Positions 1-64,000 of a stretch of DNA of 64,000 bases are shown piece after piece. Source of the DNA: Saccharomycodes ludwigii. Its lineage: Eukaryota > Ascomycota > Saccharomycetes > Saccharomycodales > Saccharomycodaceae. Location: positions 620,001 through 684,000 of the forward strand of contig NC_060206.1 in assembly GCF_020623625.1 (NCBI RefSeq), written 5' to 3'. Made by a program: the position numbers and the translations under genes. The number at the start of each line of letters is the position of its first letter. Position 1 is the first letter of the stretch. A model generated the notes under the pieces. It saw nothing but the letters and a program-made list of their open reading frames with translations. It had not been told where the DNA came from and did no database searches.

Positions 1-126
1 AACAACTTTTTAATTTGTATCTTTTCCCTATTTATGTTAAAATCATCCCTATACTCACAATTCAATAAACATAAAACATCAAGCAACTGCAAGCTTAAAA
101 AAAAAAAAAAAAAAATATTTGTCTTC
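1..126 (+). promoter_or_regulatory. Leader region of JLP1-like gene
   Basis: Upstream flank of the dioxygenase gene, cut by the window edge. An ATG at 34 is in frame with the gene, but the codons it would add run straight through a long A-run (about 98-114) and look like leader, not protein. I therefore place the start at 127. Confidence 0.5.
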
Positions 127-1287
127 ATGACGGTCGAAAAGAAGTACGGCGCAACATTGGCTAGTGGCAAGCCAAGACCAATTGGTGATCATCCATATTT
201 TGTAGAAGATAATGAAGATGAAACAGGTTTTATCACAATTCCAGAAAAATACCATAAGTTATCAAGTTATCCAGATTTCTTACCAACCTGGGACAGAAAA
301 GAAAAAGATCCTCCGTATGAGTTTTTCGAATATGAGGACCCAGGCACCAGAGTTAAAGACACCTCCTTACCAAATCTATTTCCTAAGGATGAAAAAGAGG
401 AAATTAAGATTACCAAGTTGAGTCCAAAATTGGGGTCGGAAATTACTGGTTTACAATTGAGTAGTTTGATCGACAATGACAAGGCCAAAGATGAATTGGC
501 TTACTTGATTGCCAAGAGAGGTGTATTAATTTTCAGAGATCAAGACTTGGCCAGTAAAGGCCCTAAATTTGCTGCCAAATTGGTAGAATATTTTGGTCCC
601 TTACATACTCATCAAACTTCTGGTCATCCAAAAGATGTTAAAGAGATCCATGTAGTTTATCGTAGACCAATAGAAGAAGATTATGCAGTAGTCAAAGAAA
701 TTGCTGGAAGAAGATCATGGCATTCTGATATCACTTTTGAATTGCAACCTGCCAGTTATACTTTTTTTTTAAACATCGACAGTCCAGGGTCTGGGGGCGA
801 TACTTTGTTTGCCGATACTGTAGAAGCCTACAAGAGGTTATCTCCTAAATTTAGAGAGTTTTTGGAAACTTTAAGTGTTGCGCACACAGGTAAGGATCAA
901 GCTCAATTTTCCGGAATCAAAGGTGGTATTATCCGTAGAGAACCAGTTGAAAATGTTCATCCATTAGTTAGAGAACATCCTGTTTTGAAGGAAAAAATTT
1001 TATTTGTCAACCAAGGATTTTCTAGAAGAATTGTTGGACTAAAAAGGGGTGAAAGTGATGTTCTTTTAGACTTTTTAACCGGATTGGCCGAAAATACCCA
1101 TGATTTGCAAATTAGAGCACATCATACCCCTGGTTCTGTTGTTATCTGGGATAATAGAAGAACTCAACATGGGATAACTTTTGATTTTGACAAGCCGGTC
1201 TTGAGACATTTGGCCAGAGTCACTGCTACGGGTGAACGTCCAGTTGTTGACTTGAAATATTTAAATGATATAAATTACAAGCCATAG
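127..1287 (+). CDS. JLP1: Fe(II)/2-oxoglutarate-dependent sulfonate dioxygenase (TauD/TfdA family)
   Basis: Predicted cytosolic enzyme that oxidises alkyl sulfonates such as taurine or isethionate with 2-oxoglutarate and O2, releasing sulfite for sulfur assimilation and leaving an aldehyde. From the ATG at 127 it is 386 residues, near the length of yeast Jlp1 (about 412). The facial triad is visible: His199 and Asp201 in WHSDITF and the distal His348 in TQHGITF, followed by Arg364 in the HLARVTATG segment, the usual 2-oxoglutarate carboxylate ligand. The N-terminal KPRPIGDHPYF stretch is typical of the fungal branch. The next gene, GRE2-type, is convergent. The family is certain; the exact sulfonate substrate cannot be read from sequence. 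In S. cerevisiae JLP1 is subtelomeric, so this left end may be an accessory region. Confidence 0.9.
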   Translation: MTVEKKYGATLASGKPRPIGDHPYFVEDNEDETGFITIPEKYHKLSSYPDFLPTWDRKEKDPPYEFFEYEDPGTRVKDTSLPNLFPKDEKEEIKITKLSPKLGSEITGLQLSSLIDNDKAKDELAYLIAKRGVLIFRDQDLASKGPKFAAKLVEYFGPLHTHQTSGHPKDVKEIHVVYRRPIEEDYAVVKEIAGRRSWHSDITFELQPASYTFFLNIDSPGSGGDTLFADTVEAYKRLSPKFREFLETLSVAHTGKDQAQFSGIKGGIIRREPVENVHPLVREHPVLKEKILFVNQGFSRRIVGLKRGESDVLLDFLTGLAENTHDLQIRAHHTPGSVVIWDNRRTQHGITFDFDKPVLRHLARVTATGERPVVDLKYLNDINYKP

Positions 1288-1914
1288 ATGCCTTTATAGA
1301 GGTTATATATGCAGGAATGTTGCCAAATTGGGGATAAAAAAGAATGAAACAGTAATTTTTTTTTTTTATTGCTAATTAGTATAAGTAATTGAGAAATCAC
1401 CCTGTTCGTATTGGTACTATTTAATTTTTAGCTTTTTAGCTTTTTATTTTTTTTTTCTTTTTTTTTTGCACCAATGTCATGGCTAGTTTGTTTATTAAAT
1501 GAAGGTATTCCTCACAGACTTCTTCTTTGTGTTGCTAGGAATGTCTCTTTCTCTTTCCCCCTCTAAAAGATACCATATCGAGTATCGTCTTGCTTATAAA
1601 TGTTGGTCGTTATTTTTAATTTCAGATAAAAACATTGCACTTTTTAATATAAAAAAGCAGAACTATTGTTATTGTAGAGTATTCTATATTATATTAAAAT
1701 CCCACAGACCTTTGTGACACTAAAGCCTATAAGACATATAACTACATCCATTTTTACAAATATAATGATACGTCAAAGAGATTACAGGTGTTTCTATTTT
1801 TTTTTTTAACGTTTCAAACAACTTTTTAATGATTACTTTTTATCAATTAAAAACTTGTTTAAAAAAGAAACTGTTTATATATAACAGCAAATTTATTGTT
1901 ACAATAAAAATAAG
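1288..1914. other. Intergenic, convergent 3' ends
   Basis: Shared 3' region of JLP1 (+) and the first GRE2-type gene (-). It holds several T-runs and AT-rich sequence suited to yeast 3'-end formation. A 72-codon ORF at 1499-1717 looks like chance. I see no RNA gene or repeat. Confidence 0.5.
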
Positions 1915-2958
1915 TTATAAACCGCCTTCAACCTTCAAAATCTGAGAAATTGTATCATCAATACATTCCTTAAAACTTTTAAATTGGAAACCTAGCAACT
2001 CCCTAGTTTTTCTGTTATCCAACGTAGCCATAGTTTTAAATTTTTCTTCGTCTATTCCTTGTATGTATTTGGCAATTCTGCCCTTTAGATTCGGAAAATC
2101 TTCATTGATTTGGTTAGCAATTGATTGCAGAGTGAACCTTCCATTTTCAAGAAATAGCCTTTCGTATGCTAAATTATCATCTTCTAAGCATTTTATATGG
2201 GCTTTAACAACGTCATCGATGTGAATACACGAACCACAATAGTCATTGTCTACTATAGAACCGGGTTTTGTATGTAGCACTTCATTAATAACTTGGCATG
2301 AGGAATTTAAAGTACTTTTGATATCCTGTTCAAAAGTTTGAGGTCCCCAAACGTAAGATGGACAAATTGCAGTGCCAGCAAACCTAGATTTGTGTTTGTT
2401 GATAAATTCCCAGAAATATTTTTCACCATAAGTCTTACTACCATAATAAGCATAGTATGGATTTTTTTTGGCTTCTTCCCAAGTAATGGCATTCCATGAT
2501 GCTTCATTAATAGTAAGCCCTGGTGTGGCATCGTCTTTTGCTTGTGCCAAGGCAGCAGAAGAAGAAGTCAAGACAATTTTTTTCACGTTAGGTCCATATA
2601 ACTGTATTGCATGCAAAATAGATTTAACACCGTTTACAGCTGGAACCAATATCTCTTTTTCACAACTTTCTTTGACAGTGAAAAATAGTGGGGATGCCGT
2701 GTGTAAAACATAGTCAATTTGGACACCATGCTTTTGGAAGCTCTCATCAAAAGCGTTTGGATTAGAAATATCAGACACGACTGAAAATATTAGGTTTGGG
2801 TCATTTTTGAATAGTAGATGCAATTTCTCGGCCTTTTCTTTGGTTCTTATTGATCCAATTACTTTATAGTTCCTAGAGCTTAATAAACTTTTAATAAGGT
2901 GTTTAGCAATAAAACCAGAAGCACCTGATACAAAAACAGTTTTCTTGCTGTCTGACAT
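1915..2958 (-). CDS. GRE2-type NADPH-dependent aldehyde/methylglyoxal reductase, copy 1
   Basis: Extended short-chain dehydrogenase of the Gre2/Ari1 group, cytosolic, reducing aldehydes, methylglyoxal or ketones with NADPH. I start it at the ATG at 2958 (347 residues; Gre2 is 342). An in-frame ATG at 3099 would add a Lys/Asn/Thr-rich tail from A-rich leader before the conserved TVFVSGASGFIAKHL nucleotide-binding loop at residues 7-21. Catalytic residues are visible: the Ser run at 132-134 and Tyr171-x3-Lys175 in AYYGSK. PAVNGVKSIL at 106-115 is typical of the family. It lies in tandem with a second copy (3904-4971), and a third copy is at 19581-20645. Which S. cerevisiae paralogue it matches (GRE2, ARI1, YGL039W, YDR541C) cannot be decided by eye. 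Confidence 0.9.
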   Translation of the reverse strand: MSDSKKTVFVSGASGFIAKHLIKSLLSSRNYKVIGSIRTKEKAEKLHLLFKNDPNLIFSVVSDISNPNAFDESFQKHGVQIDYVLHTASPLFFTVKESCEKEILVPAVNGVKSILHAIQLYGPNVKKIVLTSSSAALAQAKDDATPGLTINEASWNAITWEEAKKNPYYAYYGSKTYGEKYFWEFINKHKSRFAGTAICPSYVWGPQTFEQDIKSTLNSSCQVINEVLHTKPGSIVDNDYCGSCIHIDDVVKAHIKCLEDDNLAYERLFLENGRFTLQSIANQINEDFPNLKGRIAKYIQGIDEEKFKTMATLDNRKTRELLGFQFKSFKECIDDTISQILKVEGGL

Positions 2959-3903
2959 TTTCCTTGATTTTTTTTTTTTGTTTGTTTGTTTTTTTGTTTT
3001 AATTTCATTTGTTTGTTTTGAATGTTGCAAATGATAAGAAGTTGCGTTTAAAAAAAAAATTGGTAGAAAAAATAAGTTTTGCTTTGCTGTTATTTTCATT
3101 TTTTTTTTATTTTTATTTTAATATGAATTTTTATAAACGAAGAAAAAAATGGTAATGATAATCCGTAGCTAATGAATATAAAAGTTATAAATCTAATGTT
3201 ATGCACTTTATAATTTAGTAATAAGTTATGTGCATTTATAAAGATCGTATATGTGCTGGACCCCCACAATTGTGTTCATGTTTGCAATAAATAAATTACT
3301 GGTTCAAAGTTCAATCCTCCTGCAAACAAGCATATATATATATATATCTAAATGTATGATAAGTAGTTACTTATTTGTTTTCCTGATCGAGTTTTTTACC
3401 ATATCACTTAGAAAAGCTTCTTTTTCATTTTTTTCTTTTGGTTTTTCTTTTTTTTTCCTTTTGGTTTTTCTTGTTTGGAAGTTGCATTCAAATTGCCATA
3501 TAATTGTTCCCTTTTTTTATCCTTTTTTATGGCGTTTCCCAACCTATAAACAGATAAGCCTAATCCTGCAACTACCAACATCTTATACTTGTTTTCTATT
3601 GGTTGATGTCGTAATGTCTTTTCTGTTTTAGTAATTCTAAAGTTCAAGTAAGTATTTGAGTTGCAAATATGAGACTTTAATTTAATAAAAAAAAAAGTTG
3701 CTGTAATCAAATCTATATAAAAAGAATGCAAAAAGAAGCGTAAAAACTCCCGTTTGAGATTTTCTTATAAGACAAAAAAAAAAAATATCTTGTACCTATA
3801 AAATATGTTCATATATACTTTTACAATCAAGTTTCTTTGTATATATAACTATTTTAAAGCTATAGAACTGTAATCCTGTACAGTTGTCACTTTTTTATAT
3901 GAA
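2959..3903. promoter_or_regulatory. Intergenic between the tandem GRE2-type genes
   Basis: Promoter of copy 1 and 3' flank of copy 2. It holds T-runs, a short (TA)n run near 3335-3348 and one doubtful small ORF at 3408-3581, described separately. No other element recognised. Confidence 0.45.
3408..3581 (-). CDS. Possible small membrane protein (57 codons), doubtful
   Basis: A 57-residue ORF starting with the ATG at 3581. The first 18 residues (MLVVAGLGLSVYRLGNAI) form a short hydrophobic, Gly-containing segment, followed by a Lys-rich tail. The beginning looks protein-like, resembling small single-pass yeast proteins. The Lys-rich end could simply be A-rich intergenic DNA read through. The same frame stays open upstream to 3731. 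I do not recognise a family. It shares the minus strand with both flanking reductases. Conservation in related species would be needed before accepting it. Confidence 0.2.
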   Translation of the reverse strand: MLVVAGLGLSVYRLGNAIKKDKKREQLYGNLNATSKQEKPKGKKKKNQKKKMKKKLF

Positions 3904-4971
3904 TTACTGGCATCCCATCTTTTTTTCTGTGGCTAGAATCTGTGACACTGTGTCACAGATACAAGCATGGAAACTTTTAAACTGAAACCCCAATAATTTT
4001 TTTGTTTTATTGTTATCCAAAGTAGCCATGGTTTTTATTTTATCTTCATCAATCCCATATACGGGTTGAGCAATCTTGCCCCTCAACTGTGGGAAACTTT
4101 CATTAATCTCATTAACTATAGTTTGTAAAGTGAATCTACCATTACTCAATAGCAACCGCTGGTTTTCCAAGTTGTTATCTTTTAAACATTGCAATACAGT
4201 TTTACCCACGTCTTCAACGTCGATAAATGAACGGCATAAGTTGTTGTCCACTATCGTATTGGGTTTAGAATGAACAATCTCGTTGATAAACTCGCATGAC
4301 AAATTTAACTTTTGTTTAACATCTTCCTCAAATTTCTGTCTCCCAAAAACATAGGTTGGTAAAATTGTTGAAACTTTAAAATGTGGATTGTTTTCTTTAA
4401 CAAAATGCCAGCAATATTTTTCACTAAAAGTTTTGCCACCGTAATAGGCTTTGTACCCACTTTCCTTTGACTCTTCCCAAGAAATTGAATTCCAAGTTTC
4501 TTCATTAATGAAATTTCTTGATACGGAATCAAATTCTTTGGTACCACAAGCAGCAAATGAAGACATAAAAACAAATTTCTTAACATTTGGTCCATACAAT
4601 TGGATTGCACTTAAGATGGACTTGACTCCATTGACAGCAGGAATCAAAATCTCATTTTCTATACTTTTTTCCGCATGGAAGAAAAGAGGAGAAGCCGTAT
4701 GGACAACGTACTCAATCTCTCTTCCATATTTAATAAAGGCTTCATCGAAAGCGTCTACTTTGGAAATATCGGGCACGATAGCAAATTCTAGCAAACTTAA
4801 ATCATAATCAAGACTAAATAAATTTTGCACAAGTTCAGCCTTTTCTTGGCTTCTTACGGATCCTATGACTTTATACTCACCAGTTTCTAATAGTTGACCG
4901 ATAATGTGTTTGGCAATAAATCCAGTTGCGCCAGAAACAAAAACTATTTTTTTAAATGATGGTTGTGACAT
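3904..4971 (-). CDS. GRE2-type NADPH-dependent aldehyde/methylglyoxal reductase, copy 2
   Basis: Second Gre2-like extended SDR, 355 residues. The N-terminal IVFVSGATGFIAKHI (9-23) is the dinucleotide-binding loop. FMSSFA (135-140) supplies the catalytic Ser and AYYGGK gives Tyr176 and Lys180. It is closely similar to copy 1 along its whole length, sharing HTASPLFF, PAVNGVKSIL and the C-terminal KTMATLDN block, so the two arose by tandem duplication. Relative to copies 1 and 3 the catalytic segment has Gly-Gly-Lys in place of (G/A)-Ser-Lys, which may tune substrate choice. A run of TA repeats sits directly before the ATG. Confidence 0.9.
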   Translation of the reverse strand: MSQPSFKKIVFVSGATGFIAKHIIGQLLETGEYKVIGSVRSQEKAELVQNLFSLDYDLSLLEFAIVPDISKVDAFDEAFIKYGREIEYVVHTASPLFFHAEKSIENEILIPAVNGVKSILSAIQLYGPNVKKFVFMSSFAACGTKEFDSVSRNFINEETWNSISWEESKESGYKAYYGGKTFSEKYCWHFVKENNPHFKVSTILPTYVFGRQKFEEDVKQKLNLSCEFINEIVHSKPNTIVDNNLCRSFIDVEDVGKTVLQCLKDNNLENQRLLLSNGRFTLQTIVNEINESFPQLRGKIAQPVYGIDEDKIKTMATLDNNKTKKLLGFQFKSFHACICDTVSQILATEKKMGCQ

Positions 4972-5543
4972 TATATATATATATATTTTTTTTTTTGGTG
5001 TTTGCTTTTTTTTTTATTGTTGTTGCTGTTACTTGTCAATCATTGTTAAGTCATATATTTATATTTATATATCGTTTGATTTTGGCAAGGTGGATTTTAT
5101 TAGAAGTATTACCTTATCAAGTTGTAGGCCTTATCAAAATTTAGTTCGTTTTTTTTTTAAAAAAAAAAAAAAATATTTTGTTGATAAACTGTCATTTTAT
5201 TCGCGATTTCATCCATCATTCAATCAAAAAAGAAAAATGGCAACATAAACAAAATACAAAAGAGTATAATCAAACTTTTTGTATTAATCAATGCACCTGA
5301 CCTCTATTATTTTTTTGTAGTATTCTAATCACAAATATACATATTTGAACTTGTTTAAGAATTTTGTCATACAAAAGTCTCTCCCAGATTGTCTAGGAGA
5401 AAGTTAAAAAAAAGCCTCTCAAAGTATAAGAAAGTAAAAATATTATAGAAGAAATCTTAAAATTGAATATAAATCAGTTCTGTAAATAGCAAATATCGAA
5501 TATGTATAAAAAAGATAATAAAAAAAAAAAAAAAAAAATCTAA
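4972..5543. promoter_or_regulatory. Promoter of GRE2-type copy 2; 3' flank of amine oxidase
   Basis: Immediately upstream of the copy-2 ATG is TATATATATATATA followed by T-runs; an A-run lies at about 5158-5173 and another just after the amine oxidase stop. Nothing else recognised. Confidence 0.45.
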
Positions 5544-7595
5544 CTATAAATTAGTCTTGCAACAACTCCCGGATTTCTTTGCAGCAGCAGCGGCCTTTGC
5601 GTCTTCATAATAAACACTCTTATTAAATTCGTTATTGGCCAATGGAATATCCAAAGCTGGATTCTTGTCAAAAAAGGATGCTGGTGTGACTAAAAATTGT
5701 AAAAAGTCACTTGCCATCAATGGAAATTGTTCAGTAGATGGTGGATGTGTCAAGGCCAATGTGCACCAAACAACAGTGTCAGTGTTTCTAACAGAATCTG
5801 AGCCATCACACCATTTGCTCAAACCAGTATCAGTCTGCGATTGATTGGTAAATTCACCAGCAGCGTACAATTGATCATCTTGGTATTTGGATACCCAAAA
5901 TTGCTTGGTACCGTAGTGAGCTCTCTTGACATTGTATGAATTAGGAGAGGCCAAAATCATTTGTCTGGCTGGCATCTCAAACTTGTAAGCAACTGGTTTC
6001 AAAGTAGTTGGATTGATAGAGCTTTCATTAATGACCTTGACAGTTCTATTGGTGAATGGGGACTGGTCGACATAACCAGACTTTTCAACAAAAGTTCTCT
6101 TGGCCTCATAACCAACGTTATATGGATTCATTGGTGTGTTTTCCTCCATTGGAACATAGTCGTCGTAAACAACTGTGTTTTTGTCACCATCTAACCTTGT
6201 ATCAAATCTAAAAGATAGCAAATGTTGATGGAAGGCAGCTGTGACACCTGGACCAACAATGGTACCAAAATTAGTTACATTATTTTCGTCATTTGGCATG
6301 GTAGACAAAATACCAGTAGCTCTGACTTGAACAGTGATGGCACCAACTTGATCAAAAACTAAGTTTACAATGTATTCATAGTTAGCAACAGTAGCAATAG
6401 TTTGAATAACAAATTCTCTTCTTCTTGTAGTAACAGTAGAACCGGTTCTGTAATTTTGATGCAAAAACAAAATACCATAATCTTGTTCATGCATACAAAT
6501 GGTGGATGGAATTAAAACAGGATTACCCTCACGGTCAACCCTTCTAGTGTCCAAATACTTAATGACACCCAAACAATGGCAGCCCAAAGCCAAAGAGTTT
6601 GCAGTGTTACCAAAACCACAGTCACCCAAATCAAAAGCTTGTTTTCTGTGGAAAGGAGCACGACCATCGGCATATGGAACTGTCATTTCGTTCAAGGCAA
6701 CACGGTAAAACAAAGATCTACCCTTGAAGAAAACATCATACAAAGCAAACCCCTCTCTAACATTGGTAGAGATTCTAAATTCCCAATCTTGCCAGGTAAT
6801 TTTATTACCATCTATATTAAAAGAAGCACCATCTGGTTGGGAAACAATCAAGGGTTTCAAACCTTCTCTTGGTTTGTAGTCTTCAACAACATTTGGATGG
6901 TACTCAACAGACTTCAATGGTTTGTATGGCAAAGTGTCCTTGATAACAACTTCATCTGGACCACTTGGTAAGTAGTCAATGCGAACAAATTTGTGAGACA
7001 AATACTCAAACACTGGAGAAAACTTCAATGGAATAGAATAGTGATTAGCTTCAGGATGATCTAATTTCATGTACATATAAGCTTGAATCAATGGGATTTT
7101 TTCGTTTGGTGAATCGGTACCGTACATCCATGGCTCACAAACTACAACGTAATTTAACTTTCCCAATGTTTTGTGGTTGTAAAATACTTTATCCAATTGT
7201 AACTTGGCAATTTCAGCTTTGATAACTGGATGCTCCAAAATAACATTTTCAATGTCCAACATATCATCTGGTAGTAAAGGACCAACAGTACCTTCTGGTG
7301 TAGCTTGGTTGCAGATGATATGGTTTTCACTAACATTTACAATTGCTTTATACAATGGCATTTTATTATTTTTATAGTAGTAAGCATAAGTTCTTCTTGG
7401 AATGTATGGTAATTTACTACCACCATAACGTTCGATGTTTAAATATTCAATAGCTTGTTTCTTTGGGGGATCCAATCTATCGACTTGAATAAAATGTAAC
7501 TTAGCATCGCCACCAAGGTCTTTTAGCAAGCTGGTTGTGGTTTTGATTTCATCATCGGTAATAGGGTCAAAAATATGTAATTGTGGGCCTGCCAT
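5544..7595 (-). CDS. AMO1: Copper-containing primary amine oxidase
   Basis: Copper/topaquinone amine oxidase oxidising primary amines to aldehyde, ammonia and H2O2; in methylotrophic yeasts it is peroxisomal and lets amines serve as nitrogen source. The 683 residues match the family (Ogataea AMO is 692). Visible residues: cofactor-forming Tyr406 in NYEY; copper ligands His456 and His458 in FHQHLL and His617 in THPPSTEQFPLM; catalytic-base Asp322 in QAFDLGDCGFG. The protein ends in KTNL, not the usual SRL/SKL peroxisomal tag; KTNL resembles the weak catalase tag KANL. Two adjacent cysteines (678-679) precede it. S. cerevisiae lacks this gene. Its aldehyde product links it to the two adjacent aldehyde reductases. 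Confidence 0.93.
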   Translation of the reverse strand: MAGPQLHIFDPITDDEIKTTTSLLKDLGGDAKLHFIQVDRLDPPKKQAIEYLNIERYGGSKLPYIPRRTYAYYYKNNKMPLYKAIVNVSENHIICNQATPEGTVGPLLPDDMLDIENVILEHPVIKAEIAKLQLDKVFYNHKTLGKLNYVVVCEPWMYGTDSPNEKIPLIQAYMYMKLDHPEANHYSIPLKFSPVFEYLSHKFVRIDYLPSGPDEVVIKDTLPYKPLKSVEYHPNVVEDYKPREGLKPLIVSQPDGASFNIDGNKITWQDWEFRISTNVREGFALYDVFFKGRSLFYRVALNEMTVPYADGRAPFHRKQAFDLGDCGFGNTANSLALGCHCLGVIKYLDTRRVDREGNPVLIPSTICMHEQDYGILFLHQNYRTGSTVTTRRREFVIQTIATVANYEYIVNLVFDQVGAITVQVRATGILSTMPNDENNVTNFGTIVGPGVTAAFHQHLLSFRFDTRLDGDKNTVVYDDYVPMEENTPMNPYNVGYEAKRTFVEKSGYVDQSPFTNRTVKVINESSINPTTLKPVAYKFEMPARQMILASPNSYNVKRAHYGTKQFWVSKYQDDQLYAAGEFTNQSQTDTGLSKWCDGSDSVRNTDTVVWCTLALTHPPSTEQFPLMASDFLQFLVTPASFFDKNPALDIPLANNEFNKSVYYEDAKAAAAAKKSGSCCKTNL

Positions 7596-8372
7596 AGTTG
7601 TTGTTGTAACTATTTGTCTGTTTGTTTACTTGTTTTGTTTTAGACTATTCTTTATTGCCTGTGTAATATAGATGGGATGGGGGACACAAAAAGGAAGAAA
7701 GAAAGAAAAAAAAAAAAAAAAGTTTTAAAAAAAAAACGAATGAGGTCCTTTTATACTCGAAAAGAAAAAGAGATGTGTTGGATAATCAAAAGTATATTTA
7801 AGTGGTTGGTTCACTGGGTATATTAAGCCAAGTTTGATTGGCTTTTCTCGGGAAATAATAAAATATTTTGCTTATCTATTTCGATTTTGATTATCGTTAT
7901 AAAATATTTTGCTTTCCGCCTCTCAGAAACCACTGCACACACACATAAAGATAAGTATGGGGGCAGTTTCCCAATCAGGAAACTGGATCCCTGTGTAGAT
8001 TTCCCGCTGTCGCACTCACAAAAAAAATAAAATTTTGTAGCAATTTTAAACGCGGTTTCAAAACCAACAATAAAAAAAAAAAAAAAACAAAACAAAACAA
8101 AAAAAAATATGCCTTTTTTTGTTATTATTAAAGATAAGAAAAACCATTCACCAAATATTTCCCTTTCTGGTATCCAAAAACATGATCTGTGTGCCTCGAT
8201 AAACATAAAAATAATTACTAACAATGATAATTAACTTAAAAATACAAAAGATTAATTAATTAGACATCTAACAAATAAATATATTATTCTTTACTATTAA
8301 AATATGCTATGTTCAGATAATAAAGTACAAATAAGCTGGGGAGAAAAAAGAAAATGAAAAGAAAAAAAAAAT
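7596..8372. promoter_or_regulatory. Promoter of amine oxidase; 3' flank of PDCD5 homologue
   Basis: Upstream region of the minus-strand amine oxidase gene. It contains A-runs near 7708 and 8072-8104 and short GC-containing islands near 7970-8012. No coding or RNA feature recognised; the 133-codon ORF at 7823-8224 is Phe/Ile-rich and looks like a chance reading of A/T runs. Confidence 0.45.
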
Positions 8373-8938
8373 CTAATCAAAAAAATCATCATCGCTATCT
8401 TCATTTTCTTGATTGTTCTTTTTATTAGAGGTATTAGCAGCATTACTTGTAAAAAGTAAGTCTTCGTCTTCATCACCATCCTCTTCTCTCCTGTTAAAAA
8501 TAATTTTAGCTGTTTGTTTTTTTGTGGTGTTTTCATTTCTAGTAATTCCATCCAATATTTGAACTAAATCTTGTTCACTAACTTTGTTTCTTAATGCACC
8601 TCTTTGAATTAACATTGTCAAGTATTGTTCAACTTGTTTGGCTCTTTCCGGTCTTACCATAGATATCCTGGACAATCTTTCCAAGGCTTTTGGCTCTAAA
8701 AATTGTGCTATATGTTCACCAACACTGTTTGAAATAAAATAAAATAAAATAAAAAAATTGTTAGTAAAAGTTTAGTGAATTTCTTTTAAAATTAATGAGA
8801 GTAATTGCTGAGTCTCCTTTAGAAATAAAAAAATACATACGGTTTGAAACTAGAACTCTCACTTGAGTTTCCGCCTCCCTCATTATTCTTTAACTGTTGT
8901 AATCTTGCTTGGCGGATTGCTTCCAAATCTGAATCCAT
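8373..8938 (-). CDS. PDCD5-family protein, spliced (homologue of YMR074C)
   Basis: Small helical nucleic-acid-binding protein of the PDCD5/TFAR19 family. Two exons: 8841-8938 (32 codons plus two bases) and 8373-8724, giving 149 residues after splicing. Exon 1 begins MDSDLEAIRQARLQQLK, the family's N-terminal helix; exon 2 continues VGEHIAQFLEPKALERL, then VRPERAKQVE, the conserved core, and ends in an acidic DDDFFD tail. The intron has 5' GTATGT, a perfect TACTAAC branch site and AAACAG at its 3' end. In S. cerevisiae YMR074C neighbours IRC21 (YMR073C) and ABF2 (YMR072W), whose homologues lie 8-10 kb to the right here. Confidence 0.92.
8725..8840 (-). other. Spliceosomal intron of the PDCD5 homologue
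   Basis: 116-nt intron on the minus strand. The donor reads GTATGT (8835-8840), the branch site TACTAAC lies at 8760-8766 and the acceptor CAG at 8725-8727. It interrupts a Pro codon, and joining the exons restores PVGEHIAQFLEP, matching the family. Confidence 0.93.
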
Positions 8939-9323
8939 TTTCCCCTCTATTCTATTTAAAACGTAAAATTTTGATCTTAAAACACAAAGGCAATGTATAA
9001 GTAATGAGTTTATATACTTTTAAAAAAAAATAATATATATATGATAGTGGCAATAATAATAATAGGTTAAAAAAAATAAGTTGGGACGAATGTGATAGAA
9101 GAATCTTTTAAAAAAGGGCTAAGAACAAAATAATGTTTTTGCTTCTTCTATTTTTGTTGATTGATTTGTTTTTTTCCTTTCTTTTCTTAGATAAAAGAAT
9201 TAAACGAGCAAATTATCGAGTAATTACAAAAATCTGAGCAAATTCTGTTATTATTCCAAATTTTTATAATTATATCTATTATTTTTATGATGTTTATTTG
9301 GAAATTGATGGAAGAAAAACTAC

Positions 9324-9356
<33 letters not shown>

Positions 9357-9583
9357 TTCTTGTATAAAATTATTCTTCCGAATAATAAATTGTCCTAAGC
9401 ATTTCGGTCTCTCTTTCCAAGACGGATCCGATTCAATCTTTTTTTTTTTTTAATTTATTGTGCTATGAATGATTTAGTTATAATCTCGCAGTTAAAAAAG
9501 TGAAAAAAAAAAAAGAAAAAATATATTGTAAATAAGAGTAAAAACAATGAAGAAAGGTGGCAGTTATTCTGCTATTACTGTCG
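8939..9583. promoter_or_regulatory. Promoter of PDCD5 homologue; 3' flank of Ste24-like gene
   Basis: AT-rich intergenic DNA with an A-run of nearly 30 bases at about 9323-9351 and several shorter runs. No ORF, RNA gene or repeat family recognised. Confidence 0.45.
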
Positions 9584-11167
9584 CTATAACAAAAGTAATT
9601 CTATGGGTTCGTTCATATCATCACAATTACCACTACTAACTTGCAACTCTTGCTCCTCTTCATCTTCATTTGGCTTCAATCCTATTAAATCACTCAAGAA
9701 AAGATATGGTTCAACTGACTTTGTAAAATAATAACGGACATACCAAGGATCTGGATCTACTAACAAATCATTGCTCCCGTTAAGAGATTGTGAGGCGGCA
9801 TTTTTGTCATTAAACTGCATGTTCATTTTACCATAGTACAATTCTCTTCCATAACCTTGGTCAACTACGGCTGTTACTATTTTTCGTGAGCATTTTCTAA
9901 AAATACAATTAAATAAAACCAAAAATATTCTGAATATCGGATAAAAAATAATTAATGTATACACAAGTATTCCTGACTGTGGATAATGCTTCATTCCTAT
10001 AACATCATTAGAATAACGACTCATACTATTTCCAAAAACAAAGCCAAAGCTAGAAAGAATAGACTGGTATTTTTTATCTACCAAATAGGAAATCCCAAAA
10101 AATATTACTAACCAAATTTCACATAGGAGAAACAGAAAAAGGGCAAAAAAAGTATTTTGATTGTATTTTCTTGCCCATAAATTTGATAGTACCAAAGCAT
10201 AAATTTGATCGTTTTTCTTCGTACCATCTACATCACAACAATTTTCAAGCATATCAGCATTCAAATATAGCTTTTTGTTTTTAAATGGTAGTCCACGTAA
10301 TTTGAATTGAACTATATTCTTTCCGGAAAACTCAGCTATACAAATATCACCAATGTTATTTTTAAAGCCGTATTTGTTATTATTATTACACAATTCCATT
10401 AGATCTTGATACAAATTAAAATCTATTTCTTCTAACTTTTTAGCGCTTCTTATGGGAATTAACGAAATAATAGAGAAAATTATAAGTAGCAGCAAACCTA
10501 TTAATAATAAAGCAACCGATGCATATATCGAAAGGTACTTAATTTGAATTTGTTTAGTTTCAAAATCAGTAATCCTGTTAAATATATTTATGATACCATA
10601 TACCGACATTACCACAGATATAATAATCTTGTTTAGTTTATTGCCTTTATCCTCTTCCGAAGCGGTATCATCCGTGTTTATATGGTGATCACCATAATTA
10701 TGATTCAAAATCCTCTTTGGTATCCAAGCCGAAAATAGTATTAATAGGGCACAAAAAGTAAATGATAAAGAAACAAAAATTACATTATTTGAAATATTTA
10801 TAAAGTCAGCTTCATCCGTATATTTATTGTGGCTGTCAGCAAGCTGCTTCTTTGATGGTCTCAAAACTATATCCAAATAAGAACGTAATTTTGAAGCTCT
10901 AACCCATAACCATGGCAAGAAATTGGGTATCATGAAAATCAGTGTAATCAATATTAGAAAACATAATTGCTCATAAAGTTGTAAAAGCAGCTGAAATCTA
11001 TTTTTTTTGATACTCTCTGGTTTGTTAATATATTTGTTCAGTCTGGGAGGAAGTCTAATGTTGTCAACAGTATTACGATTTATTCTTTTGTATTGTCTAT
11101 TAGTGACATAGATGTTGCAATAAGTAGGTAATGCTAATGAAAAATAGGCAATAAATTTCCAAATCAT
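9584..11167 (-). CDS. Ste24-like membrane protein lacking the HExxH zinc site (putative pseudoprotease)
   Basis: 527 residues, multi-pass. Read against Ste24 (CAAX protease, 453 aa) from memory, it is collinear: WKFIAYFS...TNRQYKRI...LPPRL at the N-terminus (Ste24 WKLI...TYRQYQKL...LPPVL); helix pairs at 67-87 and 127-149 with IPKRILNHNYG (Ste24 LPLSYYSHF); a TM at 211-239 ending SLIPIRSAKKLEEID; then FKLRGLPFKNKKLYL at 288-302 (Ste24 YFTGLPFTSKRIVLF). Where Ste24 has AVLAHEIGHW, this protein has ALVLSNLWARK (324-334), and the downstream Glu ligand region reads IVTAVVDQGYG (430-440). The end DPDPWYVRYYFTKSVEP parallels DPLYSSYHYSHPTLAER. All three zinc ligands appear replaced, so it should not be a zinc protease, yet the frame is fully open. 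A role is unknown. The Ste24 relation is my inference from patterns; an orphan membrane protein is the alternative. Confidence 0.6.
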   Translation of the reverse strand: MIWKFIAYFSLALPTYCNIYVTNRQYKRINRNTVDNIRLPPRLNKYINKPESIKKNRFQLLLQLYEQLCFLILITLIFMIPNFLPWLWVRASKLRSYLDIVLRPSKKQLADSHNKYTDEADFINISNNVIFVSLSFTFCALLILFSAWIPKRILNHNYGDHHINTDDTASEEDKGNKLNKIIISVVMSVYGIINIFNRITDFETKQIQIKYLSIYASVALLLIGLLLLIIFSIISLIPIRSAKKLEEIDFNLYQDLMELCNNNNKYGFKNNIGDICIAEFSGKNIVQFKLRGLPFKNKKLYLNADMLENCCDVDGTKKNDQIYALVLSNLWARKYNQNTFFALFLFLLCEIWLVIFFGISYLVDKKYQSILSSFGFVFGNSMSRYSNDVIGMKHYPQSGILVYTLIIFYPIFRIFLVLFNCIFRKCSRKIVTAVVDQGYGRELYYGKMNMQFNDKNAASQSLNGSNDLLVDPDPWYVRYYFTKSVEPYLFLSDLIGLKPNEDEEEQELQVSSGNCDDMNEPIELLLL

Positions 11168-11465
11168 CTATAGTAGGATCTATAAGTTTTATCCTTTGCA
11201 GTAATGCTTTTTTTAAAGACTTTGGCCTTTATTTATTCGTGATTATATGGTTAAATTACTTTATGCTGCAAAAATATCTTATTCTTTGTTTTTTTTAAGC
11301 TGGTAACTATAAAGTAGCCCTTTCAAAGACCGCATTGTACAATAAAGGGAAATCAGACATTTACACAATAAACAAAAAAGTGAAAAAAAAAATATAAAAA
11401 CATTGTCATAAACAAAAGCAAGTGCTATATCTGATAATGCCAAACCCAATCTTTTTCAAAAGTCT
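11168..11465. promoter_or_regulatory. Promoter of the Ste24-like gene
   Basis: AT-rich sequence between the ATG at 11167 (minus strand) and the left end of the probable LTR. No distinct motif recognised. Confidence 0.4.
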
Positions 11466-11825
11466 TGTTATGAAGTAGAATTGTGTGTGTCACGTTTTAT
11501 ACGAGATGCAAGTACTTTCGAGAATACAGAGAGTACTAAACATACGGGGACCGCCGCAAGAAGGAAAATATGCCCAGCGGACAACGAAGAAACATTAGAA
11601 AAAGTTAATACAAACATAAGGAAAAAGGTGAAAATAAATCATATATAAAGAGATGATTTATTTAGAAAGTTGATTATGAAATAGATGAGTTATATAGTTT
11701 TATTAGTTAAAAATATATAAAAGATCAAGCAACAAACTATTACATCTGCCTTGATATAAATAGCAAAGTATCAAATCTGTTTACTAACCCTGCCCCTCTC
11801 AGTATATCCTCTCTGCGACATAACA
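11466..11825 (+). mobile_element. Probable solo LTR, Ty3 (sigma)-like, upstream of tRNA-Gly
   Basis: A 360-bp segment bounded by a perfect 7-bp terminal inverted repeat, TGTTATG at 11466-11472 and CATAACA at 11819-11825, of the TG...CA form used by yeast LTRs. It has a TATA box (TATATAAAAG, 11714-11723) in its right third. It ends 11 bp before the mature tRNA-Gly, the spacing expected for Ty3-type integration at the Pol III start, and its length matches sigma elements (about 340 bp). Its base composition differs from the surrounding AT-only intergenic DNA. No internal retroelement sequence is present. I see no matching 5-bp target duplication at the flanks, so it is old or its ends have recombined. 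A chance inverted repeat cannot be excluded without finding other copies. Confidence 0.6.
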
Positions 11826-11836
11826 GACATCAAAAG

Positions 11837-11907
11837 GCATCGGTGGTTTAGTGGTAAAATCCAACGTTGCCATCGTTGGGCCCCGGGTTCGATTCCCGGC
11901 CGATGCA
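11837..11907 (+). tRNA. tRNA-Gly (anticodon GCC)
   Basis: 71-nt cloverleaf, intronless. The acceptor stem GCATCGG pairs with CCGATGC, followed by discriminator A. The D arm contains the GTGG box-A region, the anticodon stem CAACG/CGTTG closes loop TTGCCAT with GCC at 11869-11871, and GGTTCGATTCC is the box-B/T-loop segment. The sequence is nearly identical to S. cerevisiae tRNA-Gly(GCC) except for the acceptor stem. The genomic CCA is absent, as expected in eukaryotes. The probable solo LTR lies 11 bp upstream. Confidence 0.98.
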
Positions 11908-12333
11908 TACCATTATACGATGTACATTCTTATATCATATTAGGAAATTACATTTTTTTTCGTTTAACGGCATATAAAAATATTTTTTTTTTTTTTTCTT
12001 TTTTTTTTTCCTTTTTGTTTCTTTTTTTTTTTTTTCAACAAAAAAGATACCGTTATAGTTAAACGATGGCAGTGATTAAATAACATCAATAGATCCATCT
12101 TGTGCTATTAACTTTAAGTACAATAAGCACTTGTAAATCCTAAATCAAAATCGTATATATATTATTAGGTTTATCTAAATATAATATTTAATAGCAAAGT
12201 TATATTTCCAAAAAAAAAAAAAAAAAAAAAACGAAAAAAAAAAACAAAACGTATAATAAAAAAGGGGTGTATTTACACTTTATAAACACATACCCACGTA
12301 CAAACAAACATATACACATAATTGAGCTTTATT
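11908..12333. promoter_or_regulatory. tRNA-Gly trailer and promoter of the CHY/RING gene
   Basis: The first T-run able to stop Pol III (T8, 11953-11960) is about 45 nt after the tRNA, longer than usual. The rest holds long T- and A-runs (11980-12038 and 12210-12244) and the leader of the next gene. No further feature seen. Confidence 0.5.
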
Positions 12334-14778
12334 ATGCATGACAAAGAAACTCGTTTAAATAAAAGTCCATCTGGTGATACTATGAATAACCATAATAATT
12401 CTACTTTTAAAACCGGTAATACTGCTGTGCCAAAAGATAAGAATAATGATGAAAATACTTCTGCTATTACAAGCGTTTCGTATTGGACCAGAAAATTCCA
12501 GATGTCAACTTTTCTAAATGATTTACAGAATGGTATTAGTTTTAGCAATGCCATAACTAGACTACAAACTATGGGTGCATTAATGGAACAAATTATTCAA
12601 GAAAATATTGATTTATATGAAGAGGATGAAGAGGAAAAAGAAATGGAAGGGGACATCAAAGTAGATACCACTAATAAAATTCCTACAAATATTAGCCACG
12701 AAGAAGAAGAAAAAGGAAAAGAAATAAAAGAAAATGATACTGTTTCTGAAAAAGACGTATATAAAGAAACAGCAGAATACCAACATATTAATAGTAAAAA
12801 AATTCAACAGGAAGAAGTTACAGATGAAAGGAGCAACAGTAAGATACCAGCCAAAATGTTACTAAATGAAGTTATTATACCAAGAGACAAAGAATTATTT
12901 ATTGATTCTCCATTGTATAAAGAAATGGTAACCATTAGTGAAGAAGAAAAATTAAACCATGAAGTTTTAAGGCAAAAAATATTCAAAATTAAGGATTTAG
13001 AAGGTTTGAACCAACAGACCAAGGCATTTATGATTCAAAAGTTAATGATGGGAAGATACACTGTAAATAAAACTGGAAGAGAGGGTGATATAGATATTCT
13101 CTATGACGATACAAACGTTGTAGGTGATACTTCAGATGATGATAAGGAATGTTCTAGCAATGATAACACTTTTCCATCGCCACCACCGCCGATATTAACT
13201 GATAAGGATACTGAGCCACCATTATATTCTGATCCGTTTGGATGTCAACATTACATGAGGAACTGTAAACTATGTTGCAATCAATGTAAGGGATGGTACA
13301 TGTGTAGGTTTTGTCATGATGAACAAGTTCAATCGCATAATATGATTAGATCGAAAACCAAGTGGATTATGTGTTTGTTTTGTCATAATGTTCAGCACCC
13401 AGATTCTGCAAACTGTAATAAATGTGGTCAAAGTTTTGCAGTGTATTTTTGTGACAAGTGCAAGTTATATGATAATGACGAAGACAAAGATATTTATCAT
13501 TGTGATAAATGCAAGATTTGTAGATTGGGTTTAGGATTGGGCTTGGACTATTTCCATTGTGATACTTGCAAAGCATGCATGCCAATAGAATTACAAGATG
13601 ATGAAGATAAGGATCTAGATAGTGATATAGAAATGGATAAAACCAACACAGATACAGAATACAACAGCAATCAACAAAAACAGACGCAGGACGAGTTAGA
13701 AACAAACCTAGTGTCTGAGCACAAATTAAAAAAAATCGAAGAGTTAAAGAAGAAAAAACAAAAACTTAAAATCAAGCAGCATAAATGCATTGACGGCAAT
13801 ACCAAATCTAACTGTCCAATTTGTGGAGAGTACATGTTTACTTCAACAAGGCCGGTAATGTATATGCAACCCTGTTCGCACTCAATCCACAAACATTGTT
13901 TTGATGAATATACGAAACATTCGTATAAATGTCCTGTGTGTCAAGTGAGTGTTATCGATATGGAATTGCAGTTCAAAATCTTAGATAAAGAAATCGAAGA
14001 ACAGCCGTTGCCCAAACCATATTGTTATTGGAGATGTGTTTATAAGTGCAATGATTGCAATGCAAGGGGGACTTGTAATTATCATATTTTGGGTTTAAAA
14101 TGCGGGAATTGTTTCAGTTATAATACTGTGCAACTTCAACTAATCAAGCCTAATACTGCAACGAGTAATAGTGCTGCCGCTGAAGAACGTAGTGGAAGCA
14201 ATAGTTCTCTTGGCATTAACAATGGTACCAACACACATAATAGTAATCAAACAATAATTCTAGACGAAAATATTGCTAGGAGAAATGAGTTTTTATTAAG
14301 ACAACATTTCCAAAAGGGTAACAATTCTGGATCCATGTTTAATTTCGGTGGAAGTAACAACAACAATAACAATAGTGACTCGAGCATGCCTGTATCAAAT
14401 CAACCTTATGATACTAATAGTATTTCTAATAATACTAAGTTGGATAACTATATGAATAACTATTTTAGATATGATGATGATGATGATGATGATGATAATG
14501 ATGAACTAAGCTTATCTGATTTTGCACAAAATTTTAAAAATTTTTTAACTCAACAAAATTATTCTCAAAGGTTTAAAGATTTTGTCTCTTCAAATACATT
14601 AACGTTTACCTCATATAATTATAACAATGAAGCTCATAAGGAGAAGAATGAAAGTAAGGACGATACGGATACTAATACAACATCATCGTTATTGTCGGAT
14701 CTGTCCACCGCTTTTAAGCTGTTTTTGAACCAACAAAATCCAGTAGAATCTGAATATGAGGAGGAAAGTAAGGACTAA
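12334..14778 (+). CDS. CHY/CTCHY zinc-finger RING E3 ubiquitin ligase (Pirh2/RCHY1-like)
   Basis: Predicted ubiquitin ligase, 814 residues from the ATG at 12334. A long acidic, low-complexity N-terminus is followed by a CHY zinc finger (from FGCQHYMRNC near 302, through CNQCKGWYMCRFCHDE and CLFCHNVQ), a CTCHY-type segment rich in CDKC/CDTC pairs (about 375-425), a Lys-rich spacer, a RING-H2 finger (CPICGEYMF at 494 to CPVC near 535, with CSHSIHKHCF between) and a C-terminal zinc ribbon (CNDCNARG...CGNC, about 570-595). That domain order is diagnostic of RCHY1/Pirh2. The C-terminal 200 residues are Asn/Ser-rich with an Asp run. To my knowledge S. cerevisiae has only the small CHY protein Hot13 and no full-length member. 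Substrates are unknown. Confidence 0.9.
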   Translation: MHDKETRLNKSPSGDTMNNHNNSTFKTGNTAVPKDKNNDENTSAITSVSYWTRKFQMSTFLNDLQNGISFSNAITRLQTMGALMEQIIQENIDLYEEDEEEKEMEGDIKVDTTNKIPTNISHEEEEKGKEIKENDTVSEKDVYKETAEYQHINSKKIQQEEVTDERSNSKIPAKMLLNEVIIPRDKELFIDSPLYKEMVTISEEEKLNHEVLRQKIFKIKDLEGLNQQTKAFMIQKLMMGRYTVNKTGREGDIDILYDDTNVVGDTSDDDKECSSNDNTFPSPPPPILTDKDTEPPLYSDPFGCQHYMRNCKLCCNQCKGWYMCRFCHDEQVQSHNMIRSKTKWIMCLFCHNVQHPDSANCNKCGQSFAVYFCDKCKLYDNDEDKDIYHCDKCKICRLGLGLGLDYFHCDTCKACMPIELQDDEDKDLDSDIEMDKTNTDTEYNSNQQKQTQDELETNLVSEHKLKKIEELKKKKQKLKIKQHKCIDGNTKSNCPICGEYMFTSTRPVMYMQPCSHSIHKHCFDEYTKHSYKCPVCQVSVIDMELQFKILDKEIEEQPLPKPYCYWRCVYKCNDCNARGTCNYHILGLKCGNCFSYNTVQLQLIKPNTATSNSAAAEERSGSNSSLGINNGTNTHNSNQTIILDENIARRNEFLLRQHFQKGNNSGSMFNFGGSNNNNNNSDSSMPVSNQPYDTNSISNNTKLDNYMNNYFRYDDDDDDDDNDELSLSDFAQNFKNFLTQQNYSQRFKDFVSSNTLTFTSYNYNNEAHKEKNESKDDTDTNTTSSLLSDLSTAFKLFLNQQNPVESEYEEESKD

Positions 14779-16592
14779 TGAAACAAGGAAGATGATAATT
14801 TAAAAGAATATATATGTATGTCTAAATAGTTTATAACAGGAAGTCACAACTAGTTTTAGTTGTTTTAATTTTCACAACTTGATTCTTTGTTATCGAATGA
14901 AAAGGAAAACATTTATATCCGTATAAAATGATATATGATTTGTCATTAAAAGCTGGCACTTCCGCGCACTGTAATTTTTATTTATTGTAAGTAAAAGGCT
15001 CAAATTCCAATAATAAAGTAATTTAGCTTTGTATCTGTTTCATCTTTTTAGTTGTATCGACCGCTCGGTGCTTTTCCCTTTTTTTTTTTTTTTTTTTATT
15101 TTGTTTTTGTTATAATTATTTTACAATTTTTGATAACCATGTAATAAGAATAATTAAATAAAAGATAACACAACACACGCAACTAAAAATGTTTATTAAA
15201 AGTATGTTGATACATTAAAAGAATAATGCTAGTGTTGGTGCTCGTAATCTCAAAAAAAAAAAAAAAAAAAAACGATGCTAAAAGTCGGGAATTGTCTAGC
15301 AGTTAATTTTTTCATTATTATAATTGAGTTATAAGAGATAATGCTAGTTTTACATTAATAAAAAAAGGAAAAAGGAGACTGGTTCTTTTATTTGTATTCA
15401 TTTAACAAAAAGAGTTAATGTGTACTGAAATGATATTTTGGTAGTATAATCTGATTGACAAAAGAGATTACCATTGGAAGGTAGTTTCTATCGATGTGTA
15501 TTGAAACAGTGGCTTTCCCTTACTGTATTATCGCAATTGTGGTGTTGGGCGGTTAAAATTGCATAATGAAAACAAACCTCACCACTTTTTTAAAGCATAA
15601 AAAAAAAAGAGCTTGTTGTAAGTCATTACATTCAATACCCGGACACACACACATTATATTTTTTCCTAAACGGATTTTTATAAAGAAGTACAACAAACGC
15701 GAATGTTTTCGTGATTCAGTCAGTCAATTTCAATAATAAGGGGAAGTGGGTGTATGGGTGCATAATACCCAATTGTACCAAAGTACTGATAATTTTAGCA
15801 CACACACAGAAACTCAAGCAGAAGATTGGAATATTACACTATAAAAAAAAATAGAAAACATCGAAGAACATAAATAATTTGAAATCATATAAAAATGGCA
15901 GAATAAAAAGAGAAAAAAAATTTTTCTCAAAAGGTTTGCACAAGTTTTTCAGAACAAATTTTTTTGGTTTTTTTTTTCTTTTTCTTTTGGTGGGCCTGTA
16001 GTGTGAAACACCATTTCTTTTCTTTTCTTTTCTTTTCTTTTCTTTTTTCTTTTTCCCAGTATCTTTGGTTTCTCGAAGAAGAAAATTTTTTTACACATTG
16101 TTATATTATTATTTCTTTCTGGGTTTTTTCTTCCTATATTTTTTTTTAATCTCTCTTTTCTTTCCACAAGTTTAGTTAGTTTAAGAAGAGTTCGTGGTAA
16201 AATAAAGACCCCATATAAAGTTATAATTAACTGGTAACTGACGTTTTTTTTTTCAATATCTATTGAATCATCATCTCATCCATCTATAAACAAACAGATT
16301 AGCCAAATAAAAGTTTGAACTAAAAGTAAGCCATTATATTTCTAATATTTCAGATTCAAACGATCACTTTCCCCCTATTAATTGACTGATAGAAAAAAAA
16401 AAAAAAAAAAAAACCAAAACTAAATAAAAGAATCCTAAAAAGATAAAGAAATAATATATTTCAATTGTAACTATTATTATATCCAAGACCCTTCCCCTTC
16501 TCCTAGTATTTTTGTACCTATTAACACTTACACAAAGACATCCTTCTAAATACTTCCCCCCCCAAAAAAAAAAAAAAAATACACTATAAAAA
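14779..16592. promoter_or_regulatory. 1.8 kb promoter/leader region of the HMG-box gene
   Basis: Long non-coding stretch upstream of the HMG-box gene and downstream of the CHY/RING gene. The proximal half is pyrimidine-rich (15950-16150, with a TTTTC repeat). Short CA runs lie near 15645 and 15800. IXR1 in S. cerevisiae also has an unusually long 5' leader, so much of this may be transcribed leader. I see no RNA gene or credible ORF. Confidence 0.5.
16014..16046 (+). repeat. TTTTC pentanucleotide microsatellite
   Basis: About six perfect copies of a 5-bp TTTTC unit inside a long pyrimidine tract upstream of the HMG-box gene. Probably slippage-prone. Confidence 0.85.
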
Positions 16593-17738
16593 ATGAGCCT
16601 TAGTGACCACGAATTAGACCAATCAAAAGGAGAACATTTTCCCGAATTTTTATCTAATGGCAGTAACAGCCATGATCCCAGTAATCCCAACATTAAAGAC
16701 GATCCAGACACTTTAGTAGATCCATCAGCCAACAATAATACTAACCATAATCTTCATAATCATAATAATCACCATCTTCATAACGCTGTTGCTCAAATAG
16801 AGCATAATAACAACAATGTTAACAATGATGGTCATAGTGACAGCAGTGGTGCCAATAATGTTCACAATCTCAATAATAACACTATTGCTGCCGTTGCTGC
16901 TGCTACCAACAATGGAAATATTGCTATAACAGAAGCCATGTTTAACTCCTTTTTAATTCAAATTTCGCAGAGGCAGGTGCCAAATGTTTTGGCACAACAA
17001 ACACCAGCCGTTACTAGTGCTGTTTCATCAGCTGCTTTGAATGCTATCAAACATCAGCAGCAGAATTATTCAACTACGGTAGCCGCCAATAACAACTCTA
17101 GGCAATTTCACTCTAATGCTCCTCAATACTTGGATCCTACAAACCAAGCTTTTATGCAGCAAAGTAAGTTTTTAAACAAGTCTAGCAGAAAAAGCCAAGC
17201 AGCTGCTGCCGCTTCCGTCGAGCCTGTCAAAAAACTATCTATATCTCAACAAAGAGTAGAAAAAAGGAAACAATTAATTAAAATGGGCCCAAAAAGACCC
17301 TCTTCCGCTTACTTTTTATATTACCAAGGTATTAGAGAAACATTAAAAAAAGAACATCCGCAATTGAAGGTTCCAGATTTGTCGAAGTTGGCTGCCGAGA
17401 AATGGAAAGCTATGAACGAAGATGAAAAAAAGCCATTTCAAGACAAAGTGGCCGACCAATGGATTTCTTATAGAGCTCAAAAAAAGTTGTATGAAGCTGA
17501 TTTACCGCCAAAGAAGCCATCTGGTCCATTTGTCCAGTTTCACAAAGATATTAAACAAGAATTGTTGAAAGAGCACCCCGGTAAAAATCTATTGGAATTA
17601 ACTAAATTTGCTTCTGTTAAATGGAAGGAAACTTCTGAGGAAACTAGAAAGAAATACACTGAATCTTATAAGGAACAAATGAAAAAATGGAAAGATGCAC
17701 ACGATGAATACGAAAAGAATCACCCAGAAACTAGTTGA
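16593..17738 (+). CDS. IXR1: Two-HMG-box DNA-binding protein, IXR1/ABF2 family
   Basis: 381 residues. The N-terminal 220 are Asn/His/Ala-rich and disordered; two HMG boxes follow in tandem at about 230-300 (GPKRPSSAYFLYYQGIR...) and 306-375 (PPKKPSGPFVQFHKDIK...). In S. cerevisiae this architecture belongs to Ixr1, a nuclear regulator of hypoxic genes that also binds cisplatin-damaged DNA. Its duplication sister Abf2 packages mtDNA and is short, with a mitochondrial presequence. The acidic start (MSLSDHELDQSKGEHF) is not a presequence, so the product looks Ixr1-like. Yet the gene sits in the ABF2 neighbourhood, next to IRC21 and near TVP18, as expected for the unduplicated ancestor. It is convergent with IRC21 across 183 bp. 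Confidence 0.88.
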   Translation: MSLSDHELDQSKGEHFPEFLSNGSNSHDPSNPNIKDDPDTLVDPSANNNTNHNLHNHNNHHLHNAVAQIEHNNNNVNNDGHSDSSGANNVHNLNNNTIAAVAAATNNGNIAITEAMFNSFLIQISQRQVPNVLAQQTPAVTSAVSSAALNAIKHQQQNYSTTVAANNNSRQFHSNAPQYLDPTNQAFMQQSKFLNKSSRKSQAAAAASVEPVKKLSISQQRVEKRKQLIKMGPKRPSSAYFLYYQGIRETLKKEHPQLKVPDLSKLAAEKWKAMNEDEKKPFQDKVADQWISYRAQKKLYEADLPPKKPSGPFVQFHKDIKQELLKEHPGKNLLELTKFASVKWKETSEETRKKYTESYKEQMKKWKDAHDEYEKNHPETS

Positions 17739-17921
17739 TAATTTTACTTATATATACACGTAAGCAAATTCTTTAATATATGTATTTATTTCTAATTATT
17801 TAACCAACAGCAATATTATACATATATATATATAATAAACACAAGAATTTTATTTTCAAAAGAAGAAAAAAAAGTTAGTGACGTTATACATTGTAAATTA
17901 TAACAAAGTATAATAATAAAT

Positions 17922-18764
17922 TTATTTCAATATGCCTATAAAACAACCTTGTAGTAATTTATCATAACTGACCCATCTGTGATATTTATTAAACATAGCA
18001 GTTGCATCTTTACCAGCACAATTTTTCATTAAAATGTTAACACCACCTGGATGAAAATTCAAATAGGAGGAGATACAATAAACTTTACCATTTATGGAAC
18101 ACCAACAATCATGTTGGCTAACATGCTGTTTCAATTCTTCCCTACTAATTTTTAAAAAGGGATTCAAAGTCCAAGGAAGAACAGGTATAAACTTTTTGCC
18201 ATTAGTGCTAAGGAATGTAAATAGCTGCTCCAATATATCATCGTTAGATATATCGTTAGCAAGCAGTAGCTTTTTATAATCTGTTTGTAGATCACGCAAA
18301 TAGGCAATTAAGCTAGTTTCATATACCAAATTATCTTTTATGAGCTGCTCCCAATTTCGAATATTTAACAATGCAAATAAGACCAACAGACCTTTGGGAT
18401 TTTTAGCAATTTGCAGATCGGCCCAATCTAAGGCACTATGACCAGGTAATAGAACAGTTTTTTGTCGTCTTTTGTTTTTAATTGAAGTAGAGTTTATGTT
18501 GTTTGCCGGTGGTATGGGCAAGGTACTACACATGGGTTGTCTTTCTGAAGATGATATTATTGGAGAACGAGAGGGAATATTGGTGGGATTATGTGGGGAA
18601 ACAAAAGTTCTCGATAAAGGAGGGGTTGACATTGGTATTGTTGGAGGTGGTGAAAATTGTTGTGTTTTTAAAGACCTATCTCTTGATAAGTTAGCAACTG
18701 ATGATTGGGGTTGACGTTGTTGGAGGATTCTTTTTTGAATGGGATTCAGATCATCCATTGCCAT
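17922..18764 (-). CDS. IRC21: Cytochrome b5-domain protein, Irc21 homologue
   Basis: 280 residues. The C-terminal domain (about 203-278) is a cytochrome b5 fold: heme ligands are His238 in NFHPGG and His262 in KYHRW. The N-terminal 200 residues are Pro/Ser-rich, with a short conserved-looking GHSALDWADL segment at 108-117. S. cerevisiae Irc21 (201 aa) is linked by mutant screens to genome stability and drug resistance; its electron-transfer partner is not clear. The convergent pairing with an HMG-box gene is the same as ABF2-IRC21 in S. cerevisiae, but the pair is inverted relative to TVP18 and MOT3. Confidence 0.9.
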   Translation of the reverse strand: MAMDDLNPIQKRILQQRQPQSSVANLSRDRSLKTQQFSPPPTIPMSTPPLSRTFVSPHNPTNIPSRSPIISSSERQPMCSTLPIPPANNINSTSIKNKRRQKTVLLPGHSALDWADLQIAKNPKGLLVLFALLNIRNWEQLIKDNLVYETSLIAYLRDLQTDYKKLLLANDISNDDILEQLFTFLSTNGKKFIPVLPWTLNPFLKISREELKQHVSQHDCWCSINGKVYCISSYLNFHPGGVNILMKNCAGKDATAMFNKYHRWVSYDKLLQGCFIGILK

Positions 18765-19252
18765 TGTTATGTTTATGTTTATATCTATGTTTTCATAAAG
18801 CCTTAGTTTGTAGACTTTATTTGTTTATTTGATTTTTTCTTATAGGAGGTAAATAGCAGTAAAAACAACGAGCAGTTTTTTTTAGAGGAGGATGGTATAA
18901 CAAAGGTTAGATAAATGCTGAATAACTTGGGAGATATTTGATAATAAGATGGTTTACAAAAAAAAAAGTAAAAAAAAAAAAAAAAAAAAAAGAAATTTAA
19001 TCAAGTTACAAAGTATAAATGCGATGGGAATAACACACGTTTTGGAAGAAGAAAAAAGAACTTAACAAACTAAGAACGAATTCATTAAAAAGTGTACGTG
19101 ATTTTATTTCTGGTAGTTGAAGCCATGTTAAAATGAGTAATTCTTAGCTTTATGATTTGCTTGATGTATTCCATTCTTAGCTATTATTACCTCAGCACTT
19201 TCCCTGCAGAATATGTCAACAAATCCTGCATATAAAAAATGTCGTACAAAGT
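18765..19252. promoter_or_regulatory. Promoter of IRC21; upstream flank of tRNA-Val
   Basis: AT-rich, with an A-run of about 22 at 18970-18991. I looked for an LTR next to the tRNA and found only weak TGTT...AACA ends without support. Nothing else recognised. Confidence 0.45.
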
Positions 19253-19326
19253 GGTTTTGTGGTCTAGTTGGTTATGGCATCTGCTTAACACGCAGAACGT
19301 CCCCAGTTCGATCCTGGGCAAAATCA
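19253..19326 (+). tRNA. tRNA-Val (anticodon AAC)
   Basis: 74-nt intronless cloverleaf. The acceptor GGTTTTG pairs with CAAAATC (one G-U pair), discriminator A. The anticodon stem TCTGC/GCAGA closes loop TTAACAC with AAC at 19287-19289 (read as IAC after editing). Box B is GTTCGATCC. It is almost identical to the S. cerevisiae tRNA-Val(AAC). Confidence 0.98.
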
Positions 19327-19333
19327 TTTTTTT
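19327..19333 (+). terminator. Pol III terminator of tRNA-Val
   Basis: T7 run starting directly after the discriminator base, the normal RNA polymerase III stop signal. Confidence 0.9.
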
Positions 19334-19580
19334 AATGTTATCTTTTTTTTTTGTAGTATTTTTTTTTTTTTAGCTTCTTAATCGCGGTTTGAATGTCTTA
19401 AATCCCAATTAAAAATATATGAATTTTATATATTAGAATTAAGGAAAAAAAAAAAAAAAAGGTTCAAGTTTAACAACATAATTAACATTTTTATGCTTCA
19501 TTAATGAAAAACAAAAAAAAAACTTAACAAAATAAAATAAAAAAAAAAAATAAATATATATATATACATATACATAGATA

Positions 19581-20645
19581 ATGTCTTTGTCCAATAACAA
19601 TAAAGAAGTAGTCTTTGTTAGCGGTGCCTCTGGTTATATTGCACAACATATTGTTCATCAATTATTAGAAACCGGTAAGTATAAAGTTATCGGCAGTGTT
19701 AGAACTCAAAAAAAGGCTGATTTGTTTAAAGAACGATTCAAGGATAACAAAGACTTATCATTTGTCATTGTGCCAGATATTTCTTTGTTGGGATCCTTTG
19801 ATGATTGTTTCAATAAAATTGGTCATCAAATAGATTACATTTTGCACACTGCTTCTCCATTTTTCTTTGAATCCAAAGATGTAGAAAAAGACTTGTTGAT
19901 TCCAGCTGTTAATGGTACCAAATCTATATTGGAAGCCACTGTTAAGTATGCTCCTCAGGTGAAAAAATTTGTAGTCACCTCATCTTATGCAGCAGTGGCT
20001 ACGTTTGCCATGGATAGCGACTCGAAAAACATTATAACAGAAAAGGACTGGAATCCTATTACTTGGGAGGAAGCTTTAAGTAATGGTGTTGATGCCTATT
20101 ACGCATCTAAGAAGTTTGCTGAAAAACAATGCTGGGATTTCTTAAAGGAACATAGTGAGGAAGCTAAATTTAAACTTACTGCAATTTGTCCAGTTTTTGT
20201 TTTTGGAGAGCAATTGTTTGATGAGGATATTGTGCCTGGACATAAACTAAATACCTCTTGTGAATTTATTAATGCATTGGTTCACTCTACTGAAAAAAGC
20301 CCTGTTGATTTAACTATGTTTGGTGGATATATCTCTGTTCAAGACGTTGCTAGAGGTCACTTGGAATGTTTAACCAATGATAATTTAGATGGTAAGAGAT
20401 TAATTTTGTCTGAAGCTAGATTTACGTTCCAAACGATTATTGATATAATCCGTAAAGATTTTCCCGAATTGACTAATGTAAGCAAAGGTGTCCCTGGTTC
20501 TGATAAAAAAAGACTAGCAGATGTTGCCACCTTAGATAATCATGTCTCAAAAGAATTATTGGGGTTTAAATTCAAAGAACTTGGAGAAATTGTTGACGAA
20601 ACCGTTAACCAAATATTAAGAGTGGAAAGAAAAGAACAGAATTAA
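19581..20645 (+). CDS. GRE2-type NADPH-dependent aldehyde/methylglyoxal reductase, copy 3
   Basis: Third Gre2-like extended SDR of the window, 354 residues, on the opposite strand and about 15 kb from the tandem pair. The binding loop VVFVSGASGYIAQHIV is at 10-25, catalytic Ser in VTSSYAA (132-138), and Tyr173-x3-Lys177 in AYYASK. It shares HTASP, PAVNGTKSIL and the C-terminal VATLDNHVSKELLGFKFK block with copies 1 and 2. It is visibly more diverged from them than they are from each other, with extra residues such as DIVPGHKLNTS. It separates IRC21 from TVP18, which are nearer in S. cerevisiae, so it looks inserted into an older block. The leader is dense with A-runs and TATA repeats. Confidence 0.9.
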   Translation: MSLSNNNKEVVFVSGASGYIAQHIVHQLLETGKYKVIGSVRTQKKADLFKERFKDNKDLSFVIVPDISLLGSFDDCFNKIGHQIDYILHTASPFFFESKDVEKDLLIPAVNGTKSILEATVKYAPQVKKFVVTSSYAAVATFAMDSDSKNIITEKDWNPITWEEALSNGVDAYYASKKFAEKQCWDFLKEHSEEAKFKLTAICPVFVFGEQLFDEDIVPGHKLNTSCEFINALVHSTEKSPVDLTMFGGYISVQDVARGHLECLTNDNLDGKRLILSEARFTFQTIIDIIRKDFPELTNVSKGVPGSDKKRLADVATLDNHVSKELLGFKFKELGEIVDETVNQILRVERKEQN

Positions 20646-21451
20646 TAGAATTATAATTGAATATTAAAGCAGTTTTGCCTTTGATTCTTGTAACTTCCTG
20701 TATTTTGTACGGGATAGGAAGAGTTTATCACATGTGTATGTGGCTAATTTTTTTTTCTTTTCCATTTATAATTAAGTAGAGTAATCAAACATTTTTTCTC
20801 CCCTTCTTCTAGACTTGAAACTGATTTAAGAGAATTAGCAACTTTCAAAAAGGAGTAACTGTTTACTTGGATCACAAAAACTTGCCATTTTAGTGATCGG
20901 TATTGCATGTATGGATGTTCTAGGGGATTAAACTATTGGCAGAAAGGATAAATATGGCTATTGGAGTAAATGGATGTGAAATGGAATGTAATATTGTCTT
21001 GTAAAAGAGTAAACGATATTCGATCGAGTTGTTGTACCGTGATAGAAAGTAGCATGGACTCAGGATGAAAGGAAAGGAAAAAAAAAAAAAAAAAAAAAAA
21101 AATACAGTCCGAAACCGAAAATGGTTACAAAGTGCTCTCGGATTATCAAGGTTGATCATGTGGTAATTGATGTGTGGGTATAACCCGGATATTAATTTAA
21201 AACTTTTTTTGTTTTTTTTTTTTCTTGTTTTTTTTTTTTCTTTTTCTTTTTCTTTTTTTCAGGAAATGAAAATTAAAATCTGTATTATTCATCTCGCACG
21301 TTGCCCTTTCTTTCCTCTCCCCCTTTAAAATCTTTCTTTTTTGAATAATCCCAAAAATAAACGCCAGTAGAAAAAAATATAAACACTTCAATTCATCATC
21401 TCATTCTTTTTTAAAAGAAACACAACTTACAATAAACTCAAAAACACACGA
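20646..21451. promoter_or_regulatory. 3' flank of GRE2-type copy 3 and promoter of TVP18
   Basis: AT-rich, with an A-run of about 22 at 21079-21101 and T-runs at 21205-21258. An ATCACATG box (about 20727-20734) matches the Cbf1/CDEI core, but no AT-rich CDEII and CDEIII follow. No other feature recognised. Confidence 0.45.
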
Positions 21452-22090
21452 ATGTCTTTAGCTTTTATACCAGCATTAAAACAACTTGTCAATGTGGGAC
21501 AAATAGTTTCCAATTTGAAAAGTTTCAATTTCAGCTTATACGGAAGATATATGGGATACATAAATATTTTACTTTGTTTTGCGTTTGGTATTGCTAATTT
21601 ATTTCATGTCAGCCCAGTAATCGCATTTGGTATAGTATCTATTATCCAAGGTCTGATTTTAATATTTGTGGAAATTCCATTTTTATTGAAGATTTGTCCC
21701 TTAAGTGACAATTTCATTAATATTATTAGAAAATTTGAAACCAATGGTTATAGAGTATTTTTTTATACTGTTATGGCCGCTATTCAATGGTGTTCTTTGG
21801 CAGTTAAAACCACTTCTTTGATTGTTGTTGCACTTGGATTATCTTTTAGCGCTATTAGCTATTTTGTTGCCATTTTGAAGAAACAAGATTTCCAAGAAGC
21901 TAGTAGCCAGCAAGAGGCTGTTATCAAACATCCTGTAGATTTGGCCACGGATGTTGCTGCTACTAATATTGGGGGCAATGTTGCTTCTAATGGCAACGCT
22001 AATAAAAACAATGACGATCTGTATTTTGATCTTGAAAGCGGCCGTGAAATTGATCAACATAATATTATTCCAGATAGAGAAATCTTATGA
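21452..22090 (+). CDS. TVP18: Late-Golgi membrane protein Tvp18
   Basis: 212 residues with four hydrophobic segments at about 33-51, 53-75, 94-118 and 122-141. Stretches such as LKSFNFSLYGR, GYINILLCFAFGIANLFHVS and IPFLLKICPLSDNFI match yeast Tvp18 (167 aa) almost residue for residue. The extra length is a polar C-terminal tail of about 60 residues. The protein sits in Tlg2-containing Golgi vesicles and its molecular role is unclear. A CTG codon at 21653 falls at a Leu-type position of the conserved core, consistent with the standard code. It is convergent with MOT3; the two are also neighbours in S. cerevisiae (YMR070-071). Confidence 0.95.
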   Translation: MSLAFIPALKQLVNVGQIVSNLKSFNFSLYGRYMGYINILLCFAFGIANLFHVSPVIAFGIVSIIQGLILIFVEIPFLLKICPLSDNFINIIRKFETNGYRVFFYTVMAAIQWCSLAVKTTSLIVVALGLSFSAISYFVAILKKQDFQEASSQQEAVIKHPVDLATDVAATNIGGNVASNGNANKNNDDLYFDLESGREIDQHNIIPDREIL

Positions 22091-22387
22091 ATAGAAAAAA
22101 GAACTGTAAAGGGAGAAATGATGAAATATATATATATTATTATCATAATTGAATTATGTTTTGTAAATGAATATCCTATTATTTATAAGATTTTTTTTAA
22201 AAAAAAAAACGATTTTCGCTTTTAATTAATTTACTTAATCTCATATATATATATATGTTATTATTTTTATATAAAATTCTTCCTAAGACATGTCAAATCC
22301 TACTTGAAAACAAAACAAAACAAAAAAAAAGAATCAAAAGGAACTTATGTTTAAAAAATAAAACCTGTTCTAACTACTGATTGAAAC
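22091..22387. other. Convergent 3' region of TVP18 and MOT3
   Basis: 297 bp of AT-rich 3' flanking sequence with TA repeats (near 22128-22141 and 22243-22256) suited to efficiency and positioning elements. Nothing else seen. Confidence 0.5.
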
Positions 22388-23718
22388 CTAATGATTAATT
22401 GGGTGTTCTTTGTGTGAAATCAACGCATTGGAAACCTTTCTCAAAAAATCTTTTTTCAAGAGACCATTGGCAACTAATATTCTAATAACATTTTCTTTAT
22501 TATTGACCAATGAAGGATTAGTATCAATCTTAGTATTAGAAGAAGCAATAGCCAATAGATTTTTTGAAGCAGCTTTAAAATTCAATATCTCCACTGAGGA
22601 GCATTTTTCCAAAATCATTTGATTTTCGATCTCAGACAATAACTCACCGGGGTGCTTAATTCTTAAATGTTGCAATAGATTATCTTTTCTTTTGTGTTTG
22701 GAGTTACAATACACACAATGGAACTTCTTGTCAGATGCATGGGATAGTTCATGCCTTTTCAACCATGAATACCTAACAAAACATTTATCACAAACTTTAC
22801 AATTCCATGTTTGTAACGATTGATCTTCTTGTTGTTCTTGTTTTTTCACGTATTTATTATTTTTTTGACTTTTAGTTATTTTAGTTTTCCGTTTTAAACT
22901 CATAAAGTCTGTTTCTATACTTGACTTATTTTGCTCTCTATATTTCCTAGTAACTATAGAGCTAGCAGAAGCTTTTTCGTGTGATGAAGTTGGTGATGAT
23001 GGAAATAAAATATTTTTGATTATAAAACTGTAATTTGGGTCATTGAGACTACCGTTATTGTCTTTAATTATACCTAAGAAAGTCTGATTTATACCAGGGA
23101 TAGTACTGGGAACAGTGTTATTATTTGTCCCACCAGTGGGAGCGGTAAGAAGAGAAACAGGAACACCAGCGTTACTTTTATAGGTATTAGCTAATAAGGG
23201 TAAAGTACTATTAACTTGTATGCTAGACAGCGATGAAGGCTTGATGGTGGTGTTTTGTAGAACTTTTTCATCTAAAGTGTTAGTAATAACATTTATTGGT
23301 TTTTGTAGGCAGTTAGGATAGTATTGTCGCTGATAACAATTTTCATTATCAGAGACAATTTTGGTACCATGACCGTTTACTGGTGAATAGGCAAGCTGCA
23401 CTGAATCCATTTGCTGAATGTGGGGATTTTGTGATTCTAGGAAAGCACCAAGGTACTCAGGATTACTAGGATCTGTAATGTTGGCAACGGGAGTGCTTGG
23501 AAAAACAGCCGCTGTAGTTCTCCAAGGAGTACCAATAGTAATATTATTGTTGGCATGGTTGCCATAGCAAAAAAAATTATCCTTAGGGTAAGAAATCATA
23601 TTTTTATTGTGAGTGCTAGTAATAGCATTTTGAGTATATATTTTATTTCGGAGACGATAGTAGTCCGGTACACCATTGTTGTTGATCGAAGATTGAGAAA
23701 ATGGAATGTTATTAGATA

Positions 23719-23755
<37 letters not shown>

Positions 23756-23851
23756 TAGAAGAAACTGGGCTGATGGTATTTGACCATGACATGGTAAAGT
23801 ATTAGAAGGGTTATCCAATTGCTTTACCAATAAATAATGGGAAACAACCCC

Positions 23852-23926
<75 letters not shown>

Positions 23927-24028
23927 GTTATTATTATTATTATTATTAGTATTATAACGATAATTATAATAATTATTATTGATGGCACTCGTTGGAGTTT
24001 CTGGTGGGGTTCGTATTGTGCTAGTCAT
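22388..24028 (-). CDS. MOT3: C2H2 zinc-finger transcription factor, Mot3-like
   Basis: 546 residues. Two adjacent C2H2 fingers near the C-terminus: C410, C413, H426, H430 (CKVCDKCF...HELSH) and C438, C441, H454, H459 (CVYCNSKHKRKD...HLRIKH). Before them lie a run of 32 Asn near residues 28-59, an 11-residue Gln run and a long low-complexity region. In S. cerevisiae Mot3 has the same layout of an Asn/Gln-rich, prion-forming N-terminus with two C-terminal fingers, and represses hypoxic and sterol genes. The name rests on this architecture plus position next to TVP18. About 85 residues after the fingers look conserved and partly helical. The 5.2 kb upstream is nearly gene-free. Confidence 0.82.
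23852..23947 (+). repeat. ATT trinucleotide microsatellite encoding poly-Asn in MOT3
   Basis: 32 consecutive triplets, nearly all ATT on the plus strand (AAT codons on the minus strand) with a few GTT interruptions. A pure 32-Asn run is likely length-polymorphic by replication slippage. Confidence 0.95.
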
Positions 24029-25685
24029 GTGCCTATCTTTTTATTAAGTTTTTTTCTTTCTTTTTTTAATAAGTTTTTGTAACCTTTATATATAAATAGC
24101 AATTAGGTATATTGATTTTGGTTGTTTTAAGAGGTATAAATTTATAAAAAAAACAGCACTTAGCATTATATTGGCAAATAATCAGACAGTAGGAAAGCAA
24201 AGAAGAAGGAAAGGCAAATTGGTAAGTTTTAAATGATATATACAGCTTTTTATACTTTTTTTTTGTTTATATATACACTGTGTCGTAAGTCCAATGATTT
24301 AGAATGTTAAATAAATAAATAAATAAAAAGGGATTTTTACCAAAAGATGAAAACAAACAATACAAATCAAATCCAATCTGTTAGTTCGATAGTTGGAGGT
24401 GTTTTTATTTTTTAAAAGGTTGCCTATAAGCAAATTTTGGTTTTTATTTTCTATTTATTTATTTTTCATCTATTTAAAATCACAGAAGCATTCTATTTTT
24501 ATTCGATTTCCTTTGTTATTTTCTAAGAGGAAAAAACTAAAAAAAATAACAAATTCCAAAAAATTCCAAAAAAGAAGACAAAAAAAAAACAATAGAAACT
24601 TTTATTAACTACAAAAAAAATAAAATTGAAATTGAAATTAAAATTAAATTGAAATTAAAATTAAATTAAAATTAAATTTAAAATTGAAGTAGAATTTGGA
24701 TAAAAAAACAAGATAACGGAGAAATGCCTGCACACACACAAACATACCGAAGATTTACCGAGAAAACCAAAAAGGGAAAAAAAAAATAAAAAATCGGATA
24801 ATCAAAAATAAAAGTGGAAAAAAGGCGAAGAACAAACAGACACCCACACACCACCAGCCAATTTTTGTATTATTATGCAAAAAGTTCAACAGAAATTATT
24901 TTTATAATTTTTGAAGGCGGCGTTTAAAACAATTAAACGAATAAAATAACACCCGAACACCACATACAAATTATTTTCCCTCAAAAGATAAAAAAAAAAA
25001 TAATATTTGACAAACTTTTTATTATTATTATTATTATTATTATTTTACCCCCTTTGCGACCTCTCTTCATTAATATTCAAATAAGAATTTATATGCTAAT
25101 TATTTTTATTAACTAAAAATTTATATTTATACTAAAACAATTTTGGCTTACAGTGTAGCTAATTTAACACTTTACAAGAAAGAGAAAAAAGGAAAAAAAA
25201 AAACAAACTTTTCCCACCCACTTCCCCTTTAAACCAGTAGTTTATTAATAATTCCAAAATTTACCAGTAAATCAAATATAAAGGTGAAAAGTTTACTCAA
25301 AGCTAGTTTTTCTTATCTTGTCAAAACATTGGGCTTTAACCTGGGCGTAATATTAATCTGAAATTATAACTTGAATACTGAATGTCAATCATATTATGGC
25401 ATTATTATTACACGGAAAGCCATCAAAAATAGGATATAATTTTATTTTATTTTATTTTTACTTAATGTCTATGATAATAAATAATACAAATTATTTCCTA
25501 TTGTTCAATTTATATAAAGAATGTTTGTGTATTAAAATTGTGTAGCTACCATCATTTTTATTTCGTATTGTTTCACTCATACAATACGCCCATAATTAGC
25601 TATTATTTTATTATTTTTTTTTGTATTATTTTATTGTAGTCAATATGTTTTAGATATTTCAAAGTCTAAGAAATAATTTTAGCGC

Positions 25686-25717
<32 letters not shown>

Positions 25718-26285
25718 TATTAGGCTTTCAAACAAATTATAGTTACATATAATTAATTAAATACATGAGAAATACTAGCTTTTGGCTTAATTATGCGTGT
25801 ATAACAAGTACCTGAGTCAAAAATGCGCTCCATTTCCACTGCACAAACTATGTCTTTGCTATTTATAAACAAATACTTGTGAGTAAAAATGTCGTACTTA
25901 ATAATGCTAATTTTAATAATATTGCTACTTACCTCGATAGCCCTTGTAAAGTATTAATAAGGATATATTTCTTTGTCACATCATCCAATTTTCACTGAAA
26001 CAGTGTTGATGTGTGTGTTGTTCATTTATCATTCCATTCCCAGGATTTCGGTTTGTTTCGAAATTATGGGGCTTTTATTTTTTAAAAAAATAGATATTTT
26101 TAACTTATATTTTTATATATATTTAAAAGTCTTGAATTTTCATTTTTTTTTCCATTTTTCCTAACCCATGGTATTTTTTTGTATACAAGAGTTGTTTTTA
26201 GTTTAATGTTAAAGATGAAAAAAAAAAACAAAAGAAACATGGAAATATTAGTTGGAAACCAAAAATAAAAAAAATACAAAATTTG
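24029..26285. promoter_or_regulatory. Upstream region of MOT3, gene-free
   Basis: 2.26 kb without a credible gene. Near MOT3 it contains a TAAA repeat (24309-24328), a hexamer repeat (24623-24687), CA/ACCC-rich islands (24725-24870) and A-runs, consistent with a long promoter or 5' leader. Around 25685-25712 there is an A-run of nearly 30. I recognised no tRNA, snRNA, snoRNA or transposon. Confidence 0.45.
24623..24687 (+). repeat. AAATTR short tandem repeat
   Basis: Irregular tandem array of AAATTA and AAATTG units spanning about 65 bp, about 600 bp upstream of the MOT3 ATG. Confidence 0.75.
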
Positions 26286-26573
26286 ATGACCACCATCAAT
26301 AACAATAATAGTACAGAAGATAAGTATGAAGGAATTGAAAAGGCCAATTCCGATAGTTTAGAAGGGATTCAGCTAGAACATATTTTTGATAATAACTCTG
26401 AGATTTTAGATATTCTAAGCAATATAGATATGAACCGTAGTTGGTTCAAAATGTTGCTAAATCATATTTTTATGTTTGAAAATATGATTCTTCAGAATGG
26501 AAAAAGAAGGATAATTCCCAAGAAAGAAATTCCACTTCCCCCCAAGTATAAAATAATTGATATCGGGACTTAA
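26286..26573 (+). CDS. Hypothetical 95-residue protein, doubtful
   Basis: The only ORF with a protein-like composition in the 5.2 kb between MOT3 and TOK1. From the ATG at 26286 it gives an Asn/Glu-rich start, then a mixed hydrophobic-polar segment at about 36-68 (ILDILSNIDM, WFKMLLNHIFMFENMIL) that could form an amphipathic helix, and a Pro/Lys-rich end. An A-rich leader precedes the ATG, as in several real genes here. I recognise no family and see no splice sites extending it. It could be a young or relict gene, or chance. Confidence 0.3.
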   Translation: MTTINNNNSTEDKYEGIEKANSDSLEGIQLEHIFDNNSEILDILSNIDMNRSWFKMLLNHIFMFENMILQNGKRRIIPKKEIPLPPKYKIIDIGT

Positions 26574-29006
26574 CCTTTTGGTTGAAAATAGTCTCTTAAA
26601 TTATCATAGGTTTGTACGAAAAAAAAAAAAAATATTTTTACAAAACTTAATTTTATTTTATAATTAACGAGGTGGTTATTATCTCTTAATTATGTTCTTA
26701 CTGATAAACATATTCACATTCCTACAGTCGATTGATTATAAGGTAATTGTTAAGCATCACAAATTCTGAATCTATTGGATTGCAATTTTGTATTTCTGGA
26801 AATACAGCTCACATAATCGTGAAGTTGTTGAATGAAGGGGTTTTTTCTAGAATGATTGAATGACTAACCAAAATTTAGAAGTTAAAACTATCTACAAAGA
26901 TTCTTTTCCTTTTTTTTTTTATGAACCAAAAAATGAACATATTTCTGCGCCAAACTCAAAACCTGCTTTTGGATTTGGTAGAACTTCCAATTCTACTTTT
27001 ATTATATCTTTTTTCCAGCAATAAGATTCCCCCCTCCCTCTATTTATTTTAATAATACCAGTAATAATGCTAATATTATTTTTAATAAATATACTTTCCC
27101 TCCTTTTTCTGTACAGAATTAATACTAATATTTCAGCCCTAGATCTCTAAAAAAGACGATAATCGCCAATAAAACCAAAAGCTTTGAAATGAGATCTCAC
27201 CGGCAAAAAAAAAAAGAAATCAAATGAAAAAAAATATATATACATTTTCTTTTTTCTTTTTTTTCTCTTTTCTTTTTTTGCCGTGTTTATCCGCGCGGAT
27301 TCTTAGAATGTATGTGAATTGAAATAAAAAGTGGTAAAATAATGCGTATAAAAAAGAATTTAACGATAAAAATGCCATTGTGGCTTTTTAACCAGAGAAA
27401 TTTTTAATAGACACGAAAAAAAAATAAAATGAATAATTTCTTTGTAATTCAATCTGAATATTTTTATGCTCTATTTCGCAGAATCTGCCCATTTTTATAA
27501 TAAAAGTAAATAAATAAATTTATAGAAAAGAAGTCAGAAAATTGCATGTATGTGTAATATCATATCTTTCAAAATTATCCAATCATCATCATTTTTTTTT
27601 TTTTTTTTATGTATTTTGTATAGGCTTTGCTACAATCCCATCTACCACATTTCATATTATTACATTGTAAAAACAAATTATTTTTTTAAACCGTATTAAA
27701 AATATAGAGATAAACTTTTTTTTTTTTTTTTTTGGTCATTTATTTAAAATAATGTTACATAAAACAATTTGGCAAGTTCATGTTATGAGCTCAAATAAGA
27801 TTATTAATATTTCAACTTGTACTACCCAAAAGTTCAAAATATCTCACCATAATAGACTTACAATTTTTTACATTATACTTTCATTTTTCTTGGTTAACAA
27901 TGTTTTTACTAGATATAGCATATTTTCTAATAAGACGATTATCAACCTACGTCTCAAATACATATGTTACAGGTGTTATAAGTAAAACTTATCACTTCCC
28001 AATATCATTAAATTTTTATCGTTCCATGTTTTCAAAATAAATCAGGTTCATCAACTAGTGTGCTTGCAATATACGTAATCAACCCACTTTTGAAAAACAA
28101 TGGAATCTTAGGGAAAGGTTTCGTAAGATTTTTTTTTTTTTTTTTTTTTTCTTTTTCCTATTTAAAAACTTTAGTTATTTCGATCGATGATATCATGAAA
28201 TTTCATTCAAAGATATTTAGACAAAAAAAAAAAAAAAAAAGACAATAGCCTATAAACAAATTAACCAAGGTTAAATAGGGAATGTTTTTAGTATTAAAAT
28301 AGTTTTCAGTTTAGGTTTATTTTATAACTTATAACAAAATAATTACTAAAATGCACCCTAATCAATTAATATCTGATTACCATATTTTTTTTTTTTTGTA
28401 TTTAATGTTTCATTCTTTATAATCCCACTACCAAACACACACTCTCTGAAATTTATGCAAATGAATAATATTCATCAAATTGAAAGCATTATTAAAAATA
28501 TTCGTAGTTATGCTTTATATTATCCTTGGTCTTTCTTTTTAATTTTATTGCCTGTCGAAAAACATTTTTTCTTACTTGCTAATTTATCCAAGCTGTAATA
28601 CTCACTTTGATATTACTTGTGTTAAAAACATCAAGCTAATTTGAAAATAGAAGAACTTATCGCAACATTCACCCTATATGATTAGTTTCAATGGTTTTTA
28701 GAGTCTTTTTTTTTTTTTTTTTTTAGTTTTCTCAAAAACAGTGATCTTTAATTACCCCGATTTATACCGCTTTAGAAAAAGTTAAGCATCATATTCATCA
28801 TTAATAACAAAGCTCTTTTTTTTTCTCAGTGATAAAACTATTAACCTACCTGTTATCCCAAATGTATTGATATTTTGTTGAAATCCTTTCAAAAAATATC
28901 TCAAATGTTAATTTTATTCAAACTTGGACTTTAATCCACATTATTCACATAATGCGAGAGTTAATTGTGACGTTTTTATTGAAAAAAAAAAAAAATAAAA
29001 AATTAG

Positions 29007-29038
<32 letters not shown>

Positions 29039-29272
29039 GCCGAATTATTAATAGTCGAAAAACGCAGTATCTTTTTATACGGAAAATATAATTAATACAA
29101 AGAGGAAAAAACAAAAAAAAAAATATCGTCATCGTCACAGTTATTCAAAGCATGTGGCCTACACTTTTAATTCCCGTTATATAACAACCCAACACATTAA
29201 TACAACAAATAATCCGACCTTTTTTTTTTTTTTAATTCAATTTTGAAGAACATTGACATTATCAAACATATA
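26574..29272. other. 2.7 kb gene-free AT-rich region
   Basis: No credible ORF on either strand; the 60-77-codon readings present are Phe/Ile/Lys-rich products of A/T runs. It contains many homopolymer runs (27591-27609, 27717-27733, 28131-28150, 28709-28723, 29008-29035) and one strikingly GC-rich palindrome at 27289-27300. Possible roles are regulation, a replication origin or a synteny breakpoint; nothing in the sequence decides among them. Confidence 0.45.
27289..27300. promoter_or_regulatory. 12-bp GC palindrome ATCCGCGCGGAT
   Basis: Perfect palindrome in extremely AT-rich DNA, made of two everted CGG half-sites of the kind bound by fungal Zn2Cys6 factors, with a central CGCG of the Rsc3/30 type. 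A pyrimidine tract lies directly upstream (27247-27279). Function is unproved. Confidence 0.4.
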
Positions 29273-31108
29273 TCATTCATGTCTTTTGGGAATTGAAGGT
29301 GCTCTATTCGTAGCCCTCAAAATTATATTATCCACTTCCTGTTCTAATGAACTCGTTAGTTGTAGCAACGCAAATCTTGATTCATTCATCGGATATCTCA
29401 AGGGAGAATATTCTGATAACCAAAAATTGTTTATATTTAAAAACTGGAGTTTGACATCCTGCAATAAAGAATATAGATAAACCCATTCTTCAAATTTTAA
29501 TTTATACTTATGATTTTCATATGATAATACAGAATAAATTTTCTGCAACAGGATAATTTGTTTTATTTTGAAATGAATCTGTTCGTCTGTTAAGACATCT
29601 CCAACTTGTCCAAGCCCTTGGGAACTAAGATAATGTAAAGTCTCTTCTGCCTGGTGCGTTTCCACGTCTTGATCGTAGACTTCATCTTCAATTTCCTTTT
29701 TTTGTTCTTCTTCACGACATTCTATTCTGAAATCCTGCTGTATTGTCTCACTCCTTATATGCTTATAAAAAATTATGCGTTTCAACATTCTAAAAATGAA
29801 AAACAAACCCCATCTAAGTTTAGTGTCGCAAAATTTAATGACTGGAGTTCCGATATCAAAAAGAAAGTCACCAACAGTGGAAATCAATGCAGTCATCAAT
29901 GGAACAGCTGCTAAAGCCCAAATAACCCAGAATGCCCTCCCAGCAGAAGACTTTGCTGCAAAATCACCATAACCGATAGTAATAAAACAAAGAAAGCAGA
30001 AATACATTGCATCAAAATAATCCCAACTTTCAGTAAACTTGAAAACCAAAGCACCGACAAGCCAAAATGAAATAAAAACGAAAAGTGTTATAACCAAGAC
30101 GATCATTTTAGTTCTCTTACGAACCTTACTTTGTAATTGTCTCATCAATCTGAATTGCTCTATACTTTCATAATTGCTGATCAGGCTTTTATCATATGGC
30201 GATTTTTTTCCTTTCAATTGATATTCTTTTAAATTTTTTATTCTTTCTCTTTCCAATTTATGGAAAGCAATAATAGAACTGGCAGAATTCTTAATAATGC
30301 TTAATGTCGTTGCTATAATTAGACAAACTAAAATAACACCAATTAACGAAAAAAATAGACACATAATTTTTCCAGCAACATTATGGGGGACAAAATCGCC
30401 TATTCCAACAGTTAATACGGAAGCTGTTTCATAGTATAGAGCAACACCATATGAAATATCCAATAAGCCTGAAAACATACCTGCGCCCCATATGAACCAA
30501 ATAGATAAGCAAAAGGTGTAAACCATTACTGCTCTTTCGTTGTCGGTTAAATTAAACTCTGGTGGATAAAATTTTTTGAAATAACCCAAAAAATGCACTG
30601 ATAAGGTTAGTGTACAACAAAAATATAAAATTACAGTAAATACAGCATACCAAAAGCCTATTGCTCTGTGGTACAATCCGTGTTTATATTCAATCTTACT
30701 GCATACTATAACATCAATTAATAATAAAACAGATGCTAAAGTCCAACCAATTATGTTGAATAACTGGGATCGAAGATAGGTGATTTTCTTAGAAAAATGC
30801 ATCAATAGAATAATGTTTGAGATATAGCCTACAATTAAAGAAATAATGTTGATTACAAAAATACCGCGTGGATCAGAAAGCTCTTTGCCAGTGGAAGTCA
30901 TTCTCCATTTATTAACAACACAAGCAATTGACAACATATTCGCAATAGGACCAGTGACAGCAGTAATGACTGGGAAATAGCATGATATGCCGAACCAAAA
31001 AAGAAATTCTCTTGAATCTGGATCTAAATTGATTAACACTATTTTATGATGATTAAACTTTAATGTCCTTGAATCAAACCTCCATGGCCCAAAATCAGTA
31101 TAACGCAT
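29273..31108 (-). CDS. TOK1: Outward-rectifying two-pore-domain K+ channel Tok1
   Basis: Plasma-membrane potassium channel with eight membrane spans and two pore loops. The first ATG of the frame is at 31108 (611 residues; Tok1 is 691); codons above it lack an ATG before a stop. Signatures: CYFPVITAVTGPIAN near 43, WGAGMFSGLLDISYG near 207, pore 1 TVGIGD at 233-238, pore 2 TIGYGD at 377-382, and FWVIWALAAVPLM after pore 2. The C-terminal cytosolic region matches Tok1 in its last 110 residues (FEEWVYLYSLL..., SPLRYPMNESRFA), but the acidic linker before it is shorter than in S. cerevisiae. KHA1 lies upstream in divergent orientation; both genes are also neighbours in S. cerevisiae (YJL093-094). 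Confidence 0.95.
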   Translation of the reverse strand: MRYTDFGPWRFDSRTLKFNHHKIVLINLDPDSREFLFWFGISCYFPVITAVTGPIANMLSIACVVNKWRMTSTGKELSDPRGIFVINIISLIVGYISNIILLMHFSKKITYLRSQLFNIIGWTLASVLLLIDVIVCSKIEYKHGLYHRAIGFWYAVFTVILYFCCTLTLSVHFLGYFKKFYPPEFNLTDNERAVMVYTFCLSIWFIWGAGMFSGLLDISYGVALYYETASVLTVGIGDFVPHNVAGKIMCLFFSLIGVILVCLIIATTLSIIKNSASSIIAFHKLERERIKNLKEYQLKGKKSPYDKSLISNYESIEQFRLMRQLQSKVRKRTKMIVLVITLFVFISFWLVGALVFKFTESWDYFDAMYFCFLCFITIGYGDFAAKSSAGRAFWVIWALAAVPLMTALISTVGDFLFDIGTPVIKFCDTKLRWGLFFIFRMLKRIIFYKHIRSETIQQDFRIECREEEQKKEIEDEVYDQDVETHQAEETLHYLSSQGLGQVGDVLTDEQIHFKIKQIILLQKIYSVLSYENHKYKLKFEEWVYLYSLLQDVKLQFLNINNFWLSEYSPLRYPMNESRFALLQLTSSLEQEVDNIILRATNRAPSIPKRHE

Positions 31109-32021
31109 GTATACCTGAGAAATAGACACTACAATGTTTGATTATTCCTATTGTTTTAATATATGAAATTATATTTTCTAAAAAGCAATTTATGGGAAGA
31201 TATAGTTATTTATACGTTAGAATATAAAATAAAATGGAGTTTATGTTTACCTTTAGTTTTAATTTCTCATTCCTTTTTTTTTTCCCAGTTGATTACATTT
31301 CAAGTTTCTATGATGTGGAATTTATAATTTTTTTGGATTATGTTATTATTTTAGAATAACGAAAAAAAAACCATGAACTGTTCATTGCATTTGTTATATT
31401 TTATTGATATTAAAATAAAGTTTTTATTTTATTAGTTCGCTTAGATTATTATGATAAAACGAAGGGGCAAAAAAAAATTGTATGCTTTAAACGACAATGA
31501 CGAAATTGTTTTATTTTCCATTCTGGTGGTATATTTCGTATCGAGTGATGATGTAATGTCTGTTTTTAACGTTGTAGATAAAAGCACGTGTTTTTTTATT
31601 TTTTTATTTTTTTATTTTTTCTTTTTTTTTGCCGGCATTTTTTAATAATGAAGAAAAAAAAACCGGAAAATATTTCGGATAACGATAACAACAGTAGCCA
31701 ACTTCCACCTGGCAAGGCCGGCCAACGGATTGAAAAAGAACGCAAAATAAAAACAAAAAAAAAAAAAAAATAAAATAAAAAACGACAAACAATGGGAGAA
31801 GAAAGAATAACAAACTAAGTAATCCCACATTATAATGACGCCGTCAACTTTTGCTAAAATACAACAATTGACAATCAAAATAAGTTTATGGCTATTCTGA
31901 AAAGCAATAAATAACACACTATGTTCATTTCTATCCCTATAAAAATTCTCTGAACAGAGAGACCCACCTTCATTTTCTAGATCTAAATTTTTTGGAATAA
32001 GTTTACACTGGAATAATATGG
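31109..32021. promoter_or_regulatory. Divergent promoter of TOK1 and KHA1
   Basis: 0.9 kb shared upstream region of two potassium-transport genes. It holds a CACGTG box at about 31586-31591, then T-runs, and CCG-containing islands (CCGGAAAATATTTCGGAT near 31662-31680; GGCCGGCCAACGG near 31716-31728). A 41-codon Lys/Asn-rich ATG reading near 31648 is probably chance. Confidence 0.5.
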
Positions 32022-34533
32022 ATGGTATGGTTTCAGGTTGTAACCTCATTCATCTATGATTCCTCAATGCCTATAACTATTTGCACTTTAGTCAACATCC
32101 CTTTTGCGAAAATAAGACAACCAAGGGTTATATCAGAAGTCATAGCAGGCGTGATTTTGGGACCCACGGTTTTGGGACAGATACCACATTTCACATCAAC
32201 TGTTTTCCCCACAGCTTCCATTTCTGGATTAAATTTAACTGCAAATCTCGGTATCATCCTATTTATGTTTTTCTTGGGCTTGGAAGTTGACATTGAATTT
32301 ATAAAGAAAAATGTCAGGCCCAGCTATTACCATTGGACTAACCAGTTTGGCTGTTCCATTTGGATGCGGGTGCGCATTAGCAGTGCCACTTTTCAGTAAT
32401 TACGGTAAATTAGAAGGTGAAACTCAAGTTAAATTTTCCGTTTTCATGGTTTTTATCGCTGTATCTATTAGTGTTACTGCTTTCCCAGTTCTTTGTCGTA
32501 TTTTAACTGCTTTACGCTTGATTAAGGAGCGTGTTGGTATCGTGACATTGGCTGCTGGTATAACAAACGATGTTTTAGGCTGGATCTTATTGGCATTGAG
32601 TGTTATTTTATCAAATTCCCAGTCCAATCCAGTCAATACAGTTTATATTCTACTATGTACAATCGGATGGTTTTTTCTTTGTGTTTACCCATTAAAATAC
32701 ATTTTAAAAAAAATACTAAACAGAATGGATGAATTGCAAAAAAAACAACCTTCAACCATTGCAACAGTTATTATTTTACTTATCCTTTTTGTTTCAGCAT
32801 ATTTTACTGATATTATAGGAGTGCATCCTATTTTTGGAGGTTTTATTGCTGGCTTAGTCATCCCACGTGAAAATGATTATTCAATTAAACTTATTGAAAG
32901 GATGGAAGATATTCCAAATATTATTTTGATCCCCATTTATTTTGCAGTCGCAGGGTTAAATGTTAATTTGACATTGTTGAACGAAAAAAGAGATTGGGGA
33001 TTTATATTTGCTTCAATTGGTGTTGCACTAGCATCAAAAATCATATCAAGCTCAGTCATGGCGAAATTAAATGGCTTACGTTGGAGAGAATCTTTTGCAG
33101 TTGGCATCTTAATGTCTTGTAAGGGTATTGTGGAAATAGTTGTTTTAACTACTGGGTTAAATGCAGGTATTATTTCCAAAAAAATTTATGCCATGTTTAT
33201 ACTAATGGCTTTGGTGTCCACTTTTATCACCACGCCCATGACCATATGGCAATATCCAAACTCTTACAGAGAGAAATTAATTAAAGAACAAAAAGATGCT
33301 GAAAACAAGGGAGAGGGAATATCTGAAGTTGAAAATGAGGGTACCGTTACTACCAATATAGAAACTTATGACTTAGATACAATGAGTGCTAAAGAGTCAC
33401 TTTTAGCCCCTGTACTTACTGAAAATTTGAATAGTAGCAGATTTATGAGCCTAGATGACTTATCTCAATTCCATTTTACAAACATTATATGTGTAATAGA
33501 AAATAAAGACTCTATATCTTGTGTTTTATCGTTATTAAATTACATGTTATTCAATGGAGGTATGAAAAAAACAAATACAATTGCAAATGAACATAGACCA
33601 CACAGAAATCTGAGGAATAGACTGAAAAAATACATTGGTCATACAACTTCTTCAACATTGCAGGCTATGAAGAAGGGTGACAAGAGGTCTAGAATTGATG
33701 ATGCTTCTAACTGTGATGGCGATAATTTTGAAGTTAACATAAATACAATTGATAGAGCACCAACAGGTGTGAATGGCGACTGTATTGTTTTGGATGAGAA
33801 AGTTTCTTTAAGATTAGTACACCTAAGGAGATTGACAGAGCGTACGGCTGATTTGCTTTATAGTTCCTCGATGCATAATAGCAAGACATTTAATTTTGAT
33901 TCTAGCAATGACTCATTGTTTCAAATATTTAACATTTTTTTGGAATTAAATCAAGTTCCATTTAGGTCTGATGTAATTTTTTCCACCGTGTCTGAAAAGG
34001 CAAGCAATATTATTTCCATAAAAACATTACACACTGACTTTGTACTAATACCGCTACAAGGCATAAGGGACAATTCTTATCGGGTTTCCGAAATGTTTAC
34101 TGATGAAGTATCTGACAACGAAGCTGTTTTTTCCCATTTGACCAACATTAACGAATTACCTGTTAATTATTTTCAGGTTTTAGCGAAAGGTATGACATCC
34201 AACTTGGGGATATTAATTCACAACTCCAGAAACAAATTTGAAAGGCCAACATTAAATAAAAGATATTTTTATTTGTTATTGCCAAATGCCAATTTTTCAT
34301 CAACAGATTATTTGTCTATATATGTTTTCATTTTATTATGTTATAATTCCAGTAACAAGAATGCAGATAGTTTAAAATTTAGTATTTTCATTAACAAAGA
34401 TAACGCAGGATTTGAGGAAGATTTGTATCAAGCCTATGGCCAAGAAGCTTGGTTTCAATCCACTGACATTACTGTTGTGCAGATAGATGCGAAGGATGCG
34501 GTTACAAGCCGTGATTATGATAAAAACAAATAA
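32022..34533 (+). CDS. KHA1: K+/H+ antiporter Kha1, frame interrupted by a +1 shift
   Basis: CPA2-family monovalent cation/proton antiporter of Golgi-type membranes. Frame 0 from the ATG at 32022 carries the conserved N-terminus (IRQPRVISEVIAGVILGPT, NLGIILFMFFLGLEVDI). At 32319-32322 (AGG CCC AGC) homology moves to the +1 frame, continuing LAVPFG and running open to 34533 (FSVFMVFIAVSISVTAFPVLCR, YFTDIIGVHPIFG, MSCKGIVEIVVLT). Reading CCCA as one Pro step gives a protein of about 836 residues with no residue lost; Kha1 is 873. Membrane span 1 is also shorter than I recall in Kha1: SSMPITI runs directly into CTLVNIPF. Explanations are a recent 1-bp insertion, a sequencing error in the C-run, or programmed +1 frameshifting. 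The long intact downstream frame argues against old decay. Confidence 0.85.
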
Positions 34534-35324
34534 GCCATTTATTGCACTAGTAATGGAAAAAGGCCTGGTAAACCTAACTGGCCACTATAACTTAGGCACG
34601 TGACAGATCTTTTCCGATTCCATTTTCAAATAATGATTTCGTGTAAAACGATTAAAATTTTTACAAGCGATTTGTTAGTTAAATTTCATTAAGTGATACC
34701 CGGACACAGATTGCTTTTTTTCAGATGGAATATTCGTATTAAAGTTTTGTTTTATGTCTTATTGGAGATTGCTATACATTTAGTGATTGGCAAGGTGTTT
34801 TTACTGTTATCATTGGATTATGCGATCATTATTTCTTGTTTTCTTTTATCATCTTCTAGCCTTATTTTCTTTTGTAGACCAAACCATGTTTTTATATAGT
34901 TCATTTATTATCTCAGTGCTTTATGTTTGTTATAGAGCTTCCACGTGCTTTAAAGTAGGTCCGCATTATGTACGATGAGTGTGTACCTAAACGATTTTAC
35001 CAACTTTGTTAACTTTTTTATATATCAGATGAGTAAATTTGCAAGAGTAGATACATATATTAATTTGCTGGTATTTGATCTACACCTAGGAGTAGAAAGG
35101 GATCACTTCCCACTAATTATGAAATAAATAAATAAAAAAAAAAAAAAAAGAAAAAAAAAAAAAAAAAAACAGAAAATTTATTCTTTTATCTGAATCAATG
35201 ACAAACTTAAAACATCATACATTATATTGTGCTGAAAACATTCATAGAGTTTTTATCAACAAACTTTCTCGTTTGTTGCTTTATTTGTACTAACAAAGAA
35301 TTGACTAGCTAAAGCAAAATAGAC
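34534..35324. other. Convergent 3' region of KHA1 and FEX1 with two CACGTG boxes
   Basis: 790 bp between two convergent genes, longer and less A/T-monotonous than other convergent gaps here. It has a perfect CACGTGAC (about 34598-34605) and a second CACGTG (about 34942-34947). A 68-codon hydrophobic ORF (34693-34899) is unconvincing. It could hold a non-coding transcript or a decayed gene. Confidence 0.4.
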
Positions 35325-36500
35325 TCAGTTCAATCCAACAGTCCATTTATACGAACCTAAAATAATAATGAATAGACTGTATGATGTAAATATAGTAATG
35401 AAATAGTAAATCAGTACAAATGTTAATTTAATCTTTCTTCCCTCAGCCATAAAAGTGCTCATTGTACTCAGTCCACCACAAAACCCACTAGAAAGCCCTT
35501 TTAAAACAAGACGTCCATTTTTAGAGTGGACTATATTTTTACGGGATGTTAATACCAGATCCAGGACAGCAACTATTAGGCTAGCAAACTGGTTTGCTAT
35601 AAAAGTGCCCCATGGAATAGTAAACTTTGGATTTATCTTGGATAGGTAAAACCTTAAATATGCTCCAAATATACTGAAAAGGCTACCAACCAAAAATTCT
35701 CTGGAAAAATTGGAGTAAACCCCACTTAGTACAATCATTACAATTGTTATAGGGATTCCCAAAGTATAAGTTAGTGGATAAACATGTTTATTCAAAAATG
35801 AAATCATTGTCTTACTTGTCAGATATTCCTCGGAAAACCTAGTACCTATTAACAGAGATCCCATAGATGAGGTTAATTCCACAACTATAACCGATAAAAA
35901 CTCCATAATACCATATGCTCTGTTCGGATAGTAAGTAGTTGAGGTGGAATGATCGAAAAGTTCACTTATCATTGTAGAATATGAGGAGAAAGTACCACAG
36001 TACCCTGTAGTTACTGGGACATGTAACTCACCCAGATTAATTATTTGACAAATGCCCATCAGAAAGCATGCTGGGATGTTACTCCATAAAATAGTACCAG
36101 AAGAAACGTAACTTGGGGAGTATGATGCTGACAATTTGCTTATCCAATACCTTGTATGATATCCTAAAATAACAAATGTTAAAAAAGACAAATGGAATTT
36201 TATCTCCTTATTGATAAACGATGTTTTAGCGTGAATGCTACTTTTAACTGTAGCTAATTTAGTGAGATTGTTGGCGTCATCAGGATTTAACTCATAATTT
36301 GTATTTTCATCACTTAGAGTGTTGTTATCAGTTTGAGGGCCTCCATTTTTTTTCCCTAGTGATACATCTTTATTTATTTCACCCTCATCTGCTCTGTCCC
36401 TGTTTACTTTTTCTTTATCTACCCCTTCATTTCCATTATGTCTGCTTTCAGAAGTAACCTGACTAGATACGGATAAAGAAGATGAATTGCTTGTACTCAT
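35325..36500 (-). CDS. FEX1: Fluoride exporter, Fex1/CrcB (Fluc) family
   Basis: Plasma-membrane fluoride channel, 391 residues (yeast Fex1 375). Two fused CrcB-type halves are visible: after a hydrophilic 95-residue N-terminus, half 1 carries the signature GYCGTFSSYST at 166-176 and half 2 carries GFCGGLSTMST at 339-349, with pore-type Asn141 (SNIPA) and Asn303 (IANQFAS). Half 2 keeps the GAYLRFYLS motif (279-287); half 1 has HTRYWIS in its place, as in fungal fusions. Loss of Fex makes yeasts fluoride-sensitive. S. cerevisiae FEX1/2 are subtelomeric, so its place between KHA1 and NAT4 is a local rearrangement. Confidence 0.95.
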   Translation of the reverse strand: MSTSNSSSLSVSSQVTSESRHNGNEGVDKEKVNRDRADEGEINKDVSLGKKNGGPQTDNNTLSDENTNYELNPDDANNLTKLATVKSSIHAKTSFINKEIKFHLSFLTFVILGYHTRYWISKLSASYSPSYVSSGTILWSNIPACFLMGICQIINLGELHVPVTTGYCGTFSSYSTMISELFDHSTSTTYYPNRAYGIMEFLSVIVVELTSSMGSLLIGTRFSEEYLTSKTMISFLNKHVYPLTYTLGIPITIVMIVLSGVYSNFSREFLVGSLFSIFGAYLRFYLSKINPKFTIPWGTFIANQFASLIVAVLDLVLTSRKNIVHSKNGRLVLKGLSSGFCGGLSTMSTFMAEGRKIKLTFVLIYYFITIFTSYSLFIIILGSYKWTVGLN

Positions 36501-36595
36501 AATACAACTTGCTATGTTATATGTTATTTATCGATGGTTTTTCTGTTAATGAAAAGCTTTTTATTTACTTGCGTATAATAATCAAAGCCGAAGCT

Positions 36596-36631
<36 letters not shown>

Positions 36632-37110
36632 TTTAGATGATTTTGTATAAAAGTTGATATTTCAATACTTTCAGAGAAAATGACTATTATTTAAACATAT
36701 TAAAATGGAATAAATTTTGATCAAATTGAAGATAGTAAAAATTTGAAGATGATTCTCATTTTTAATAGGAAGCTTGCAACCAACACAGATGTCACTTTAA
36801 TTTTTTTTCTTTTTTTTTTTTTTTTTTTAGGCTATCTTAAATTCAATAATCTTAAAAGATATATCTCAATACTACTTTTATTTTCTGAAAAAGAAAAAAG
36901 AAAAGAATAGAGTCAATTTCTTTATTGTTCAATTCTTTATTAGATATTAATGCGTTCCTTTCACTTAAATTCCCTCATACACATTTACAAATGGACATAA
37001 AAGTATCTGAAACAAAGCCAAAAAGAATACAATAATATGTCTTAGTTGCTTATATTATCACAAAAAAAGAATTATATGAATAGAAAAAAAAAATTTTTTT
37101 TAAACCTATT
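36501..37110. promoter_or_regulatory. Promoter of FEX1; 3' flank of NAT4
   Basis: AT-rich DNA with an A-run of about 28 (36600-36627), a T-run of about 19 (36810-36828) and nothing further recognisable. Confidence 0.45.
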
Positions 37111-37896
37111 TTATATGGAATGCTTTAATATAAAGTAGATAGGTTGATCATCATCAGGATAACATTCTTTTTCCTCTTCTGCAATTTTAATAAACCCACA
37201 TTTGTTATAATAAAAATGTAATGCTTTATGATTGGTACTAAAGCATGTTAGCTGTATACTCTTGTTATTAGAACGACCATCAACACCGGTATAATCCTTT
37301 AAAACATTAGTTAACCAGTTTAGTATAATCGAAGAACCATAGCCTAAGCTTTGGAAATTTTTAGATATTTGTAATTCATACAGATAAATAATTTTTGGTA
37401 TTTCTCCAGTACTACGTGTATAATGGCGGCGATGGGTATTGGCACCTGCAATATCAGTGCCGCTGTAATCCTCGTCTGTTAATAAAAAAGAACAATAAAA
37501 AGCTAGTGAATTATTACTCTCGGTTTTATTATTACCGTCACCATCACAATTATAATAATAAGATACATATATTAGCCCATTGGTCTGTGTCATTTCGTCA
37601 ATTTTATAATCTATCCATTTTCTATCACAGTCATTATGTTGTTCAGCTTTTATCCCATACATTCTATCTCCTAATTTATCATAGTATTCTGAACCTAGGT
37701 TTTCAATTAATAGATTTAACTGTTTTGTTATATTGGGAGTAATTATATGGTGCTTTTTATTAACAGGTGTGGATGTATTTATGCACTGAATATCTCTATG
37801 CAAAGTCTTGGCTATACAATTATCATTATTATTTAACTGTTCTGGGAAATGCTTGTAGACCAAAGGTAATAATTCAGATGCAGGATAGTCTACCAT
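37111..37896 (-). CDS. NAT4: N-alpha-acetyltransferase NatD (histone H2A/H4), Nat4
   Basis: GNAT-fold enzyme that acetylates the N-terminal Ser of histones H4 and H2A. 261 residues (yeast Nat4 285). Landmarks: RMYG at 78-81, the YVSYYY strand near 110-115, IIYLYELQI at 169-177 and the acetyl-CoA loop Gln182-x2-Gly185-x-Gly187 (FQSLGYGSS), then LTCFSTNHKALHFYYNKCGF, the C-terminal GNAT motif B. Residues 116-165 include an Asn/Asp-rich insertion. In S. cerevisiae NAT4 (YMR069W) is beside MOT3; here TOK1, KHA1 and FEX1 lie between them. Confidence 0.9.
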   Translation of the reverse strand: MVDYPASELLPLVYKHFPEQLNNNDNCIAKTLHRDIQCINTSTPVNKKHHIITPNITKQLNLLIENLGSEYYDKLGDRMYGIKAEQHNDCDRKWIDYKIDEMTQTNGLIYVSYYYNCDGDGNNKTESNNSLAFYCSFLLTDEDYSGTDIAGANTHRRHYTRSTGEIPKIIYLYELQISKNFQSLGYGSSIILNWLTNVLKDYTGVDGRSNNKSIQLTCFSTNHKALHFYYNKCGFIKIAEEEKECYPDDDQPIYFILKHSI

Positions 37897-38604
37897 TATT
37901 TCTGTATTTTTGTTTTGAAGAATGGCAATGCAATTTCAAATGAGCTCTTCCATCGATTTTAAGTTAAACCAGAAGACAGAAAAAGGAAAAGGAAGATTGA
38001 ATAATTTTTTAATGTTTAAATTTTAAAACAAAAATTATAAGGAAAATGGACCGACAGTTTGCATAAATACGGACAAGCGGATAAACAGAAGATGGGAAAC
38101 TAAAATGTTATTCGGATGTTACGGACAATGCACGTATGCGGACTCGTATATTTTCATTTTTATTTTTTTTTTTATTTTTATTTTTTTTTTCAACAAAAAA
38201 AAAAAGAAGCACATTTTCCCCTTTAAAACCAAGCCAAAAAAAAATAAAAAATAAAGAGAGCAATTTCTGTTTATACGCTTAACGACATTTTAATGCAGTA
38301 AATCTCAAAAGTATTTAAAATGCAAAGAAACTCGTAATTAAAACGAGAGCTGAAAAAGAAAGAAAGGAAAAAAAAAAACTTCTGTCTTTAAAAAGATCCA
38401 ATTCATTTCCCTTTTCTTTCAATTCAATTTGTCCTTTCACCAACAGATAAGCCACCCCTCCCTGCTTAAAGAAAAAGAAAAAATAAATAATAAAAAATAA
38501 AAGGTAAAAAGATTAAAAATTTATGGTTGCTTGATATAATAATTACACAACAGTAGTCGGAAGAAACAGAAAAATTAAATTAAATTAAAAAAAAAAAAAA
38601 AAAA
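37897..38604. promoter_or_regulatory. Divergent promoter of NAT4 and NEM1 with a CGGA cluster
   Basis: Within 38051-38143 there are five CCG/CGG motifs: ACCGACAG, ACGGACAAGCGG (38069-38080), TTCGGATG, ACGGACAATG (38121-38130) and GCGGACTC. They stand out against A/T-only flanks and include direct CGG repeats. The NEM1 side ends in an A-run of about 20 bases that touches the ATG. Confidence 0.5.
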
Positions 38605-40098
38605 ATGAATGCCATAAGTCTTATAACAAACTATATTCCTAATATACCACCAATAAAACAAAATAACAACAAAAATAATGATAATAGCACACTCAAAGAG
38701 CAAAACGATATAACTAATATTGATTTACACAGCGATAATAATGCAAATGATGATAACAAGTTCACTCATGAATCAACTAAAAAGGAAATTGATAGCCAGG
38801 CGAATTTGGTAAAACCACAAAGTGGCACTACAAATAATGACAATACTGCTACCGGATTTAACCCACTTCCAAACAAATGCATTGTCGATCAAAAAATTAA
38901 TACCTGCACAGATCAAGAATATCAAGGACAAAATGAAATAATTAAGAAGGGAGAGAGCACTCCTTTACTTCTAGCAAAAACACAAATGAAAAAAAATGAT
39001 ACAGATTTCGACCCTAAAAAAACAAAAAAAATTGTAATTATTTGGAAAATTATAATATTTCTGCCCAATCTATTGATTTTAAAACCGGTTCTTTTTATTT
39101 GGTTTATTATAACTTTCCCAATAACCATTTTTGAAAAGCCCAACATTTCTAATAATGAAGTCCCCGCATTATCATCTACTACTACTACTAATACTACTAC
39201 ACTTAATAATGATAAAGACATTGCTAATAATGATAATACGAGTAATACAAACAATAATATTACAATAACACTTGCATCTAAAGCTGATAATGTGATTAAC
39301 TCTACATTTCCAATTATAGAAGAGAATTTGAGTAAAAACAGTTCGATAACGCTAGAAAAAGATACCAATAAAAGTGCAAATAATAGCATGAATGAAACAA
39401 AAAATTCAATATACAGTAAGAAATTTGGAAGATTTTTCTTTCCAAAAAAGCTAATACCGAATTCGATAATAAATAACAGTAGAAAAAAAAAGACCCTAAT
39501 ATTGGATTTGGATGAAACTTTAATTCATTCAATGTCAAGAACAACGTCATCGCCAAATATTTTAAACAACAGCCAGCAGGCACAAGTAATTGAAGTACAA
39601 CTAAAGCTTCCTTCGTCTCCGAGTGGTACCAGTCGAAACACAATCGCTAATTCTAAAATGATATCTACATTGTATTATGTCCTAAAAAGACCATACTGTG
39701 ATTTATTTTTGAATAAAGTTAGCGCCTGGTACAACGTGGTTATTTTTACTGCGTCAATTAAAGAGTATGCTGACCCGGTGATAGATTGGTTGGAGAGCAG
39801 CACCAAGGTGCGAATTGCTAAAAGATTATATAGGACTGATTGCTTGCTGAAAGATGGATTAGGTTACGTCAAAGACTTGAATATTTTGAATCAAAGCTTA
39901 AATGATATAATCATTATTGATAATAGCCCTATAAGCTATTATCTGCACTTGGACAATGCTGTTCATGTGGAAGGATGGATTAATGATCCAAGTGATACAG
40001 ATTTATTACAACTATTGCCACTATTAGAGGCCTTGCGCTTCACCACCGATGTTCGTAACATTTTGTGTCTCAAAAATGGAGAAGATGCATTTAATTGA
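38605..40098 (+). CDS. NEM1: Nem1 catalytic subunit of the nuclear envelope phosphatase
   Basis: HAD-family protein phosphatase; with Spo7 it dephosphorylates the lipin Pah1 at the nuclear/ER membrane and so controls phospholipid versus triacylglycerol synthesis. 497 residues (yeast Nem1 446). The N-terminus is Asn-rich; two adjacent hydrophobic segments at about 143-177 form the membrane anchor. The FCP1-type domain starts at LILDLDETL, with catalytic Asp301 and Asp303, followed by VLKRPYCDLFLNKVSAWYNVVIFTAS, EYADPVIDWLES and IIIDNSP. The C-terminal DVRNILCLKNGEDAFN matches Nem1 well. The A-run flush against the ATG means the mRNA starts translation directly after oligo(A). Confidence 0.95.
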   Translation: MNAISLITNYIPNIPPIKQNNNKNNDNSTLKEQNDITNIDLHSDNNANDDNKFTHESTKKEIDSQANLVKPQSGTTNNDNTATGFNPLPNKCIVDQKINTCTDQEYQGQNEIIKKGESTPLLLAKTQMKKNDTDFDPKKTKKIVIIWKIIIFLPNLLILKPVLFIWFIITFPITIFEKPNISNNEVPALSSTTTTNTTTLNNDKDIANNDNTSNTNNNITITLASKADNVINSTFPIIEENLSKNSSITLEKDTNKSANNSMNETKNSIYSKKFGRFFFPKKLIPNSIINNSRKKKTLILDLDETLIHSMSRTTSSPNILNNSQQAQVIEVQLKLPSSPSGTSRNTIANSKMISTLYYVLKRPYCDLFLNKVSAWYNVVIFTASIKEYADPVIDWLESSTKVRIAKRLYRTDCLLKDGLGYVKDLNILNQSLNDIIIIDNSPISYYLHLDNAVHVEGWINDPSDTDLLQLLPLLEALRFTTDVRNILCLKNGEDAFN

Positions 40099-40251
40099 GC
40101 TGTACTAATCATGTGTATAAAACAAAATATAGATAAAGTAACACTTAGTGATTATATTATTGGCTACATGATGTTAAGTAATGATATAAAAAAAAAAAAA
40201 AAATTAATGTACACATTTATTGACTTTGCTATAATGACAATATAATATATT

Positions 40252-40290
<39 letters not shown>

Positions 40291-40436
40291 CTGAATTTAA
40301 AGAATTAATAATTTATAGGAATTAGGAAAGTTACCTATAGAAAATGCTGAAATGATACTAAACTGTAATAATGAAACAAATCAAAAAAAAAAAAAAAAAA
40401 AAAGGAAAAAATAAAAAAAAATACGTACAAACATGA
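40099..40436. other. Convergent 3' region of NEM1 and MAE1
   Basis: 338 bp with a T-run of about 30 (40255-40286) and A-runs on both sides. Typical of 3' flanks here; nothing else seen. Confidence 0.5.
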
Positions 40437-42404
40437 TCACAATTGATGTGTGTGAACAGCTGGATCTAATCTAACTTGGACCATTGGTCTGTAATCCGGA
40501 TTCCACATTTGTTTCTTAACCCATTCTAGACATTTGTCGAAGTCTCTTGGCACTTTAACAGTGGTGCCTTGAGGAGCACCTGGGACAGGCTCATTTTCAA
40601 TACGAGCAACACCTTCTTTTAGAGCCTCCAAAATAACAGCAGTAGCAACTTTAGCAGATGTTTCATTGATTTCTTCGATAGTTGGTAATAACCCAGGCTT
40701 CGAATTATCTTTCAACAATGGTGACAAGTCAGCCAATTGATCAACAGCAGCACTAATCATCTTATCAGTGATAGAAGAAGCACGACTTAAAACGGCACCT
40801 AAACCAATACCAGGGAAAGAAAAACAATTATTATTTTCAGATATTCTATACAACTCACCATTTGGATCAGCAACAGGGTTGAATGGAGAACCTGTAGCAA
40901 CCAAAGCATCAAAATTAGTCCATTTCATTAAATCTTCTGGGACAGCCTCGTGTAACCTAGTTGGGTTCGATAGAGGGAAAATAATTGGTCTTGGGTTATG
41001 TTTATACATTTCTTTGACAACTTGTTCATTGAACGCACCAGCTTGAGTGGAACAACCGATCAAACAAGTTGGATGGACTTTAGATACAACATCAACCAAC
41101 GATTTGGTATTTATACCTTCCCAATCCTTATCCGGTTTAGCATAAGCCATTTGCTGCGTAGATGAAACATCACCCATACTATCCAAAATCAAACCATGTC
41201 TGTCCATAGCAAAAATTCTGGAACGTGCTTCTTCCTCAGTAGCACCGTGTGTAATCATATGGTTAATAACCTGGTTAGCAACACCTTGACCAGCAGAACC
41301 ACAACCATAAATCAAAACTTTGCTATCCAACAATTCCCTTTTAGTATGTTTTAAAGCAGCAATAAAGGAAGCCATAACTACAGCACCGGTACCTTGAATA
41401 TCATCGTTAAAACAGGGAATAACGTCTCTATACTTGTCCAAAATAGGCTTAGCGTTCAAAACACCAAAATCTTCAAAATGTAAAACAGCATTGGGGAATC
41501 TTTTTTTAACAGACTGAATAAATTTCTCTATAAAATGATCGTACTGTTTGCCTCTAATTCTACTAAATCTGTTACCCATATATAGTTCGTCACGAGCCAA
41601 TTTCTTATTATTTGTACCAGTGTCCAAGCAAACTGGTAAAACTCTACCTGGATGGATACCACCACAGGTAGTCATCAAACCTAGTTTAGCGATGGCAATA
41701 CGGACAGAACCACACCCACAATCACCCAAACCTAGAACACCTTCACCATCAGTAACAACAATGTAATCAACATCTTTGTCTTCACCATAGGCTGCCAATC
41801 TACGATCAATGGAGTCTGGTTCCGTAATATCTAAAAAGACACCTTCTGGTTTCCTAAACCTATGAGAATAAGCAACAATCGCATCACCCTCAGTAGGGGT
41901 ATAGATAATAGGGATCATTTCCCTAATATGCCTTTTAACCAATTCAAAATACAAAACTTTGTTTTGAACCCTTAAACTTGTCATGAAATCGTTTTTCCTC
42001 AAGGGAGCTTTTAAATCGCAATATTGTTTATAAGCTCTTTCCACTTGTTCTTCCAAAGTGTTTACTTGTGGAGGTAACAGGCCGTCTAGACCAAAAGCTT
42101 CTCTTTCTTCTTGTGTAAAAGCAGATCCCTTGTTAAATAGCGGTGAATTTAGTAATTGAAGTCCTGTCAAGGGACATTCGATAACACCATTAGAAGACAA
42201 CCTTGTAGTTTGAGGAGATGGTGGTAACTGGTTTTTTAAGATCTTGGCAGCCTGTGAACCGACAGGTTTTTTCAAATATTTAGATTCTTTAGAAATAGCA
42301 CCAAAATCATTATCCCTTGTTGTATGAATTGGGGTGTAAAATCTGATAGATGAAACACAAGTTTTAGTGCTACAGCCCTTTAGAGAAGTAAATGTTTTTA
42401 ACAT
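40437..42404 (-). CDS. MAE1: Mitochondrial malic enzyme, oxidative decarboxylating
   Basis: Converts malate to pyruvate and CO2 with NAD(P)+ in the mitochondrial matrix. 655 residues (yeast Mae1 669). The start MLKTFTSLKGCSTKTCVSSIRF is a basic, Ser/Thr-rich presequence. Conserved features: CPLTGLQLLNSPLFNKG at 77-93, catalytic Tyr168 in IIYTPTEG, metal-binding Glu311-Asp312 in HFEDF and Asp335 in FNDDIQGTG, and the NAD-binding Gly367-Cys-Gly369-x2-Gly372. In S. cerevisiae MAE1 (YKL029C) is close to IXR1 (YKL032C), which fits the interleaved ancestral order of this window. It shares a divergent promoter with PRP16. Confidence 0.97.
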   Translation of the reverse strand: MLKTFTSLKGCSTKTCVSSIRFYTPIHTTRDNDFGAISKESKYLKKPVGSQAAKILKNQLPPSPQTTRLSSNGVIECPLTGLQLLNSPLFNKGSAFTQEEREAFGLDGLLPPQVNTLEEQVERAYKQYCDLKAPLRKNDFMTSLRVQNKVLYFELVKRHIREMIPIIYTPTEGDAIVAYSHRFRKPEGVFLDITEPDSIDRRLAAYGEDKDVDYIVVTDGEGVLGLGDCGCGSVRIAIAKLGLMTTCGGIHPGRVLPVCLDTGTNNKKLARDELYMGNRFSRIRGKQYDHFIEKFIQSVKKRFPNAVLHFEDFGVLNAKPILDKYRDVIPCFNDDIQGTGAVVMASFIAALKHTKRELLDSKVLIYGCGSAGQGVANQVINHMITHGATEEEARSRIFAMDRHGLILDSMGDVSSTQQMAYAKPDKDWEGINTKSLVDVVSKVHPTCLIGCSTQAGAFNEQVVKEMYKHNPRPIIFPLSNPTRLHEAVPEDLMKWTNFDALVATGSPFNPVADPNGELYRISENNNCFSFPGIGLGAVLSRASSITDKMISAAVDQLADLSPLLKDNSKPGLLPTIEEINETSAKVATAVILEALKEGVARIENEPVPGAPQGTTVKVPRDFDKCLEWVKKQMWNPDYRPMVQVRLDPAVHTHQL

Positions 42405-42637
42405 TTCTGCTTGTGATTTATTTTATTTTATTTTATTTTTTTCTCGAATATATGAGCTTTTTACAAAAACAAAAACAACTATTTAATTAAAATTGTAACC
42501 TAATAATTATTCACCTTTTTTGTCCGTTAAATGAATATATATGTCTTTTGTTTTTTTTTTTTTTTTATTTTTTTTTCTTTGAATATTGAATAGTTTGTGT
42601 TGGTGATAACGATGAGAGACAAGACCAGTTTGTTTGT

Positions 42638-42678
42638 ATTTTTCTTTTTCTTTTTCTTTTTCTTTTTCTTTTTCTTTC
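42638..42678 (+). repeat. TTTTTC hexanucleotide microsatellite
   Basis: Six to seven copies of a 6-bp TTTTTC unit upstream of MAE1, inside a longer pyrimidine tract. Confidence 0.85.
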
Positions 42679-42924
42679 TTTTCTTTGCTTTATAGAATTA
42701 AATATTGTTCAAAAATGAGTTGTTTATATATCCCAACTTCGAAGAGCATGAAAATGTTTTAAATGGTACAAATTTTCTCTTTTCTTTTCTTCGTTTTTTT
42801 TTTTTTCATTTTTGCCCAAAATTAACACTTTCCACATTAATCGCGTACAGCAAATGATTTATTGCAATTTGCAGCACTTTTTTTTCATTAAAATTTTTGG
42901 GCGTTAATGGCCAAGAAATAGCAT

Positions 42925-42944
42925 TAATCCGATATAATCCGATA
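42925..42944 (+). promoter_or_regulatory. Tandem direct repeat TAATCCGATA x2
   Basis: Two perfect abutting copies of a 10-bp unit, placing the two TCCG cores one helical turn apart on the same DNA face. A third TCCGG follows 12 bases after the second core. It lies in the MAE1/PRP16 divergent promoter. Confidence 0.5.
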
Positions 42945-43339
42945 CTTTCCGGGATGTTTTTAATTTTTTTTGTGGAATGCAAGCTTTCAAATTCGTGCAG
43001 GCTGTTTTTACCCGTACGATTCCGCTCTCCTTTTTCCTTCTTTTTTTTCCGATAACCTCCGCTGCGAAATGCGTTTATTTTTTTAATTTTTTTTTTTTAG
43101 TAAGCCGAAAATCGGAATTTATCTGCTAGCGGTCTATGTTATTCTATCCGGGTAAATAACAACTGTCTGGGTAACCCATCCTATCAATATCTAAGCTGTT
43201 TTAACCGCCTTTGCCTAACAAAAAAATATATAAAAAAAAAAAAGGCTTCATATCTAAAATATAAAAACATACCCAACAGCCTTGGATCACATTGATTGCT
43301 GCTTATCCAATATATATCATACAATAAAACAAGAATTAC

Positions 43340-46300
43340 ATGCATCAAAGAATTCAAGCATATTTTAAAAGCTATTATAATAATAATAATACTAGTAATT
43401 ATACCAAAAATAAAAATGGCGATCTTGATTTAACTTCAAACTTGTTAAATACTATAGAAAAGATTTATATGAAAAATAAGTTTAATGAACAACAATTTGT
43501 AATAACATGTTCTATGCTTAATAGGTATTTGAAAAATGAGCCTAATTTATTGAAAGGTTTATTTCATTACTTAAAAGATTATAAGGAAAGTAGTTCTATT
43601 AATAATTTTTCTGAGGGTACCGTTAGCACTACCACTGTCACTGATAATAATAACATTGTTGATATTACTACTACTACTACTACTACTCCATACAGGGAAA
43701 ATACACAAATATTAAAAAAGAAAAAGGTATTTAAACCATTTGAAACTCATAATAATAAAAACCATATAAACTTACAAAATATTAATTATGCAGATGATGA
43801 CGATTTATTGTTGTCTGAAATCCAAGATAGTGATAAAACAAAAAAAAAAAAAAAGGAAAAACCGAATTCTTTGTTCAAAAGAAAGTTAAATAAAGATAAA
43901 GCCCAACAATTAAAGGAATATACACCTAATCCCACACTGCAAAATAATTCAAATATCACTACAAGGGGTTCACCTACTTTTAGGGAACAAAATACTTTCC
44001 TCCCCCACTCCCCTACAACTAATTATAATTTACCAAGTTTACGTAAGAAACAAAGCACAAAACAAGAACCGTTTAATGATGAAATTCTAGCAGAAAGGAC
44101 ACAATATAATAAAGAGGAAGATCTACGAAAAAAAAGTACTTGGTATAATAATGATGCTAGTAATGAAAATGCTGAAAAACAAACTTATAATCATGATGAT
44201 ACCCCTGAAAATGATTTTTTCCAAGAATATCACAATAATAAAAAAGCGATAAAGAGAGAAGAGGGGGATGAACTTATCAAATTAAATCCGATCTCGTTAA
44301 AGGAAAGAACAGAATTAATCCCACCATTTTTAACGATTTATAACAATAAGGCTGGAGAGCAGGCAATTGTAGGAACTCTTATAGCATCTAATGTTGAAAA
44401 TAGTACTGATGCTACTGCTTCCTCATTTACAATTATGCCTCCCAGCAGAGATCCGGACGGGCAATTTACCAAGAATGCTAAATTGGGTAGCCATTCATTA
44501 ATGTTGAGGAAAAAATTGAAGGACCAAAAGACTGTTATAGACAATAAAAATGCCAACGAAACCATGTCCAACGTTGTAAATAACAATAACCAAAACAAAA
44601 GAAATGAAAATACTATTTCCGAGCCACATGCTTCAAAAAATGAAGAACAAAAAGAGTTAATAGAAGAAAGTTATGAAGACATCCAAAATAAAAGAAAGCA
44701 ATTACCGGCTTACAAATGTGGGAATGAGATATTAAATATAGTTCGAGAAAACCAAGTGGTTGTTATTGTAGGTGAAACTGGTTCTGGTAAGACTACACAG
44801 TTACCGCAAATTTTAAGTAAGGAATATGGCAAAAAAATTGGCATTACACAACCACGACGCGTTGCTGCTTTGAGTGTTGCCACTAGAGTGGCACAAGAAA
44901 TGAATGTTGAATTAGGTACTTTAGTTGGATATACCATTAGGTTTGAGGATAAAACTACAAAAGACACACGAATTAAATATATGACAGATGGTATTTTGTT
45001 AAGAGAAACTTTAAAAGATTCGATGCTATATGAGTATGACTGTATTATTATGGATGAAGCACACGAAAGGACATTGAACACCGATGTATTATTAGGTTTT
45101 TTTAAAAATTTATTGGCAAAAAGAAGAGATATTAAATTAATTATTACCTCTGCCACGATGAATGCTTCCAAATTTGTCCAGTTTTTCCCCAATGCGCCTA
45201 ACTATATTATACCGGGCAGGACCTTCCCCGTTACAAATATTTATACTAGATTCCCTGTTTCAGATTATTTAGAAAGTGCCATCCAACAATGTGTTAAGAT
45301 ACACATGTCAACTCCATTAAACGAGGATATTTTAATTTTTATGACGGGCCAAGAAGACGTTGAAATGGCTTGTGGCATGTTGATGGAAAAATTGATTGCT
45401 GTTTATTCTTCCAAATACCAAGAGGATCCCGATAAATTACAAAATGAAATTTGTATTTTCCCATTTTATTCCACGCTACCCCAAGATTCACAGAAGCAGG
45501 TATTCAAACCACTAAACAGCACTAATAAAAGAAAAGTCATTGTGTCAACGAATATTGCAGAAACTTCTTTGACTATAGATGGAATAAAACATGTAATTGA
45601 TTGTGGATATTCAAAACTAAAAGTGTACAACCCAAGAATTGGTTTAGATAGTCTACAAATAACGCCTATCTCACAGGCAAATGCACAACAACGATCTGGT
45701 AGGGCTGGAAGAACAGGCCCAGGTACCTGTTACAGATTATATACAGAATCCACTTTTTTATTTGAAATGTATAAGGAGACCATACCGGAAATACAAAGAA
45801 CTAATTTGAGTAACGTTTTATTAATGTTGAAATCTTTGGGTGTGCAAGATGTTTTATCCTTTCCCTTTATTGATCCACCGCCTAAAGTCACTTTAATGAC
45901 ATCTTTGTATGAACTATGGAGCATAGGCACTTTGGATAATATGGGTAACTTGACTAAGTTAGGTACCCAAATGGCCAAATTTCCATTGAATCCAAACTTA
46001 TGCAAAATGTTAATCAATTCTATTGCTTTGGACTGCACTGAAGAGTTGCTAATTATAGTTTCCATGTTATCAATTCCCAATATTTTTTATAGACCTAAAA
46101 ATGCCGAAGCAGAGGCTGATAAGGAAAGAGCTAGGTTTTATGTAGCTGGTTCAGATCATATAACTTTATTAAATGTGTACTCACAATGGAGAGCCAATAG
46201 ATATTCTTCACAATGGTGCAAAAAACATTATATTATTTATAGGTCGATGCAAAGAGCTAATGATATTATAGGCCAATTAAGATCGATAATGGATTCAATC

Positions 46301-46882
46301 GTCAAGGGGAATATGAGAAAGAGTAGAAGGTATAATAGTAATAAAACAAACACAATACTTGGTATACATGACAACAACACTTTTAGTTCTTGGAAAAATG
46401 TCAGAAAATGTATTGTAAGTGGTTACTCATATAAAAATATCGGTAAAAGAGTTGGATTAAATAAATATATTTCTTTACAAAATGGTATGCCATTGCAGCT
46501 GCACCCAACAAGTTCCTTATTTGGGTTAGGTGATCTACCGCCATATGTTGTATATCATGAATTGTTGTTAACCACCAAAGAGTATATAACTGTGGTTACT
46601 GCGGCTGATCCAATTTGGCTAGTTGAATATAATTTATTATTTTTTAATATTAGTTGCACAGACTCGGCTCAACAAGAAATTGCTGAGAATATACAAAAGT
46701 TGAAGGAGAAAAAATTGAAAAGATTACAAGATGACAAGGCTATGTTTAATAGCAATGCGATTAAAGAACTGGATGATGATTGGGATGGTTATGGTACTAG
46801 CGGCGACAAAAGGAAAGATGTGAGTAATATTATGAGTACCAGAAAATTATTTAAAAGGAGAAGACGTGGTGGAGGATTATAG
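43340..46882 (+). CDS. PRP16: DEAH-box spliceosomal ATPase Prp16
   Basis: RNA helicase that remodels the spliceosome between the two catalytic steps and proofreads 5' and branch sites. 1180 residues (yeast Prp16 1071). The first 450 residues are an Asn/Lys-rich, poorly conserved extension. The helicase core has Walker A GETGSGKTT from 478, TQPRRVAALSVA, DEAH at 572-575, ITSATMNASKF, FMTGQEDVE and QRSGRAGR at 784-791. The C-terminal winged-helix, ratchet and OB region includes SMLSIPNIFYRP, HITLLNVYSQWRAN and LHPTSSLFGLGDLPPYVVYHELLLTTKEY. The spacing and the YRP, LHPTS and VYHELL blocks fit Prp16 better than Prp2, Prp22 or Prp43. PRP16-OMA1-TVP38 adjacency (YKR086-088) agrees. Confidence 0.95.
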   Translation: MHQRIQAYFKSYYNNNNTSNYTKNKNGDLDLTSNLLNTIEKIYMKNKFNEQQFVITCSMLNRYLKNEPNLLKGLFHYLKDYKESSSINNFSEGTVSTTTVTDNNNIVDITTTTTTTPYRENTQILKKKKVFKPFETHNNKNHINLQNINYADDDDLLLSEIQDSDKTKKKKKEKPNSLFKRKLNKDKAQQLKEYTPNPTLQNNSNITTRGSPTFREQNTFLPHSPTTNYNLPSLRKKQSTKQEPFNDEILAERTQYNKEEDLRKKSTWYNNDASNENAEKQTYNHDDTPENDFFQEYHNNKKAIKREEGDELIKLNPISLKERTELIPPFLTIYNNKAGEQAIVGTLIASNVENSTDATASSFTIMPPSRDPDGQFTKNAKLGSHSLMLRKKLKDQKTVIDNKNANETMSNVVNNNNQNKRNENTISEPHASKNEEQKELIEESYEDIQNKRKQLPAYKCGNEILNIVRENQVVVIVGETGSGKTTQLPQILSKEYGKKIGITQPRRVAALSVATRVAQEMNVELGTLVGYTIRFEDKTTKDTRIKYMTDGILLRETLKDSMLYEYDCIIMDEAHERTLNTDVLLGFFKNLLAKRRDIKLIITSATMNASKFVQFFPNAPNYIIPGRTFPVTNIYTRFPVSDYLESAIQQCVKIHMSTPLNEDILIFMTGQEDVEMACGMLMEKLIAVYSSKYQEDPDKLQNEICIFPFYSTLPQDSQKQVFKPLNSTNKRKVIVSTNIAETSLTIDGIKHVIDCGYSKLKVYNPRIGLDSLQITPISQANAQQRSGRAGRTGPGTCYRLYTESTFLFEMYKETIPEIQRTNLSNVLLMLKSLGVQDVLSFPFIDPPPKVTLMTSLYELWSIGTLDNMGNLTKLGTQMAKFPLNPNLCKMLINSIALDCTEELLIIVSMLSIPNIFYRPKNAEAEADKERARFYVAGSDHITLLNVYSQWRANRYSSQWCKKHYIIYRSMQRANDIIGQLRSIMDSIVKGNMRKSRRYNSNKTNTILGIHDNNTFSSWKNVRKCIVSGYSYKNIGKRVGLNKYISLQNGMPLQLHPTSSLFGLGDLPPYVVYHELLLTTKEYITVVTAADPIWLVEYNLLFFNISCTDSAQQEIAENIQKLKEKKLKRLQDDKAMFNSNAIKELDDDWDGYGTSGDKRKDVSNIMSTRKLFKRRRRGGGL

Positions 46883-47130
46883 TATTTTTTTTTTTTTTTT
46901 TTTAGTAATTAAAAGTCTTTTATAGAAAGTTTTTTTATATTTTTTTTTTTATCTTTTTTAATTAAATTTCTTTTTTTTTTCATTTTTATTTTTTTGACGA
47001 TAAATCCCCCCCTTTATGAATTTGCTTTCTTATTTACTTATTTATTTTTTATTAGAATGCTGAGAATAAAAGGCTAGAGAAAGAATATATATATATATAT
47101 ATGCTTATAATAACACAGCATCTATGAAAA
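46883..47130. promoter_or_regulatory. PRP16-OMA1 intergenic
   Basis: T-rich 3' flank of PRP16 followed by a (TA)n run at 47087-47102 about 30 bp upstream of the OMA1 ATG. Nothing else seen. Confidence 0.45.
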
Positions 47131-48189
47131 ATGTTTCGTTTAAGGAATTCTTTATTAAGGAATAAATATAGCTACAGCAGCAACATTTTAAAAAGAACTT
47201 TTTTTAATATACCAACAGGAAACGGGAGCAATAATTTGAGACCTGTCTACAATAGATTTGATGGAAGCCATCAACAGGGCAATGGTGACGGTGCAAATTT
47301 TACTCAGCTACTATTTGATCCCAGTTCCAGAAAATACTTGGCTATAATTTTTGGAGGTGGTGGACTGTTCTACGTAACACACTTGGACGAAGCACCAGTT
47401 TCGCATAGAAAAAGGTTTATTTGGTTACCACGCATATTAGAATTGAAAATAGGAGAGTATACATACAACAGGGTTTTACAGGAAACAGGACAATCATTAC
47501 TACCAGCTAATCATCCACTAACATTAAAGGTAGAACGGATCTTTCGTAGATTAGTGGATGCTGCTATAAGTGATCCACAAAATGCAAATGTTAGAGATTT
47601 AATTAAAGATGTAAACTGGAAGATACATATAGTGAACGATCCAAGAATGCCACCAAATGCTTTTGTATTGCCCGGCGGGAAAGTTTTTGTTTTCAGCAGT
47701 ATCTTGGGTATTTGTCAAAATGACAATGGGTTAGCAACGGTTTTATCCCATGAGTTTGCACATCAATTGGCAAGGCATACTGCTGAGAACTTGAGTAAAC
47801 TACCTGTTTATACGCTTATGGGGTTGACACTGTACTCAATAACAGGATCAAGTTATTTTAATAGGTTGATTTTAGATGCAGCTATTAGAATGCCTGCTAG
47901 TAGACAGATGGAAACTGAAGCAGATTATATTGGATTAATGATCATGTCTCGTGCATGTTTTGATCCAAGAGAAAGTGTTAATTTATGGAAACGAATGGAA
48001 AATTTTGAAAAAACACAAATGAAAGGAGGAATGCCATTGGAATTTCTAAGTACGCATCCTTCAAGTGATCGTAGGATGGAGAATATGAAGGAATGGTTGC
48101 CCAAAGCCATTAGTATTTATGAGCAAAGTGATTGTAACGCATTTAGAAATGTATTAACCAGAGGTGGGTTTCCTACCCTTTTCGTATAA
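47131..48189 (+). CDS. OMA1: Mitochondrial inner-membrane metalloendopeptidase Oma1 (M48)
   Basis: Zinc protease of mitochondrial quality control and stress response. 352 residues (yeast Oma1 345). The N-terminus is basic (MFRLRNSLLRNKYSYSSNILKR), a presequence; a Gly-rich hydrophobic segment near 70-85 (LAIIFGGGGLFYVT) is the membrane anchor. The zinc site is intact: His207-Glu-x2-His211 in LSHEFAHQLARH, with the third ligand Glu263 in ETEADYIGL. FVLPGGKVFVFSSIL before the site and FLSTHPSSDRRMENM after it match the family. The order PRP16-OMA1-TVP38 is as in S. cerevisiae, although OMA1 is flipped relative to PRP16. It is the working M48 protease here, in contrast to the Ste24-like protein at 9.6-11.2 kb. 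Confidence 0.97.
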   Translation: MFRLRNSLLRNKYSYSSNILKRTFFNIPTGNGSNNLRPVYNRFDGSHQQGNGDGANFTQLLFDPSSRKYLAIIFGGGGLFYVTHLDEAPVSHRKRFIWLPRILELKIGEYTYNRVLQETGQSLLPANHPLTLKVERIFRRLVDAAISDPQNANVRDLIKDVNWKIHIVNDPRMPPNAFVLPGGKVFVFSSILGICQNDNGLATVLSHEFAHQLARHTAENLSKLPVYTLMGLTLYSITGSSYFNRLILDAAIRMPASRQMETEADYIGLMIMSRACFDPRESVNLWKRMENFEKTQMKGGMPLEFLSTHPSSDRRMENMKEWLPKAISIYEQSDCNAFRNVLTRGGFPTLFV

Positions 48190-48587
48190 TTTTATTTGAC
48201 CGGAGAGATGGATTCTCTATTTGTATATAGAATCGGAAACGTGTATAGCACAATATCCGAGTGAAGGGGGGTTTTGATTGCGAAAGTAACGGACAAGTGC
48301 TATGCTATAGTCCGAAGTCCGGGACAGAATTTTTTTTAATTTTTTATTTTGTAGCATCGCTTTATGAATATTCAAAACGTCAAAACAAATTATAATTTAA
48401 TGCAACTCTTGAACTTATTTTATTTAAAAAAAAAAAAAAAAAGAAAAAGAAAAAAGGAAAAAAGTGATAGAAACAATAAATACACATTGCTGTTTTGTTA
48501 GTTTTTAAACATCCATTTGATCGGGAAAATAAAATATAAAAAATAAAAAATAAAAAAAAAAAAATAAAAAAAAAATAAAAAAAAGAC
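48190..48587 (+). promoter_or_regulatory. OMA1-RTS2 intergenic; promoter of RTS2 with CCG motifs
   Basis: 398 bp. A GC-containing island at about 48198-48326 has ATATCCGAG, AACGGACAAG and TCCGAAGTCCGGG. The rest is A-runs up to the RTS2 ATG. Confidence 0.5.
48311..48322 (+). promoter_or_regulatory. Putative CGG-type factor site TCCGAAGTCCGG (site 1)
   Basis: 12-mer holding two direct TCCG cores 7 bp apart (on the other strand CGG-N4-CGG). The identical 12-mer occurs at 60964-60975 in the TGL4/PXL1 promoter. The related CGGACAAG lies just upstream. Confidence 0.45.
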
Positions 48588-49337
48588 ATGTCTGATTTCT
48601 CTAAACAAATGAATAAAAAGTTGAAAAGTAGTAGACCATCAAAATTGATCTATTATTGTCAACTATGCGAGAAACAATGTAGGGATGAAAATGGATTTAA
48701 ACAACACAATAGATCAGCTCATCATTTGAAAATGAAAGCAAAATTAACACCCAAAGATATTGAAGCTTTTAATAAGAATTTTGAACTTGATTTCTTAACG
48801 TTCTTAAGATTATCGCACGGTGAAAAATGGATCAATGCCAATAAGGCGTATAATTCATATATTTTGAATAATAAAGACCATATTCATATGAACTCTACCA
48901 GGTTTACATCCTTAACAAAATTTATCAAATATCTGGGTACAAAAGGGAAAATTATAGTGAAAAGAGAAGAAGAGGATAACATTTCTGTTGCAGATGGAAA
49001 GGAAGACGTATATTACGATGCAGATGAAAGAGAAGAAATAAATTGTAACAGGCTACTGATACGATACATAGACAATTCCATTGAGAATGTACAAAGAAGG
49101 CAAAAACTTGAAAAATTACAAAATTCTATTATAAGTGAGGAGGAGAGTCGTCAAGAATTGTTAAGGAGACAGATGCTGAAAAGTAAAAACGCAGACACCA
49201 TGGATCCGGATGAAGAAAAACAAACAAACGATAAGGAACCAAACAGAACTAACACAAAGAGTTTTCATTTATCATTAAATACTGGTGGTAACAATAAAAT
49301 ATCTAAAAAAAAGAAATTAAAAAGAATAACATTTTAG
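48588..49337 (+). CDS. RTS2: Kin17-family zinc-finger protein (Rts2)
   Basis: 249 residues (yeast Rts2 232). It begins with a C2H2 finger, Cys24, Cys27, His40 and His45/46 (YYCQLCEKQCRDENGFKQH...), followed by the Kin17 winged-helix domain at about 50-130, with FELDFLTFLRLSHGEKWINANKAYN and MNSTRFTSLTKFIKYLG, the hallmark of the family. The C-terminus is basic and disordered, lacking the KOW/SH3 tandem of animal Kin17. Kin17 proteins bind RNA and curved DNA and associate with spliceosomes and repair in animals; Rts2 is little studied. RTS2 (YOR077W) is beside BUD21 and ATX2 in S. cerevisiae, as here after TVP38 and two inserted genes. Confidence 0.94.
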   Translation: MSDFSKQMNKKLKSSRPSKLIYYCQLCEKQCRDENGFKQHNRSAHHLKMKAKLTPKDIEAFNKNFELDFLTFLRLSHGEKWINANKAYNSYILNNKDHIHMNSTRFTSLTKFIKYLGTKGKIIVKREEEDNISVADGKEDVYYDADEREEINCNRLLIRYIDNSIENVQRRQKLEKLQNSIISEEESRQELLRRQMLKSKNADTMDPDEEKQTNDKEPNRTNTKSFHLSLNTGGNNKISKKKKLKRITF

Positions 49338-49525
49338 TATAAGTCATTTCATTTGATTTTTCCATACAAATAGATAAACATATATACAAAAATATGCTTG
49401 GAGGAGTGGAAGAAGGGGGAGGGATTGGAATGGAGGTGGAAAGCTATAGACATTAAAAATTTGTGTTATTATTCAATACGTTAGTCATACAGCTTTTTTT
49501 TTTTTTTTTTTTCCTTAATTTTCTT

Positions 49526-50536
49526 TTAAAAGTCAAAGCTAGTAGGATCATTAACAGTTGTATTACTATTGCGATCATCTGCAAATGGGTCTTGTGCAGT
49601 ACTCTCTAGCTCCAAATATCTTTTTTTTGTTTTAAAATATAATATCCACGCAGTTAAAGTTAGAATGAAAATTGCAAAGAAAATACTCAACAAGTCGAAT
49701 AACTTGCTGCCCTCACTTTCATCTTGACCCAATCTTTTTAATCTTGACCCAATAAATAGATAGATAATCAGTTTTGGAGATGTAATGGTGGAAGCAATTG
49801 CAAAATTTTTGACACTAATACCATATATACCAGCCAAAGCACCATTGGTTAGTGAGTATGGGAATGGACATAGTCTTATCAATGACAATAGCCAATAAGA
49901 GTCATGGTCTTGTAATATTGAGGCTACAGCTTCGAATTTTTTATTTGAATGCAATAATTTTTCAGCTTGGGAACTAAAAAATTTGGTAAATACTATAAAG
50001 CTGGATACAGATCCTAAAATTGTACCTGCAGCTAAAATAATCCAGCCCTGGAAAGAAATTCCATATACTAATCCACAAGCAGTCGAAAAAAGGGAATAAC
50101 CAATTAATGGTGGGAATGCCACAAAAAATAAACAAGCAAATAAAATAAAGGGGGTCCAAATGTTTTCTCTTAGCTCATTAGAAGTGTCCACTAAATATTT
50201 TAAAATTTTGTTATGGAAAACCAATAACACGATGAACATACAAAATCCAATTAGGGACAGGATGGATAGAATGATTTTTTGCCATGGTTTCAATTTTTGG
50301 ATTTTTTTTAAAAATTTGGTGCGAACAAAGTGTTTAATTTTGTAAAAGAATCTTTGTCTTGGACTTAAATTGTACAATTCCAGAAAATTTTCCTCACCAT
50401 TAAAATCATCAAAATCGCCTTCAGTATCTGAGTTGAATATAAACTCGTGATCGTTTATAAAATCACTATTGTTATTGATATTGTTACTATTATTGTTGTC
50501 CCAGGAGGATACTCTAGCTTCGTATTGTTCAGTCAT
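49526..50536 (-). CDS. TVP38: Golgi membrane protein Tvp38 (SNARE-associated/DedA-like family)
   Basis: 336 residues from the ATG at 50536, almost exactly the yeast length (337). An Asn/Asp-rich acidic N-terminus leads to basic RQRFFYKIKHFVRTKF, then the membrane core: helices at about 87-108 and 122-150, the VTT-domain segment FVAFPPLIGYSLFSTACGLVYG, the re-entrant SSFIVFTKFF and conserved LIRLCPFPYSLTNGALAGIYGISVKNFAIA. That last block (R-x-x-P-x-P, then G) is the signature of the SNARE-associated Golgi/VTT family, which includes lipid scramblase relatives. Neighbours on both sides agree with YKR088C. Confidence 0.95.
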   Translation of the reverse strand: MTEQYEARVSSWDNNNSNNINNNSDFINDHEFIFNSDTEGDFDDFNGEENFLELYNLSPRQRFFYKIKHFVRTKFLKKIQKLKPWQKIILSILSLIGFCMFIVLLVFHNKILKYLVDTSNELRENIWTPFILFACLFFVAFPPLIGYSLFSTACGLVYGISFQGWIILAAGTILGSVSSFIVFTKFFSSQAEKLLHSNKKFEAVASILQDHDSYWLLSLIRLCPFPYSLTNGALAGIYGISVKNFAIASTITSPKLIIYLFIGSRLKRLGQDESEGSKLFDLLSIFFAIFILTLTAWILYFKTKKRYLELESTAQDPFADDRNSNTTVNDPTSFDF

Positions 50537-51611
50537 TGTTTCGAACACTTTGTACCCTTTTTATTTATGGTTGATATAACTTTTGAATTATTGTTTCTGT
50601 TTTTGTTTATATTTGTTTTAGGGATGTTAGAGAAAATATAATCACAAATCAGGTATTGGGGAATTGTAATGAGGGCATATTACAATAGGAGGGATAAGAG
50701 AAAAATTTTGTATGGTAAATGTTAATAATGATAAAAAAAAATCAATTCAAATAGACTCAAAATGTCAAATCAACAAATTTTTTTGTATTTTTCTTTTTTT
50801 TTTTTTTTATATTAAGAATGAAAAAGGATTTATTGGCAATCCCGAATTACGCGCTTTCCGACAAAGTCCGCATTTAGACAGAAATATTCAAAAAAAAATA
50901 TTCAAAAAAAAAAATATTCAAAAAAAATGAAATGACGTAATTTATTTAATTTTTAAAACGGATTATTCATAAATAACTAACAAATTAATTGAATTTTAGC
51001 CACGAGCAACAACAACCAAAACAAAAATATCATGTAAAATGGTGCAATAATACTTTAAATGTATCTGAACATGTCAATAAAACTTGTTAATTGATAACAA
51101 GTCAAAAGGGGGAAAACCATGAATTTGTCAGTAAAGATTAGCAAAATCTGCCGGTGGTGATAAGGCTTTGGTTTTTATCTTTTCTTTTCTTTTATTTGTG
51201 ACATTGGCAGATCTTACCGATTAATTTGAAAAATAGAAATAAAGTTAATGATTGTCATTACGTAAGAAATTATCCTTATAATTTTTGCTTTTTTTATGTG
51301 ACCAAAAACAATAAATAAATAGTGATTTTTTTTATCTAAATTAAATTGAATAATATCACTTTTTTTTTTTTTTTTTTTTTCTTTTTTAAATTTTTAAATT
51401 TTTAAAGTATAAATTACTCCTGAATATTTTATCAACATATATAAACAACAAACTTTATTAATTTTCTTGTCATCTTTAAAACATCAATACAAGTCTATCG
51501 TCTTTTTCAAAATATTAATCTGAATAAAGAATAAATAATATATATAAATAATTATACTATATTATTCTAATTCCCTTATTTACGATACATAACAACGACA
51601 AAAAAATAACT
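50537..51611. promoter_or_regulatory. Divergent promoter of TVP38 and the SOU1-type gene
   Basis: 1.07 kb. Around 50839-50873 a small island has CCCGAATTACGCG and TTCCGACAAAGTCCG, again two TCCG cores. At 50887-50929 the unit ATATTCAAAAAAA is repeated three times. A TCTGCC/GGCAGA inverted repeat is at about 51148-51153 and 51206-51212. No RNA gene recognised. Confidence 0.5.
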
Positions 51612-52466
51612 ATGCCCTCTGCTACAATAGAAAAAAATAATAACATTCTCCAAGATACTCCGTCTTACTTAGAAAATAAATCAGCTTTAGACCTTTTCAA
51701 TTTAAAAGGTAAAGTTGTTAGTATCACTGGTGCTTCGTCCGGTATTGGATTTGAAGTGGCAATTGCTGTTGCTCAAGCAGGTGCCCATGTGGCTATGTGG
51801 TACAATAGCCATCCAATTGAGAAAGAAACTATGAAACTTATATCCTCTAAATATGGAGTTATTTGTAAGAGTTATAAATGTCAAGTAACCGACTACAACC
51901 AAGTAGACAACACAATCCGAGATATTTTAAATGATTTTGGTAAAATAGATGTAATGATTGCCAATGCAGGTGTTAGTTGGGACAAAGGTGGTATTCTAGA
52001 CATACCATCAAACAAAGATGCGGCTTTAGAATGGAAAAAAATTATGGATGTTGATTTAAACAGCATGTTTTATGTGGCTCGGTCCGTCGGCAAAGTATTC
52101 CGAAAACAAAAGCAAAGAGGCTCATTCATAATGACAGCGTCTATGAGTGGTCATATAGTAAATGTACCACAAAATCAAGCTGCGTATAATGCTGCTAAGG
52201 CTGGTGTTTTACAATTAAGCAAGTCATTGGCTGTTGAATGGAGTAAATTTGCACGTGTTAATACTATTTCCCCAGGATATACACAATCTGCTTTAACAGA
52301 TGCTTTGCCTACAGAATGGAGGGATACTTGGAATAAACTAACTCCAATGGGTAGATTGGCATATCCCAAAGAATTAGTTGGCGCATACATTTATTTGGCT
52401 AGTGACGCTTCTACTTTTACTACTGGTGCCGATATAGTCATTGATGGTGGGTATACTTGTGTGTGA
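51612..52466 (+). CDS. Short-chain dehydrogenase, SOU1-type (sorbose/mannitol reductase-like)
   Basis: 284 residues, classical SDR, NADP(H)-dependent. Motifs: TGASSGIG at 39-46, NAGV at 118-121, catalytic Ser177 in TASMSG, Tyr192 and Lys196 in YNAAK, and ISPGY after the active site. AMWYNSHP near 61-68, ITGASSGIGFEVA and the C-terminal GADIVIDGGYTCV are characteristic of fungal L-sorbose reductases (Candida Sou1/Sou2) and related NADP-mannitol dehydrogenases. It probably interconverts a ketohexose and a hexitol. It sits inside an otherwise conserved ancestral block, between TVP38 and BUD21, so it is a lineage-specific insertion or retention. The exact sugar is inferred only from family resemblance. 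Confidence 0.88.
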   Translation: MPSATIEKNNNILQDTPSYLENKSALDLFNLKGKVVSITGASSGIGFEVAIAVAQAGAHVAMWYNSHPIEKETMKLISSKYGVICKSYKCQVTDYNQVDNTIRDILNDFGKIDVMIANAGVSWDKGGILDIPSNKDAALEWKKIMDVDLNSMFYVARSVGKVFRKQKQRGSFIMTASMSGHIVNVPQNQAAYNAAKAGVLQLSKSLAVEWSKFARVNTISPGYTQSALTDALPTEWRDTWNKLTPMGRLAYPKELVGAYIYLASDASTFTTGADIVIDGGYTCV

Positions 52467-52618
52467 CACAAAAGTAAATAATTTTATTTAATTCATATAT
52501 ATATATATATATATAAATATAGCCATTGCTTACACTTTGTCATAACTTTTTAAACATTTAAACTGTTAGTGTTTAATTTTTATTTTTATTTTTATTTTTA
52601 TTTTCTTTCAATTATTTA

Positions 52619-53560
52619 ATGTCTTGTTTGATATTAAAGTTACATCTGTTTTTTTTGAACACCAAGGGACAAAACATAACTTATATATACATGATTGACA
52701 AGTTAATACCAAAAAAAACTTCAAGGGGTAGTTCAAGAAGTAGTTCTTCTCACGCCATAACTACCCATGACCTAATTTCACCAAAGAACTATAATATAGC
52801 TCTTCATAAAAAACACCATTTATTAAAAATACATCATAACAGTTACCTTGATAACAACAATAATAATAATAATGTAGATGAGAAAAAAATAAAACCAAGC
52901 TCTAATAATAAAAATAAAATGGAAGAAGAAAATAATATTCAAAAAGGTACTAACCAACATAAAGCCAATAAGCTGAATATGAAAAAAAGTCTCATGGTAA
53001 ACCCTAACAACACAAAAATGACTGCGAAAGAAAAAGAACTTTCAGTTGGACAAGACAAAGAACTGGTTTCTCATAAAGAAGAACTACCAAATACTATTAT
53101 AAAAAAGTATGCGGAAAAAGAATTTGATACAGTTGGCAATGAGCTGAATGTTGGCTGCAACAACAATGCTTCTGATGTCATAGCTGATGATCATCTTCTT
53201 ATTAACGCAATTATTCCTGATCTAGAGCGAGGTGCAGAGATCAATGAACAAACACAGTTATTATTACCCTCGTCACCATTGCCAAACAATAGATTGAACA
53301 ATGATGTAAACAATAACATCGGCAATAACGGTAATTGTAATATTATATACAAGTATTATTGTTTGATATTGCAAATGCTGCTGAATTTGTATCAAAGAAA
53401 TAAGAGGGTATTTTATGCGTGCATAGCCGTAGTATTCATTGGTACTGTCATCTACACTGTAGTCACTGGTAGGTTTCCTAAATATTTGATATTTATAACA
53501 AAAGCTACATTGTGCTATATATTTGGATCTCTATTTGATGTTACATTTTGTACCATATAA
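52619..53560 (+). CDS. Unrecognised protein with a C-terminal membrane hairpin
   Basis: Up to 313 residues from the ATG at 52619; a start at 52691 (MIDKLIPKKTSRGSS, 289 residues) is also plausible because the first 24 codons read like T-rich leader. The N-terminal two thirds is polar, rich in Asn, Lys and Ser. Residues about 193-223 are acidic (DHLLINAIIPDLERGAEINEQTQLLLPS in part), a possible short motif. The C-terminal 75 residues hold a basic NLYQRNKRVF turn followed by two hydrophobic segments at about 263-281 and 288-310, ending at the stop: a hairpin or tail anchor. The acidic ...TQLLLP segment resembles a dileucine-type sorting signal. I know no homologue. It follows the SOU1-type gene by 152 bp on the same strand. 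Confidence 0.65.
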   Translation: MSCLILKLHLFFLNTKGQNITYIYMIDKLIPKKTSRGSSRSSSSHAITTHDLISPKNYNIALHKKHHLLKIHHNSYLDNNNNNNNVDEKKIKPSSNNKNKMEEENNIQKGTNQHKANKLNMKKSLMVNPNNTKMTAKEKELSVGQDKELVSHKEELPNTIIKKYAEKEFDTVGNELNVGCNNNASDVIADDHLLINAIIPDLERGAEINEQTQLLLPSSPLPNNRLNNDVNNNIGNNGNCNIIYKYYCLILQMLLNLYQRNKRVFYACIAVVFIGTVIYTVVTGRFPKYLIFITKATLCYIFGSLFDVTFCTI

Positions 53561-53949
53561 TAAGTTTCTAGCATCACATTTATTTATTTTTTGGAAATTA
53601 AAGTAATTTGCTATTGTCTCAAGATGTTAAAACTAAGTAATTATATATATATATTTACATACATTTTGTTTCTTAAAAATATTGTAAAATTGAACTCAGC
53701 AAAAAGGGAAAAAAAAAGTTATTTTAAGAGATTTTTAAACACGTTTCTTTTTTTTTTTTTTTTTTTTGTTTTTTGTTTTTTTTTTTACTTTCTGAAAAAT
53801 TAAAAAAAAGGCTCTAAAAACATTAAATCAGTACAACTTTTCATCTTTATTTTATAAGTCATTTCTCTTGAAACATTAAACAAAATAACTTTTTTTGCAG
53901 ATTTAAAAGAAAAAAAAAATAAAGAAAAAAACAAATATATTAATAAAAT
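53561..53949. promoter_or_regulatory. Intergenic, promoter of BUD21
   Basis: 389 bp, AT-only with T-runs at about 53749-53787 and A-runs close to the ATG. No motif recognised. Confidence 0.45.
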
Positions 53950-54687
53950 ATGAGCTCACACATCAAATTTGATTCTGAAATTCCACCTTTGGCAACAAAA
54001 AATAAGAATAACCTCACAGACACACCTTTAGATAAACCAGTTTCAAAAAAAGAACAAAAATATAACAATGATTATAATTCCGACAGCAGTAGCAATGATG
54101 ATGAAGCACCTGAAGAAGAAGGCTTATCCGAATCTGCAAAAAAAATTGAAGAAAACTTGAAAAAACAAGAAGAAGCCCTTATACAAGAAAAAGGTAAGTT
54201 AAAAGCTAAAAGGAAAGCCCAGACATTAAAGTTTCAAGAGCAACAAAAACTAAAGCAACAGAGATTGGAATTAGAGAAGGCCAAACTTTTAGAATTTGAA
54301 AAACAATTAAAATTAAGAGAACAACAAGAGGATGAATCCAAACAGAAAATCCAAGCCTTACAAGAATTACCACAAGAGCTTTTTGATAATTTGGAAAATG
54401 ATGAACAATCACAGAAAAAAGAAAACCAAGTACCAAAACATATTAACTTTAACGATCCAGAGTCTCTACTACTAGAGAAAAATGATTGGTCAGAAAACAA
54501 AAAATCAATTCTAAATGAAAAAAGGAAAACCCTGAAAAAATTAAGAAAAACACAGATTACTAAAAATGGTTTCATTGTTTCGAAATTGTCTACTAAATCC
54601 ACATTAAAGTTTGCACCTAAATCAGAAAAAAAAGTGCTAAGTGTTAGAGATAAATGGTTAAGAAGAAAAATTACCAACAGAAAATAA
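53950..54687 (+). CDS. BUD21: SSU processome component Bud21 (Utp16)
   Basis: Small nucleolar protein needed for 18S rRNA maturation. 245 residues (yeast Bud21 214). It has an acidic N-terminus with Ser/Asp repeats at 45-60, a long charged coiled coil at about 63-150 (EENLKKQEEALIQEKGKLKA onwards) and a conserved basic C-terminus (STLKFAPKSEKKVLSVRDKWLRRK), the best family marker. Highly charged composition makes the call rest partly on position: it lies directly before ATX2 and DIA2, as YOR078W does before YOR079C and YOR080W. Confidence 0.85.
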   Translation: MSSHIKFDSEIPPLATKNKNNLTDTPLDKPVSKKEQKYNNDYNSDSSSNDDEAPEEEGLSESAKKIEENLKKQEEALIQEKGKLKAKRKAQTLKFQEQQKLKQQRLELEKAKLLEFEKQLKLREQQEDESKQKIQALQELPQELFDNLENDEQSQKKENQVPKHINFNDPESLLLEKNDWSENKKSILNEKRKTLKKLRKTQITKNGFIVSKLSTKSTLKFAPKSEKKVLSVRDKWLRRKITNRK

Positions 54688-54784
54688 ATACCAATAGTCA
54701 AACCCTGATATAATTAAAAGTACATAAAGAAACACGCACGTATATATATGTATAATATTTTTCATCCTTTTTTTTTTTTTTTTC

Positions 54785-54813
54785 GTTTTGTTTTGTTTTG
54801 TTTTGTTTTGTTT
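54785..54813 (+). repeat. TTTTG pentanucleotide repeat
   Basis: Five to six copies of a 5-bp GTTTT unit in the short convergent gap between BUD21 and ATX2, 18 bp from the end of ATX2. Confidence 0.85.
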
Positions 54814-54831
54814 ATACATTAACATGACACT

Positions 54832-55860
54832 TTAATCTTCCTTAATGAAAAAGGATATAATTGTAGGGATACTGGTCCCAATACAAACAAACAATGCATC
54901 AAGTCCATGATCGGTATCAGCTTTTTCCTCAGCATTACCCTGAAAATCCATTTCTGAAACGTTATTAGGATCGTAACTCTCTTGGGAACTAATTTCCACC
55001 TCTTCATTGCCAGAGAATGCTGTAAAAGAAGCATACAATAAGCTACCGCCACTAATTAACAACAAGTCAGCCGCAAACCATGTCATAAATCCATTGTTTT
55101 TAACCACACTGCAAAATCCACCAACAATAAGGTATCCTAAAGGAGTAGAAAACGCAAATGCCCATAAATTCGAAACTATTTCTAAATACGGTAATTTCTG
55201 TTTGGATATCATTAAGCTGGTTAATGATAAAACTGCAGGGATTTTATGAATGATAATTGCAATATACATCACGAATTTTAATGATTGTGTAGTGGTTGCA
55301 GCTCCAAGTGAAACACCGTCAGAAATTCCATGTATCACCAATGCAAAAACAACATTATTCTCTAAAATAATTGGCATACTTTTCCAAAAATTTATTGCAT
55401 CAAAGTAGCTGTTTAATCTTTTTTTTTGAAAGTTGTCATCTTCTATTTGAAAGGAAGAAAAGGATGATTCAGCGTCAGGAATCAGTTCAGTATTTATTTT
55501 CCTATTTTTTATTATACGGTGAACAACCAAATTATCTAAGAGATAGACTATCAAAAACCCAGTCAATATATTTAAACCGACATTACCACCATTTTCAATC
55601 ACACTATAAACACCTTCTGGGATGACGAGCATGAATGATGTACCCAATAGCATACCAATGCCAAACTGCGATAAATACTTGAAAATAAAATTAATTTTTG
55701 AATTAGGATTATATTGTTGTTCTTTCCATTTTTTATAAAACATTAAGGGTATCATTCCTATTAAAAAAGTAGCTACATGGAAAAGTAGGGCTGTTAATAG
55801 CAGTTCTGAGATAGACGCACCAGAGATTTCTCTATCGCTATCATTATCATTTGTATCCAT
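54832..55860 (-). CDS. ATX2: Golgi ZIP-like manganese transporter Atx2
   Basis: 342 residues (yeast Atx2 313), multi-pass ZIP superfamily. Hydrophobic segments at about 19-41, 59-78 and 88-110 precede a cytosolic loop (125-155); then come FALVIHGISDGVSLGAA (the ZIP-type HGxxDG metal-site helix), MYIAIIIHKIPAVLSLTSLM (the matching HKxPA helix) and further helices to a hydrophobic end with SIPTIISFF. The paired His-containing helices are the metal pathway. Atx2 sits in Golgi membranes and controls manganese homeostasis. Position between BUD21 and DIA2 matches YOR079C. Confidence 0.95.
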   Translation of the reverse strand: MDTNDNDSDREISGASISELLLTALLFHVATFLIGMIPLMFYKKWKEQQYNPNSKINFIFKYLSQFGIGMLLGTSFMLVIPEGVYSVIENGGNVGLNILTGFLIVYLLDNLVVHRIIKNRKINTELIPDAESSFSSFQIEDDNFQKKRLNSYFDAINFWKSMPIILENNVVFALVIHGISDGVSLGAATTTQSLKFVMYIAIIIHKIPAVLSLTSLMISKQKLPYLEIVSNLWAFAFSTPLGYLIVGGFCSVVKNNGFMTWFAADLLLISGGSLLYASFTAFSGNEEVEISSQESYDPNNVSEMDFQGNAEEKADTDHGLDALFVCIGTSIPTIISFFIKED

Positions 55861-56365
55861 TCTTATATAAAATAATATTAAAGTGAATGAAAAAAAAAAA
55901 AAAAATAAGGATAAATTAAAATAAGAAAAACAATAACTGTATTTGAATCTAATCCTATATCAATTCCTTAGAGATCTTGGTGCCTTTTTATTTTAAAAGA
56001 TTCTTTTTCTTCTTATTTTATTAGCATGATTATTCACATGTTCTTATCACGCATGTAAAAAAAAAAAAAAAAAAAGATATACGTACAATTTTACAATAAG
56101 AAAAAAAAGCCAAAAAATAACATGAAATTTTTCCATTTTTTTCTTTTTTCCGTCATAAAAATCTCACCACTTTTCGGATAATGTTCCAAGTCGTTTCTTC
56201 GGGTTTCGGTATATGCTCTTCATGCTTTTATTATCAGATGACGATTTGCTTTGATTTATTTGTCACATTTTCTTGTTAAGCATCACGTAAATCTAATAAG
56301 CTTTCTCACCATCAGAACATAACATCAAAACTAACATCAAAAATAAAATTAAAGGATTTAAACAA
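55861..56365. promoter_or_regulatory. Divergent promoter of ATX2 and DIA2
   Basis: 505 bp with an A-run of about 19 at 56057-56075, a TTTTTTCCGTCAT motif near 56145-56156 and TTTCGGATAATG near 56174-56185. Contains ATTCACATG and TATCACGCATG boxes (56030-56057) resembling Cbf1 sites imperfectly. Confidence 0.45.
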
Positions 56366-58471
56366 ATGAATAAAGATTCAACAGACAATGTGATTACCAA
56401 GGTTATCGATGTTGGCAAAAAATTTTATAAAGTTGGCGAATATAGAAAAGCATGTAAAATGTTTGATAAAGCTGTTATGCTGGCTGAGTCATACACAGAA
56501 GATCAATTAGAAAAACTAAGACTGGAATTTGGACTCTCCAAAAGATGTCCGTACAATAAAAACACCCTTTGGCACCCTCAATTATGCCAGATTTTAGATA
56601 ATAGAGCATTGACCCATGAAAAACTCTGTAATTTTGAAAAAAGTTTAAACGATGCAAAAACTATGATTGAATTGGAACCGTATAATCTAAAGAGTTATAT
56701 AAGATACGGAAAAACTTACCAATTCGGAATGAACAAGTGCAGAGAAGCATATTTATGCTATTCAAAGGGGTTGAAAATGGCACAACTTGGTAAAAAAAAG
56801 TATGATATCTGTCCTGCGGAAAAACATATGCGTTGGATCAAAGCCCAGATAAATTTTATAAAACCAAGTTTGAAAAATAATAAAGAAACAAATAATACTG
56901 CTTCCAACTATAAAAAAAGAATATCTGAAGATATGTCTATAAATAGGACAAAGAAGCCGAAGCAATCAATGGTTCAGGATTTTATAGACATATTGCCCAA
57001 TGAATTACTTTGTAAAATTTTTCAGAATTTGGATAACAGAGATTTAACGAATTGTATGGTTGTAAACAGTAAGTGGAATCGTTTATTCTACTTTTTCCCC
57101 AATATTTTATTTTCAAAAAAAAGTTTAAACCTCAAGTCAACTACACAAATAAGAAATTTAAATTCTTTTATAAATAAATGCAGAACTATTCAGCCCCGTG
57201 TGATTCTAAACATCAATCAGCTAAATTTCAAGTCAGTAACAGCAGTTAACGAAGCGAAAACACTTGCACTGCTTTTCAAAACTTTTAAAAAATACGACGT
57301 AATTAAACAATTGATTTTAAACACCTTTGGGGTTTCTAATGTCATGCTATTGGAATTTATAAGGGACAATGAATGGAGTGAAAACTTGCAGAAAATAAGT
57401 ATTATATGCCAATATGCATCCATTTCTAACTTTGAATGGCTATTATTAGGACTTTGTCCTCACTTGAAGGATGCAGAGATAATATATCAAAGTTTTTCCA
57501 GTAATAGAACAATCAAAATAGATGAAAGACTTTATGGTAGTTTTACTTCGAATAAAAGTTTTGAAAGTCTAGAAACATTAAAAATAATATCCTTAATAAC
57601 TCCGCAAACAAGCACAGAAAAGTTTATTACTTGGAATGGTCCACCAAAAAGTTGCAAGAATTTACAAACTTTGATAGTAGCAGGAGTTTCCCTACCAAAG
57701 AGTTTCCATTGGCTTCATAACAGTTTCCCCAACTTGAAAACATTGCATTTGGAAAAAAATTATAACTCACCAACATTGGGTGATTTTTTGGGATTTATTT
57801 TTAACAATAAGCTTTCGTGTTCCCTGGTTAAATTGACTTTTAGAGAGAGCAAAATTAATCGCCCAAACGTTGTATTTTCTAATTTTCAACAGCAATACAC
57901 TCGAGCTTCAAGCGAAAGTAATGATTTTCAAGCATCAATTAAAATTTTTAAGAAAAACTTGTCTCATTTAAAATATTTGGATTTTTATTCAAGCTCTATA
58001 ACGTTTGATATACTATTAATAGTTTTGAAAAATTTGAAAACTGGCAAGTTACAAAATCTCAACTTGGGTGACTGTCCTAATTTATTGTTTAACACATTGG
58101 ACTATAGTGCCAGCAAAGAAATATGGGATTTGCTCCCAAACTTAGAACGGCTTTATTTACCAAAAATACTGGGTTTAAGCAAAAGAACGCTAGAAAATTT
58201 TTTAATCAGGAATCTGCATAATAAGAATAGGATCAAAATTCTAGACTTATCGTTTAACCCAGAGTTGAAAGGCGCCGATGTTTGGTCGTTATCAACAACA
58301 CTATTCAATAATTACAACATTATACTTGACAAATTAATTTTAAACAATTGCGAATCTATAGATCCAAATACTTTGACATTGATAAAAACCAAAGGATTAG
58401 TTAAAGAAATCGAATCTAACTATGCAAGAGCAAAATGGAACGTATTTGGGGTGAACAGTTATGTTTTGTAA
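56366..58471 (+). CDS. DIA2: TPR/F-box/LRR ubiquitin-ligase adaptor Dia2
   Basis: Substrate adaptor of an SCF ubiquitin ligase acting on replisome components, notably CMG helicase unloading at termination. 701 residues (yeast Dia2 732). The N-terminal TPR region spans about 8-155 (GKKFYKVGEYRKACKMFDKAV, DNRALTHEKLCNFEKSLNDA, SYIRYGKTYQ); a basic linker with KKRISED and RTKKPKQ follows; the F-box is at about 205-245 (DILPNELLCKIFQNLDNRDLT). The rest (250-690) is leucine-rich repeats. The order of the three modules is specific to Dia2. Flanked by ATX2 and TGL4/5, as YOR080W is in S. cerevisiae. Confidence 0.95.
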   Translation: MNKDSTDNVITKVIDVGKKFYKVGEYRKACKMFDKAVMLAESYTEDQLEKLRLEFGLSKRCPYNKNTLWHPQLCQILDNRALTHEKLCNFEKSLNDAKTMIELEPYNLKSYIRYGKTYQFGMNKCREAYLCYSKGLKMAQLGKKKYDICPAEKHMRWIKAQINFIKPSLKNNKETNNTASNYKKRISEDMSINRTKKPKQSMVQDFIDILPNELLCKIFQNLDNRDLTNCMVVNSKWNRLFYFFPNILFSKKSLNLKSTTQIRNLNSFINKCRTIQPRVILNINQLNFKSVTAVNEAKTLALLFKTFKKYDVIKQLILNTFGVSNVMLLEFIRDNEWSENLQKISIICQYASISNFEWLLLGLCPHLKDAEIIYQSFSSNRTIKIDERLYGSFTSNKSFESLETLKIISLITPQTSTEKFITWNGPPKSCKNLQTLIVAGVSLPKSFHWLHNSFPNLKTLHLEKNYNSPTLGDFLGFIFNNKLSCSLVKLTFRESKINRPNVVFSNFQQQYTRASSESNDFQASIKIFKKNLSHLKYLDFYSSSITFDILLIVLKNLKTGKLQNLNLGDCPNLLFNTLDYSASKEIWDLLPNLERLYLPKILGLSKRTLENFLIRNLHNKNRIKILDLSFNPELKGADVWSLSTTLFNNYNIILDKLILNNCESIDPNTLTLIKTKGLVKEIESNYARAKWNVFGVNSYVL

Positions 58472-58541
58472 TATATATATATATTTTCCATGTATGTAAA
58501 TAATATGCATTCATTTTTTTTTTTTTTTTTTTTATTTTATT

Positions 58542-60737
58542 TTATTTTCTGGACCTACGTTTTTTATTTTTCTTCTGTTTCTTCTTACCTGGCGGAGTCT
58601 TTAAAGGAGGATTAGTGTCTGACAGGGAAGCCGGGATAGTTTTTTGTTCGTTTGCTGGGGAGACAACTACATCATTTGGATTACATAGGACAGAAATTGT
58701 TTCTGTTCTTTTCCTGTTCACAACATTAGATAACCCTGTTGGCGTGTATGTCAACGAAATGGAATGTTCTCTTCTGGGGGAAGTAAAACCAGTTTCAGGA
58801 ACGAAAGGTGATAAAACATGCTGTTGGCCTAATGTTTCCATTAAGGTTGGTGATAGTGATGATTCTCTACTAAGTTGCTCTTCCTCTTCGGACAATATTT
58901 CATTCAAAGCGTTATGCAATGGGTGATCTGATCCTGTTAGTAAAGGAGTGCCCATTATTGGAAGTTCAGATGTTATTAAATCAGCACCCTTGGAATTAGA
59001 TATTATCTGAGTCTTTAAGTATGTGATTGCTTTATCCAATTCAAACTCTTGAGCGCAATGATTTTTGATTATACTCATTTTCGGCCATGTGGCCCTAGCA
59101 CCTTCGATAGTTTCCTCTAGTAAAAAATTTTGTGTTGGATTTTTCAACATTTTGTTAAACGATAAAAGCATTTTCAAATCAGGTAAAATAGTTATATCAC
59201 CAGAATATTGCTGCAAAAATACTGATCTTAGCTTGGTTAGCAAATTTGTAGCTATCCCCAGTTCTGTACCCATTTCCAATAGATGTACAACCTCATTAAC
59301 GCAGAAACTTGATATTTGGTTTAATTTTGTTTTAAACCTAGCGCTAATTTCGTCTTCTATTTCTCCACCAACACAAGAGATTGACAATTTCAAAAAGGGG
59401 AAAACATGTACATTTACTTGGCACGCAATTATATGATCCACGTTAAACATTTCGGACAATCTCGAAATGGGCAAGTCGTTATCAACAGAGCCATCCATGA
59501 ATTTGACAGAACTGCTATTCCATTCTTTGGTCTCACCTGTATTTGGATCTTTTTCATACAATGGGGTGGATGGGAAAATTCCCGGTAAAGAACAAGATGC
59601 ACATACGGCAGACCAGATCAATACATTGGGTGCAGTCAAGTTATTTAATAATCTTGGTTGTTCATAAACGGAGGCCGGCGATACAGTAACATTTAATATT
59701 TTACCAGTTTTATTGTAAGCCTCTCTGAAGGTGAGATCTCCCAGAAACCCAATCATAGTATTGACCAAATGCCTGTTGTCAAACCAAGTACCATTTTGCA
59801 GAAATCTAGATACTTTGATCAACAAATTTTCGCTTTCGCTTTTTTCCGAATCATCTTGGAAAATGTTAAAGGATTTGCTCAATACTTCTTCAAGAAGACC
59901 TATTATCTCTTCCTTTTTATGGATACACAAAATGGATGCTACAATTGCGCCTGCACTACTACCACTGATCACTTTGGGCAAGAGATCATGTTCATATAAA
60001 GTAGCCAATACACCAATATGGAAAAGTCCAAAAGTACCTCCGCCAGATAAAACCAAGGCTGTTCTGCCAACTTTTTTCCTTGTCTGCATAAATATATTTA
60101 AAAGAATTCTGTCATCTATGTGTGATTCGTGTAACAATTCATTTATAGACAAAATACATTCCTCTAAATAGTCTTCTATCAGTTTTTTTGTTCCCACATG
60201 TGAATGCCTATATAGGTTTAAATCACCCATGTTCCCCAAATTTCTTTCCCAAGTAGTTCTAATTAGATATAACAATGTATCGTAATCCTTATTGTTTCTA
60301 GCATTTCTCAAATTGTCCAAGTTTTCTTCGATCAGCTTGTAGTCGTAAAGGGTTGATTCTTTGTCTAGTTTCCAACGAACAGTTTCTGGGTTCAAAGAAT
60401 CTAACTGCAAAGCGGCCGAATACCAGGATTCATAGGAAGTGGAATAATGTTTTTCTTCTATTAAGTTTTGAATAACTTGTTTTTTGTTATAGTCGGGTTG
60501 TATTAACTTTAAAAAGAAACCAGTTAATTCACTTATAGTTCCACTTATACTTGATATGTAGTTATTTTTTTTCCTCTGTCTCTCTTCTGTTATAAAATCG
60601 TGTAAGGTACAGTTAGTTTTTTCGTCATTTAAAACCCTTGGAATATTCTCTTTGCCTGGGTTATTTTTCCATTTTGTTAAAGAGTAGTATTTATAAAATA
60701 GATATTGTGTGATATTAGTGAGTGGATTTTCGGTCAT
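58542..60737 (-). CDS. TGL4: Patatin-like triacylglycerol lipase Tgl4/Tgl5
   Basis: Lipid-droplet lipase, 731 residues (yeast Tgl5 749, Tgl4 910). The patatin domain has the oxyanion loop SGGGTFGLFHIG from 231, nucleophile Ser261 in GSSAG (259-263) and the dyad Asp415 in FMDGSVDND. The N-terminal domain includes YESWYSAALQLD and TWERNLGNMGD, typical of this fungal group. The C-terminal 120 residues are Ser/Thr/Pro-rich with a very basic end (KKKQKKNKKRRSRK). Tgl4 hydrolyses stored fat and is a Cdk1 target; Tgl5 prefers very-long-chain acyl groups. As an unduplicated gene it is the counterpart of both: it lies between DIA2 (next to TGL5, YOR081C) and PXL1 (next to TGL4, YKR089C). Confidence 0.95.
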   Translation of the reverse strand: MTENPLTNITQYLFYKYYSLTKWKNNPGKENIPRVLNDEKTNCTLHDFITEERQRKKNNYISSISGTISELTGFFLKLIQPDYNKKQVIQNLIEEKHYSTSYESWYSAALQLDSLNPETVRWKLDKESTLYDYKLIEENLDNLRNARNNKDYDTLLYLIRTTWERNLGNMGDLNLYRHSHVGTKKLIEDYLEECILSINELLHESHIDDRILLNIFMQTRKKVGRTALVLSGGGTFGLFHIGVLATLYEHDLLPKVISGSSAGAIVASILCIHKKEEIIGLLEEVLSKSFNIFQDDSEKSESENLLIKVSRFLQNGTWFDNRHLVNTMIGFLGDLTFREAYNKTGKILNVTVSPASVYEQPRLLNNLTAPNVLIWSAVCASCSLPGIFPSTPLYEKDPNTGETKEWNSSSVKFMDGSVDNDLPISRLSEMFNVDHIIACQVNVHVFPFLKLSISCVGGEIEDEISARFKTKLNQISSFCVNEVVHLLEMGTELGIATNLLTKLRSVFLQQYSGDITILPDLKMLLSFNKMLKNPTQNFLLEETIEGARATWPKMSIIKNHCAQEFELDKAITYLKTQIISNSKGADLITSELPIMGTPLLTGSDHPLHNALNEILSEEEEQLSRESSLSPTLMETLGQQHVLSPFVPETGFTSPRREHSISLTYTPTGLSNVVNRKRTETISVLCNPNDVVVSPANEQKTIPASLSDTNPPLKTPPGKKKQKKNKKRRSRK

Positions 60738-61400
60738 TTGTCAGTAGTGGTTTTGTTTTGCTTCGATGTTTATGGTACTCAAAAATGTGAGCATTCCAAG
60801 ATTTTATTATCTATGCAAAGATATATTATATATATATATTTATTTTTATTTTTTTTTTTTTCTATGTTGATTTTAAAGTTTACAAAAAAAAATATAAAAA
60901 TAGGTTTTCTAAGGCCGAAGGATTTCGGAAATAAGAGATGGAAAATACACGAAGTGGTTTCATTCCGAAGTCCGGTGGAAAACTTCTTTTTTTTTTCTGC
61001 CTTTCTACGTCCGTTTGCCAAGACCAATAAAAAAAAAAAAAAAGCAACAGTAAAAATAAATATTTTTAGTACGAGCGGGCAAAAGAAAGATAAAAATAGA
61101 ATCAAAATCGAACAAAAACATCATCGATATTATTATTAAGCCTTGGCAAAGCTTATTTTCCATTCCAGCTGCGTGCTAATCAAAATGGATTACAAGTCCG
61201 GCAGGTACACAATGTCCGAACTGGCTTTTTTTTTTTTTTTTTGCTTTTTTTCCTTTTTATCCGTACGAGATTTCCGCTTGTTGGTTTGATTGCTCGCACG
61301 CGAAAAAAAAAAAAAAAAAATTCTAGAAATCTCAGCTTTTCCGTTAATGACTATCATTTCTTTCTACGGCCTTTTACAATCATTTTTTGCTAATTTTAAA

Positions 61401-61438
<38 letters not shown>

Positions 61439-61588
61439 TTAACGCTAAGCTTTTTACATTTTTAATTTATTTGTTTTTTATTCTTTCATTTCAAGCATTG
61501 ATAATAAATCCACAGGATCCACATTGAATAAATACATAACCATTTTCCCCTTTTCCTCTTTTGTTATTTCCATTTTCTCGTTTTGCTC

Positions 61589-61625
<37 letters not shown>

Positions 61626-61779
61626 TATTAATACTTCATTTCATCAAGAATCAAACTGTTGTATACCGCCGCTCATATAACACTTTCATAAACTTTCCCT
61701 ATTTGTATCAAACCGTTTGTAACAAATTGCCAGAGTATAATCTAATAAAAGCATCCATTCATTTGTACATACATATAAC
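60738..61779. promoter_or_regulatory. Divergent promoter of TGL4/5 and PXL1 with a CCG cluster
   Basis: 1.04 kb. CCG/CGG motifs occur at about 60914-60929 (GCCGAAGGATTTCGGAA), 60964-60975, 61009-61016 (CGTCCGTT), 61195-61202 (AGTCCGGC), 61213-61219 (TGTCCGA) and 61259-61266. A CCAAT box is at about 61023-61027. The PXL1 side has A-runs of about 31 (61404-61434) and 28 (61595-61622). Confidence 0.5.
60964..60975 (+). promoter_or_regulatory. Putative CGG-type factor site TCCGAAGTCCGG (site 2)
   Basis: Identical to the 12-mer at 48311-48322 and preceded within 40 bp by GCCGAAGGATTTCGGAA. It lies in the TGL4/PXL1 promoter, whose genes are unrelated to RTS2. Confidence 0.45.
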
Positions 61780-64000
61780 ATGTTTAATTCACCATTTCCA
61801 CCATTAAACCGCAAAGTTAGATACAGAACTGCCATGGAAAGAGCAGGGTTTGATGTTAATAAAAATGCTGCTGAAAAATCAAGTTCATCAAACTTTTCAT
61901 TATATAGCAAGAAAGTACCATTTGGTAGTAGTGTATTTAATACACCAGTTCAACAACAATTACCCTTTAGCAAAAATACTAATACCACACAAAGTAGCAA
62001 TGTAACTTCTCCTGCTTTGAAAAAAGAAAATACAGCATTAATAAACTCACCATATCTTTCTAAAAAAGAGAACATTCCTGAAGTAAAAATAGCTAATTCT
62101 GATGACAATAATTCCAAGAGTAGTATTGACCTTTTCGTTTTCCCAGAAAATAGTGTCTCTCGTGAGGAAATTGAAAAAATGGAAACTGAAAATGACTACC
62201 CACCTATAAGTGAAAGTTTGGACAAGAATTACCAATCAACTAATAATATTAATGAATCTACTGCTTCTATTAATGCATCCACTACAAATGATAAAAAGAA
62301 TGATACTTTAGATAACAATTCTATGTCTATCTCTCCCTTTTCTGATATTAAAAACCCATATTCCCAAGGAAATAATATGTCCGTAACAAATCCTAGTGAT
62401 ACTAGTTCAATCATCACTGCAGCCATAGAAAAGGGAAATTTTGAAGCTAGACAGAAAAGTTTTGATATGTTAGTTTCTGCCGATTCTTATAATCCTGACA
62501 AAGACATGGGTGAACTAGCTTTTGGAACTTTAGAAGTTGTTGATATTAGTATTGCCGACAAGGATAGCAAAGTGCAGAGTAAAGAAGAAACACAAAACAT
62601 GAGAACTGAACTTAAAACACCGGTTGAGATAAGGGAAAAAACAAAACAAGAAGACCTTAAACATGGAAATTTAAAAGAATCCCCGAATGTGATATCTAAC
62701 AACTATGGTAACACCACTAATAGTGGAGCTTCGCAATTAATCTTTAATGAGCAAGTACCGCCAGATATTTTGGAGGAAGAGGGAAACGTGTTTGATCCAC
62801 ATCATGATGAAATTTTTGATACTAATAATGGGTTTTCTTCAATGGAGCAAAAGGGGGTTTATTCTGATGCGATTATGAACATTAACAATAGTAACAAGGA
62901 AACCCAGGAAAATAGGTTTCCCAGTGAAGATATGTTTATAAAACAAATGGAGGAATCTAACACCAAGACATCTAAACAGTTGAAAGAATTAATGTCACAA
63001 TTAAATATTTCTTCTGATTCCAAGGATGAGGCGATGCACGCTGTTGATAAAGATGGTACGCTTCATGAAATGGGAAACAGCAAATCAAGTTTGAATTTAC
63101 CACCAGGCGCTGTGAGTGACGATGATGATGACGATGGTAATGGAAATCATATGAATAAATCCAGTGCCTATTTATCAAATTTTTTGGTCGATCAAAATGC
63201 TCTGAATCTTTTGAAAAATATGGATAATAATGCCACTATTGATAGTTTATCCAGTGCTGTTTTTTTCAGTAAAAATAAAGAGGGTGTTTTAACCCAATTT
63301 CAAAATGAAACACAGCTTGGCATATCTACGTCCAATTCCTTTTCGCTAGGATCAGTCAATGAAGCAAATGACAAGGATGCTAATAGTCGTAGTAACTCCA
63401 CAATTTTAAGTTTTAATGAAGAAGAGCAAGCTGGGGATGACGCTTCTATATTGGAGTTTGAAGAAGCAGATATTAGTACATCAACCCAAGACCCAAGCTT
63501 AGATTTTGGCTCGTTCCCTGAGAAAAACAACAATAATCACAATGGGACTTCTACAATAGAAGATGTTGTAGAAGAAACGAAACCTTTATCTATAACCTAT
63601 CCCGCAGGCGAAGGCCCTTGTAGAACCTGTAACCAAGAAATATTACCACATGAAAAAAGAATATATTCAAAAAAGGATAATGAATTATCTGGACAATGGC
63701 ATCGTAAATGTTTCCATTGCAGCAAATGTGAGCTGAAATTTAATAGAAACATTGCCTGTTATATACTGGATGATATGCCATATTGTCAGTTTCATTATCA
63801 CGTGACTAATAACAGTATATGTAGAACCTGTTCTGGGTTTATAGAGGGTGAATGTTTGGAGAGTGATGCGAAAGAAAGGTTTCACATTAAATGTTTAACC
63901 TGTTTTATATGCCATCAAATTATCAATGAGGACTATTATATTTATAATAATTTACTAGCTATATGTACGAATCATGATTTGGATCAGCTGGTTGAGGGAG
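61780..64000 (+). CDS. PXL1: Paxillin-like LIM protein Pxl1, 3' end outside the window
   Basis: Open from the ATG at 61780 to the window edge: at least 740 codons (yeast Pxl1 706). It starts MFNSPFPPLNRKVRYRTAMERAG, a Pxl1-type beginning. A long acidic, Ser/Asn-rich disordered region follows, with an Asp run near residue 449. LIM domain 1 begins at residue 614 (CRTCNQEIL, then WHRKCFHCSKCEL, CQFHY) and LIM domain 2 at 681 (CRTCSGFIEG, then FHIKCLTCFICHQ), continuing past the edge. Pxl1 marks sites of polarised growth and tunes Rho1 and Cdc42 signalling. Neighbour TGL4 matches YKR089C-YKR090W. Confidence 0.93.
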   Translation, partial: MFNSPFPPLNRKVRYRTAMERAGFDVNKNAAEKSSSSNFSLYSKKVPFGSSVFNTPVQQQLPFSKNTNTTQSSNVTSPALKKENTALINSPYLSKKENIPEVKIANSDDNNSKSSIDLFVFPENSVSREEIEKMETENDYPPISESLDKNYQSTNNINESTASINASTTNDKKNDTLDNNSMSISPFSDIKNPYSQGNNMSVTNPSDTSSIITAAIEKGNFEARQKSFDMLVSADSYNPDKDMGELAFGTLEVVDISIADKDSKVQSKEETQNMRTELKTPVEIREKTKQEDLKHGNLKESPNVISNNYGNTTNSGASQLIFNEQVPPDILEEEGNVFDPHHDEIFDTNNGFSSMEQKGVYSDAIMNINNSNKETQENRFPSEDMFIKQMEESNTKTSKQLKELMSQLNISSDSKDEAMHAVDKDGTLHEMGNSKSSLNLPPGAVSDDDDDDGNGNHMNKSSAYLSNFLVDQNALNLLKNMDNNATIDSLSSAVFFSKNKEGVLTQFQNETQLGISTSNSFSLGSVNEANDKDANSRSNSTILSFNEEEQAGDDASILEFEEADISTSTQDPSLDFGSFPEKNNNNHNGTSTIEDVVEETKPLSITYPAGEGPCRTCNQEILPHEKRIYSKKDNELSGQWHRKCFHCSKCELKFNRNIACYILDDMPYCQFHYHVTNNSICRTCSGFIEGECLESDAKERFHIKCLTCFICHQIINEDYYIYNNLLAICTNHDLDQLVEG

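Follow-up and report, generated by a model that had tools for sequence, protein, structure and literature searches.

The gene located at positions 9584..11167 (minus strand) of the analyzed window, a stretch of 64,000 nucleotides of the Saccharomycodes ludwigii genome (C7:620001-684000), belongs to a family of four paralogues which, judged by sequence, is a Ste24-derived pseudopeptidase family placed outside the M48A enzymes. We consider it probable that this family derives from a duplicated STE24, that its metal site was lost and that it has been kept as a non-catalytic membrane scaffold or adaptor which binds via its cytosolic face. More tentatively, the four proteins may constitute an undescribed and expanded family, where the Ste24 barrel, deprived of its metal site and watery chamber, would form a non-enzymatic scaffold whose new and conserved binding surface lies at the old active site.

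The window gene opens with an ATG and consists of a single intact frame of 527 codons without internal stops, as the original prediction had reported. The window protein was used as query to search the genome of S. ludwigii (12.5 Mb, 8 contigs), the published reference genome being described with 12.5 Mb, 7 chromosomes and about 31% GC (PMC8567612). Five matches were obtained at four loci, namely the window gene, C7:724890-726383 (505 codons), C5:145512-146987 (493 codons) and C5:1381014-1382642 (612 codons), and the family that had been suspected is represented by four paralogues in one genome. All four frames are intact; the single TAA counted within a paralogue match corresponds to the terminal stop of that gene. 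The three paralogues are 36-44% identical to the window protein. A C-terminal extension with an extra hydrophobic segment, unseen in the other three proteins, is present in the fourth paralogue (L007, 721-2559). Two protein searches, realized with the single window sequence and with the four-row profile against 5.8 billion proteins, detected four proteins each time, all from S. ludwigii. Scoring was limited in each search to the 7,996-7,997 candidates with the largest numbers of shared words, and the paralogue C7:724890 was absent from both answers, so that unannotated or distant kin may be present elsewhere.

The four paralogues were aligned with 13 Ste24 proteins (alignment A4; positions follow the S. 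ludwigii Ste24, L001). The columns H308, E309, H312 and E404 are occupied in the window protein by Ser, Asn, Ala and Ser, respectively. In the three paralogues, H308 is replaced by F/L/L, H312 by R/K/K and E404 by Y/F/F, whereas the column E309 contains Q/E/Q. The column E404 lies in a gappy stretch and its exact partner is for this reason less sure. The zinc ligands H308, H312 and E404 are gone in the four proteins, and a lone Glu remains at the catalytic column (E309) of one paralogue. No HExxH motif was found elsewhere in the window protein. Thus, the replacement of all the zinc ligands announced by the original prediction is borne out and, none of the four members has the HExxH motif and the downstream Glu that are characteristic of Ste24/M48A. 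Among the 120 Ste24 positions conserved at 90% or more, 29 are retained in at least three of the four paralogues and 75 in none of them. The four paralogues share with Ste24 the residues K20, Q41, K75, W103, P237, G279, P281, G350, F351, G415 and D438, and they lack its strand SSHSNAYF.

The comparison of the family profile (4 rows) with a Ste24 profile (22 rows) gave a score of 72-73 and a probability of 95.5-95.7 over 386-392 columns, with 18-19% of identity. The controls were 180 column-shuffled Ste24 profiles (60 for each of three block sizes), with a maximum of 27.9, the reversed profiles (21.3 and 23.6), and family profiles of sugar transporters (20.4), amino-acid permeases (22.5) and MFS proteins (18.9) from the same genome. 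With single sequences, the family profile scored 15-45 against 30 Ste24 proteins (median 27.6) and 33.6 (probability 16.5) against the S. ludwigii Ste24, versus up to 29.9 against unrelated transporters; separation is therefore reached only with the full Ste24 profile. A BLASTP comparison of the window protein with the Ste24 of the same genome displayed 20% of identity over 214 columns (E 4e-6 in this one comparison). With HMMER and a search space set to 1000, the Ste24 profile recovered one of the four paralogues within the inclusion threshold, and, out of 120 Ste24 proteins, 4 reached an E of at most 0.01 with the family profile, versus none of the reversed sequences. Neither Pfam Peptidase_M48 nor M48_N was matched by any of the four members, and a PDB search with the family profile returned no Ste24 chain up to E 10. 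Because of these misses and of the weak HMMER results, the homology rests on the profile-profile comparison and on collinearity. A weak match to UPF0014, whose E of 0.0085 did not reach the cut-off of that family, was discounted as a resemblance between hydrophobic helices.

The misses in Pfam and PDB, the scores of single Ste24 proteins close to those of single transporters and the failure of a structure model built without Ste24 rows would all suit a membrane protein that resembles Ste24 only through its composition and a few short motifs. Such a chance resemblance is very improbable, since the score of 73 extends over about 390 collinear columns, whereas the shuffled profiles do not exceed 28 and the three membrane families do not exceed 23. 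The Ste24 homology that had been proposed is upheld by this comparison, and the profiles indicate that the family is a remote homologue of Ste24 over most of its length, well above the controls.

A structure model was obtained from 37 rows, 34 of which are Ste24 sequences. Ste24 and ZMPSTE24 fill its first 12 Foldseek rows, but its rmsd to 4il3 is 7.8 (Foldseek) or 5.5 (VIA-align) and the predicted fold leans on the 34 Ste24 rows of the input. The model from the three paralogues alone was uninformative (pLDDT 37.0).

The seven membrane helices were compared with those of the 13 Ste24 proteins, using the best 19-residue window of each helix, with limits taken from the predicted model (some trimmed by eye) and with hydropathy as a proxy. 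The four paralogues contain 6-9 strongly polar residues over the seven helices, versus 14-18 in the Ste24 proteins, and their mean helix hydropathy is 2.03-2.26, versus 1.46-1.70; the Ste24 of the same genome has 18 strongly polar residues and a hydropathy of 1.57. The p-value of 0.0008 given by a rank test overstates the difference because the rows are related. The gain in hydropathy is uneven: it is clear in TM6, where the four paralogues are all above every Ste24, and largely so in TM2 and TM3, where three of the four are above, whereas the values of TM1, TM4, TM5 and TM7 overlap the Ste24 range. Ste24 is described with a very large water-filled cavity whose lining is hydrophilic and often acidic (PMC10456885). 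According to the hydropathy proxy and the helix limits of the model, the helices of the paralogues do not seem to carry the polar residues of such a cavity. As these residues are about halved, the watery chamber is probably reduced or closed in the paralogues.

The mean pairwise identity among the four paralogues was calculated for 17 segments. The most conserved segment, with 65% of identity, corresponds to the hairpin and to a family-specific insert, KKLYLNADMLENCCDVDGTKKNDQ (residues 298-321, positions 10205..10276, minus strand). This insert, CCD/TKKDDQ (hairpin and insert are also written KKLYL...CCD...TKKNDQ), has no counterpart in Ste24 and is located directly ahead of the former HExxH helix (residues 322-338, positions 10154..10204, minus strand), which displays 41% of identity and reads LSNLWARK where Ste24 has GHEIGHWK. 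The former third-ligand helix IFRKCSRKIVTAVVD (residues 422-436, positions 9860..9904, minus strand), whose ligand Glu is lost, is conserved at 28% only, the fifth lowest value of the 17 segments, and the C-terminal tail (residues 496-527, positions 9587..9682, minus strand) contains no column that is invariant among the paralogues. In Ste24, the protease domain sits at the cytosolic interface (PMC10456885). From the top conservation of the hairpin and from the insert beside a former active site that is cytosolic in Ste24, we infer a putative partner-binding site at this place.

The codon models gave dN/dS values of 0.117-0.224 in all six pairs of paralogues, with 2 delta lnL of 55-82 against neutrality; the dS values of 3.0-5.6 are saturated, so that these ratios are rough. 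These low values, obtained from pairs of paralogues, agree together with the intact frames with a gene that is maintained. The loss of the active site could also be read as the decay of STE24 pseudogenes, and a truncated second STE24 copy indicates that copies of this gene can decay in S. ludwigii. This reading is scarcely credible for the family, since frames of 493 to 612 codons are intact in all four members, the genome having a GC content of about 31% (PMC8567612), and since the dN/dS values are 0.12-0.22. The family is apparently upheld by selection and not decaying.

In the phylogenetic tree, the four paralogues form one clade (support 100/100), whose stem has 5.81 changes per column versus a median of 0.26 for the end branches. 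The tree program gave warnings for the long branch of the fourth paralogue and for the odd composition of the window protein. The clade is placed among the Saccharomycetaceae and Saccharomycodaceae (87/99), and its grouping with the Saccharomycodaceae has a support of 54/63. A grouping with the S. ludwigii Ste24 or with Hanseniaspora is not rejected (p-AU of 0.298 and 0.441, respectively). The simplest reading is a single loss of the ligands, preceding the four-way split; separate losses would be another possibility.

The counterpart of the window protein in strain UTAD17 is SCODWIG_03876 (P0002), which begins at residue 79 and where residues 315-432 are missing in frame. The two proteins share 236 identical residues, and there are four differences in the last 95 residues, three of them in the tail 496-527. 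We think that the gap corresponds to a wrongly predicted intron, because the stretch is present in the three paralogues, has no exact TACTAAC and starts with GTACG, not with GTATGT. A real intron in the window gene is also possible, and a loose branch-site-like TGCTCAC, found inside the gap some 20 bases short of its end, counts against our interpretation.

For each of the four copies, about 20 kb of surrounding DNA was compared. No shared flanking DNA was detected, the DNA matches being confined to the four genes themselves, no repeats or similar DNA were found adjoining the copies, and the neighboring frames, compared by eye from the frame list, differ. A tRNA-Gly gene is located at positions 11837-11907 (plus strand) of the window, some 670 bp ahead of the ATG of the window gene; none was found near the other three copies, for each of which 20 kb were covered. 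No promoter motif common to the four genes emerged. The motifs PRE, UPRE and strict MSE did not occur in the 600 bp upstream of any of the four (compared with 52 background promoters); a loose MSE is present there in two of the four, and a URS1-like site, an Mcm1-like site and a STRE in one each. Dispersed copies without common flanks, a long stem branch and two protein searches that gave only S. ludwigii proteins could also be the marks of a selfish gene, a fast-diverging family of a single species kept through harm or protection in conflicts between cells or spores. We regard this origin as improbable, since the paralogues are under purifying selection, no repeat adjoins them and, with 36-44% of identity, the copies are not recent.

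The original prediction had left open the relation of the window protein to an active enzyme of the same genome. A complete STE24 with the motif HEIGH, coding for 469 amino acids, is found on contig C5. A recent second copy, at about 435069-436507 of C7 (L002 / L011-L012), is 98.9% identical to the C5 gene over 1,315 bp, lacks the stretch bearing the start codon and is represented in public data by a protein of 283 amino acids. The scan of the genome with PF16491 recovered the two STE24 copies, and PF01435 recovered both of them plus an Oma1-like gene; one Rce1-like frame was detected. The Oma1-like gene, at positions 47131-48189 (plus strand) of the window, encodes an M48 protease whose motif is HEFAH and is presumed to be Oma1 from the likeness of its sequence. 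In the related genus Hanseniaspora, two complete Ste24 proteins with HEIGH (P0041 and P0050) were found in Hanseniaspora menglaensis, which indicates that STE24 has been duplicated there too.

With an active-type Ste24 in the same genome, and since pseudoenzymes at times regulate their active cousins (PMC11266112), the dead paralogues might act in the manner of iRhoms, by binding Ste24 or its substrates (the a-factor precursor or clients of clogged translocons) and thereby tuning the active enzyme. This role, put forward in the original prediction as a modulation of a-factor processing or translocon clearing, found no result in its favor and seems unlikely. The polar residues of the helices are about halved and the strand SSHSNAYF is gone, which makes the holding of Ste24 substrates in the chamber unlikely, whereas binding to Ste24 itself would still be possible. 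One loose a-factor-like C-terminal pattern had no match in the genome; the substrate, unseen in this way, may nevertheless exist.

The scaffold or adaptor that we favor would have arisen as follows. STE24 would have been duplicated, one lineage founding the S. ludwigii family, and the metal site would have been lost ahead of the split into four, the subsequent divergence taking place under purifying selection. The seven-helix scaffold of Ste24 type would have been retained in the ER or nuclear membrane, with a drier and probably closed barrel interior. A partner would then be bound, without catalysis, by the cytosolic face formed by the hairpin of the former protease and the CCD/TKKDDQ insert. 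If so, the Ste24 framework was kept while catalysis and, apparently, the polar lining were dropped, which would provide a natural test of the parts of Ste24 that bind and of those that cut, the use of its large chamber being still debated (PMC10456885). The family would also bring M48 into the group of peptidase families in which dead members are maintained, and active and dead forms coexist in one yeast where both can be deleted.

Among the open-licence PMC papers listed on Ste24 pseudoproteases, on inactive homologues, on M48 pseudoenzymes, on the S. ludwigii genome and on STE24 in Saccharomycodes and Hanseniaspora, no description of such a family was found. The main text of the UTAD17 genome paper contains no mention of STE24, CAAX or paralog (PMC7903802), and Ste24 and M48 are absent from the main text of a review on inactive metallopeptidases (PMC11266112).

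Among the known systems, the family resembles Ste24/ZMPSTE24 (M48A, CAAX prenyl protease 1) by its collinear match of about 390 columns and by 11 positions kept in the four paralogues. It differs from these enzymes by the absence of the zinc ligands and of SSHSNAYF, by its drier helices, by the CCD/TKKDDQ insert and by 9-11 Cys, versus 2 in the S. ludwigii Ste24. Oma1 belongs to the same peptidase family (M48) and the Oma1-like gene is in the same window, but it has HEFAH, and the family profile scores only 14.5 against the Oma1-like protein. The fold of iRhoms differs from that of Ste24. As in the case of iRhoms and other pseudopeptidases, a dead relative of a protease has been retained (PMC11266112). 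The Ste24 gene is described as single and highly conserved in widely different animals and plants; five STE24 paralogues are reported in Drosophila, where CG7573 is altered at HExxH and CG30461 is a probable truncated pseudogene (PMC3362292). Like the S. ludwigii genes, CG7573 and CG30461 are presented as fast-evolving and lineage-limited STE24 duplicates, with HExxH changed or the protein cut before it; unlike them, they are insect genes which, in the published tree, arose within Drosophila (PMC3362292). By this likeness of description, CG7573 comes nearest to the S. ludwigii family as an earlier example of a Ste24 paralogue whose active site is changed.
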